42,684 bases of DNA. Source: Muribaculaceae bacterium (GTDB lineage Bacteria > Bacteroidota > Bacteroidia > Bacteroidales > Muribaculaceae). The translations under genes were made by a program, and so were the position numbers. Where the stretch lies: assembly GCA_017536215.1 (NCBI GenBank), contig JAFXHY010000034.1, positions 1 through 42,684 of the forward strand, in the 5' to 3' direction. Shown piece after piece: positions 1-42,684 of this stretch. The first letter of the stretch is position 1; every line of letters begins with the position of its first letter. The notes beneath the pieces were generated by a model. It ran no database searches and had not been told where the DNA came from. It saw only the letters and a program-made list of their open reading frames with translations.

Positions 1-519
1 GCTATTATTTTCGCCATCAGCCACAGTCACTTGATTAAGCATGTCGGCGGTGAGTGTGCCGCGGTTGTTGATAAAAGCGCGACCTAAGAGCGCGTCTTGT
101 ATATCACCGATAGAGAGTGATGCTCCGGCAAAAATTTTGTCTATAGGTTCCGCGAGATAGTATTTGTGGGCTTTATCAGCCACGTAAATAGAATCGGTGT
201 TGACATACATGTTGGCAACCTCTATCCCCAGCACACGCAAAGAGATGTAAATATCATGATTGTGGCGCATATAAATTCGTCCACTCAGCGACATTTTCTC
301 CGGAGATTTCAGCGACACTTTTAGCGGCAAATTAAGTTGTGTCCATGGACAATTTGCAGCAGCTACTTCCTGAAGCCGTTCGCTGAGTGTCAAGGATGAG
401 TAATCGAGCATAGATTGATCAACAATGCTTTTTGATGACCGACATCCCGCTAATCCTATTAATAGAATAAACGCAAAGGTGGCAGTAAAGGCCGATAATA
501 TTGTGGACTGACGTTTCAT
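1..519 (-). CDS. DUF4292-type outer membrane lipoprotein (3' end missing)
   Basis: The reading frame is open from the ATG at 519 down to the window edge, giving 173 residues, so the C-terminus is missing. It starts with a lysine/arginine n-region, a hydrophobic stretch and a lipobox LAGC with the cysteine at residue 26, so it should be an exported lipoprotein. The remainder, with the SLSGRIYMRHNHDIYISL and GIEVANMYVNTDSIYV stretches, resembles the DUF4292 family of Bacteroidetes, thought to be related to LolA/LolB-like lipoprotein folds. Its ATG overlaps the TGA of the upstream TPR gene (ATGA), so translation is probably coupled. The order dut - TPR - DUF4292 is common in Bacteroidales and often continues into an M23 peptidase, which would lie outside the window. 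The exact function is unknown; the family call rests on recalled sequence pattern and neighbourhood. Confidence 0.8.
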   Translation of the reverse strand, partial: MKRQSTILSAFTATFAFILLIGLAGCRSSKSIVDQSMLDYSSLTLSERLQEVAAANCPWTQLNLPLKVSLKSPEKMSLSGRIYMRHNHDIYISLRVLGIEVANMYVNTDSIYVADKAHKYYLAEPIDKIFAGASLSIGDIQDALLGRAFINNRGTLTADMLNQVTVADGENNS

Positions 520-2291
520 TCGTGGAAATAGGTCTTGTGTTTTACTTTTCGAGCGAGCAACTCATTTTCAGGGTCAAGTTGAAGAGCTTTTTCCCAAAAT
601 TCGAGAGCTTGTTCAGGAAGCAGGTTCCAAAAATAAATATCTCCGGCATGAATGTAATAGTCGACGGTAAATTCTTCGCCACTCTCTTCAGTGAGGCTGA
701 GTGCTCGGTCAATATATTCCTTAGCCTTTTTGTAATTTTGCTGTTTATATAATATCCAAGCATACGTGTCAAGATATGTAGGATTTTCAGGCTCGGCAGT
801 TATCGTTTTGAAGCTCATCGCTTCGGCCTCAGCCAATAGGGTAGAGTCATTTGTCATCTCGGAGATGAGATAAGCGTAGTTATTGTTGGTAAGGATATCG
901 TTGGGAGAGATTTCCAGAGATTTGCGATAATAGATAATAGCACTATCCGGCTGCTCATCGTTGGAGAAAAAATCGCCGATATAGGTCAGTCGATGTGCGC
1001 GATTTTCGTAATCGGTGGAATCAGTCAGCTCATAAGCAATTTTCAGTTCATCAATAGCTTTTGCTATATCACTGTCATTGGGGGAATTGTAGGCAGAGGC
1101 GAGAAGTTGGTGAAGAAATGGGTCTGTGTTATGGTATTTTATGCCGCGATTAAGAATGTCGCGAGCTTTGCTGTAATTATCGGCATTAAGGTGGTATATG
1201 CCACATTTAGCCCAATTAGATGATTCTTCAGGTTGCAAGTCGACAACGAAATCCATTTGCTCGGCTGCTGCCGCAAATTTATCTTGCGCAGATAATGCTT
1301 CGGCATAAAGGTCGCGAATCATTGTCTCTTGAGGATTCTTCTCTATGACCTTGTTGAATGTAGAGTTGACGTGCTCAATATACGTGGTATCATTAATGAA
1401 ATTTCGAGTATAATCGAGCAAAATGTCATGCTTGCTTTGAGTGTCAAGATTGGTCTCTAAGAGAGCTCTATTAATCTCGCGTGAATAGTTGTCATTGTTG
1501 CCGGTTTTCTTATAGAATTCAGCAAGGATTACCGATGCATTCCCGTTATCCGGCTCTATTTCACAAGCTTTGTTGTAATAGTAGAGTGCGGAGTCGTTGT
1601 TTGTGAATATTTCAAATACACGCCCCGTCAGCATATAATAGTCGGGATTAAGGGGCGACGATGCTATGGCATTGTGTAGCTCGTTGAAGGCTCTTATTGA
1701 GTCGTTGAGATAGGAAAAGATTGAGACTTTACGTTGTGTCGTTTCAATACTTTTCCCGGAAGCAATTTCTAACTTTTCAATACGATTCAACGCTTCGGGA
1801 ATCAGAGTTGAATCCCCGGTTGAAATTATAATGTCAATGTAGGATAGTGCTATTTCGTCGCGTGAAGGATTGAGAGAGTCAACAACATGCATTACTTCAA
1901 TCTGTCGTTGCATATTGCCAAGTTGACCTTCCAAGCGAGCATAATTATAGGCATTGCTGATGTCGGTAGGGTCGGCTTCAAATTTTTTTCTCATCAACTC
2001 CTTTGCCTGATATATCAGCGATTCGTCGCGTTGTGTCCATGTCAGATAAAAATAGGCTATATCTGAGAAATAGGCAGGATTAATAGAATCAATAAGATAG
2101 GCTCGTTGATATAATTGATATTGAGCGCCGGTACTATCTATGGCATATTGTCGTTGCGCTTCCCCGTAGATGTATTCAGCTTTGCGTCGTTGTGCCTCTT
2201 CGTCCCAGCGATTATTGTCCCGAGCGAAGACACACAATCCAATAGTCAATGCTGCTACTACGGCTGTTATTGCGGGAATATGATGCCTCAT
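516..2291 (-). CDS. Tetratricopeptide repeat protein, exported or membrane-anchored
   Basis: This is a 591-residue protein with an N-terminal hydrophobic segment (about residues 5-22) that acts as a signal peptide or anchor, followed by helical repeats to the end. TPR-like units are visible, for example NNDSALYYYNKACEIEPDNG, DSAIIYYRKSLEISPNDI, QNYKKAKEYIDRALSL and EQALEFWEKALQLDPENE. TPR arrays bind protein partners; no enzymatic motif is present. The gene lies between dut and the DUF4292 lipoprotein, with a 4-base overlap to the latter, so the two are probably one operon and may work together at the cell envelope. The specific partner cannot be read from the sequence. Confidence 0.85.
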   Translation of the reverse strand: MRHHIPAITAVVAALTIGLCVFARDNNRWDEEAQRRKAEYIYGEAQRQYAIDSTGAQYQLYQRAYLIDSINPAYFSDIAYFYLTWTQRDESLIYQAKELMRKKFEADPTDISNAYNYARLEGQLGNMQRQIEVMHVVDSLNPSRDEIALSYIDIIISTGDSTLIPEALNRIEKLEIASGKSIETTQRKVSIFSYLNDSIRAFNELHNAIASSPLNPDYYMLTGRVFEIFTNNDSALYYYNKACEIEPDNGNASVILAEFYKKTGNNDNYSREINRALLETNLDTQSKHDILLDYTRNFINDTTYIEHVNSTFNKVIEKNPQETMIRDLYAEALSAQDKFAAAAEQMDFVVDLQPEESSNWAKCGIYHLNADNYSKARDILNRGIKYHNTDPFLHQLLASAYNSPNDSDIAKAIDELKIAYELTDSTDYENRAHRLTYIGDFFSNDEQPDSAIIYYRKSLEISPNDILTNNNYAYLISEMTNDSTLLAEAEAMSFKTITAEPENPTYLDTYAWILYKQQNYKKAKEYIDRALSLTEESGEEFTVDYYIHAGDIYFWNLLPEQALEFWEKALQLDPENELLARKVKHKTYFHE

Positions 2292-2349
2292 TATTGAAGT
2301 TTTCGAATTGGTGATTATCGATAAAGAGCCGTTGGGCGTCTATATTAAA

Positions 2350-2793
2350 TTAGTTAGTGCCCGAATGTCCGAAACCTCCGGCGCCACGTTCGGTGCTGTC
2401 GAGACTTTCTACCTCTTCCCATTCAACACGTTGATATCGAGAGATTACCATTTGGCAGATGCGTTCGCCATCGTTGATTACAAATGGCTCTTTCGACAAG
2501 TTTATCAAAATGATGCCGACTTCGCCTCGGTAGTCGGAGTCGACAGTGCCGGGGGTGTTAGCGATAGTAATACCATGTTTAAGTGCAAGACCTGAGCGTG
2601 GGCGAATTTGACATTCGTAGCCAACAGGAAGCTCCAAGTAAATTCCGGTTGGCACGAGCACTCGTTCAAGCGGTTGAAGCACAATTGGGTGCTTAACAAA
2701 AGCGCGTATATCCATGCCTGCCGAACCGGGGGTCGCATAGGCAGGAAGTTGGTGGTGAGAGCGATTGATTATCTTTACTTTTAGTGCATCCAT
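2350..2793 (-). CDS. dut: Deoxyuridine 5'-triphosphate nucleotidohydrolase (dUTPase)
   Basis: This enzyme hydrolyses dUTP to dUMP and pyrophosphate, keeping uracil out of DNA and supplying dUMP for thymidylate synthesis. At 147 residues it has the normal size for the homotrimeric family. The five conserved motifs are visible in order: [10 protein letters not shown] near residue 22, [10 protein letters not shown] near 65, [14 protein letters not shown] near 79, GERICQMVI near 107, and the C-terminal lid [10 protein letters not shown]. The catalytic aspartate is in the VDSDYRGE motif. It leads the dut - TPR - DUF4292 group on the minus strand. A -7 box (TATTTTTG) lies 48 bases upstream of the ATG. 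Confidence 0.97.
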
Positions 2794-2840
2794 ATTGATG
2801 TGATTTTTTGCGTTTTATTGGTTGTTGTTTTTAGGTAACG

Positions 2841-2848
2841 CAAAAATA
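2841..2848 (-). promoter_or_regulatory. Candidate -7 promoter box for dut
   Basis: The minus strand reads TATTTTTG, matching the Bacteroidetes -7 consensus TAnnTTTG, 48 bases upstream of the dut start. No clear -33 TTTG is seen at the usual 19-21 base spacing, so the call is tentative. Confidence 0.4.
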
Positions 2849-2923
2849 GTTAAAAATATCGTGAGTGTTAGAGTTTTTTACAGAAAATTACCTAATCATT
2901 GTGATAGTTAACGCATTTTAATC

Positions 2924-2931
2924 TACCTTTG
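2924..2931 (+). promoter_or_regulatory. Candidate -7 promoter box for the outer-membrane receptor gene
   Basis: TACCTTTG fits TAnnTTTG and lies 92 bases upstream of the ATG at 3024. A TTG at 2899-2901 is 22 bases upstream and could serve as the -33 element. The rest of the 230-base dut/receptor gap shows only AT-rich sequence. Confidence 0.5.
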
Positions 2932-3023
2932 TTGTTACAATCTAACAAAGAATGCGTTTAATGGTTGTGAGAGGATTTTTGGACTCTCTTTTACAAATCC
3001 GTTTATCCTAATTTTAAAAAAAA

Positions 3024-5480
3024 ATGACAAAACTTCTACGAACTGTCTTTACCTTAGTTTTTATCAATTGCATGCTTTTAGCATCAGCTTATTCTATTAA
3101 AGGTAAAATAATTGACGTGCAATCAGCTCCCGAAGCTTACGCTACGGTCAGAATATATAACGTTGTCGACACTCTACATGCTGCAGCTCTCGGTGTTACC
3201 GATGATGATGGTGCTTTCAACTTGCCACTTAAATCGACCGGGGTGTACAATGTAATGATTTCTTCTGTTGGAAAAAAGACGATTAAACGCACCGCCGAAG
3301 TGACAAATACTACTGCCGATATCGACCTCGGCACTATGACAATTGAGGATAATGCAGCAGAATTGGGAGAAGTTAATGTTGTAGCACGAAAGCCACTCGT
3401 AGTGAAAGAAATTGACCGTATTGGTTATGATGTTCAGGCTGATGAAGACTCCAAAACCTCAACTGTGCAGGATGTGCTGAGAAAGGTGCCAATGGTCACA
3501 GTTGAAGCCGATGGCACAATTAAAGTAAAAGGCTCCACCAACTTTAAAATCTACAAAGATGGTCGCCCCAACAATGCATTCACCAATAATGCCAAGGATA
3601 TTTTTGCGGCAATCCCTGCATCCTTGATTAAGAAAATTGAGGTTATTACCGACCCCGGAGCAAAAGAAGATGCTGAAGGGGTGGGTGCTATTCTCAATAT
3701 TGTCACTAATCAGGCTACTTCGCTAAATGGATTGATGGGTAATGTGTCGATTACTTGGAGCCCGAATAATAATGCTCCGATGCCCAATGTGTGGTTGCAA
3801 GGAAATGTCAACAAAGTGGCATTGTCGGCCTATGGTGGTTATTTTCATCAAGATGATAAATTAGGTCGTACCTATACCACGTCGGAAAATACTTATGTTG
3901 AATCGGGCAATAAAATGAGCAACAGTCAAGACCGCCGCGCCATGGCAAATGGTGCATTCTGGGGCATAGACGGCTCTTATGAACTCGACTCTCTTAATCT
4001 TTTTACTCTCGAATTCGGTGGATTCTACTATTATGCAAAGTCTCATGTTGATGCATTCAACTCTATGACCGACCCTGCCGGGAATCTGCTATATAGTTAT
4101 GGCACGATGATGAAATCTCCTCGAACTCGTTTCCTCGATTTCCATGGTAATTTCAACTATCAACGTTCAACTCGCCTTAAAGGGGAAACTATAACACTCT
4201 CTTATCAAGTATCAACTAATAAAAATGCAACGTTACAGGAAAGTGAGTATGTCGACCTTTACAATTTCCCGGCACCATACTCGGGGATTAACTCTGATGC
4301 CAGCCTAAACTTCATGGAGCATACCGGGCAAATTGATTGGACACGACCGTTCGGAGCCCACAACAAGATATCAGTCGGAGCAAAAGTTATTGCACGTAGC
4401 AACAGTTCGGATACCGAGATAGAATATGTTGGCGTTGGTCAAGAACATACCGATTTCAAGCACAACACTACAATCGGTGCGGGATACTTCGACTATCGTT
4501 ATAACATTGGAAAATTTAATGCGCGTGCCGGATTGCGTTACGAATATTCCCGCCTTTCTGCGAAATTTAAAGATGGCAGCAGTCCTGATTTCGGTTCGTC
4601 GCTCAACGACTGGGTCCCAAATGCTTCATTTATGTACAATTTAAATGACGCATCGACGTTGAAACTAAGTTATGCAACGCGCATTAACCGTCCCGGTATC
4701 AACTTCTTAAATCCGGCAGAAACGTATTCTCCGACATCACTCTCTTATGGTAACCCCGACCTTGAAAGTGTTCATTATTCAACATTCTCTCTCAACTACT
4801 CTTTGATAAAGCAGAAATTCAATCTCGACGCTACATTGTCCTACTCTTTTGCCGACAATTCAATCACTACACTTACTACTGTTGATGAAAATGATTTTAC
4901 GACATCAACTTTCGACAATATCGGAAACGACCATAGCTGGGATTTATCATTGTTCGGACAATGGAGTGTTACCCCTATAACCACACTTATGCTTAATGGT
5001 AATGTGTACTACCAAAGATTGAAAATTCCCGATGTAAGCAATAGTCGTTGGGGCGCAAGCTGTTATTTCCGTGCCACACAATTACTACCTTGGAAATTGC
5101 GTTTGGAAGGGTTCTTGTTCTATGATAGCGGACGATTGCAAAACGTTTATAGTTATCAAGCCAACACTATCAAGGCAATGTTCCATGGATTTTCATTGCA
5201 ACGCACATTCCTCAAAGAAGAACGCCTGACCGCGAAAGTGCAATTAATGAATCCGTTCTCAACTCATGGCATGGGACAACGCACTATTACCAATCGCGGT
5301 GACTACACCGGATGGTCGTTTAGCGAATTTTCCGGCAGTCGCGGTGTAATGGTTTCAGTAAGCTATCGTTTTGGCTCGGTAAGTGCTCAGGTTAAAAAGT
5401 CGACCGCTGAGATTGTCAACGATGACTTGCAAGGTGGAAATGCAACTCCTTCTGCCGGGCAAGGTATGATGCCACAATAA
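3024..5480 (+). CDS. Outer-membrane beta-barrel protein, TonB-receptor-like, with carboxypeptidase-like regulatory domain
   Basis: An 818-residue outer-membrane protein. Residues 1 to about 23 form a signal peptide ending near ASAYS. Residues 24-110 are a CarboxypepD_reg-like beta-sandwich (KGKIIDVQSAPEAYATVRIY). Residues about 115-235 resemble a plug domain (VQDVLRKVPMVTVEADG, IKKIEVITDPGAKEDAEGVG). The remainder is rich in amphipathic beta strands (for example LSYATRINRPGINFLNPAE) typical of the OMP_b-brl_3 family (PF14905). Such proteins are annotated as TonB-dependent receptors or outer-membrane beta-barrels. No SusD partner is adjacent, so this is not a standard SusCD pair. The last residues are a loose tail (QGMMPQ) rather than a C-terminal phenylalanine. 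The substrate is unknown. Confidence 0.85.
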   Translation: MTKLLRTVFTLVFINCMLLASAYSIKGKIIDVQSAPEAYATVRIYNVVDTLHAAALGVTDDDGAFNLPLKSTGVYNVMISSVGKKTIKRTAEVTNTTADIDLGTMTIEDNAAELGEVNVVARKPLVVKEIDRIGYDVQADEDSKTSTVQDVLRKVPMVTVEADGTIKVKGSTNFKIYKDGRPNNAFTNNAKDIFAAIPASLIKKIEVITDPGAKEDAEGVGAILNIVTNQATSLNGLMGNVSITWSPNNNAPMPNVWLQGNVNKVALSAYGGYFHQDDKLGRTYTTSENTYVESGNKMSNSQDRRAMANGAFWGIDGSYELDSLNLFTLEFGGFYYYAKSHVDAFNSMTDPAGNLLYSYGTMMKSPRTRFLDFHGNFNYQRSTRLKGETITLSYQVSTNKNATLQESEYVDLYNFPAPYSGINSDASLNFMEHTGQIDWTRPFGAHNKISVGAKVIARSNSSDTEIEYVGVGQEHTDFKHNTTIGAGYFDYRYNIGKFNARAGLRYEYSRLSAKFKDGSSPDFGSSLNDWVPNASFMYNLNDASTLKLSYATRINRPGINFLNPAETYSPTSLSYGNPDLESVHYSTFSLNYSLIKQKFNLDATLSYSFADNSITTLTTVDENDFTTSTFDNIGNDHSWDLSLFGQWSVTPITTLMLNGNVYYQRLKIPDVSNSRWGASCYFRATQLLPWKLRLEGFLFYDSGRLQNVYSYQANTIKAMFHGFSLQRTFLKEERLTAKVQLMNPFSTHGMGQRTITNRGDYTGWSFSEFSGSRGVMVSVSYRFGSVSAQVKKSTAEIVNDDLQGGNATPSAGQGMMPQ

Positions 5481-5546
5481 TTTTTGATTACCATGCCACG
5501 CATTAAGGGTTAAAATTCCGTACTTACCTTAAATCACCATCTTGAA

Positions 5547-6416
5547 ATGAACAATTATTATCATCGCAAGCCTGAATGGCTAAGAATAAAATTGCCTCGT
5601 GGCGAAAAATTAGCGCGTGTGGGAGGCAACCTATGCAATCGCGGACTTCACTCTATCTGTGAATCCGGGTTGTGTCCCAATCGTGGCGAATGTTGGAGTA
5701 ACGGCACTGCTACTTTTATGATTGGGGGTGATATTTGTACTCGCAATTGCCGATTTTGTAATGTTACGACCGGGCGCCCAAAGCCGATAGACACCAACGA
5801 AATTCAAGGCGTGGTTGACGCAGTTTGCGACCTCAAGCTACGTCATGTTGTGTTGACTTCGGTCGACCGTGATGACTTGGCAGATTATGGCGCGGGACAT
5901 TGGGCGGCGGTGCTACATCGCTTGAAGGAAGATTGCCCCGGAGTTACGATTGAAGCTCTTGTCCCCGATTTTAATTGGCGTATGGACTTGCTTGATTTAG
6001 TCATAAATGAGCACCCGGAGGTTATCTCCCATAATATGGAAACGGTAAGGCGTTTGACTCCGCAAGTGCGATGCCATGCTACCTATGATGGGTCATTAAA
6101 AGTCATTGAACATATTGCTTCATCAGGAATTCAAGCAAAAAGTGGTATTATGCTTGGATTGGGTGAGACTCCCGAAGAAATAATTGCCACTATGGATGAT
6201 TTGCGTGGAGTGGGGTGCAACATTATGACCATCGGACAATATTTACAACCCACGGAAAATCATTATCAAGTAGTGGAATATATCCACCCGGATAAGTTTG
6301 AGGAGTATCGACTGATAGCATTGGAAAAAGGATTTACCCATGTTGAGAGTGCTCCGCTGGTTCGTTCTTCTTATCATGCTGAGCGGCATGTCGGCGCACG
6401 GGCTTCTAAGGAATAA
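5547..6416 (+). CDS. lipA: Lipoyl synthase
   Basis: A radical-SAM enzyme that inserts two sulfur atoms into octanoyl groups on lipoyl domains, making the lipoyl cofactor of 2-oxoacid dehydrogenases and the glycine cleavage system. The 289-residue protein carries both iron-sulfur signatures: the auxiliary cluster CX4CX5C at Cys38, Cys43 and Cys49, and the radical-SAM CX3CX2C at Cys64, Cys68 and Cys71 (CTRNCRFC). The C-terminal RSSYHAE serine motif that ligates the auxiliary cluster is present. lipB follows after 6 bases, so octanoyl transfer and sulfur insertion are encoded together. The gene starts 66 bases after the receptor gene; no separate promoter box was found. Confidence 0.97.
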   Translation: MNNYYHRKPEWLRIKLPRGEKLARVGGNLCNRGLHSICESGLCPNRGECWSNGTATFMIGGDICTRNCRFCNVTTGRPKPIDTNEIQGVVDAVCDLKLRHVVLTSVDRDDLADYGAGHWAAVLHRLKEDCPGVTIEALVPDFNWRMDLLDLVINEHPEVISHNMETVRRLTPQVRCHATYDGSLKVIEHIASSGIQAKSGIMLGLGETPEEIIATMDDLRGVGCNIMTIGQYLQPTENHYQVVEYIHPDKFEEYRLIALEKGFTHVESAPLVRSSYHAERHVGARASKE

Positions 6417-6422
6417 TCACTT

Positions 6423-7115
6423 ATGGCACAACTTATTGATTTGCGTGATGCCCCTTATAGGGAAGTGCTTGAATTGCAACGTGATATATTCAACCGACGT
6501 GTTGAATTGCGACGCAACGGGCAGGACACGGGCGACGATGTTATTCTAACCGTTGAGCATCAGCCTGTCTACACTTTGGGGCGACATGCCGACCCGCGCA
6601 ATGTGGTGCATCGGCAATGGCTTTTGGCGCATGGAGCTGAGGTTGTCGAAATAGATAGAGGTGGCGACGTTACTTTTCATGGCCCCGGGCAATTGGTAGT
6701 ATATCCTATCGTTGATTTGCAAAGGTGTGGGTTGGGTGTTAAAAATTACGTGCATTTATTGGAAGAAACCGTGATATTAACGCTTGCCGATTATGGAATA
6801 GAATCGGGGCGCGTGGAGGGCGCTACCGGAGTATGGTTGGGAATTGGCACACCTACCGAACGTAAAATCTGTGCCATCGGAATTCGCTGTTCCCGATTTA
6901 TCGCAATGCATGGTCTCGCGCTTAATATCAATACTGACCTCTCTTGGTTTTCGGCTATTAATCCTTGCGGTTTTACCGACAAGGGGGTCACAACACTTTA
7001 TCAAGAGATGCTTTCTCGCTCGGTGCATCAAGGTTACGACTATAATCTCCCTTCACTTGATGAGGTTGCCCAATCCTTACGCATTCGTTTAGCCAATCTT
7101 TTAGGCTTAAAATAG
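6423..7115 (+). CDS. lipB: Lipoyl(octanoyl) transferase
   Basis: Transfers the octanoyl group from octanoyl-ACP to a lysine of lipoyl domains, forming the substrate of LipA. The 230-residue protein shows the family hallmarks RGGDVTFHGPGQLVVYP near residues 79-95 and KICAIGIR near 148. The catalytic pair appears to be Lys148 and Cys182 (NPCGF), corresponding to Lys135 and Cys169 of the E. coli enzyme. The gene sits 6 bases behind lipA, and the pair forms a transcription unit. It converges on the sugar kinase gene across a 64-base gap in which no obvious terminator hairpin was seen. Confidence 0.96.
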   Translation: MAQLIDLRDAPYREVLELQRDIFNRRVELRRNGQDTGDDVILTVEHQPVYTLGRHADPRNVVHRQWLLAHGAEVVEIDRGGDVTFHGPGQLVVYPIVDLQRCGLGVKNYVHLLEETVILTLADYGIESGRVEGATGVWLGIGTPTERKICAIGIRCSRFIAMHGLALNINTDLSWFSAINPCGFTDKGVTTLYQEMLSRSVHQGYDYNLPSLDEVAQSLRIRLANLLGLK

Positions 7116-7179
7116 GGAGTTGGCGAAAGCACTGAAACATGTTGTATTCAGATATACTATTGTGGAGAGCAAAATCCAA

Positions 7180-8088
7180 TCATAGAAAGTCAATTGGGAT
7201 TTTCGGCATCGCTCCATGTTGAGTGCAAACGAATGCAGAAATCTCTACGGCTTTTTGGTGAGCTTCATATATTGATTTACCACGCAGAATTGAGGCGGTA
7301 AAAGCGGCAGTGAAAGAATCGCCGGCTCCTACGGTGTCGGCTACGGTTACTTTGGGCGTGGGCAAGAATGAGTGGGGGGACTCGGGGGTAAACACGTAGC
7401 TCCCTTTCTCTCCACAAGTTAATATGAGAATACGCAATTGGTAGCGATTGATTAGTTCGTGGCATCTATCCGAGTAGTTGTTGCCGGGCAGATTAAATAA
7501 TTCGGCAATTGTGTCAAGTTCATTGTCGTTTATTTTCAATATATTGCAAAGATTAAGGGATTGGTCGATAATTTCCTTAGAATAGAAGTCTTGCCGCAAA
7601 TTGATATCATAGATTTTTAGGATATTTTTTTCATGTGGCATTGAGTTGATAAATTTGTAGATGGTGTTGCGACTTGCTTCATTTCGTTGAGCTAACGAAC
7701 CGAAACACACGGCAATAGTGTTGCCGGCAATTTCTTCGAACTGTTCGGTGAATGGGATGTAATCCCACGCTGAGTTTTTGCAGATTTCGTATTCAGGGAT
7801 ACCATTGCCGCTCATGGTTATATTAACAATTCCGGTAGGATAGTCAACTGTTGAAATTGCAACCGGAATATTTATATCGTTAATCATTTTCAGGATGTCG
7901 GCGCCATCGTCATCGTTGCCAATGGCGCTAATAGCGCAACCGGGCAAGCCGAACTGCGACACGTGGTACGCAAAATTACCGGGTGCTCCTCCAAGTTTTT
8001 TGTTGTTGTCGAATTTGTCCCAAAGTAGTTCGCCAATCCCTACAATCATTCCCGGCATAACCTTAATGTTGGTGAAATTATTTTTCAT
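7180..8088 (-). CDS. PfkB-family carbohydrate kinase, probably fructokinase
   Basis: An ATP-dependent sugar kinase of the ribokinase/PfkB fold. With the ATG at 8088 it is 302 residues long. The N-terminal substrate motif GGAPGNFAYHVSQFG is the form usual in fructokinases. The C-terminal signature DTVGAGDSFTAAF contains the catalytic base Asp257 and anion hole. The frame stays open upstream to a TTG at 8166, but a -7 box (TATATTTG) at 8125-8132 sits inside that extension, so the ATG at 8088 is preferred; an internal ATG at 8058 is also possible. The gene is monocistronic, with no sugar transporter or hydrolase beside it, so fructose as substrate is inferred from motif style only. Confidence 0.85.
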   Translation of the reverse strand: MKNNFTNIKVMPGMIVGIGELLWDKFDNNKKLGGAPGNFAYHVSQFGLPGCAISAIGNDDDGADILKMINDINIPVAISTVDYPTGIVNITMSGNGIPEYEICKNSAWDYIPFTEQFEEIAGNTIAVCFGSLAQRNEASRNTIYKFINSMPHEKNILKIYDINLRQDFYSKEIIDQSLNLCNILKINDNELDTIAELFNLPGNNYSDRCHELINRYQLRILILTCGEKGSYVFTPESPHSFLPTPKVTVADTVGAGDSFTAAFTASILRGKSIYEAHQKAVEISAFVCTQHGAMPKIPIDFL

Positions 8089-8124
8089 ATTGATTTCAGG
8101 TTTTGTTAAATATCTGTTTAAAAG

Positions 8125-8132
8125 CAAATATA
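8125..8132 (-). promoter_or_regulatory. Candidate -7 promoter box for the sugar kinase
   Basis: The minus strand reads TATATTTG, a full match to TAnnTTTG, 37 bases upstream of the ATG at 8088. Its position argues against the longer TTG-initiated reading frame. The 314-base gap between the kinase start and the next gene end holds this box, the repeat at 8183-8232 and the terminator at 8302-8341. Confidence 0.55.
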
Positions 8133-8182
8133 ACGATTTTGCAAAAATAATCGGTAAACTGCCCAAGGAAATAATTTGTCAC

Positions 8183-8232
8183 TTGCCAATTGCCGAACAA
8201 ATCTGCGTCAATTGCCGAAAACTGAAATTGCC
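8183..8232. repeat. Cluster of TTGCC direct repeats upstream of the kinase promoter
   Basis: The 11-mer CAATTGCCGAA occurs at 8187-8197 and again at 8209-8219, exactly 22 bases apart (about two helical turns). The shorter AATTGCC recurs at 8226-8232 and TTGCC at 8183-8187. They lie 50-110 bases upstream of the kinase -7 box, a position suited to an activator or repressor site. The regulator is unknown. Confidence 0.4.
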
Positions 8233-8301
8233 ACCAAGTTTCAGCGCTCGCTAAAAGTGCTTAAAAACTTTGTGACAGGATTAATCTCCTCGAAGCATAA
8301 C

Positions 8302-8341
8302 AAAAGAGAAGCTGTGTCAAAAATTGTGACACAGCTTCTTT
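8302..8341 (-). terminator. Rho-independent terminator of the giant subtilase gene
   Basis: A perfect 12-bp stem (GAAGCTGTGTCA at 8308-8319 with its complement at 8327-8338) and a 7-base loop, followed on the minus strand by TCTTTTG. It lies about 65 bases past the stop codon of the gene ending at 8403. A shorter T run on the plus side could give weak termination in the other direction. Confidence 0.8.
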
Positions 8342-8402
8342 AGTGTGGTATGTAAATTTTTGCTGAACTCATTTTGCGACTTCAGCAAAAATTACGTTCA
8401 TA

Positions 8403-11400
8403 TTAGTGCTTTACAACCGGGAATGTAGCTTCTGCACCATTGGCATTTACCTTGAGGAGGTATAGACCATCGGCGAGATGTCCAACATTGATTGTAATTG
8501 TTTCACCATTTACAACATTGGCTGTTGAATCGATTACCTTAACCCCATTAAGGCTGTAGAGTGCAAATGAAGCATCTGCAGCATCGAAGTTGCAAGTAAC
8601 GTTGAGGATTTCTACAACGGGATTCGGGTAAATGTTAACACCGGTCTTGATAGTGATGTCGGCGATTCCTGAAGCTTCTACTACATTAACTTTGAATGTC
8701 AAAGTTGTAGATGCTCCGTTGCTATCAGTAGCTACAACAGTGATTGTTACTGTTCCAACTTCGTTGCCGACAAAGATTGCGCTTGTACCGGAAACGAATG
8801 TTGAAATGATTGTTTTAGAAGATACATAGAGTTGGTAGGTGATGTCATCGCCATCAGGATCAGTGAACATATCAGCGAAGTTGAGAACTGCTGATGTGCT
8901 ACCTTGTTCAATAGTGATATCTTCAAGAACAGTAGCTTCGGGTGCACGATTGGTGTGAGCTACGGTGTACGAAATGTCGGTCTGTGCTTCGTTGCCTACT
9001 GCATCTTTTGCAAAGAATGACATAGCGTAAGAGCCTTCATCGCCATAGTCGGGAGTAATGTCAACAGTTACGTTAACTCCGGTAGTAGCGTCAGCTCCTT
9101 CTACGTTGTAAACACCATTTTCATCTTCAGTGATAGTGCCACCTTCTACGTTGGTGATTTTGGCAAGGTTGCCATTGTCGACCATTGAGAATGTGAAGTT
9201 ATCACCTTCTACATCAAGGATATTAATGGTAGCTTGGGTAGTAGTACCTTCAGCCGCAAGGATAGTTCCTGCTTCTGATGTGATAACCGGCTTGCCATTG
9301 AGGTCCAAGTAGATGGGAAGATTGATAATAGGTTGTTGCGGGTCATTGCTCTTTATCACGAGCATTGCTTTATTGCCTTTTTCCAACGGAGCTGATGCTG
9401 CGTTGATTGCGAGATTGATGTCGACCGACTCTTGAATAGCAACTTCGCCTGATGTTGTTTCGTTGAGAAGTTTAATCCAAGGTTCACCGGGTACGGTTTC
9501 GAGTGCGGTCATGATATAACCGAGCGAGCCGTATTGGTCTTTGAACATTGAGGCAACATCAAACCATCCATAACCTTCAACATAACCCATGTAGCGGTTA
9601 GATACCACGCTTTCCTCTTTAGATGATAAATAAGCGGGGAATTTAACACCAACAGGATATGTGATGCGGATGTAGAACTCTTGACCCTCATCTAAGTAGA
9701 CTGCTTTGTCGAGTGCGGCAATAACGAAGTTTGCACCTACCATTTCATCGATATGGAATGTGCCTTTACCAACTACGGTTCCATTTTCGTAGTCGTTGCC
9801 GGCCACGATTTCAATGAGGTAGTCAACATTTTCAACCACCGATTCGATAACTCCGGTATTGCTTGTGTTAGTAAGCGTTGTTGCAAAGTATACGTGAGAA
9901 ATGTTGAAACCGCCTTCAGGTGCCACATAGTGAGTTGCGGCCTTATACAATCCATAGGTGTTGCCTGTGCCATATGAGTTAGCTGGCATACCTGTCAACG
10001 ACGGATAATATAGAGCGTTGTTGTACTCAAAATCCTGGGTTGACGGTGCGTCATACAAATTGTCAGTCTCATTGGCCAACGGTGTAATGGCTGTTTCCGA
10101 TTGAATATTTGCGCTGAGCAACTTAACCGCATCTTCACCAAGAATATTGACAGAGTGGCTTATAGGAGCGATACCACCGCCACCACCAACTTCAACTTCT
10201 TCTCCTACGCCGGTCATGTCGAGATACATGTCGTAGGTCATCTTGTATGCTCCCATGTTGGCGAGGTTGATTGTTTCTGTGCTCTTGAAATCGGGAGCGG
10301 CATTGGTAATACGTACCTCTTGTATATTTTCACCTTCTTTGCTGACATAAGCATATGGCACATCTGTAATGTTAACCGTAATAGGTATAGCTATTTCAGT
10401 AACGTCGTTGAGGCCTTCTACAGTCAACTTAAGAGTTGTCTTATATTCACCAACAATTGTATAGAGAGTCCAATATGGGTCGAATGGGAGTGAGATCTTT
10501 AATCCATCTGCTCCAACTTCGATAGGTGTACCTTGGAATGGATTCCATGTTAAAATTTCTTCTCCGGTCATCCAATCGTAACCAATGCCGTAGTAGAAAA
10601 TATAGTCGTACATTGGGAGAATATCATCCGGAGATTCGGGAAGTGGAGCTATCTCCTTAGGATCTAAGGTGATATTTGTAACAGTAAATGGAGCTGTACC
10701 TTGGTTTTCGATATTTATAAGCACTTCGAATGTTCCCATGCTACCAAATGTTCCTGCTACCGGACCACTCATATCCATATATCCTATTACATGTTCTTCA
10801 ACAATTTCTGTCGGTGTAACTACTTTTGCTTCTCCTGTAACCGAGAGGTTTACGGGGATTTCGATAGTTTCACTTCCGGGGATATTAGTGTTAATAGTGA
10901 TAGCATCGGTGTAAGAGCCAGCCATTTTATCGGTGTTGACTTCTATTCTGAGAGTTTTGCTTTCATTTGGCGCAAGTGTTGATTCAACAACGGGAATAAA
11001 TTGAACAGCATTGTTGAATTGAATCATGCGGTCGGGAATGACGATGCTTTCTGTTCCATCTTCGTTGGCTGCCCCGGCAAGGCCGAATGCATCAAAGATT
11101 ATAGCATATTCGCCGTAGCTCTTATATTGGAACTTGAACGAACCGTCTTTCTTCATGATGAGCTGGAAGCATACTCCTATATTCATAGTGTTGCCATATT
11201 CCATCCATGACACAACTACTTCGTCTTCAGTCATGTAGTGGTAGGTACCTGCAGTCTTGCTGCTGTCCATTGTGTGAAGACCCCAATAAGGCGCAATGAT
11301 ATTGGTGTAGATAGTACCTTCGGGGAATACTGCCGGAGGCTCGGGCCAAATCTTTTGGTCGTCGCGTTTGGTAAACGAGACAAATCCGGTGTTGTAGATA

Positions 11401-14400
11401 TACATCTCAGTATACTTCTCGCCATAGAATGGGAATTCAAATGGGAGAGTTACAGTTGCGTAATCATTTTGGTTGTAGAACGAGAAGTTGTTTTGTTCAC
11501 CCAAACCGGTAGTTTCGATATCCACCCATTCATATTCGGTGCCACCATCAACCGCGCTCTTATAGATATATGATACTTGAGCATCGTCGGTGATTTCATT
11601 GGTTACGTTGGTAAATGCTCCGGGAAGGGTAGAGAATTTCAAGTTTTCGTTGCCATTGTTTGTGATGGTGAGTTCTTTTTTCAACTCAGCACCGCTTGCA
11701 ACGGTTTCTGTAATGTCGGTTAGACTCAATTCAATGTTCGGGCAACCGACAACTTCACCCTTGAGAGTTGCAGTGAGAACATCGCCTACTGATGGTGTTA
11801 CTGTGATAACATCTTCAACCACCCCTTCTGTGTCGGTGGGTAGAGTCACGATGATATCCTTCGACATTCCCGGTTCGATGGTGAATGGAGTAGCCAAATC
11901 GATAGTGAATTTACCGTTGGCGATAGCAATGTCGGTAATATCAAGTGCGGCTTTTCCATTGTTCTTAACGATTACGGGAAGCTGAGCGGTTGATGTACGG
12001 AATACTTGACCGAAGTCAATTTCATAGCTTTCAAGCGTTGCGGCAGCTACCAAGTTGGCACCGGTGATGTTGGCATTAAAGCTTACGTAGGCTGTAGCTG
12101 CTTTGGGATCGTTTGTCTCAATGGTGAGGCGGTTGGTTGTAGCGCCTGCATACATTGTGTCATTGGCCTTAAGAGTCGCTTGTACGGTTACCGATTCGCC
12201 CGGGTTTACTATGTTGTAGGCCGGAGTTATCGCAGTAACGAAGTATGCCGCAGGTGCTTCAAACTTAATTGAGCTTTGAGAATCGAATTGCTTGTAAACA
12301 TCGCCTGCGGGGTCGTCGTTGTTATCCCAGTAGTCGGCAATGTTAGCAGAAGTTACCACTAATGGGTCGGTCCCTTCCGGGTCCTTGATTGCGCAGAATA
12401 ATGTAGAGCCACCTTGGAAGAGTCGGTCGGATTCCATTTCTCCATACCAGTCGTCCCATACCATTTCGGTGCGTTCATAGTCATCGTAGAAAATTTCGAT
12501 GTCGCCATTGGCTGAGAGCATAATACGGAATGAAATCGGAGAGGTCTCAACATCGTATTTAACAGCAAGTACATTTTCGTATTTAACTACGAATTTGCCG
12601 TCTTGCTTAGCATATACAACTTTAGATTGTGGACCGAACTGAAGCTGGTGGCCATAAGCTGTGATGTAGCCAATGCCATTGAGGCTTTCAGATGATTCGC
12701 TCAGCGGGGGGAAATAGCTAAGTTCTCCTAACGAGAATGAAATACCTCCGAGGCTGTTGATATAAACTTTATCGTAGGTTTTACCATAGAATGGGAAATC
12801 GAAACCGAGAGAAATAGCATCAGAGTTCTTCACGTCGTCGCTAAATTTAGCAGTGATGTCAGTGCCACCGAGAAGTGAGGGATTTCCATCGTAGGCAAAG
12901 TCGGTTGCGCCATTGAGATTAGTCAATGCGGTGTAGCCGTATTTGTGAGATGCCTTACCATGTGATGCTTCAAGTTGCTCATTAGAGAATTTGGGGAATA
13001 CGTATTCCAATGGATAGTTTCCTTCATTCTTGATAACGAAATCTTTAGTTACTGCAGAAGCGTCTACGTCGAGGTCGCCTACTTCAACCACCTCGGGCTC
13101 AATAACAATCTTAGCCGGGTCGGTGGCTACACCTTGTACTGTTATCTTGAATTCAATTCCATTGACATTCTTGAATGTGATAGTACCGGTGTGGCTGCCT
13201 GCTGCCTGCGGTGTGTATACGAGTGTTATTTTTGAAGTTGAGCGCGCCGGGAATCCTTGTACGGGGACATCTTTAATTGTATAGTGCTCAGAAGAGCTGC
13301 TAAATCCGCCGCTGGATTCTTGTAGATATCCGTATTTCCCGGTAAATGTTCCGAAGCCTTCATTAAAGAGTTCTACCTCGATAGATTTGCTTTCTCCGAC
13401 CAAGAGAGAACCGAAGTTAACCACTTTAACGGGTGCCATTTTCGGAGCGTTTCCTTTAACGGTTACAGTTGCCTGAATTTTGGTTGTGTTGGCAGTGCTT
13501 TCGTTGGTGGTGAAGCCTACATTGAATCTGTAAGTGCCGTTTACGAGTTGCTGCCCATCGTTTTTGAGTGCTACTTCTTGAGTTTCACCATACTTAACTT
13601 GCCCTTGAGCTGGTGAAAGCGTGAACACTTTGTCCCAAGCGGGGTTCTTGCTGATAGCAGTGATTGCCCATGATACTTCGTTGCCCATAGCTTCGTATGG
13701 ACTGCCTTTGAGAGCGTCGCTTAGGAGTTTCCATGTCGCACCCATGTCGTTACTCATGTAGCTGTAAGAACCATAAGAAGCATCAGCATTAGCAAGACCG
13801 AGAGGATAGTTCTCTTGATTGCTTTCAGCCGGGAAATGAGCTACTACCCAGAATGATTGACCGGGCGCGAAATAGATTTGCTCGAGGAGTTGTACTTGGT
13901 ATCCATTATAGAAATATGATGGTTTAACCTCGCCAAGAAGCGTTGCCGTGCTGATTGCTTTGCTACCATCATATATTTGAATTGTCGGACTTTGCCCGTA
14001 GGTTGAACCAACAACAACGTGAGTGAGGTTGAACCCATCGGGATATTTAGCTGGATCAACAACAAACCATTGAGCTTCAGAGTTAGGAAGCGACTTATCC
14101 GACTCTCCAATTGAAGCCCAATATTCTTTGAAGTATTGGAGTTGCATTGGGAAGTCACCGGCTACATAATCCGATGTCACGAATTCGCTTGCAGTAGAAG
14201 CATATGGTGTGATGCCCAATTTTGTTTTGGCAGTGGACAATGAGCCAATCATCGGACGAGTGCTACCAACAGAGCTGGTGGCTGCGCTAAATGATTTTGT
14301 TGCAATTTTGCCCTCCCATTTAAGCAAGCCTTCGTCGTTGTTGCTGATATTGAAGATAGCGCTACCTTCGAGGCTTGTAGAAGCGTCGATGGTCATAGTT

Positions 14401-16268
14401 AGAGAGGTCTTGTCGACCGACATTTTCGGACCGGCATTTGTAGTGGCGGATACTACTTCAGAGAGCGCAGATGCATCTCCCCAGCGGTTTACTGCTTGCA
14501 GAGCCATATAATAGGTAGTTAATGGCTCTAATCCGGTCAATTCATAAGAAGCGGCTTCGCCTGACGCAAGGAATTTAGTGTCAATGTTGATGCGCTTAAG
14601 AGTTGAGAGGTCAGCTGTTGCATTAAATTCGCTTGTGCTGTAATACAGAATGTGATTATTGACGCTGCCTTCGCTTGAATTGGGAACAGTCCATTCAAGA
14701 AGAATGTTGTCCTGTCCGGCAGTAGCAATAATTGTACCAACTGGTTCGGGCGCAGTTCCATCTCCCATTACCAACGCTTTGCCGGCATCGATGTAGCCGC
14801 TACCGAAAAGTCCTACCGCTGTGGGATTAGGAGTGTAGAAGTCGTTAACCGATGAAAGGAGCTGAGTGCGAAGTGTTTCATTTGAGAGTGTAGATTTGCC
14901 GTGTTGAGATAGAACAAGAGCTGCGATACCCGAAACGTGGGGTGTTGCCATAGAGGTACCCTCATTCCAGCCATATTGATTGTTGGGAAGAGTTGAAAGT
15001 ACACCTTCTTTCTCGCTGTAGTCCAAAAGACCACCGGGAGCTACAATATCAACCCAAGAACCATAGTTTGAGTAACCGGCAGGTGTAAGATAGCAAGTCA
15101 TAGCACCTACAGCAACAGTTGGCTCGTAGTAAGCGGGGTAATAGTTCCCTGTCTCTCCATTATTACCGGTAGCAAAGATACAGAGACCACCGGCAAGGTT
15201 ATCGCCACCGCCATATTTGGTGAAGTAGTCGATAGCATCGAGTACTTCCTGCTCATAATAGTCGGGAGAGCCCCAGCCCCATGAACATTGAGCGATTGAT
15301 GCACCGCGACGTGCTGCGTAGATTATAGCAGCCGCGAAGTCACCTTCTTGAGTGCCTGAGCGTGTATCAAAAACTTGGCATGAAATCATGCGGATACCGC
15401 TACCTTCTTCACCATTACCACCGGCAACACCGGCAACACCTTTCCCATTGTTGCTGACAGCAGCTACCGTACCGGCAACGTGAGTGCCATGGGCGTGGGG
15501 ATAGATTGCCGCAGAGTTGGTGCAGAAGTTGTAACCATAGATATCGTCAACGTAGCCGTTGTTATCGTCGTCAACACCTTCTACGCCATTGGCTTCAGAT
15601 TCGTTGATGTGAATATTGCCGGCAAGGTCTTCGTGGCTGATATCGATACCACCGTCGATGATGGCTACAATAACATCGCTACGACCGGTAGTGGTTTGCC
15701 ATGCTTCGAAAAGATTGATGTCGGCACCGGGAACTGCACCTACTGCAATGCTTCCGTCGTTGACATAGTGCCATTGTTGGCTCAACATCGGGTCGTTGAA
15801 CGGCATTGCTGAAGATGCCTTAGCTGCAACTTCTTGAGCTGTAGCTACACGGAATTTTCCATTGCCTTCTACTATTTGCATCGGGACTATGGTGTGGGCA
15901 ATTTGGACACCGGGAGTCTCGCTGAAAATTTGACTTGCTTCTTCGGGTGCAATGCTTTCGTCGAAGGAAACTTCGTACCAGCGGTTAAGACCGAATTCGG
16001 CAAGCTGAGCTTCATCCTTCGCAGAGTAAGGTATCATTCTGCGAATACTCGCTACTTTGATTTTCTTTGCTGATGCGTCAAATGGGGTGATGCCTGTGTT
16101 GACATTTCCCATTGTCTGCATGCGGGGAGTATTCCCTATTTGAGCAGCAACTTCAGGTTGCAACTTAACGCGGATTACCCCCTTCTTAGGAGTCAAAGCA
16201 GCTTCTGCAATAGTGCTACAACCCAATAACATGAGGGCTACGAGCAATTTTGAGAAGAATTTTTGCAT
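8403..16268 (-). CDS. Giant secreted subtilisin-like (S8) protease with multiple beta-sandwich modules and type IX secretion sorting tail
   Basis: A 2621-residue protein. Residues 1-23 form a signal peptide (a cysteine at 17 in LLGC makes a lipoprotein signal a remote alternative). A propeptide-like region follows to about 155, then an S8 catalytic domain at about 165-495 with the triad Asp205 (IIDGGID), His260 (HGTHVAG) and Ser439 (GTSMATPH) and oxyanion Asn369. A fibronectin type III-like domain spans about 503-606. After that come HYDIN/ASPM-like sandwiches (near 941, 1053, 1408, 1509, 1842), two modules with the FPFYG...YI motif (near 1160 and 1614), two jelly-roll-like modules (about 719-870 and 2110-2290) and a cadherin/Ig-like domain with DPDGDDITY (about 2438-2530). 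Residues from about 2544 (IYPNPVVEILNV ... LADGLYLLKV ... FPVVKH) form a type A sorting domain of the type IX system. It is therefore predicted to be exported and attached to, or released from, the cell surface. The substrate is unknown. Confidence 0.9.
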   Translation of the reverse strand: MQKFFSKLLVALMLLGCSTIAEAALTPKKGVIRVKLQPEVAAQIGNTPRMQTMGNVNTGITPFDASAKKIKVASIRRMIPYSAKDEAQLAEFGLNRWYEVSFDESIAPEEASQIFSETPGVQIAHTIVPMQIVEGNGKFRVATAQEVAAKASSAMPFNDPMLSQQWHYVNDGSIAVGAVPGADINLFEAWQTTTGRSDVIVAIIDGGIDISHEDLAGNIHINESEANGVEGVDDDNNGYVDDIYGYNFCTNSAAIYPHAHGTHVAGTVAAVSNNGKGVAGVAGGNGEEGSGIRMISCQVFDTRSGTQEGDFAAAIIYAARRGASIAQCSWGWGSPDYYEQEVLDAIDYFTKYGGGDNLAGGLCIFATGNNGETGNYYPAYYEPTVAVGAMTCYLTPAGYSNYGSWVDIVAPGGLLDYSEKEGVLSTLPNNQYGWNEGTSMATPHVSGIAALVLSQHGKSTLSNETLRTQLLSSVNDFYTPNPTAVGLFGSGYIDAGKALVMGDGTAPEPVGTIIATAGQDNILLEWTVPNSSEGSVNNHILYYSTSEFNATADLSTLKRINIDTKFLASGEAASYELTGLEPLTTYYMALQAVNRWGDASALSEVVSATTNAGPKMSVDKTSLTMTIDASTSLEGSAIFNISNNDEGLLKWEGKIATKSFSAATSSVGSTRPMIGSLSTAKTKLGITPYASTASEFVTSDYVAGDFPMQLQYFKEYWASIGESDKSLPNSEAQWFVVDPAKYPDGFNLTHVVVGSTYGQSPTIQIYDGSKAISTATLLGEVKPSYFYNGYQVQLLEQIYFAPGQSFWVVAHFPAESNQENYPLGLANADASYGSYSYMSNDMGATWKLLSDALKGSPYEAMGNEVSWAITAISKNPAWDKVFTLSPAQGQVKYGETQEVALKNDGQQLVNGTYRFNVGFTTNESTANTTKIQATVTVKGNAPKMAPVKVVNFGSLLVGESKSIEVELFNEGFGTFTGKYGYLQESSGGFSSSSEHYTIKDVPVQGFPARSTSKITLVYTPQAAGSHTGTITFKNVNGIEFKITVQGVATDPAKIVIEPEVVEVGDLDVDASAVTKDFVIKNEGNYPLEYVFPKFSNEQLEASHGKASHKYGYTALTNLNGATDFAYDGNPSLLGGTDITAKFSDDVKNSDAISLGFDFPFYGKTYDKVYINSLGGISFSLGELSYFPPLSESSESLNGIGYITAYGHQLQFGPQSKVVYAKQDGKFVVKYENVLAVKYDVETSPISFRIMLSANGDIEIFYDDYERTEMVWDDWYGEMESDRLFQGGSTLFCAIKDPEGTDPLVVTSANIADYWDNNDDPAGDVYKQFDSQSSIKFEAPAAYFVTAITPAYNIVNPGESVTVQATLKANDTMYAGATTNRLTIETNDPKAATAYVSFNANITGANLVAAATLESYEIDFGQVFRTSTAQLPVIVKNNGKAALDITDIAIANGKFTIDLATPFTIEPGMSKDIIVTLPTDTEGVVEDVITVTPSVGDVLTATLKGEVVGCPNIELSLTDITETVASGAELKKELTITNNGNENLKFSTLPGAFTNVTNEITDDAQVSYIYKSAVDGGTEYEWVDIETTGLGEQNNFSFYNQNDYATVTLPFEFPFYGEKYTEMYIYNTGFVSFTKRDDQKIWPEPPAVFPEGTIYTNIIAPYWGLHTMDSSKTAGTYHYMTEDEVVVSWMEYGNTMNIGVCFQLIMKKDGSFKFQYKSYGEYAIIFDAFGLAGAANEDGTESIVIPDRMIQFNNAVQFIPVVESTLAPNESKTLRIEVNTDKMAGSYTDAITINTNIPGSETIEIPVNLSVTGEAKVVTPTEIVEEHVIGYMDMSGPVAGTFGSMGTFEVLINIENQGTAPFTVTNITLDPKEIAPLPESPDDILPMYDYIFYYGIGYDWMTGEEILTWNPFQGTPIEVGADGLKISLPFDPYWTLYTIVGEYKTTLKLTVEGLNDVTEIAIPITVNITDVPYAYVSKEGENIQEVRITNAAPDFKSTETINLANMGAYKMTYDMYLDMTGVGEEVEVGGGGGIAPISHSVNILGEDAVKLLSANIQSETAITPLANETDNLYDAPSTQDFEYNNALYYPSLTGMPANSYGTGNTYGLYKAATHYVAPEGGFNISHVYFATTLTNTSNTGVIESVVENVDYLIEIVAGNDYENGTVVGKGTFHIDEMVGANFVIAALDKAVYLDEGQEFYIRITYPVGVKFPAYLSSKEESVVSNRYMGYVEGYGWFDVASMFKDQYGSLGYIMTALETVPGEPWIKLLNETTSGEVAIQESVDINLAINAASAPLEKGNKAMLVIKSNDPQQPIINLPIYLDLNGKPVITSEAGTILAAEGTTTQATINILDVEGDNFTFSMVDNGNLAKITNVEGGTITEDENGVYNVEGADATTGVNVTVDITPDYGDEGSYAMSFFAKDAVGNEAQTDISYTVAHTNRAPEATVLEDITIEQGSTSAVLNFADMFTDPDGDDITYQLYVSSKTIISTFVSGTSAIFVGNEVGTVTITVVATDSNGASTTLTFKVNVVEASGIADITIKTGVNIYPNPVVEILNVTCNFDAADASFALYSLNGVKVIDSTANVVNGETITINVGHLADGLYLLKVNANGAEATFPVVKH

Positions 16269-16324
16269 AAGCTTGTGTTTTTTGGTTAAAAATTAAAGTG
16301 TTAAAGTAAATTCAGATATGTTTG

Positions 16325-18010
16325 CTATTCCATGAGTTTACGGTAGCGACGACGAGGTGGCTCTTTGCCATCATTCATGCGACGTTTGTATTCCTCATAG
16401 TCGCTATATGAGCCTTCGTACCACACAACGTTGCCGTCGCCTTCGAAAGAAAGGATGTGGGTGCAAATGCGGTCAAGGAACCAGCGGTCGTGGCTCACTA
16501 CTACCGCGCATCCGGCGAAGTCGTCGAGACCTTCTTCGAGTGCACGCAATGTGTTGACATCAATGTCGTTGGTGGGTTCGTCGAGAAGTAGTACGTTTCC
16601 TTCCTCTTTTAGAGCCATAGCCAAGTGCAGGCGATTACGTTCGCCGCCCGAGAGTACACCAATTTTTTTCTCTTGATCGGCTCCGGTGAAATTGAATTTT
16701 GAGAGGTATGCGCGAGCGTTAATGTCGCGTCCTCCCATGCGGAATGATTCAACTCCTTGTGAGATTACTTCGTAGACCGATTTTTCCGGGAGCAAATCAT
16801 GGTGAGTTTGGTCGACGTAGGCTATTTTAACTGTTTCTCCTACTTCAAACGTTCCGCCGTCGGGTTGCTCTTGTTGCATGATGAGGCGGAAAAGGGTAGT
16901 TTTCCCGGCTCCATTGGGTCCGATAACACCTACGATGCCGTTGGGTGGGAGTGAGAATGTCAAGTCGTTGAATAAGCGTTTTTTGCCAAATGCTTTGCTC
17001 AAATTGCTGACTTCAATGACCTTGTTGCCCAATCGAGGTCCATTGGGAATGAATATTTCGAGTTTTTCTTCCTTTTGTTTTTGGTCCTCATTAAGAAGTC
17101 GGTCGTAGGAGTTAAGACGAGCTTTACCTTTCGCTTGACGCGCTTTGGGAGCCATGCGTACCCATTCAAGTTCGCGCTCAAGTGTTTTGCGTCGTTTTGA
17201 TGCTTGTTTCTCCTCCATGGCCATGCGTTTGGTCTTTTGGTCGAGCCAAGAAGAGTAGTTACCTTTCCAAGGAATACCTTCACCGCGGTCGAGTTCAAGA
17301 ATCCACCCGGCAACATGGTCGAGGAAGTAGCGGTCGTGGGTGATAGCAATTACAGTGCCGGCATATTGGCGTAGATGCTGTTCGAGCCAGTCGATAGACT
17401 CAGCATCGAGGTGGTTGGTAGGTTCGTCGAGCAATAGCACGTCGGGCTGTTGTAGCAAAAGACGAATGAGTGCAACGCGACGACGTTCACCCCCTGATAG
17501 TGTGCTGACCGGTTGATCGTCGGGGGGGCATTGAAGAGCGTCCATTGCGCGTTCGAGTTTTGAATCGATATTCCAAGCGTCAGCTGCATCAAGTTTATCT
17601 TGAAGTTCGGCTTGACGAGCTAAAAGGGCATCCATTTTGTCGGGGTCCTCAAGCACATCCGGGTCGCCGAATGCTGCATTAACGCTATCATACTCGGCAA
17701 GTAGGTCCATGATAGGTTGCACGCCTTCGCGAACCACCTCAATAACGGTCTTCGAGGGGTCGAGTTGGGGGTCCTGTTCAAGGTATCCTACTGAATATCC
17801 CGGTGAAAATACAACTTCACCTTGATAATCCTTGTCGATACCGGCAATGATTTTCAACAATGATGATTTACCTGAACCATTCAAACCGATGATGCCGATT
17901 TTTGCACCATAGAAAAATGACAGGTATATGTTTTTTAATACTTGTTTCTGGGGAGGATAGGTTTTGGAAACACCTACCATTGAGAATATAATTTTTTTAT
18001 CGTCGGCCAT
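16325..18010 (-). CDS. ettA: Energy-dependent translational throttle protein EttA (ABC-F ATPase)
   Basis: A soluble ABC-F protein of 561 residues with two ATPase domains and no membrane segments. It binds the ribosomal E site and gates the first peptide bond according to energy state. Domain 1 has Walker A GLNGSGKSS near residue 42 and signature LSGGERRRVAL. Domain 2 has GPNGAGKTT near 365 and LSGGERNRLHLAM. Both Walker B sites read LLLDEPTN. The N-terminal stretch VSKTYPPQKQVLKNIYLSFF and the length are those of EttA rather than Uup or antibiotic-resistance ABC-F proteins. It lies 59 bases downstream of def and 56 upstream of the subtilase gene, all on the minus strand. Confidence 0.95.
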   Translation of the reverse strand: MADDKKIIFSMVGVSKTYPPQKQVLKNIYLSFFYGAKIGIIGLNGSGKSSLLKIIAGIDKDYQGEVVFSPGYSVGYLEQDPQLDPSKTVIEVVREGVQPIMDLLAEYDSVNAAFGDPDVLEDPDKMDALLARQAELQDKLDAADAWNIDSKLERAMDALQCPPDDQPVSTLSGGERRRVALIRLLLQQPDVLLLDEPTNHLDAESIDWLEQHLRQYAGTVIAITHDRYFLDHVAGWILELDRGEGIPWKGNYSSWLDQKTKRMAMEEKQASKRRKTLERELEWVRMAPKARQAKGKARLNSYDRLLNEDQKQKEEKLEIFIPNGPRLGNKVIEVSNLSKAFGKKRLFNDLTFSLPPNGIVGVIGPNGAGKTTLFRLIMQQEQPDGGTFEVGETVKIAYVDQTHHDLLPEKSVYEVISQGVESFRMGGRDINARAYLSKFNFTGADQEKKIGVLSGGERNRLHLAMALKEEGNVLLLDEPTNDIDVNTLRALEEGLDDFAGCAVVVSHDRWFLDRICTHILSFEGDGNVVWYEGSYSDYEEYKRRMNDGKEPPRRRYRKLME

Positions 18011-18069
18011 AGTTTTATATTTTAAGATTGTCGGGAGGTAATATAGGTTCTCGTAGTATTAGGCTAATA

Positions 18070-18636
18070 TTATTTACGTTTGCGAGGTGCGTAGCGCACG
18101 GGATAGTTGCAGCTGACGCGTCCCTCTACAATGTTTGTGAGCTTGCGACGTATCATCTGTTTGCGAATGGGGGAGATGTGATCAATGTAAACGCGACCTT
18201 CAAGGTGGTCGTATTCATGTTGTACGATACGAGCTAAAAATCCGCTCATAACTTCTTCGTGTTCTTCGAAATTCTCATCAAGCCAATTTAGACGGATGTG
18301 TTCAACGCGCTTTACGTCTTCCGACAGACCGGGCAAACTTAGGCACCCTTCGGAACGGCTAACGTTGTCGCCGTCGAGGACTTCGAGTTCCGGATTGATA
18401 AGCACCAACTTTCTGCCTGCACATTCCGGGAAAGTCTCAGCTACGGGGTCGGCATCAATGACCACCAGACGAATACTTTTGCCAATCTGTGGTGCAGCCA
18501 ATCCTACCCCCTCAGAGGTGTACATGGTTTCAAACATATCCGCGATTAGTGCTTTCAAGTCGGGATAATCGGGTGTCACTTCGTCGGTTGTGGCACGAAG
18601 TACCGGGTGTCCATAAAGGTATACGGGAAGATTCAT
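18070..18636 (-). CDS. def: Peptide deformylase
   Basis: Removes the formyl group from the N-terminal methionine of new polypeptides. The 188-residue protein shows all three metal/active-site motifs: GVGLAAPQ at 43-50, EGCLSLPG with metal ligand Cys98, and QHEYDHLEG with His140, catalytic Glu141 and His144. It follows ruvX after 15 bases on the minus strand, so the two are likely cotranscribed; ettA follows downstream. Confidence 0.97.
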   Translation of the reverse strand: MNLPVYLYGHPVLRATTDEVTPDYPDLKALIADMFETMYTSEGVGLAAPQIGKSIRLVVIDADPVAETFPECAGRKLVLINPELEVLDGDNVSRSEGCLSLPGLSEDVKRVEHIRLNWLDENFEEHEEVMSGFLARIVQHEYDHLEGRVYIDHISPIRKQMIRRKLTNIVEGRVSCNYPVRYAPRKRK

Positions 18637-18651
18637 TGTTTTGAATGGGTT

Positions 18652-19074
18652 TTATTTGTTGTAATGCCTGCTTTCTAAATAGTCATTCAGTATGATAGTT
18701 GCTGAAATTTCATCTACAATGGCTTTGTCGCGTCGAGCCATTTTTTTCAATCCGCCGTCAATCATTGCGCGATGAGCTATGGCAGATGTAAATCGCTCGT
18801 CAAAGAATATAATTTCAATATTGGGAAGAGCTTTGCGTAATTGCCCGATTCCGGGACGTATATAACGCATTGAATCGGATTCCTCTCCACGCATAGTGGT
18901 GGGGTATCCAACAATTATTGCATCGACCGGTTCGTGTTCAACGTAACCTTTAATAAACTCAATTAGTTTTGAGGTGTCGATTGTGGTTAGCCCTGAGGCA
19001 ACGATGCGCAGAGTGTCGGTGACGGCAATCCCGCAACGGCGTCGGCCATAGTCAATTGATAATAATCTTCCCAT
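18652..19074 (-). CDS. ruvX: Putative pre-16S rRNA nuclease / Holliday junction resolvase-like protein (YqgF/RuvX)
   Basis: A 140-residue RNase H-fold protein of the YqgF/RuvX family, linked to 5'-end maturation of 16S rRNA. It starts LLSIDYGRRRCGIAVTD with the family aspartate at residue 8, has the acidic motif FFDERFTS in the middle and ends with the DEISATIILNDYL segment. The ATG at 19074 is the only start that keeps the conserved N-terminal strand. A -7 box lies only 7 bases upstream, so the transcript may have almost no leader. The gene heads a ruvX-def unit that may continue into ettA. Confidence 0.92.
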   Translation of the reverse strand: MGRLLSIDYGRRRCGIAVTDTLRIVASGLTTIDTSKLIEFIKGYVEHEPVDAIIVGYPTTMRGEESDSMRYIRPGIGQLRKALPNIEIIFFDERFTSAIAHRAMIDGGLKKMARRDKAIVDEISATIILNDYLESRHYNK

Positions 19075-19081
19075 TCGGCGA

Positions 19082-19089
19082 CAAATTTA
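19082..19089 (-). promoter_or_regulatory. Candidate -7 promoter box for ruvX, next to the start codon
   Basis: The minus strand reads TAAATTTG, a full TAnnTTTG match, ending 7 bases before the ruvX ATG. Transcription would begin within a few bases of the ATG. The -33 region would fall inside the upstream terminator hairpin, and no TTTG is visible there. Confidence 0.45.
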
Positions 19090-19090
19090 C

Positions 19091-19131
19091 AAAAAAATCT
19101 CCGATATGTTGTTACATATAGGAGATTTTTT
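19091..19131 (-). terminator. Terminator of the carbonic anhydrase-like gene
   Basis: A long hairpin: outer arms AAAAAATCTCC and GGAGATTTTTT, one mismatch, then inner arms ATATGT and ACATAT with a 4-base loop. On the minus strand it is followed by a run of T. It separates the gene ending at 19184 from ruvX. Confidence 0.85.
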
Positions 19132-19183
19132 GGCATATTTTTCTAATAAAAATTTTGCGATACTCTCTCTCTGTCAGCAATTT

Positions 19184-19726
19184 CTATGGTTGCTTGGTTG
19201 GGTCGATGTCGGGAGTGGCATACCATGATGAGTACATTAAATAGTTGTGGGCTATTTTGATGTTCATCTCGCGAGCTTTTTCCGGTTCTACCATTTTTAT
19301 AAATTTGGCCGGTGCCCCTCCCCAAAGTTCGTTTGGTCCAATCTTAGTGCGTGACAAAACAACGGAGCCGGCTGCAACAAGTGCGCCTTCTCCCACTTCG
19401 GCATCGTCCATTACTACAGCTCCCATGCCTATGAGGGCATAGTCGTGGATTTTAGCACCATGTATCACAACGTTGTGACCTATTGAAACATGGTTGCCAA
19501 TCTCGATTGTTGATTTCTGATAAAGGGTGTGGAGCACGGAGCCGTCTTGTATGTTGACGCAATTGCCTATGCGAATGGAGTTTACATCTCCGCGAATTAC
19601 AGTGTTAAACCAAACGGAGCAATCGTTGCCCATGACAACATCGCCTACGATTGTAGCGTTTTCCGCCAAGAAGCAGTTGCTTCCTATTTGGGGTGTATAT
19701 CCGCGAACTGGTACGATTAATGACAT
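19184..19726 (-). CDS. Gamma-class carbonic anhydrase-like hexapeptide-repeat protein
   Basis: A 180-residue left-handed beta-helix protein of the YrdA/PaaY/CaiE group, with hexapeptide repeats such as ATIVGDVVMGNDC and IGMGAVVMDDAEVGEGALV. The three zinc-ligand histidines of gamma carbonic anhydrases are kept: His66 (SVLHT), His84 and His89 (GHNVVIHG), with the usual five-residue spacing of the last two. Hydration of CO2 is plausible, but many such proteins lack measured activity. The gene begins 36 bases after the aminopeptidase gene and is followed by a strong terminator, so these two probably share a transcript. Confidence 0.88.
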   Translation of the reverse strand: MSLIVPVRGYTPQIGSNCFLAENATIVGDVVMGNDCSVWFNTVIRGDVNSIRIGNCVNIQDGSVLHTLYQKSTIEIGNHVSIGHNVVIHGAKIHDYALIGMGAVVMDDAEVGEGALVAAGSVVLSRTKIGPNELWGGAPAKFIKMVEPEKAREMNIKIAHNYLMYSSWYATPDIDPTKQP

Positions 19727-19762
19727 TTCTATAAAGTGTAATGAAGTTATTATTAATAAAGT

Positions 19763-21541
19763 TTAGAGAGGTAGAGTGCGTTCACGAAGCCACTCTTGCT
19801 CTTCGGTGGATAGAAGGGGAGCAAGGCGAGCATAAACGGTGGCGTGGTACTCATTAACCCAACGTATTTCTTCGGGAGTCATCATTGACAATTCAAATAA
19901 ATTTCGGTCGAAGGGGAAGAGAGTGAGGGTCTCGAATTTTAGGAAACGACCGAATTCAGTTGAGAAAGCGGGCACGGTGAGTACAAGGTTTTCGCAACGA
20001 ATGCCGTGAACACCTTCGCGGTAAACACCGGGTTCGTTTGACGTAATCATGCCGGGAGTTAGAGGTGTCGGATTTTCGTTTAGTCGTATGTTCTGAGGCC
20101 CTTCATGTACGTTGAGGAAGTGACCAACACCATGTCCTGTGCCATGTAAGTAGCTTAGTCCGTGTTGCCAAAGGAATTGGCGGGCTAGGGCGTCGAGTTG
20201 AGCTCCGCGTGTGCCTTCCGGGAAAATGGCAGTGCCTAATGCAATATGCCCTTTCATGACGAGTGTAAAGTCGCTTTTCTCTTGTGGTGTAGGAGTGCCG
20301 AGGGCTATTGTTCGAGTTATATCGGTGGTGCCGTCAAAATATTGAGCTCCGGAATCGATTAGTAGCAGACCGGAGGGTTGTAGTGTAGCGTTGCTTTCTT
20401 CGTTGGCACTATAGTGAACAATAGCGCCATTGGCGGCATAACCGGCAATAGTATCGAAACTTAAGTCGAAAAAGAGAGGTTGCGCTTGGCGGTGCTTTTT
20501 GAGTATGTCGGCAATGGTGATTTCGGTTGTCGGAACTCCATCGGCGATTCGTTTTTCGATTTCAATAAGTGCTTTTACCAAAGCTGCGCCGTCGCGTTCC
20601 ATTGCGGAGCGAGTACCTTCGATTTGGATGTTATTTTTGCACCCTTTGAGCATTGGGATTGGAGAAGTGCCAAAGTGAAGGTTGGCCCCTAATGATGAGC
20701 AGATACGCTGTGCTGTGCGATTTTCGTCGACAAGAACTTTTTGAGTCGGGAGCGCTCTTAAGAAGTTGAGAATTGAAGAGTAGGGGGCGGTTGTGACTCC
20801 TGTTTCTTGCAAATAGGCTATGATTTCATCATTGATTTTTGCCGGGTCGATAAATAGGGTTGACCCTTTTGGCGATACAAAAAGGAATGAAGTGGCAACC
20901 GGGTTGCAAGGAACGTCAGTGCCTCGTATATTTAGGGTCCATGCTATTTCATCGAGAGCTGAAATGAGCATTGAATCGACATTTTTAGCTTTAAGTTGGG
21001 CTATAATTGCTTTTATTTTGTCGGAAGCAGATTGCCCGGCATATTTTATGTCGTGAATAAATATTTTGTCCTGAGGTAATGGCGGGCGATCAGTCCAGAT
21101 GGTGTCGATTGGGTCAAAGTTGGTGACCAATTCAACATTGTAGAAGGCAAGACTTTGACTCAGTTTCTGATATGATGCATGTGAGAAAAGCATGCCGTCG
21201 ATTCCTACGTATTGACTGTCGGGGACGTTGGTGCCGAGCCATTTATCTATTGAAGGAGTTTCGGCAAGACCATCTTTCATAAGGATAATTTCAGAGCCGT
21301 CGAGTTGTTGCGCAGCTTGAATGAAATATCGAGAGTCGGTCCAAAGTAGAGCCTTGTCGAGAGTTACAACAAGGTCTCCGGCCGAGCCGGTGAATCCTGA
21401 AAGAAAACGCCGGGCTTGCCAATGAGCGGCAAGATATTCGCTTTGATGAGGGTCGAGCTGTGGAATTATAGTGGCATAGATGCCGTTGGCTTTCATTTGG
21501 TTGCGTAGTGCTTGCAAGCGCGATGTGATTGTAGTGTTCAT
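19763..21541 (-). CDS. Xaa-Pro aminopeptidase (M24B family)
   Basis: A 592-residue cytoplasmic metallopeptidase that removes an N-terminal residue preceding proline. The length and three-domain layout match the eukaryotic XPNPEP1-like branch rather than the shorter E. coli PepP. Two creatinase-like N-terminal domains (about 1-300) precede the pita-bread catalytic domain. Metal-binding motifs are in order: LLIDSGAQYFDGTTDITR (two aspartates), GTGHGVGHFLNVHEGP (histidine), TSNEPGVY (glutamate) and IRCENLVL (glutamate). No signal peptide is seen. It lies just upstream of the carbonic anhydrase-like gene on the minus strand. Confidence 0.93.
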   Translation of the reverse strand: MNTTITSRLQALRNQMKANGIYATIIPQLDPHQSEYLAAHWQARRFLSGFTGSAGDLVVTLDKALLWTDSRYFIQAAQQLDGSEIILMKDGLAETPSIDKWLGTNVPDSQYVGIDGMLFSHASYQKLSQSLAFYNVELVTNFDPIDTIWTDRPPLPQDKIFIHDIKYAGQSASDKIKAIIAQLKAKNVDSMLISALDEIAWTLNIRGTDVPCNPVATSFLFVSPKGSTLFIDPAKINDEIIAYLQETGVTTAPYSSILNFLRALPTQKVLVDENRTAQRICSSLGANLHFGTSPIPMLKGCKNNIQIEGTRSAMERDGAALVKALIEIEKRIADGVPTTEITIADILKKHRQAQPLFFDLSFDTIAGYAANGAIVHYSANEESNATLQPSGLLLIDSGAQYFDGTTDITRTIALGTPTPQEKSDFTLVMKGHIALGTAIFPEGTRGAQLDALARQFLWQHGLSYLHGTGHGVGHFLNVHEGPQNIRLNENPTPLTPGMITSNEPGVYREGVHGIRCENLVLTVPAFSTEFGRFLKFETLTLFPFDRNLFELSMMTPEEIRWVNEYHATVYARLAPLLSTEEQEWLRERTLPL

Positions 21542-21601
21542 GGTGCTTGTTGTATTGTGGCTAATTAATTATGTTGCTTTGTTTAGTTAATAACAAATGA
21601 T

Positions 21602-22729
21602 TTATCTATATGGATTTTTTGTGCCTGGATAATGTTTGCAAGTGGGACATTTCGAGTGCCAATGCTCCTCGTAATGTCCGCAATAAGTGCACCTTGAGCC
21701 GGAGGAGTGATATATCCCAATAAGTTGGCGATTTGGCTCGGCATATTCCGGAGTTACTCCCCCTTTGTATAGCCGAGTTCCACCACAATCGGGGCATATC
21801 TGCTTGTTATTATTGTCTCTATCGTTGTCATTGTCATAGCCGTTGTATCCAACCTTGTCTTTGCTGGTGACATTCCCTTGAGCATCAAGGTAGGTTGTAG
21901 ATGCTATAACATAGCCGGGGTAGCCGGAATTTTCACATGCTTTACATTTGCCGGTCCCGCCACATATAGCGCAAGCTCCGGTGGACTGACAGTTATAACA
22001 TGGAATAATAGTGCCATATCCGGCGGAAACTATATATCCTTTGCCTTCACAGAATGGGCAATAAGCTGTTTGCCCAATACACATTTTGCACATGGTGCTA
22101 CCACTGCAGTTAGGACATTGGCGATAGCGAATGCGTTGTTGAGAGCCGTTGGGGTATTCATTCACGATAACGAATCCGCCATATCCGAGTTCTTCACGCC
22201 AAGTTTTGATGCCGGAGTTATGGTTATGATTGTGGTTATGATTGTGATTTTTTGGGGCAACTCTGTCGTTGCTCTTTGAAGCACCGGTGCCGGTAAATTC
22301 GATGTAGTCGCTTTGAGCTAAATTGGAGCCTTTAGGACTGTGGATGGTAACAACGATATTGTAATTGTTTTTCCCGCTTAATAAGTTTAAGTCATTAAGA
22401 TCAATAGTGTAGTTATAATCTGAGTAGTGATGTGATTTTTGTTTGGGCGTGAAGGTCTTTTTAAAAAAAGCCGTACCTCGACTTGTGCGTTCCTCACTTT
22501 TGATGTTGTGCCATTTTTTATCGGGACCTTGAACCCAAATTGCCATATATCCGAGCTTGTTAACCATGTTGTTGACAGTGAAGTCGCAGTATACTCTCAT
22601 TGCCGGGCGGTTGCCGATAGTCAAGTTGTGCTCGATCCAGACTTTATTTACTTTAGCCGATGGCGCTTGAGCATTAGTTGAAATAATGCTCATCATGGCT
22701 AAGCAGAATGTGAGAATAAAGTGTTTCAT
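21602..22729 (-). CDS. Exported cysteine-rich protein with nine CxxC knuckles and a His-Asn tract
   Basis: A 375-residue protein I cannot assign to a named family. Residues 1-20 form a signal peptide (cleavage near TNA/QA). Residues 24-148 look like a beta-sandwich. A tract of alternating Asn and His follows at 161-171. Nine CxxC pairs start at residues 205, 214, 224, 244, 253, 262, 312, 347 and 361. The first six, with glycines after some pairs (CEGKG, CGGTG), recall the DnaJ cysteine-rich zinc domain. No J-domain is present. The protein would sit in the periplasm or on the surface, where such zinc-ribbon arrays are uncommon. A -7 box is found 38 bases upstream of the ATG. Its role is unknown; metal binding or redox chemistry is inference. 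Confidence 0.8.
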   Translation of the reverse strand: MKHFILTFCLAMMSIISTNAQAPSAKVNKVWIEHNLTIGNRPAMRVYCDFTVNNMVNKLGYMAIWVQGPDKKWHNIKSEERTSRGTAFFKKTFTPKQKSHHYSDYNYTIDLNDLNLLSGKNNYNIVVTIHSPKGSNLAQSDYIEFTGTGASKSNDRVAPKNHNHNHNHNHNSGIKTWREELGYGGFVIVNEYPNGSQQRIRYRQCPNCSGSTMCKMCIGQTAYCPFCEGKGYIVSAGYGTIIPCYNCQSTGACAICGGTGKCKACENSGYPGYVIASTTYLDAQGNVTSKDKVGYNGYDNDNDRDNNNKQICPDCGGTRLYKGGVTPEYAEPNRQLIGIYHSSGSRCTYCGHYEEHWHSKCPTCKHYPGTKNPYR

Positions 22730-22767
22730 TATGAAGTCGAATAATACAATGTATTGTTGAAATTATG

Positions 22768-22775
22768 CAAATATA
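22768..22775 (-). promoter_or_regulatory. Candidate -7 promoter box for the CxxC-rich protein
   Basis: The minus strand reads TATATTTG (TAnnTTTG), 38 bases upstream of the ATG at 22729. The remaining 140 bases up to lrgB are AT-rich, with no other signal seen. Confidence 0.45.
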
Positions 22776-22917
22776 GCAAAAAAATGAGCGAGAAATGGGA
22801 TTTTCTTGCCAATATTTTTTATTAAAGTTGAAAATGTGAGTCGGTTGCTTCTCAATCGTAAAAATATAGGTAGATTTAGATGGATATATTGGGATTGGGC
22901 TTGAATTTGAGCTGTAA

Positions 22918-23613
22918 TCAAATGTAACCCAAAACACTGAGAATGAAAGGCGCGAGCAAGGCAGTAAAAAGCCCGTTGAGCGTCAGCCCGAGGGATGAGT
23001 AGGCGCCATAACGTTGGCTGCGTTCCATTGCGGCCGATGTTCCGACGGCGTGAGATGCAGTGCCTATCGATAGTCCGGTAGCTATTTGACTGCGAAGCCG
23101 GCTTATACGAGCCATGCTAAATCCCGCCATGGCTCCGAATATTCCGGTGCAGACTACTACGGCAGCGGTGAGTGAAGGTATGCCTCCGGTGGCGGTTGAA
23201 ATTTCCATGGCTATCGGGGTTGTTACAGCTTTTGGAGCAATGGACAATATTACTTCTCGCGAAGCTCCAAGAAGTTCGGCTATAAGCACGACGGAAATAA
23301 TGCCTATTACACATCCGGCAATTTCGGCAATCAGAAGAGGCAGCATTTGTTTTTTAATTGATTCAAGTTGACGATATAGGGGAACGCCAAGAGCCACAAC
23401 CGCAGGCTTGAGCCAAAAATCAATATATTTACCACCTTCATTATAGGTTTCGTATTCAATGCCTAATCCCATTAGTAGGCATATTAGGACGACTATCGAT
23501 AGTAATATGGGGTTTAATAATTTTATCCCTGTGCGTTTTTGCAAAATTTGTGCCGCGACAAAAATACAAAACGTCAGAGCTATCAGGAAATATTTATTGG
23601 TCAGCAGTTCCAT
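22918..23613 (-). CDS. LrgB/CidB-family membrane protein
   Basis: A 231-residue polytopic inner-membrane protein of the LrgB family (PF04172). Characteristic stretches are KPAVVALGVPLYRQ, APKAVTTPIAMEIS, GIFGAMAGFSMAR and IGTASHAVGTSAAMER. The family was first described as modulating murein hydrolase export and autolysis with a CidA/LrgA partner; plant relatives transport glycolate/glycerate. The 5' end overlaps the upstream cidA-type gene by 20 bases, so the two are translationally linked. Whether it controls lysis or carries small organic acids cannot be told from sequence. Confidence 0.93.
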   Translation of the reverse strand: MELLTNKYFLIALTFCIFVAAQILQKRTGIKLLNPILLSIVVLICLLMGLGIEYETYNEGGKYIDFWLKPAVVALGVPLYRQLESIKKQMLPLLIAEIAGCVIGIISVVLIAELLGASREVILSIAPKAVTTPIAMEISTATGGIPSLTAAVVVCTGIFGAMAGFSMARISRLRSQIATGLSIGTASHAVGTSAAMERSQRYGAYSSLGLTLNGLFTALLAPFILSVLGYI

Positions 23614-23986
23614 CGTGGTGATTATTTATAGGATGAGATTGATGGCGTGAAGTGATGTTGCGAACGTATTGATGCACCCAGCCGGTTGTGGCTATAATAA
23701 TAAATGTGCTGACAATGGTGGCAATAGCAATAGGTAGTAATTCCCCTTTTATAAGGTCGAGACAACACATTAGTCCCACCCCAGCGGGTACGAAGAAAAA
23801 TCCAAGATTGTGAACTAAAAAGTCGGCAACGCGCTCAATGTGTTTTAAATTGATGATGCGAAATTTGAGGGCAGTTGTCAGAAGAAGCATGCCAATGATG
23901 CTTGAGGGAATTGGAATGTTGGTGAGAGCTACGATGAGTTCTCCGCAAGCGAGAAAAGCAAATAATAAACCGAATTGTAGAATCAT
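23594..23986 (-). CDS. CidA/LrgA-family holin-like membrane protein
   Basis: A 130-residue protein with four likely membrane helices and the family pattern IPIPSSIIGMLLLTTAL followed by FFFVPAGVGLM (PF03788). It is the usual partner of LrgB, whose gene it overlaps. The frame can be extended to a TTG at 24013, but the ATG at 23986 gives the normal N-terminus (MILQFGLLFAFLACGE). A near-consensus -7 box (TAAATTTC at 24001-24008, minus strand) lies inside the extension, so the ATG is chosen. oxyR is 87 bases upstream on the same strand, and read-through from it is possible. Confidence 0.9.
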   Translation of the reverse strand: MILQFGLLFAFLACGELIVALTNIPIPSSIIGMLLLTTALKFRIINLKHIERVADFLVHNLGFFFVPAGVGLMCCLDLIKGELLPIAIATIVSTFIIIATTGWVHQYVRNITSRHQSHPINNHHDGTADQ

Positions 23987-24073
23987 GTTATTTCGTAAAT
24001 GAAATTTAAGCAATCATAAGTTGCCTATTGTGTTATAGTAAAATGAATGAGCCAGAGTTTCTGTGTCCCACAA

Positions 24074-25000
24074 TTAGATTACTTTTTGAGTTGGTTTTAG
24101 AGAGAGAAGTTCTGCGGGTACGCAACCTTGTATTTCTTTTGTTATTACGTTGAGAAGGGTGTGACGTACGTAGTTTTTGGCAGTAAGCATCACAATTTGT
24201 CGTGAAGGTGTTGGAATTGCGAATGGTCGCACTAATTCTTGTTGGGATTCATTGAGTTGTGAAAGTGCGAGTTCGGGGATGACGGTGGTGCCTCTTCCGC
24301 TTTCTACCATTCGCATAAAGGTTTCGATGCTCCCTAATTGATAGGCTTGTTGAGAGGCCTGTGCTGATTTGAACTGGCAGAATTTGACAAACTGGTCGCG
24401 AAAGCAATGCCCTTGGTCGAGCATCCATAGTAGTTCGTTGGCAAGGTCGGCTACGCGAATGATTTTGTTTCCAAAAAGAGGGCTATTACGCGAGATGTAG
24501 GCGTAGTATTTTTCGTATAAGATGTGGTGTATATTGAAATCTTCGAGTCCGGGAAGCGATGCTAAGATGCCTGCGTCGATATCTCCTTTTGTGAGTGCGA
24601 CTTTCATATCGGCAGTTTTCATTTCGATGACGCGAAAGTCAAGCTGTGGATATTTTTTGCTAAGTTGAGGGAAAAAGCGAGGTAGCAAGTAGGGAGCAAT
24701 AGTGGGAAGAATGCCGAGAGTGAAAGAGCCGCTGAGAGAGTGCTTCTCTTCTTCCACCATATTTTTTATGCGGTTGATTTGAACAATTGCCTCGCGTGCT
24801 TGTTCTATAATGTGAACGCCAATTGGAGTGGGTACAACAGGTTGTTGTGAACGATCAAAAATTCGAGTATCAAGTTCTTCCTCCAACTTTTGTATCATTG
24901 CACTTAAAGTGGGTTGAGTGACACGGCAATATTCCGCTGCTTTGGTGAAATGGCGTAGGCGATCGACGGCGATGATGTACTCTAATTGTTGTAAAGTCAT
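24074..25000 (-). CDS. oxyR: OxyR, hydrogen peroxide-sensing LysR-family regulator
   Basis: A 308-residue LysR-type regulator. The winged helix-turn-helix covers residues 1-60 (FTKAAEYCRVTQPTLSAMIQKLE), and a substrate-binding-like sensor domain follows from about 90. The redox switch of OxyR is present in full: Cys199 in DQGHCFRDQ and Cys208 in VKFCQ, the same residue numbers and spacing as in E. coli OxyR. Oxidation should form a disulfide and activate peroxide defence genes. It is divergent from dps, a known OxyR target in Bacteroides, and a dyad symmetry lies between them. A cidA/lrgB-type pair follows on the same strand. Confidence 0.95.
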   Translation of the reverse strand: MTLQQLEYIIAVDRLRHFTKAAEYCRVTQPTLSAMIQKLEEELDTRIFDRSQQPVVPTPIGVHIIEQAREAIVQINRIKNMVEEEKHSLSGSFTLGILPTIAPYLLPRFFPQLSKKYPQLDFRVIEMKTADMKVALTKGDIDAGILASLPGLEDFNIHHILYEKYYAYISRNSPLFGNKIIRVADLANELLWMLDQGHCFRDQFVKFCQFKSAQASQQAYQLGSIETFMRMVESGRGTTVIPELALSQLNESQQELVRPFAIPTPSRQIVMLTAKNYVRHTLLNVITKEIQGCVPAELLSLKPTQKVI

Positions 25001-25043
25001 TGTGTATCAATAATTATAATGGATTAAATAGAATTTGTCTATG

Positions 25044-25051
25044 CAAAGATA
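25044..25051 (-). promoter_or_regulatory. Candidate -7 promoter box for oxyR
   Basis: The minus strand reads TATCTTTG, a full TAnnTTTG match, 43 bases upstream of the oxyR ATG. A TTTG at 25068-25071 on the minus strand is 16 bases further up, shorter than the usual spacing, and lies inside the dyad at 25053-25080. Confidence 0.5.
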
Positions 25052-25052
25052 G

Positions 25053-25080
25053 AAATAATCTGTTTGACAAACGATTATTT
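25053..25080. promoter_or_regulatory. 28-bp dyad symmetry between oxyR and dps, candidate OxyR operator
   Basis: AAATAATC at 25053-25060 is matched by GATTATTT at 25073-25080, and the inner GTTT at 25062-25065 by AAAC at 25069-25072. This makes a nearly complete palindrome with one extra base in the left arm. LysR regulators bind such interrupted dyads. It contains the -33 TTTG of dps and a TTTG of the oxyR promoter, so one bound tetramer could control both. Confidence 0.6.
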
Positions 25081-25094
25081 GTGTATTAACTTTG
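25063..25094 (+). promoter_or_regulatory. dps promoter
   Basis: TTTG at 25063-25066 and TAACTTTG at 25087-25094 are separated by 20 bases, an ideal Bacteroidetes housekeeping promoter. Transcription should start near 25098, giving a leader of about 44 bases before the dps ATG. Confidence 0.75.
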
Positions 25095-25141
25095 TAAAAA
25101 AACAGAAAAAAGAATAATTAACTCTCTAAATTATATTTATT

Positions 25142-25627
25142 ATGAAAACGATGGACTTTTTAAGTTTAAATGAAAATAAAGTGGCTAATGTAATTGCCGG
25201 GTTGAATCAATTGTTGGCCGACTTTCAAGTATATTACACTAATCTTCGTGGCATGCATTGGAACATCAAAGGGCATGGATTTTTCGTGTTGCATGAAAAA
25301 TTTGAGCATATGTATGATGATGCAGCGACAAAGATAGATGAGATTGCGGAACGCATCTTGACTCTTGGCGGAGTGCCTGAGAACCGTTTTAGTAAATATT
25401 TGGAAGTGGCAAAAGTTAAAGAAGAAGCTGATGTTACTTGTGGGCATGCTGCAATCGAAAATATTCTTGCTACATATAAATATATGATTGCAACAGAACG
25501 TAGCTTGATAGTGTTGGCTGCAGATGCCGGTGATGATGTTACTGTGGACTTGCTGACCGGCTATATCAAAGAACAAGAAAAAATGGTTTGGATGTTGGTG
25601 GCATTCAGTACAAGAACTTGTCAATAA
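25142..25627 (+). CDS. dps: Dps-family DNA-protection ferritin
   Basis: A 161-residue ferritin-like protein that forms dodecamers, oxidises Fe(II) with hydrogen peroxide and protects DNA. The ferroxidase-site motifs are visible: NLRGMHWNIKGHGFFVLHEKF (histidine ligand, shown here only as the site near residues 34-54) and the acidic motif MYDDAATKIDEIAERIL near 57-74. The C-terminal helix KEQEKMVWML is typical. The gene is divergent from oxyR with a 141-base control region, so peroxide induction is likely. No strong Shine-Dalgarno sequence is seen, as usual for the phylum. Confidence 0.93.
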   Translation: MKTMDFLSLNENKVANVIAGLNQLLADFQVYYTNLRGMHWNIKGHGFFVLHEKFEHMYDDAATKIDEIAERILTLGGVPENRFSKYLEVAKVKEEADVTCGHAAIENILATYKYMIATERSLIVLAADAGDDVTVDLLTGYIKEQEKMVWMLVAFSTRTCQ

Positions 25628-25764
25628 ATTTTGATAGGTAGGATTGATGCCCGAGAAACTTAAATCTTGTTTGGTGTGTTTTCGAGGATTATTACGCAAA
25701 TAGATTAAAGGAGTCTCTGAATTTTATTAATAGGTTAACAAATATAATTTAATTCGACAAACAA

Positions 25765-25795
25765 GCGGGGCCGCAGGAATGCGGTCCCGCATTTT
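25765..25795 (+). terminator. Terminator downstream of dps
   Basis: A GC-rich 11-bp stem (GCGGGGCCGCA with TGCGGTCCCGC, one G-T pair) closed by a GGAA tetraloop and followed by ATTTT. It lies 137 bases past the dps stop; the bases between hold no recognisable gene. Confidence 0.75.
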
Positions 25796-25958
25796 CTGCG
25801 TAAGAGAATAAAATAAGGGGGTAATAGAAAATGTAGGAAAAGCAGGGTCGGACAACTTTTTTGAAGTGTTTTGGGGCGATTTTGGGGGTGAGAAACAAAA
25901 AAAATTCCAATAATTGAGAAAAAAATTGCAAAAAGCGTAAAAAATATTTGGAAAAAGT

Positions 25959-25988
25959 TTTGCGGTTTAAAAACTTTGCGTAACTTTG
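25959..25988 (+). promoter_or_regulatory. Promoter of the tRNA-tuf operon
   Basis: TTTG at 25959-25962 and TAACTTTG at 25981-25988 are 18 bases apart. The expected start lies about 50 bases before the first tRNA. The 415-base gap between dps and the first tRNA holds only this promoter, the dps terminator and A-rich DNA upstream of the promoter that could act as an UP-like element. Confidence 0.65.
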
Positions 25989-26042
25989 CAACCGCATTTG
26001 GGTCACAAACGAAGACCGAAGTGTGAGAGAAAATTGAAACAT

Positions 26043-26116
26043 GCCTCTTTAGCTCAGTTGGCCAGAGCACGTGATTTGTAATCTCGGGGTCGTTGGTTCG
26101 AATCCGACAAGAGGCT
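26043..26116 (+). tRNA. tRNA-Thr (anticodon TGT)
   Basis: The acceptor arms GCCTCTT and AAGAGGC pair fully, the D stem is GCTC/GAGC, the anticodon loop is TTTGTAA and the T loop is TTCGAAT. The anticodon stem has a T-T mismatch at its middle pair (29-41). The 3' CCA is not encoded. First gene of the tRNA-tuf operon. Confidence 0.95.
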
Positions 26117-26343
26117 CTAAAAAATACAAGCAATTTGCCGAAAAGTATTACATCGGTAAATCGGGAACGGAAACGCTCCGATTGCCTTGTGAAAGCAAGC
26201 GAAGATGTAAAAGCAGAAAGCGACAAATTTGAAAAGAATGACAGTGTGGCATTAAAGTTGAAAGGCCGAGGTGGTGCACGGTAATTCTGCGACAATGAAA
26301 ATGCGGTAATAGCATTGAGTCGTGATGGCAAAAGTTTGTGTAA
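26117..26343 (+). other. 227-base spacer between tRNA-Thr and tRNA-Tyr
   Basis: Much longer than the other gaps in this tRNA cluster (11 and 23 bases). No convincing coding sequence is present. Two small hairpins are visible: AATCGG (26159-26164) with CCGATT (26178-26183), and CTTG with CAAG at 26186-26199. It would be transcribed and released by tRNA processing. Confidence 0.5.
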
Positions 26344-26426
26344 GGGCGAATACCAGAGTGGCCAAATGGGGCAGACTGTAAATCTGCTGGTTTATACCTT
26401 CGGTGGTTCGAATCCATCTTCGCCCA
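26344..26426 (+). tRNA. tRNA-Tyr (anticodon GTA)
   Basis: The acceptor GGGCGAA pairs with TTCGCCC, the anticodon stem-loop is GCAGA-CTGTAAA-TCTGC, and a long variable arm of a class II tRNA is present. The T loop is TTCGAAT and the discriminator is A. The CCA is not encoded. Confidence 0.95.
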
Positions 26427-26437
26427 CTACTTAAGTT

Positions 26438-26513
26438 GCGGAAGTAGCTCAGTTGATAGAGCATCAGCCTTCCAAGCTGAGGGTCGCGAGTTTGAGCCTC
26501 GTCTTCCGCTCCA
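26438..26513 (+). tRNA. tRNA-Gly (anticodon TCC)
   Basis: The acceptor GCGGAAG pairs with CTTCCGC, the anticodon stem-loop is TCAGC-CTTCCAA-GCTGA, and TCCA follows, so the CCA end is encoded. The D loop reads AGTTGATA and the T loop TTTGAGC, giving A at position 19 and T at position 56 in place of the near-universal G19-C56. Confidence 0.95.
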
Positions 26514-26536
26514 AAAAAACAGACATACATTGTTTT

Positions 26537-26608
<72 letters not shown>

Positions 26609-26694
26609 CGAAAATCCAAAGCCCCGATAGCGCCTTGCGATATCGCGGTAACTTATTGAAAGTTAATCATTTAATCAAATAAATAGCAAAAGTT

Positions 26695-27879
26695 ATGGCT
26701 AAAGAGAAATTCGAAAGAACCAAACCGCACGTTAACATTGGTACTATTGGCCACGTAGACCACGGTAAAACTACTTTGACTGCGGCTATCACTACAGTTC
26801 TTGCTAAGGCTGGTTTGTCAGAACTTAAGTCATTCGACCAAATTGACAACGCACCCGAAGAAAAAGAACGTGGTATTACAATCAACACTTCACACGTTGA
26901 ATATGAAACAGTAAAACGTCACTATGCTCACGTAGACTGCCCCGGACACGCTGACTACGTTAAGAACATGGTAACAGGTGCTGCTCAAATGGACGGTGCA
27001 ATCATCGTAGTTGCTGCAACAGATGGTCCAATGCCCCAAACTCGTGAGCACATCCTTCTCGCTCGTCAGGTGAACGTTCCCCGTATCGTAGTGTTCTTGA
27101 ACAAATGCGACATGGTAGACGACGAAGAAATGCTTGAACTCGTTGAAATGGAGATGCGTGAACTTCTCTCAGCTTACGAATATGATGGTGACAATACACC
27201 TATCATCCGTGGTTCTGCACTTGGTGCTCTCAACGGTGAACCCGAATGGGAAGCAAAAGTTATGGAACTTATGGCACAAGTTGACGAATGGATTCCATTA
27301 CCTCCCCGCGATATCGACAAACCCTTCCTTATGCCTGTTGAAGACGTATTCTCAATCACCGGTCGTGGTACAGTTGCAACCGGTCGTATTGAAACTGGTA
27401 TCGTAAAAGTAGGTGATGAAGTTCAAATCATGGGTCTCGGTGCTGACATGAAGTCAACCGTAACCGGAGTTGAAATGTTCCGTAAACTTCTCGATCAAGG
27501 TGAAGCTGGTGACAACGTAGGTCTTCTTCTTCGTGGTATCGATAAGAAAGAAATCAAACGTGGTATGGTAATTTGCCACCCCGGAGTTGTTAAACCCCAC
27601 AGCAAATTCAAAGCTTCAGTTTATATCTTGAAGAAAGAAGAAGGTGGTCGTCACACTCCGTTCCACAACCACTATCGTCCTCAATTCTACATCCGTACAC
27701 TCGACGTAACCGGTGAGATTTCACTTCCCGAAGGTGTAGAAATGGTAATGCCCGGTGACCACGTAGAAATCATCGTTGAGCTTATCAACCCGGTAGCTTG
27801 CAACCAAGGTCTCCGTTTCGCAATCCGCGAAGGTGGTCGTACAGTAGGTTCTGGTCAGATTACTGAAATTATTGACTAA
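26695..27879 (+). CDS. tuf: Elongation factor Tu
   Basis: A 394-residue GTPase that delivers aminoacyl-tRNA to the ribosome. The nucleotide-binding motifs are intact: GHVDHGKT at 19-26, [23 protein letters not shown] and GSALGAL. Domains II and III follow ([34 protein letters not shown]). It is cotranscribed with the four upstream tRNA genes. Codon use is strongly biased to C-ending codons for several residues, as expected for a highly expressed gene. A hairpin with both terminator and promoter features separates it from tRNA-Trp and secE. Confidence 0.99.
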
Positions 27880-27916
27880 TAAACTCAGTCAAATAATTAG
27901 GTGACCTAAGATAAAT

Positions 27917-27964
27917 AAGTCAGGTTCCTGACGAACGATAGATTTGCAGGACCTGACTTTTATA
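27917..27964 (+). terminator. Terminator or attenuator hairpin after tuf
   Basis: AAGTCAGGTTCCTG (27917-27930) pairs with CAGGACCTGACTT (27947-27959) with one bulged base and a 16-base loop, followed by TTTATATA. It should stop or reduce transcription from tuf just before tRNA-Trp. Confidence 0.7.
27939..27946 (+). promoter_or_regulatory. Candidate -7 box for tRNA-Trp-secE-nusG, inside the hairpin loop
   Basis: TAGATTTG is a full TAnnTTTG match within the loop of the tuf terminator hairpin, 19 bases before tRNA-Trp. No TTTG is found at the usual -33 distance, so it may be weak or coincidental. Confidence 0.4.
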
Positions 27965-27965
27965 T

Positions 27966-28038
27966 ACGGGAATAGCTCAGTTGGTAGAGCACTGGTCTCC
28001 AAAACCAGGTGTCGGGAGTTCGAGCCTCTCTTCCCGTG
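27966..28038 (+). tRNA. tRNA-Trp (anticodon CCA)
   Basis: The acceptor ACGGGAA pairs with TTCCCGT and the discriminator is G. The anticodon stem-loop is CTGGT-CTCCAAA-ACCAG and the T loop is TTCGAGC. The 3' CCA is not encoded. secE starts 14 bases further on, an arrangement common in bacteria. Confidence 0.96.
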
Positions 28039-28052
28039 CAAAATTTAATAAA

Positions 28053-28247
28053 ATGAAAAAATTAAAACTACTTACGAATATAGAGGAGTCATATGCTGAA
28101 CTTAGGTATAAGACTTCTTGGCCTACCAAAAAGCAGTTGATAAAGAGTGCCTGCATAGTCATGCTTGCTTCCGTGATTATCGCTTTGATAATCTTTTTAA
28201 TTGACTTAGTATGGCAACAAATTGTGGGATTTGTATATCCCGGTTAA
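28053..28247 (+). CDS. secE: Preprotein translocase subunit SecE
   Basis: A 64-residue inner-membrane protein, the short single-helix form of SecE that clamps SecY. The cytoplasmic amphipathic part contains the conserved AELRYKTSWPTKKQL segment, followed by the membrane helix around residues 32-57. The reading frame runs back into tRNA-Trp, but the ATG at 28053 gives the conserved length. nusG follows after 19 bases. Confidence 0.95.
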   Translation: MKKLKLLTNIEESYAELRYKTSWPTKKQLIKSACIVMLASVIIALIIFLIDLVWQQIVGFVYPG

Positions 28248-28266
28248 TCTCTAAGTGGATTTATTA

Positions 28267-28830
28267 ATGGCTGAATCAAAGAAGGCATGGTACGTTTTGC
28301 GTGCCATTTCAGGAAAAGAAGCGAAGGTAAAGGAGTTGCTCGAAGCACAAATGCGCAACACCGACCTTGGCAACTATCTGTTTCAAGTGTTGATACCCAC
28401 AGAAAAGGTTCTCACTGTTCGTAACGGGAAAAAGGTTGTAAAAGAAAGAAACCTTTATTCCGGTTATGTTTTTGTTGAGGCAGACCTTCAGGGTGAGGTT
28501 ATGCATACGTTGCGTAACGCCACCAACGTAATCGACTTTCTTAGGGGTAGAGGAAAGGATGCCAAGCCCGAAGCGCTTCGCGAAAGTGAAGTTATGCGAA
28601 TGCTTGGACATGCCGATGATCTCAATGAGATTCCTGAAGAGAATGTGGTAGAATACATGGTCGGAGAGAGCGTAAAAGTGAACTACGGACCATTTACCGG
28701 ATTCATAGGGGAAGTAATTGAGGTTTATCCCGAGAAGAAGAAATTGAAGGTAGAGGTTAAGATTTTTGGAAGAAAGACTCCATTGGAGTTGGAAAATTCG
28801 CAGGTAGAGCGTGAGTTGCGTGAGTCGTAA
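28267..28830 (+). CDS. nusG: Transcription termination/antitermination protein NusG
   Basis: A 187-residue transcription factor that binds the RNA polymerase clamp, suppresses pausing and links to Rho or ribosomal protein S10. The N-terminal NGN domain starts KKAWYVLRAISGKEAKVKE and contains LYSGYVFVEADL. The C-terminal KOW domain is at about 130-180 (VNYGPFTGFIGEVIEV). The ATG at 28267 is preferred to an in-frame GTG 12 bases upstream, because it gives the usual N-terminus MAESKK. Confidence 0.96.
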   Translation: MAESKKAWYVLRAISGKEAKVKELLEAQMRNTDLGNYLFQVLIPTEKVLTVRNGKKVVKERNLYSGYVFVEADLQGEVMHTLRNATNVIDFLRGRGKDAKPEALRESEVMRMLGHADDLNEIPEENVVEYMVGESVKVNYGPFTGFIGEVIEVYPEKKKLKVEVKIFGRKTPLELENSQVERELRES

Positions 28831-28897
28831 TGTGGTTACGAACATTAAGGCTAACACGATTTATGCAAGAATAAACTAAATTAAAAAGTAATTAGAA

Positions 28898-29341
28898 ATG
28901 GCTAAAGAAATTGCTGGACAGATCAAATTGCAGATTAAAGGTGGAGCAGCAAATCCATCGCCGCCCGTAGGTCCTGCTTTGGGTTCTAAGGGTATCAATA
29001 TCATGGAGTTTTGCAAGCAATTCAATGCCCGCACCCAGGACAAGGCAGGAAAAGTGCTTCCGGTAGTAATTACATATTACTCAGATAAGAGCTTTGACTT
29101 CGTTGTTAAGACCCCTCCTGTAGCAATTCAGTTGCTTGAGGCGTCAAAGAAGAAAAGCGGTTCGGCACAACCTAACCGTTCGAAGATTGCAGAGATCACA
29201 TGGGAGCAGGTAAAAGCAATTGCTGAAGATAAAATGCCTGATTTGAATTGCTTCACGGTAGAATCTGCGATGAAGATGGTTGCCGGAACGGCCAGAAGCA
29301 TGGGTATCACCGTAAAAGGGGCGTTCCCTGAAAATAACTAA
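28898..29341 (+). CDS. rplK: 50S ribosomal protein L11
   Basis: A 147-residue protein of the GTPase-associated centre, binding 23S rRNA near the L7/L12 stalk. The proline-rich hinge motif [19 protein letters not shown] is at residues 20-38, and the C-terminal rRNA-binding domain ends KSMG-like as [10 protein letters not shown]. It is followed by rplA after 15 bases. Confidence 0.98.
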
Positions 29342-29356
29342 TAAACTTCAATTGAC

Positions 29357-30052
29357 ATGGGTAAACTTACAAAGAATCAGAAGTTGGCTTTAGAGAAGAT
29401 TGAAGCTGGGAAGGCGTACACACTTGCGGAAGCGGCAGAAAAGGTAAAGGAAATCACCTATACCAAATTTGATGCCTCACTTGATATTGACGTGCGTCTT
29501 GGCGTAGATCCCCGAAAGGCCAATCAAATGGTACGTGGCGTAGTAACACTTCCCCACGGTACCGGCAAACAAGTAAAAGTGCTTGTGCTTTGCAATCCCG
29601 ATGCAGAAGCAGCAGCTACGGCAGCGGGTGCCGACTATGTAGGTCTTGAAGAATATATCGAAAAGATAAAGGGCGGTTGGCTTGATGTAGATGTAATTAT
29701 CGCACAGCCTGCTGTAATGGGTAAAATTGGTGTAGTGGCTCGCGTCTTGGGTCCTCGCGGATTGATGCCTAACCCTAAGAGCGGCACTGTGACAGTAGAT
29801 GTTGCAAAGGCAGTAGAAGAGGTTAAGAAAGGTAAGATCGACTTCAAAGTTGACAAAAACGGTATCGTTCACTCTTCAATTGGTAAAGTGTCATTTAGCG
29901 CAGAGCAGATGAAAGACAATGCTCGCGAATTCATCAACACACTTATCAAGCTAAAACCTGCAGCAGCTAAGGGAACATATATCAAGAGCGTTTATCTTTC
30001 GAGCACAATGAGTCCCGGTGTAAAGGTTGACACCAAGAGTATTGACGTTTAA
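29357..30052 (+). CDS. rplA: 50S ribosomal protein L1
   Basis: A 231-residue protein of the mobile L1 stalk, also a translational repressor of the L11 operon in many bacteria. Family motifs include [33 protein letters not shown] and [14 protein letters not shown]. It lies 15 bases after rplK and 20 before rplJ. No separate L1-binding leader was recognised. Confidence 0.98.
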
Positions 30053-30072
30053 TCATTTAACGAGACTAAGAA

Positions 30073-30594
30073 ATGAAAAAGGAAGATAAAGCAAATATAA
30101 TTGAACAAATCAAAGAAACTCTCAGTAGCTATAGCTGCTTCTACCTTGCAGAAACTGCAGGTCTAAATGCAGAAGCTACAAGTGAATTGCGTAAAGCATG
30201 TTTCAAAGATGACATCAAATTGGTAGTTGTCAAGAACACGCTTCTACACAAAGCATTGGAGAGCATTGATTTTGATTTCAGCGAAATGTATTCTGTACTT
30301 CATGGTTCAACTTCGTTGCTTTGCTCAAATGTAGGCAATGCACCTGCAAAGTTGCTCAAGAAGATGCAGAAAAAGGACCAACCCCTTCCCCGCCTCAAAG
30401 CGGCTTTTGTAGAGGAAACTATCTACGTGGGTGAAGACCAACTTGAGACATTGTCGAAAATCAAGAGCAAAAACGAACTTATCGCCGATGTTATCGCATT
30501 GTTGCAATCTCCCGCCAAGAATGTTGTATCAGCCCTTCAATCAGGTGGCAACAAACTTCATGGTATCCTTGAGACATTATCAAATAAAGAATAA
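30073..30594 (+). CDS. rplJ: 50S ribosomal protein L10
   Basis: A 173-residue stalk base protein that anchors L7/L12 dimers through its C-terminal helix (about 130-170). The N-terminal globular part includes CFYLAETAGLNAEATSELRK and VVKNTLLHKALE. In the order rplK-rplA-rplJ-rplL. The short gap to rplA leaves little space for a long autoregulatory leader like that of E. coli. Confidence 0.96.
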   Translation: MKKEDKANIIEQIKETLSSYSCFYLAETAGLNAEATSELRKACFKDDIKLVVVKNTLLHKALESIDFDFSEMYSVLHGSTSLLCSNVGNAPAKLLKKMQKKDQPLPRLKAAFVEETIYVGEDQLETLSKIKSKNELIADVIALLQSPAKNVVSALQSGGNKLHGILETLSNKE

Positions 30595-30629
30595 TAAAAA
30601 AGTAAATAAACAAATTAAATCATACAAAA

Positions 30630-31004
30630 ATGGCAGATTTGAAAGCTTTTGCAGAACAATTAGTTAACCTCTCAGTTAAAGAAGTAAACGAACTTGCTCA
30701 AATTCTCAAAGAAGAGTACGGTATCGAACCTGCAGCAGCTGCAGTAGCAGTAGCAGCCGGACCCGCAGCTGGCGCACCCGCCGCTGAAGAAAAAAGCGCT
30801 TTTGACGTAGTTCTTAAAAACGCAGGCGCAAGCAAACTCGGTGTAGTAAAACTCGTTAAAGAACTCACCGGTCTTGGCTTGAAAGAAGCTAAAGAATTGG
30901 TAGACGGTGCACCTTCAGTAGTAAAAGAAGGTCTCGCTAAAGCCGATGCAGAAGGCCTCAAGAAACAACTTGAAGAGGCTGGCGCTGAAGTTGAACTGAA
31001 ATAA
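30630..31004 (+). CDS. rplL: 50S ribosomal protein L7/L12
   Basis: A 124-residue stalk protein that recruits translation GTPases. The N-terminal dimerisation domain (about 1-33) is joined by an alanine-rich hinge (about 36-55) to the C-terminal factor-binding domain with [20 protein letters not shown]. The codons are strongly biased, as for other highly expressed genes. Two hairpins follow before rpoB. Confidence 0.98.
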
Positions 31005-31008
31005 TATT

Positions 31009-31060
31009 GCCTGATAATCAGGCGATTAGGTTAAGAGTCATCGTAAGATGATTCTTAACC
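31009..31060 (+). promoter_or_regulatory. Tandem hairpins between rplL and rpoB, likely attenuator or processing site
   Basis: A small hairpin (GCCTG/CAGGC, 31009-31023) is followed by a 14-bp stem with one G-T pair (arms 31029-31042 and 31047-31060) and a GTAA loop. It is followed by TTATTGTG rather than a clean T run. In E. coli the same gap holds a partial terminator that lowers rpoBC relative to ribosomal protein genes. Confidence 0.65.
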
Positions 31061-31112
31061 TTATTGTGTTCATTATTAATTCAAGTTCACTAATCTACGC
31101 AATATTACATAG

Positions 31113-34100
31113 ATGTCAGTATCACAAGAAAAACCCCGTATAAATTTTGCATCTGTAAAGAATCACCTACCCTATCCTGATTTTCTTGAGGTGCAATTAA
31201 AATCATTCCACGACTTTCTCCAATTGGAGACAGCTCCGGAAAAAAGAAATAACGAGGGCCTATATAAGGTATTTGCGGAAAACTTCCCTATAGCCGACAC
31301 TCGCAACAACTTCGTTCTTGAGTTCTTGGACTATTATATCGATCCACCTCGCTATACAATCGAGGAGTGTCTCGACCGCGGCCTTACATACAGTGTACCC
31401 TTGAAAGCCAAGTTGAAATTATATTGTACCGACCCGGATCATGAGGACTTTGCGACCGTAATACAGGATGTGTATCTCGGTCCGATTCCGTATATGACAG
31501 AAAAGGGAACGTTTGTCATCAATGGTGCAGAGCGCGTTGTAGTCTCTCAGTTGCATCGTTCACCGGGTGTGTTCTTCGGACAGAGCATACATGCTAATGG
31601 TACAAAACTATATTCAGCTCGAATAATTCCATTCCGTGGTTCATGGATAGAATTTGCTACTGACATCAATAACGTCATGTACGCTTATATAGACCGTAAA
31701 AAGAAATTGCCCGTGACAACGTTGTTGCGTGCTATCGGTTTGGAAAGCGACAAGGACATTATCGAAATCTTCGGATTGGCAGAGGAGATTAAGGTCAATA
31801 AGACCAACCTCAAGAAAGCTGTTGGTAGAAAACTTGCAGCGCGTGTGCTTCGCACATGGGTAGAGGACTTTGTTGATGAAGATACCGGTGAAGTTGTTTC
31901 AATTGAGCGTAACGACATAGTTATCGATCGTGAAACAGTACTTGAAGAAGAGCATATTGACGCGATTCTCGAAGCCGGTGTACAAAACATACTCCTCCAC
32001 AAGGAAGATGCCAATGCGTCGGATCATTCGATTATTTTCAATACATTGCAAAAAGATACCTCCAACTCAGAGAAGGAGGCTATTCAATATATATATCGCC
32101 AATTGCGTAACGCTGAGCCACCGGATGATGCCAGCGCCCGCGAAGTCATAACCAACTTATTCTTCTCAGAAAAGCGTTATGATATTGGCGAGGTGGGACG
32201 CTATCGTATTAACAAGAAGTTGGGTCTCACTACTCCGATGGAGGTAAAAGTCCTCACGAAAGAGGATATTATCGAGATTATCAAGTATCTCATAGAGCTA
32301 ATTAACTCAAAGACAGATGTTGATGATATCGACCACCTAAGCAATCGTCGTGTACGAACAGTTGGCGAACAACTTTATAACCAATTTGGCGTGGGGTTGG
32401 CTCGTATGTCGCGTACAATCCGCGAGCGCATGAATGTGCGTGACAATGAGGTGTTTACTCCCATCGATCTTATTAATGCAAAGACGATTTCATCTGTAAT
32501 AAATACATTCTTCGGAACGAACGCGTTGTCGCAGTTCATGGATCAGACCAATCCATTGGCAGAAATGACACACAAACGCCGTATGTCGGCACTCGGTCCC
32601 GGAGGTCTTTCACGTGAGCGCGCCGGTTTCGAAGTTCGAGACGTTCACTACACTCACTATGGTCGTCTTTGTCCGATTGAAACGCCAGAAGGACCTAACA
32701 TCGGTCTTATTTCATCTCTTTGTGTTTACGCCAAAATCAATGACCTCGGTTTTATAGAAACTCCCTATCGTAAGGTTAAAGATGCACGCGTAAATCTAAA
32801 CAACGATGAAGTTGTATACCTCGCAGCAGAAGTAGAAGAAGGAAAAGTTATTGCCCAAGGCAACGCACCTCTCAATGAAGATGGTACATTTATCCGCGAG
32901 CGCGTTAAGGCACGTCTTGATGCCGACTTCCCCGTTGTAGCGCCGAAGGATGTAGAATTGATGGACGTATCACCCACGCAGATTGCATCAATAGCAGCAT
33001 CATTGATTCCATTCCTTGAGCATGACGACGCAAACCGTGCGCTCATGGGTTCAAACATGATGCGTCAGGCAGTTCCTTTGATGCGTTCTGAAAGTCCGAT
33101 TGTTGGTACCGGACTTGAAGGTCAGCTAATTCGTGACTCTCGTACGCAGATTACTGCAGAGGGAGAGGGTGTTATCGAATATGTAGATGCAACATGTATT
33201 CGTATACGTTACGACCGCACGGAAGAGGAAGAATTTGTTGCATTTGAAAGTGCAGTCAAAGAATATTCAATTCCGAAATTCCGCAAAACCAACCAAAGCA
33301 CCACAATTGACCTTCGTCCGATATGCGAAAAGGGACAACGAGTTAAGACGGGAGATATTCTTACCGAAGGTTATTCAACAGAGAATGGAGAGCTTGCACT
33401 TGGTCGCAACCTTAAAGTGGCGTTCATGCCTTGGAAGGGTTACAACTACGAGGACGCTATTGTGCTTAATGAGCGCGTAGTAAAAGAGGATATTTTGACC
33501 TCAGTTCACGTTGACGAGTATTCACTCGAAGTACGAGAAACAAAGCGAGGCATGGAAGAGCTCACATCCGATATCCCCAACCTCAGCGAAGATGCAACCA
33601 AGGATCTCGACGAACGTGGTATCATCCGTATTGGAGCACATGTAGTTCCCGGCGATATCATGATTGGTAAGATTACACCAAAGGGAGAGTCAGACCCCAC
33701 CCCCGAAGAAAAATTGCTTCGCGCAATCTTTGGAGATAAGGCCGGAGACGTGAAAGATGCCTCACTTAAAGCATCTCCCTCACTTAAAGGTGTTGTTATT
33801 GGAACAAACCTCTTCTCACGTGCTGTCAAGACAAAGAAAAACAAAGCTACCAATGCATTGCTTCCGAAACTTGACGAAGAGTACGAAGAGAAGCTCGACA
33901 AGCTCAAGGATATCCTTGTGTCAAAACTTATGAAGTTGACCGAGAAACGCAAATCAATAGGTGTGAAAGATTTCTTGGGAACCGACATAATAGCAAAAGA
34001 CCAAAAATTCACCGCAGCAGCACTCAAGGATATTGAATATGACACAATCTCATTGAGTAATTGGACTGACGATGAACATACCAATGAACTCATCCGTCAG

Positions 34101-34922
34101 ACTATCGCCAACTACTTGCGCAAATCAAAAGAGGTGGATGCAGAGCTTCGTCGCAAGAAATTCGATATTTCAATTGGAGACGAACTCCCCTCCGGCATCA
34201 TGCAGATGGCAAAAGTCTACATTGCTAAAAAGCGCAAAATCAGCGTCGGCGATAAGATGGCAGGACGTCACGGTAATAAGGGTATCGTATCTCGAATCGT
34301 ACGTCAGGAAGATATGCCATTCCTTGCAGATGGTACTCCTGTAGATATCGTTCTTAACCCGCTTGGTGTGCCTTCGCGTATGAACCTTGGTCAGATTTTC
34401 GAAACCGTTCTCGGTTGGGCCGGCCGCGAGTTAGGCGAGAAGTTTGCGACTCCGATTTTCGATGGAGCAACTCTTGATGATCTCAACGAGTGGACCGACA
34501 AAGCAGGTTTGCCACGTTATGGTAAGACTTACCTTTATGATGGTGGCACCGGAGAACGTTTTGACCAACCGGCTACAGTGGGTGTGATTTACATGCTTAA
34601 ACTTGGTCACATGGTTGAAGATAAGATGCACGCCCGTTCAATCGGTCCGTACTCACTTATCACACAGCAACCTCTTGGTGGTAAAGCGCAATTTGGTGGT
34701 CAGCGTTTCGGAGAGATGGAAGTTTGGGCGCTTGAAGCATTTGGCGCATCACACATACTCCAAGAAATCCTTACAATAAAGAGTGACGATGTCACAGGTC
34801 GTTCAAAAGCCTACGAAGCTATAGTCAAGGGCGACCCCATGCCACCGGCGGGTATACCAGAATCGCTCAACGTATTACTCCACGAGCTACGCGGTCTTGG
34901 TCTAAGCATCAAGCTTGAGTGA
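31113..34922 (+). CDS. rpoB: DNA-directed RNA polymerase subunit beta
   Basis: A 1269-residue beta subunit. The rifampicin-pocket region around DNA 32515-32610 reads [19 protein letters not shown] then MSALGPGGL, with the residues equivalent to E. coli Asp516, His526 and Ser531 all wild type. Other hallmarks are [49 protein letters not shown] and the C-terminal [21 protein letters not shown] lysine-rich coiled insertion (about residues 905-950) is normal for Bacteroidetes. The spacing to rpoC is 114 bases. Confidence 0.99.
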
Positions 34923-34962
34923 TACCCCACTTGACAAACATAGCGATAACCATATCAGAGAT

Positions 34963-34998
34963 GCCGGGCAGAATGTTGTAAAATCCATTCTGCCGGGC
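34963..34998 (+). promoter_or_regulatory. Hairpin between rpoB and rpoC
   Basis: GCCGGGCAGAATG (34963-34975) pairs with CATTCTGCCGGGC (34986-34998), 12 of 13 pairs with a 10-base loop. The bases after it are TCCCTC then A-rich, not T-rich, so it is not a plus-strand terminator. mRNA processing or stability is a likelier role. Confidence 0.6.
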
Positions 34999-35036
34999 TC
35001 CCTCAAAAAAAATATAAATAGCTTTTTTTACAGAAT

Positions 35037-38000
35037 ATGGCTTTTAAAAAAGATAATAAATCAAAATCCGGATTTTCAAAAATAACCATCGGACTTGCAT
35101 CGCCCGAGGAAATTCTTGAGAACTCAAGCGGAGAGGTGTTAAAACCGGAAACCATTAACTATCGTACGTATAAACCTGAACGCGACGGTCTTTTCTGTGA
35201 GCGCATTTTCGGTCCGGTAAAGGACTACGAATGTCATTGCGGAAAATACAAACGTATCCGCTATAAAGGTATCGTGTGTGACCGATGCGGAGTAGAAGTA
35301 ACAGAAAAGAAAGTACGTCGCGAGCGCATGGGTCATATCAAACTCGTCGTTCCCGTTGCACACATATGGTATTTCCGTTCACTTCCCAACAAAATCGGAT
35401 ATCTCCTTGGTCTACCATCAAAGAAACTTGATGCCGTTATTTACTACGAACGTTACGTAGTAGTACAACCCGGTGTTGTAGAAGGTGTAGAAACTAATGA
35501 CCTTCTAACGGAAGAAGAATATTTTGATATATTAGATAAACTTCCCAAAGGGAATCAATCTCTCGAGGATAGCGATCCTGAAAAATTCATTGCAAAGATG
35601 GGTGCTGAAGCAATCTATATGCTACTTCAGCGTCTCGACCTCGATAGCTTATCATATAAATTGCGCGACCAAGCAGCCAAAGATGGATCACAACAGCGCA
35701 AGACAGAGGCCCTCAAACGCCTCCAAGTTGTTGAATCGTTCCGCACATCTCGCACTCGCAACAAACCCGAATGGATGATATTGCAGGCAGTGCCTGTAAT
35801 TCCGCCGGAGTTGCGTCCTCTCGTGCCCCTCGACGGTGGTCGCTTTGCAACTTCTGACCTTAACGATTTATATCGTCGCGTAATCATCCGTAACAACCGT
35901 TTGAAACGTCTTATTGAAATTAAGGCTCCGGATGTAATTTTGCGTAATGAAAAACGTATGCTTCAAGAGGCGGTTGACTCATTGCTCGATAACTCACGCA
36001 AGTCATCGGCCGTTAAGACAGAAGCAAATCGTCCGCTCAAATCATTAAGTGACAGCTTAAAGGGTAAACAAGGTCGTTTCCGTCAGAATTTGCTCGGAAA
36101 ACGTGTTGACTATTCAGCACGTTCGGTAATCGTTGTAGGTCCTGAACTTAAGATGCACGAGTGCGGTATCCCCAAAAACATGGCTGCCGAGCTATATAAA
36201 CCCTTCATTATTCGTAAACTTATCGAACGTGGCTCAGTTAAGACAGTAAAGAGCGCGAAGAAGATGGTAGACCAAAAGAAGCCCGAGGTATGGGACATTT
36301 TGGAACACGTAATGAAAGGACATCCCGTATTGCTTAACCGTGCCCCGACACTTCACCGTCTTGGTATTCAGGCATTCCAGCCGAAACTTATTGAGGGTAA
36401 AGCAATTCAACTCCACCCGCTCGCATGTACGGCATTCAACGCCGACTTCGACGGAGACCAGATGGCGGTACACTTGCCTCTTGGTAATGAAGCGATTCTT
36501 GAGGCTCAAATGCTTATGCTTGGAGCACACAATATCCTTAACCCTGCAAACGGAGCGCCTATCACAGTGCCCTCACAGGACATGGTGCTTGGTTTGTACT
36601 ATATCACCAAACTACGTAAGGGAGATAAGGGAGAAGGGCTCAAATTCTATGGCCCCGAAGAAGCTGAAATCGCCTACAACGAAGGTCGCGTAACACTTCA
36701 TGCGCCGGTAAGCGTGGTAGTAGAAGATGTTGATGCAGAAGGTAACAAGATTACACATCTTGTAGAAAATACCTCTGTGGGTCGTGTGCTTGTAAATCAA
36801 TATGTTCCGAAAGAAATCGGTTATGTAAATGAAATTCTTTCAAAGAAATCATTGCGTAACATTATTTCAAGAGTAATTAAGAAATGTGGTATACCACGTT
36901 CGGCACAATTCCTCGATGATATCAAGAACCTTGGCTACAAGATGGCGTTTAAGGGAGGATTGTCGTTCAACCTTGGCGACGTAATCATCCCAGCAGAAAA
37001 ACAAGCCATTGTAGATGAAGGATATGCGCAAGTAGAAGAGGTGATGACAAACTATTCAATGGGATTCATCACTAACAACGAACGCTATAACCAAATTATT
37101 GATATTTGGACACATGTTAACTCTCGTTTGACAGATATCCTCATGAAGCAGATGACAGAAGCAAATCAAGGTTTCAACTCTGTATTCATGATGCTTGATT
37201 CAGGCGCCCGTGGTTCAAAAGACCAGATTCGTCAGCTTGCCGGTATGCGTGGTCTTATGGCAAAACCGCAGAAAGCAGGAGCAGAAGGGGGTCAGATTAT
37301 CGAAAACCCGATTTTGTCAAACTTTAAGGAAGGGTTGTCGGTGCTCGAATACTTTATCTCAACCCACGGTGCACGTAAGGGTCTTGCCGATACGGCGTTG
37401 AAAACAGCCGACGCAGGTTATCTAACACGTCGTCTTGTTGACGTAGCACACGACGTGATAATCCATGAAGAGGATTGCGGAACATTGCGCGGACTTGTTT
37501 GCAAAGAGATAAAGAACAACGACGAAGTAGTAGCATCACTTGGCGAACGTATACTTGGTCGCGTTTCAGTCCATGATATCGTAGATCCTCTAACAGGAGA
37601 GGTTATCGTAGCAGCAGGCGAAGAAATAAATGATGCAGCTGCAGATCGCATCAATGCTTCAGCAATAGAGTCGGTAGAAATACGCTCAGTTCTCACTTGC
37701 GAATCAAAGAGAGGAGTATGTGCTAAGTGTTATGGTCGCAACCTTGCTAACAATCGTCTCGTTCAAATGGGTGAAGCTGTCGGAGTTATCGCAGCTCAGT
37801 CAATTGGAGAGCCGGGTACTCAGTTGACACTTCGTACATTCCACGTCGGTGGTGTTGCTTCTAATATTGCCGCAGTTTCCACATTGACTTCACGCTATAA
37901 TGGTGTTCTCGAAATTGAAGAACTTCGCACTGTAGCAACCGATGAAGTAGGAGCAAATGGCGAAAAAGTAGAAGTAGTAATCGGACGTCTTGCAGAAATG

Positions 38001-39323
38001 CGTATCATCGATCCCAACACTCGCATGATGCTAACATCAGCAAACATACCCTACGGTTCGAAATTATATTTCAAGGATGGCTCAGAGGTTAAGAAAGGTG
38101 ACGTAATCTGCGAATGGGACCCGTTCAACGCAGTTATTGTCAGTGAGGTTCCCGGTAAGCTACAATTTACCAACCTCGTTGAAAATATTACCTATCGAGT
38201 TGACCGCGATGAGCAATCAGGTCTACAAGAAAAGATTATTATCGAATCGAAAGACCGTACGAAAGTACCAGAAGTCAATATCGTAGATAACGATGGTAAT
38301 ATTCTCAAAACATATGCACTTCCTGTAGGCGCACATCTGATGTTTGAAGAAGGTGCAGAAGTTAAAGCAGGAGAAATCTTCGTTAAGATACCACGCGCAG
38401 CAGGTGGTGCCGGCGATATCACCGGTGGTCTTCCCCGCGTAACAGAGCTCTTTGAAGCACGAAATCCGTCGAACCCGGCTATCGTATCTGAAATCGATGG
38501 AGAGGTTAAATTCGGCAAAGTGAAACGTGGTAATCGCGAAATTTCCGTTACTTCAAAAATCGGAGAAGAGAAGAAATATTTGGTGCCGTTGTCAAAACAA
38601 ATCCTTGTACAGGAAAATGACTACGTGCGTGCCGGTACTCCTCTATCGGATGGAGCTATCACGCCTACCGACATCCTCAATATCATGGGCCCGACCGCAG
38701 TTCAGGAATACATCGTTAACGAGGTTCAGGACGTATATCGTATGCAGGGTGTGAAAATTAACGATAAGCACTTTGAAGTAATCGTGCGCCAGATGATGCG
38801 TAAAGTCAATATCATTGATCCGGGTGACACATGTTTCCTTGAGCAACAAGTTGTTGACAAGCGTGACTTTATGGAAGAGAACGATCGTATCTGGGGCAAG
38901 AAGGTAGTTACCGATGCCGGAGATAGCGAAACGCTACAAGCCGGTCAGATTATTACAGCACGTAAGCTTCGTGATGAAAATTCGGCTCTTAAGCGTCGCG
39001 ACCTTCGCACCGTTACAGTTAGAGATGCAGTGCCAGCAACTTCAGAGCAAATACTTCAAGGTATTACTCGTGCTGCACTACAAACCTCAAGCTTCATGTC
39101 GGCTGCATCATTCCAGGAAACAACAAAAGTGCTCAACGAGGCAGCAATCAATGGCAAAACCGACACCCTCGAGGGCATGAAGGAAAATGTGATATGCGGT
39201 CACTTGATTCCTGCCGGTACAGGTCTTCGCGAATACGAACGTCTTGTTGTAGGAAGCAAAGATGACATAGAAGGCGTGTTTACAGTTGCTCAAGATGTGC
39301 AACATGAATTACGCGCAGAATAA
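35037..39323 (+). CDS. rpoC: DNA-directed RNA polymerase subunit beta'
   Basis: A 1428-residue beta' subunit. The N-terminal zinc-binding cysteines are Cys66, Cys68, Cys81 and Cys84 (YECHCGKYK ... CDRCG). The catalytic magnesium loop [12 protein letters not shown] starts at residue 468, with Asp470, Asp472 and Asp474. The trigger-loop region follows near DNA 37800 ([16 protein letters not shown]), and a second zinc site is seen at [11 protein letters not shown]. The gene ends at a near-perfect terminator, which closes the ribosomal/RNA polymerase cluster. Confidence 0.99.
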
Positions 39324-39371
39324 GTTAAGTAAAAAGAAATTTCTTAAAACATAACTTTGTGATATTTGACC

Positions 39372-39412
39372 CGAGAGGTTGTGCGAGACATCGCACAACC
39401 TCTCGTTTTTTT
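39372..39412 (+). terminator. Strong terminator after rpoC
   Basis: A 15-bp perfect stem (CGAGAGGTTGTGCGA at 39372-39386, complement at 39391-39405) with the loop GACA, followed by seven T. The 166 bases from here to the holin-like gene hold no recognisable gene, only weak promoter-like sequence (TGAATTTG at 39523-39530) and a GGAGGTG at 39543. Confidence 0.95.
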
Positions 39413-39578
39413 ATGTAGTCGTCAAAAGGAGCCGGGGGCGGGAGGAAACCTATAGTATAGTGGCTAATTGGTGGGACACAAAGAATTGTTATTATTGCGA
39501 ACTTTCGGAATAAAAGGGAGTATGAATTTGACGCATATCGGAGGAGGTGATGGAGTAATTTTGTGAAAGAAATCATAA

Positions 39579-40019
39579 ATGGGAATAATAATAATTAAAC
39601 TAAACAGAGCTATGAGGGAATTTTTAATCGAGCATTTTTTTGAACATGGAGTTTGGATAGTACTGACCTATGTATTTGTGCTTGTGGCGATGGGTGCAGA
39701 TTTGATAACCGGAGTTAGAAAGTCACGAAAGTTGGGGCATAAAATCAACTCGCGAGGTTATAAGCGTACGTGCAGTAAAGCATTGAATTATTTTTTGCCG
39801 TTGACGTGTATGTCGTGCATTGATATGTTGGCATCGGTTGTTATCAGTGTGCCGATATTGACAATGGTGTTTGGGTGTTATTGTGTGTTCTGTGAACTAA
39901 AATCGGTACTTGAAACTACCCACGATAAGGATATGATACGCAATGAAGTCAAAGAATTGCTTGAAATAGGAGGGAATCTCAAAGAATTGAAAGAAAAGAT
40001 TTATACACTTTTAAAATAG
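39579..40019 (+). CDS. Phage holin-family membrane protein
   Basis: A 146-residue protein with two or three membrane segments: about 24-43 (VWIVLTYVFVLVAMGADLI), then about 67-85 and 87-105. The motif ADLITGVRKSRKLGHKINSRG fits the Phage_holin_4-type pattern (PF05105: an aspartate-TG followed by a basic helix). Holins collect in the inner membrane and open lesions that let endolysins reach the cell wall. An in-frame ATG at 39612 (MREFLIEHFF) is an alternative start. The amidase gene follows after 7 bases. No capsid, integrase or tail gene is nearby. The family call rests on pattern and context. Confidence 0.78.
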   Translation: MGIIIIKLNRAMREFLIEHFFEHGVWIVLTYVFVLVAMGADLITGVRKSRKLGHKINSRGYKRTCSKALNYFLPLTCMSCIDMLASVVISVPILTMVFGCYCVFCELKSVLETTHDKDMIRNEVKELLEIGGNLKELKEKIYTLLK

Positions 40020-40026
40020 AATAAAA

Positions 40027-40434
40027 ATGAGACAGATTAATGAGATAATAGTGCATTGCAGTGGGACGCCTCGAGGAATGGAAGTAAAAGCTGCCGATAT
40101 TCATCGATGGCATTGTGAGAGAGGATGGAACGGTATCGGTTATCACTATGTGATAGGTCTAAACGGTGATATAGAGATAGGGCGAGAAGAGAATGAGGTA
40201 GGCGCGCATTGCAAAGGACATAATGCACATTCGATAGGGATATGCTATGTAGGGGGGCTGTCGAGTGATGGAAGAGAGGCAATAGATACTCGCACAGATG
40301 AACAACGAGTGGCTTTAACCGAGTTGATAATGGATTTGCGGGAGCGTTATCCACGAGCAAAGGTGTATGGGCATCGAGATTTTGCCAACAAAGAATGTCC
40401 ATGTTTTGATGTGCACAAAGAATGGCAGAAATGA
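40027..40434 (+). CDS. N-acetylmuramoyl-L-alanine amidase, T7-lysozyme-like endolysin
   Basis: A 135-residue zinc amidase (Amidase_2, PF01510) that cuts the bond between MurNAc and L-alanine in peptidoglycan. Zinc ligands are His10 (IIVHCSG), His116 (YGHRDF) and Cys124 (KECPC). Tyr39 and Lys122 match catalytic Tyr46 and Lys128 of T7 lysozyme with identical spacing, so the enzyme looks active. No signal peptide or wall-binding domain is present, so it would stay in the cytoplasm until a holin opens the membrane; the gene for a holin-like protein is just upstream. The stop codon overlaps the start of the next gene (ATGA). Confidence 0.92.
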   Translation: MRQINEIIVHCSGTPRGMEVKAADIHRWHCERGWNGIGYHYVIGLNGDIEIGREENEVGAHCKGHNAHSIGICYVGGLSSDGREAIDTRTDEQRVALTELIMDLRERYPRAKVYGHRDFANKECPCFDVHKEWQK

Positions 40435-40883
40435 TGAGGTGGATAAAAATTGGAGTGGTATTAATACTAATCGAAATCGTGACTGGTTGTCGTGCAAAAC
40501 AAGAAGCGACTGAGAACGCAGTGATTGATGTTGAGAAGGGGATAGAAGCAAGGCAAGAACTGGAAAGAGAAATAAGTGTTAACGCAACAATAGATGAGAA
40601 TTTAGTATTAGAGAACCCGGTTATAGAAATTCAAGACAATGAGGGTGGCGGGATAGTGGTAATACGTGGAGAGAAGCTAATCAGAGGACGTCAAGGGGTT
40701 AAGGAGATAGCATCGGAAAATAAAAATGTGGAATATAAGAATGTAGCAGAGAAAACAGAGATTGCAGAGAATCAAGAGGTGAGAACCGAAGTAAAAGTAG
40801 GGATTGACAAAACTTATCTAATTATCGGCATTGTAATATTTATACTACTAATCGTAATAATTAAAAATAAAAAATTAAAATAG
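40431..40883 (+). CDS. Small lipoprotein with C-terminal membrane helix, candidate unimolecular spanin
   Basis: A 150-residue protein. The N-terminus is a lipoprotein signal (MMRWIK, hydrophobic stretch, lipobox VTGC with Cys20). A charged Glu/Lys-rich middle of about 105 residues follows, then a single hydrophobic helix (YLIIGIVIFILLIVII) and a basic KNKKLK end. An outer-membrane lipid anchor at one end and an inner-membrane helix at the other is the layout of u-spanins such as T1 gp11, which fuse the two membranes in the last step of phage lysis. The ATG at 40431 overlaps the amidase stop; an in-frame ATG at 40422 is possible but less fitting. No sequence family is recognised, so the call is from topology and position. 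Confidence 0.65.
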   Translation: MMRWIKIGVVLILIEIVTGCRAKQEATENAVIDVEKGIEARQELEREISVNATIDENLVLENPVIEIQDNEGGGIVVIRGEKLIRGRQGVKEIASENKNVEYKNVAEKTEIAENQEVRTEVKVGIDKTYLIIGIVIFILLIVIIKNKKLK

Positions 40884-40912
40884 AAAAATATGTAATATTG
40901 TGAATAAAGTTA

Positions 40913-40920
40913 TAACTTTG
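40913..40920 (+). promoter_or_regulatory. Candidate -7 promoter box for the YitT-family gene
   Basis: TAACTTTG fits TAnnTTTG and lies 103 bases upstream of the ATG at 41023. No clear TTTG is seen at the -33 distance. It implies that the YitT gene is transcribed separately from the lysis-like cassette. Confidence 0.5.
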
Positions 40921-41022
40921 CTACTTGAACTAACATGTTTGGCGGAATTCTAAAAATAGAGCTTCCAAAAAATACTTAGTTTCTCAATATAAAACATGAC
41001 AAGCACAGCAAAATAGAATCAA

Positions 41023-42012
41023 ATGAAACTGAGCAATCCAAAAATATGGGTAAATGCTAAAGACTATTTCTTTATAGTCTTCGGCATTTTTTTGTATGGT
41101 ATTGGCTTTTCTGCATTCATCGCTCCACATGATGTGATTACCGGTGGAATGGCAGGTGTCGGTCAGGTAGTGTTTTATGCTACAGAGGAGTTGTTAGGCT
41201 ATGGCATACCGGTAGCCGTTACGATGTATGTTGTAAATATACTTTTGTTAGTTTTTGCATATCACATAGTAGGCAGGACATTTGTAGTCAGGACAATATT
41301 TGGAGTTACAATGGTGTCGCTTGCGGTCGGTGTTCTAATGCCGTTGTTCCCGGAGCCGTTAATAAAAGATGAGATATTTATGAGTATCGCCATCGGTTCA
41401 ATATTGAGCGGAATCGGCTTAGGACTGGCCTTTGCGCATAATGGCTCGTCGGGAGGAACAGATATAGTAGCCGCAATGATGGCGAAAAAGACGAATGTTT
41501 CAGTAGGGCGCACGATGCAATATTGTGATTTCTGTATCATTTCATCATCATTGATTATATTCGGGATGGATGACGGTATCGAGCGTTTGGTCTATGGATT
41601 TGTAGTGCTTATGATAGTGTCGATGATGGCCGATCAAGTAATCAATACGAATCGCCAGGCAGTGCAATTTATCATATTTTCCCCTCGACATTGGGAGGAA
41701 ATAGCAACAGCAATTAACAATGACGCACATCGCGGTTGCACGGTACTCAACGGCATGGGGTGGTACAGCAAGCAGGAAGTAAAAGTGTTGCTCGTAATGT
41801 GTCGCAAAATAGAGGCAGTTACAATTCATCGTATCATCAAGTCGATAGATAAAGATGCTTTAGTAACTCAAGCTAATGTTAATGGAGTTTATGGTCTCGG
41901 TTTTGATGAATTGAAGTTGAAGATGCCCAAACCCAAAGGCTCGCATCACGAAGCAGATACTATAAAAAGTCGGGTTGGCGCAGATGTTGAAGTAAAAAGT
42001 GATAAAGCATAG
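41023..42012 (+). CDS. YitT-family membrane protein (DUF161/DUF2179)
   Basis: A 329-residue inner-membrane protein with about five or six helices in residues 15-200 and a soluble C-terminal DUF2179 domain (about 210-300). Family features are GIGFSAFIAPHDVITGGMAG near the N-terminus, AHNGSSGGTDIVAAM in the middle, and RGCTVLNGMGWYSKQEVKVL in the C-terminal domain. The function of YitT proteins is not settled; they are widespread in Firmicutes and Bacteroidetes. The C-terminus is extended by a charged tail. It converges on trpS across a long palindromic terminator. Confidence 0.92.
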   Translation: MKLSNPKIWVNAKDYFFIVFGIFLYGIGFSAFIAPHDVITGGMAGVGQVVFYATEELLGYGIPVAVTMYVVNILLLVFAYHIVGRTFVVRTIFGVTMVSLAVGVLMPLFPEPLIKDEIFMSIAIGSILSGIGLGLAFAHNGSSGGTDIVAAMMAKKTNVSVGRTMQYCDFCIISSSLIIFGMDDGIERLVYGFVVLMIVSMMADQVINTNRQAVQFIIFSPRHWEEIATAINNDAHRGCTVLNGMGWYSKQEVKVLLVMCRKIEAVTIHRIIKSIDKDALVTQANVNGVYGLGFDELKLKMPKPKGSHHEADTIKSRVGADVEVKSDKA

Positions 42013-42064
42013 TATTTTTATGGTTAAAGATAGAAATTAGTATATATCGGGCGTTGCAGAATGA

Positions 42065-42118
42065 TAATATTATAAAGAAGGGTTTTAGAAATTTCTAAAA
42101 CCCTTCTTTATAATATTA
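42065..42118. terminator. 54-bp perfect palindrome, bidirectional terminator between YitT gene and trpS
   Basis: The two 27-base arms (42065-42091 and 42092-42118) are exact reverse complements with no spacer. The core GAAGGGTTTTAGAAA and its complement give the stem, and the flanking AT-rich arms supply a T-rich tail on either strand (CTTCTTTATAATATTA). It serves the convergent genes ending at 42012 and 42163. Confidence 0.85.
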
Positions 42119-42162
42119 AAACGCGTTCAGACCGAAGTCCGTTAGTGAGATTACTAAGATGA

Positions 42163-42684
42163 TTATTTTCGATATTTCTCGGATTGAGCTTTAATTAATT
42201 CCTCGTCGGAGAAATAATTAATACGCATAGCAGAGCGGACATCGTCGAGCGTTTTAGCAGCTGCTTCGCGAGCTTTTATAGAACCTTCGCGAAGAATGTC
42301 GTAGACCAACGGAATGTTGTTTTCAAACTCGGCACGACGTTCGCGCATCGGTGCGAGCGTTTCTTCCAAGATGCTGATAAGCAATTTCTTTACTGTGCCA
42401 TCTCCCAATCCTCCACGAGTGTAGTGTTCTTTCATCTCATCGAAATTAGCATATTGAGGGGCATACTTGGCAAAATGCTCGGGCTTAGAGAATGCATCAA
42501 GATAAATGAATGGGCAGTTTCCTTCGAGGTGTCCGGGGTCGTCGATATTAAGATGTAGTGGGTCGGTGTACATGCTTTTGACCTTCTTAGCAACTTCTTT
42601 GGGAGTATCTGAAAGGTAGATGCAATTGCCGAGAGATTTAGACATTTTGGCTTTACCATCAGTACCCGGCAAACGCATACAAGC
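42163..42684 (-). CDS. trpS: Tryptophan--tRNA ligase (5' end missing)
   Basis: The C-terminal 173 residues of a class I aminoacyl-tRNA synthetase; the frame is open to the window end, so the N-terminal catalytic half is outside. The KMSKS signature is present (KAKMSKSLGN) just after the PGTDG stretch. It is followed by SDTPKEVAKKVKSMYTD and a C-terminal helical bundle with RGGLGDGTVKKLL, all typical of TrpRS. The enzyme charges tRNA-Trp, whose gene also lies in this window. Confidence 0.93.
   Translation of the reverse strand, partial: ACMRLPGTDGKAKMSKSLGNCIYLSDTPKEVAKKVKSMYTDPLHLNIDDPGHLEGNCPFIYLDAFSKPEHFAKYAPQYANFDEMKEHYTRGGLGDGTVKKLLISILEETLAPMRERRAEFENNIPLVYDILREGSIKAREAAAKTLDDVRSAMRINYFSDEELIKAQSEKYRK

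Follow-up and report, generated by a model that had tools for sequence, protein, structure and literature searches.

A three-gene lysis cassette downstream of rpoC in a Muribaculaceae genome probably serves to release a particle that resembles a short-tailed phage, is domesticated and vertically kept, and has its genes dispersed in the chromosome (a GTA-like viriform). The cassette lies in a 42,684-nucleotide stretch of DNA (the window), which is contig C190 of a 1.8 Mb MAG (G000) that is 69% complete. The remaining genes of the putative particle are scattered among housekeeping genes, and in the window's genus (g1) several of them carry the same rare promoter sequence as the cassette. A particle released by its own lysis genes, as in GTAs, is the most economical reading of these observations.

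The rpoC-linked lysis cassette

The preliminary description had proposed three tightly packed genes at this locus, and three real open reading frames (39579-40019, 40027-40434 and 40422-40883, all +) do occupy the interval from the rpoC terminator to yitT. The intrinsic terminator (39372..39412, +), visible in the sequence as a hairpin followed by a T-run, insulates the cassette from rpoC. On the other side, yitT (41023..42012, +) is a conserved downstream neighbor that adjoins the cassette in g1 and g15 genomes, and it is probably a separate transcript because it has its own TAnnTTTG box (40913-40920), again read from the sequence. Homologues in relatives place the likely starts of the first and third genes at 39612 and 40431, downstream of the mechanical ORF boundaries (39579 and 40422), and it is the start at 40431 that yields the previously noted ATGA overlap with the amidase gene.

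The first gene, hol (39612..40019, +), encodes a holin-like membrane protein of 135 aa with three hydrophobic segments. It matches Pfam Phage_holin_4_1 (PF05105) at 1.2e-6, with 29.1 bits against a gathering score of 22.2, as well as phrog_20732 (6.5e-22), and thus combines the two hallmarks of the PF05105 holin family, a score above gathering and several membrane helices. The second, ami (40027..40434, +), encodes a T7-lysozyme-type N-acetylmuramoyl-L-alanine amidase (endolysin), also of 135 aa, that matches Amidase_2 (PF01510; 2.4e-17) and phrog_822 (2.2e-60), with T7 lysozyme (1lba) as its closest solved structure (2.6e-31). The His-His-Cys zinc ligands (H10, H116, C124) and the catalytic Tyr and Lys (Y39, K122) that define this type are all there and are invariant across aligned relatives; a signal peptide is absent, as is typical of such amidases, and so is a membrane helix. 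The third gene (40431..40883, +) encodes a 150-aa lipoprotein with a VTGC lipobox, a single helix at residues 128-146 and a positive tail. Profile searches returned no family match for this protein, with an Rz-like hit at 0.34 only and no significant spanin profile. Seven diverged homologues (16-28% identity) likewise have the lipobox and the terminal helix, such that all eight aligned proteins have the topology of a unimolecular spanin, an N-terminal lipobox with a C-terminal inner-membrane helix, and we label the protein a putative u-spanin on that topology alone. The identities first assigned to the holin, the amidase and the C-terminally anchored lipoprotein therefore stand; the expectation that all three would match in profile or structure searches was borne out for holin and amidase, and the spanin assignment is one of topology.

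The locus is widely maintained. The cassette keeps its order beside yitT in most species of g1 and in a second genus, g15. Among six sister species (L031-L036) the three genes remain in order, with hol orthologues at 67-75% in five of them, and the arrangement around them varies: L031, L033 and L034 carry the hol-to-yitT block between rpoC and trpS in the orientation opposite to that of the window, the cassette has been rearranged again together with trpS in L032, and the L035 contig does not include rpoC. The window's own order, rpoC-hol-ami-(lipoprotein)-yitT, recurs in g15 (L056/L094) and is therefore probably ancestral. Seven of the eight g15 genomes have the holin; the eighth (L142, G112) has lost it and retains amidase and lipoprotein between rpoC and yitT. 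Holin and amidase lie elsewhere in the g1 member G003, where yitT stands without the cassette, and the remaining genomes checked, most of which belong to other genera, have yitT elsewhere and likewise without it. Genus g14 (L109, L110) has a holin followed by a fused amidase-lipoprotein ORF, downstream of a gene for a LexA/CI-like repressor and with no phage structural genes nearby.

Substitution rates were estimated by YN00, and because most saturated pairs gave no usable estimate, values are quoted from closer pairs only. In the closest pair, dN/dS was 0.06 for the holin, 0.10-0.11 for the amidase and 0.35-0.40 for the lipoprotein, with 0.01-0.03 for the comparison genes yitT and trpS; the proposed test of selection thus found strong purifying selection on holin and amidase (about 0.06-0.1). 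By these measures, the cassette is a module that is inherited vertically and under selection, and its third protein evolves fast. The earlier suggestion of a domesticated lysis or release module under selection agrees with a locus that is kept across species and two genera, with intact residues and purifying selection.

Dispersed particle genes and a shared promoter sequence

The cassette had been called an orphan, with no phage structural, integration or replication gene nearby. Within the nearby window we likewise recognized none, and the term is apt for the rpoC-yitT locus; it does not extend to the genome, because capsid, portal, adaptor and nozzle genes occur elsewhere in the same MAG. 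In g1 the particle genes form three units, whose surrounding housekeeping genes we named from sequence. Unit A is the terminase large subunit TerL (phrog_2, 5.7e-28) and unit C is p855, beside metG, each alone among housekeeping genes. Unit B, between metK and recO/rpsT/dnaX, is an operon encoding a scaffold-like protein, an SU10-type MCP (SU10_MCP, PF17236; 1.9e-48), p177, a P22-type portal (P22_portal, PF16510; 8.9e-18), p148 and p147. No informative sequence match to p855 was found in Pfam or PHROGs, and it was identified by structure only: the structural matches of its model (pLDDT 85.9) are nozzle proteins of short tails, among them the SU10 tail (E 1.4e-10) and that of phicrAss001, and the model superimposes on Pa223 (Z 21.8, 412 aligned, 3.2 A) and P22 gp10 (Z 19.2). 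By its modeled fold, p855 is a podoviral tail nozzle. The best structural matches of the p177 model (pLDDT 87.7) are all short-tail adaptors (phicrAss001 at 8e-4, SU10, N4 and others), and because VIA Z values are only 5-7, the adaptor identity rests on the consistency of these top hits and on synteny with the portal. On the strength of the gene matches and the nozzle and adaptor folds, units A-C correspond to the head and neck of a short-tailed phage, along with its nozzle and packaging motor. Their dN/dS values are 0.06-0.09 for TerL, 0.06-0.11 for the MCP, 0.13 for the portal and 0.16-0.26 for p855.

The MAG that contains the window has its capsid operon on contigs C208 and C200 and its nozzle gene on C193. 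TerL was not found in this MAG and is present in sister species; its absence may reflect incompleteness of the assembly. The portal gene (L228 1864-3303, G000:C200) contains one in-frame TAG and sister-species copies are intact, so that either this strain may have a damaged system or the MAG is in error there. A second capsid operon in the MAG (G000:C169, L230) equals one from genus g5 (G132) in model score and is probably on a contaminating contig. Elsewhere in the window, positions 8403-16268 (-) encode a 2621-aa secreted subtilase with a HYDIN-like Ig domain and a type IX sorting tail.

Capsid and terminase genes are spread across the family. The MCP model matched 311 of 397 Muribaculaceae genomes and the TerL model 364, each in 29 of 30 genera and nearly always in one copy. 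The two genes lie mostly on different contigs; on single contigs they are 956 kb apart in G013 and 103 kb apart in G016, and they are close in few genomes (G064, G189, G044). In most of the other genera that were examined, p855 is directly upstream of TerL, and in G044 both are clustered with the capsid operon; the three stand apart from one another in g1. We considered whether the units could be one ordinary prophage split by assembly and rejected this reading, since housekeeping genes flank each unit on both sides and the parts are far apart on large contigs. TerL flanks differ between genera, and the loci move. Across genera, distance congruence was r 0.20 for TerL and MCP (not significant) and r 0.48 for TerL and yitT (34/5000). 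Within g1 the particle genes occupy fixed syntenic loci, and their vertical inheritance in this genus is supported. Outside Muribaculaceae, some Bacteroidales families also have the MCP, and in four of them (L242, L243, L246, L247) the capsid cluster adjoins a fumarate hydratase (fumarase-like) gene, suggesting an old fixed locus. Scans of viral contigs with the holin and capsid models returned only one weak and four short contigs. The short IMG/VR viral contigs L315-L318 carry this capsid (58-61%) and may be pieces of bacterial chromosome.

A conserved candidate promoter upstream of hol (39521..39563, +) reads TATGAATTTGACGCAT, 19 bases, then the Bacteroidota -7 box TAATTTTG. In aligned hol upstream regions of other g1 species it is the one conserved block (TATGAWTTTGACGCAT-N19-TAATTTTG), kept though the upstream neighbor differs (rpoC or trpS) and present in degenerate form in G004. 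The strict motif has 1-13 exact copies per genome in six of the eight g1 genomes, with none in any reversed control, and a loose core (TGACGCAT-N17..21-TANNTTTG) has 2-11 copies in the same six, with 0 or 1 in reversed controls; G003 and G004 have no exact site. The motif precedes three further phage-derived units, TerL, p855 and the capsid operon. Exact copies stand at hol, TerL and p855 in G001, G005 and G007, and in G002 each of the four phage-derived units has the motif, the copy at p855 with one A/G variant that was allowed for. Outside G002, the window's own genome included, the site at the capsid operon is looser and keeps the CGCAT-N19-TAATTTTG core, and no promoter site was found at p855 in the window's genome. 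Assuming 1500 transcription units, the chance of such overlap between motif and phage-derived units is 3e-9 to 1e-7 per genome.

Host genes carry the motif too. It stands ahead of ilvA in several species, ahead of an efflux gene, ahead of scattered genes in G002, and, as an exact copy of the cassette promoter, ahead of a gene pair for a small unknown protein and a peptidyl-prolyl isomerase in four species (L159, L160, L167, L173). A phage-only regulon is weakened as a reading by ilvA and the other host genes; because the motif precedes them, it may mark a class of promoters and not a regulon dedicated to these units. At L155, L166, L176 and L180, motif sites of the form TGTAACNTTTTGACGCAT are followed by a GGACATTGACGTATTTG-like stretch with no clear ORF; no convincing encoded gene was found in that downstream stretch, and these sites are possibly small RNAs.

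Proposed lysis and particle release, and rival readings

In other lineages, lysis genes are physically joined to particle genes. A holin homologue overlaps the adaptor-portal operon of genus g16 in a housekeeping context, a PF05105/phrog_20732 holin and an endolysin (phrog_894) lie inside the capsid cluster of another Bacteroidales family, and a similar endolysin-like protein and a lipoprotein adjoin structural genes in a further one. These arrangements, together with the shared promoter in g1, are the basis on which we link lysis to the particle. Lysin type differs between lineages, from which it appears probable that lysis enzymes have been exchanged over time. Several observations weigh against the GTA-like reading: most Muribaculaceae genera with capsid and TerL are without this holin-amidase-lipoprotein set, one g15 genome has lost the holin, the motif also precedes host genes and has no site at p855 in the window's genome or in G003 and G004, the window's MAG yielded no TerL and has the interrupted portal gene, and TerL-MCP congruence across genera is weak while TerL flanks change.

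If the GTA-like reading is correct, the shared promoter class would turn on the cassette together with scaffold, capsid, adaptor, portal, nozzle and terminase, probably in a small number of cells, and the particle would assemble and package DNA. The holin would then open the inner membrane and give the cytoplasmic amidase access to peptidoglycan, which it would cut, and the lipoprotein with its terminal helix would disrupt or fuse membranes, whereupon the cell would burst and release its particles. Co-expression, particle formation, DNA packaging, lysis and DNA transfer are each predicted here from gene content and arrangement.

GTAs are recognized by caudoviricete proteins, endogenization, mostly vertical inheritance with co-diversification with the host, packaging of mostly random host DNA and delivery of that DNA to cells, by a particle that cannot package its own full gene set (PMC9662315). 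Two of these marks are seen here, in a system known from genes alone: tailed-phage structural proteins (MCP, portal and TerL, with nozzle and adaptor recognized by structure) and full endogenization, often at several loci in GTAs and in g1 at four loci with housekeeping flanks. Packaging of the whole gene set as one molecule is implausible because the genes are dispersed. Like RcGTA, BaGTA and BhGTA/VSH-1 (PMC9662315), the system comprises tailed-phage head and packaging genes (here also lysis genes) at several loci, near-single-copy and under purifying selection, with no integrase or replication genes seen alongside. It differs from them in its Bacteroidota host, its SU10/P22/crAss-like short-tail parts, the relocation of its loci between genera, and a shared promoter sequence for which no activator was identified.

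The main rival is a T10SS-like role independent of the particle, in which the cassette lyses a subpopulation to free proteins or vesicles, has no relation to the capsid genes, and uses a promoter that is merely of a general class. We regard this as possible but considerably less probable than release of a particle. A cluster of holin, endolysin and spanin outside bacteriophages, the genomic mark of a T10SS, is present here, with the spanin judged by topology, and it lies outside prophages beside essential genes, as do Serratia ChiWXYZ and Yersinia YenLC (PMC10847048); moreover, the motif also occurs at host genes, and the cassette is distributed more narrowly than the capsid genes. Compared with those systems, the cassette has a single putative unimolecular spanin, a T7-type amidase in place of an endopeptidase, and a promoter link to particle genes, and no regulator, exoprotein or other cargo gene adjoins it. 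A T10SS-like role also leaves unexplained why a rare exact motif stands at three or four phage-derived loci per genome in four species, and why holin homologues are linked to particle genes in other lineages.

The same genomic evidence that favors a GTA-like system would fit a dispersed, phage-like particle that the cassette releases and that serves killing or storage without DNA transfer, and no transfer or recipient function was identified. We consider it unlikely, since an intact-looking TerL, present along with portal, adaptor and nozzle, speaks for a particle that packages and ejects DNA. Slightly less likely still is a prophage remnant that has no current function and has not yet been lost. 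Its phage ancestry is clear, the lipoprotein diverges fast, and one genus member lacks the cassette beside yitT; against this, the cassette occupies the same locus in two genera, is intact in nearly all genomes, and retains its promoter and purifying selection on holin and amidase. Remnants are strain-specific and decaying, with phage genes or integration scars nearby, and the cassette does not fit this description; the isolate-specific prophage remnant raised in the preliminary description is rejected on its conservation across species under purifying selection. Least probable of all is altruistic lysis as an anti-phage or stress defense, with the cassette captured for abortive infection: a host-controlled lysis module could serve this end, and the g14 set behind a LexA/CI-like regulator fits it, but in g1 no sensor or toxin partner lies beside the cassette and its promoter is common to capsid, terminase and nozzle genes.

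Relation to known phages and meaning for Muribaculaceae

The closest phages found were the Bacteroides phages BF1-TP2, BS-TP4 and BKO1-TP3 (MCP 39-40%, TerL 38-40%), of which BF1-TP2 also has homologues of the portal, p177 and p148. They differ from the dispersed system in having genomes of 64-68 kb with the genes together, and in the 30 kb of BF1-TP2 examined nothing matched this holin, amidase or nozzle by sequence. A prophage of the window's MAG (L037 13894-19092, G000:C67) exemplifies Bacteroidales prophage lysis cassettes, with a homologous amidase (57%) and a spanin-like lipoprotein with a C-terminal helix behind tail genes; unlike that set, which lies inside a prophage, the window's cassette occupies a fixed chromosomal locus.

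A 2026 study of packaged gut DNA reported GTA-like packaging in Oscillospiraceae and Ruminococcaceae, and, for Bacteroides, only lateral transduction (PMC12946183). The literature we searched contained no Bacteroidota GTA, and as many subscription papers and preprints fell outside its coverage, this absence is not proof; a dispersed GTA-like particle is apparently undescribed for Bacteroidota. We see about an even chance that an ancient GTA lineage that descends from SU10/crAss/P22-like short-tailed phages was independently domesticated in Muribaculaceae and several related Bacteroidales families, and that in g1 it is split into four or more units at separate places under one promoter sequence, with the rpoC-linked cassette as its release module.

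Members of the Muribaculaceae are abundant in the guts of mice and other animals. The system looks testable, as one of the sister species is a named isolate, Muribaculaceae bacterium Isolate-002 (NCI). If the GTA-like reading is true, a particle conserved across the family and equipped with its own lysis module would give these bacteria a concrete route for gene exchange and programmed death.
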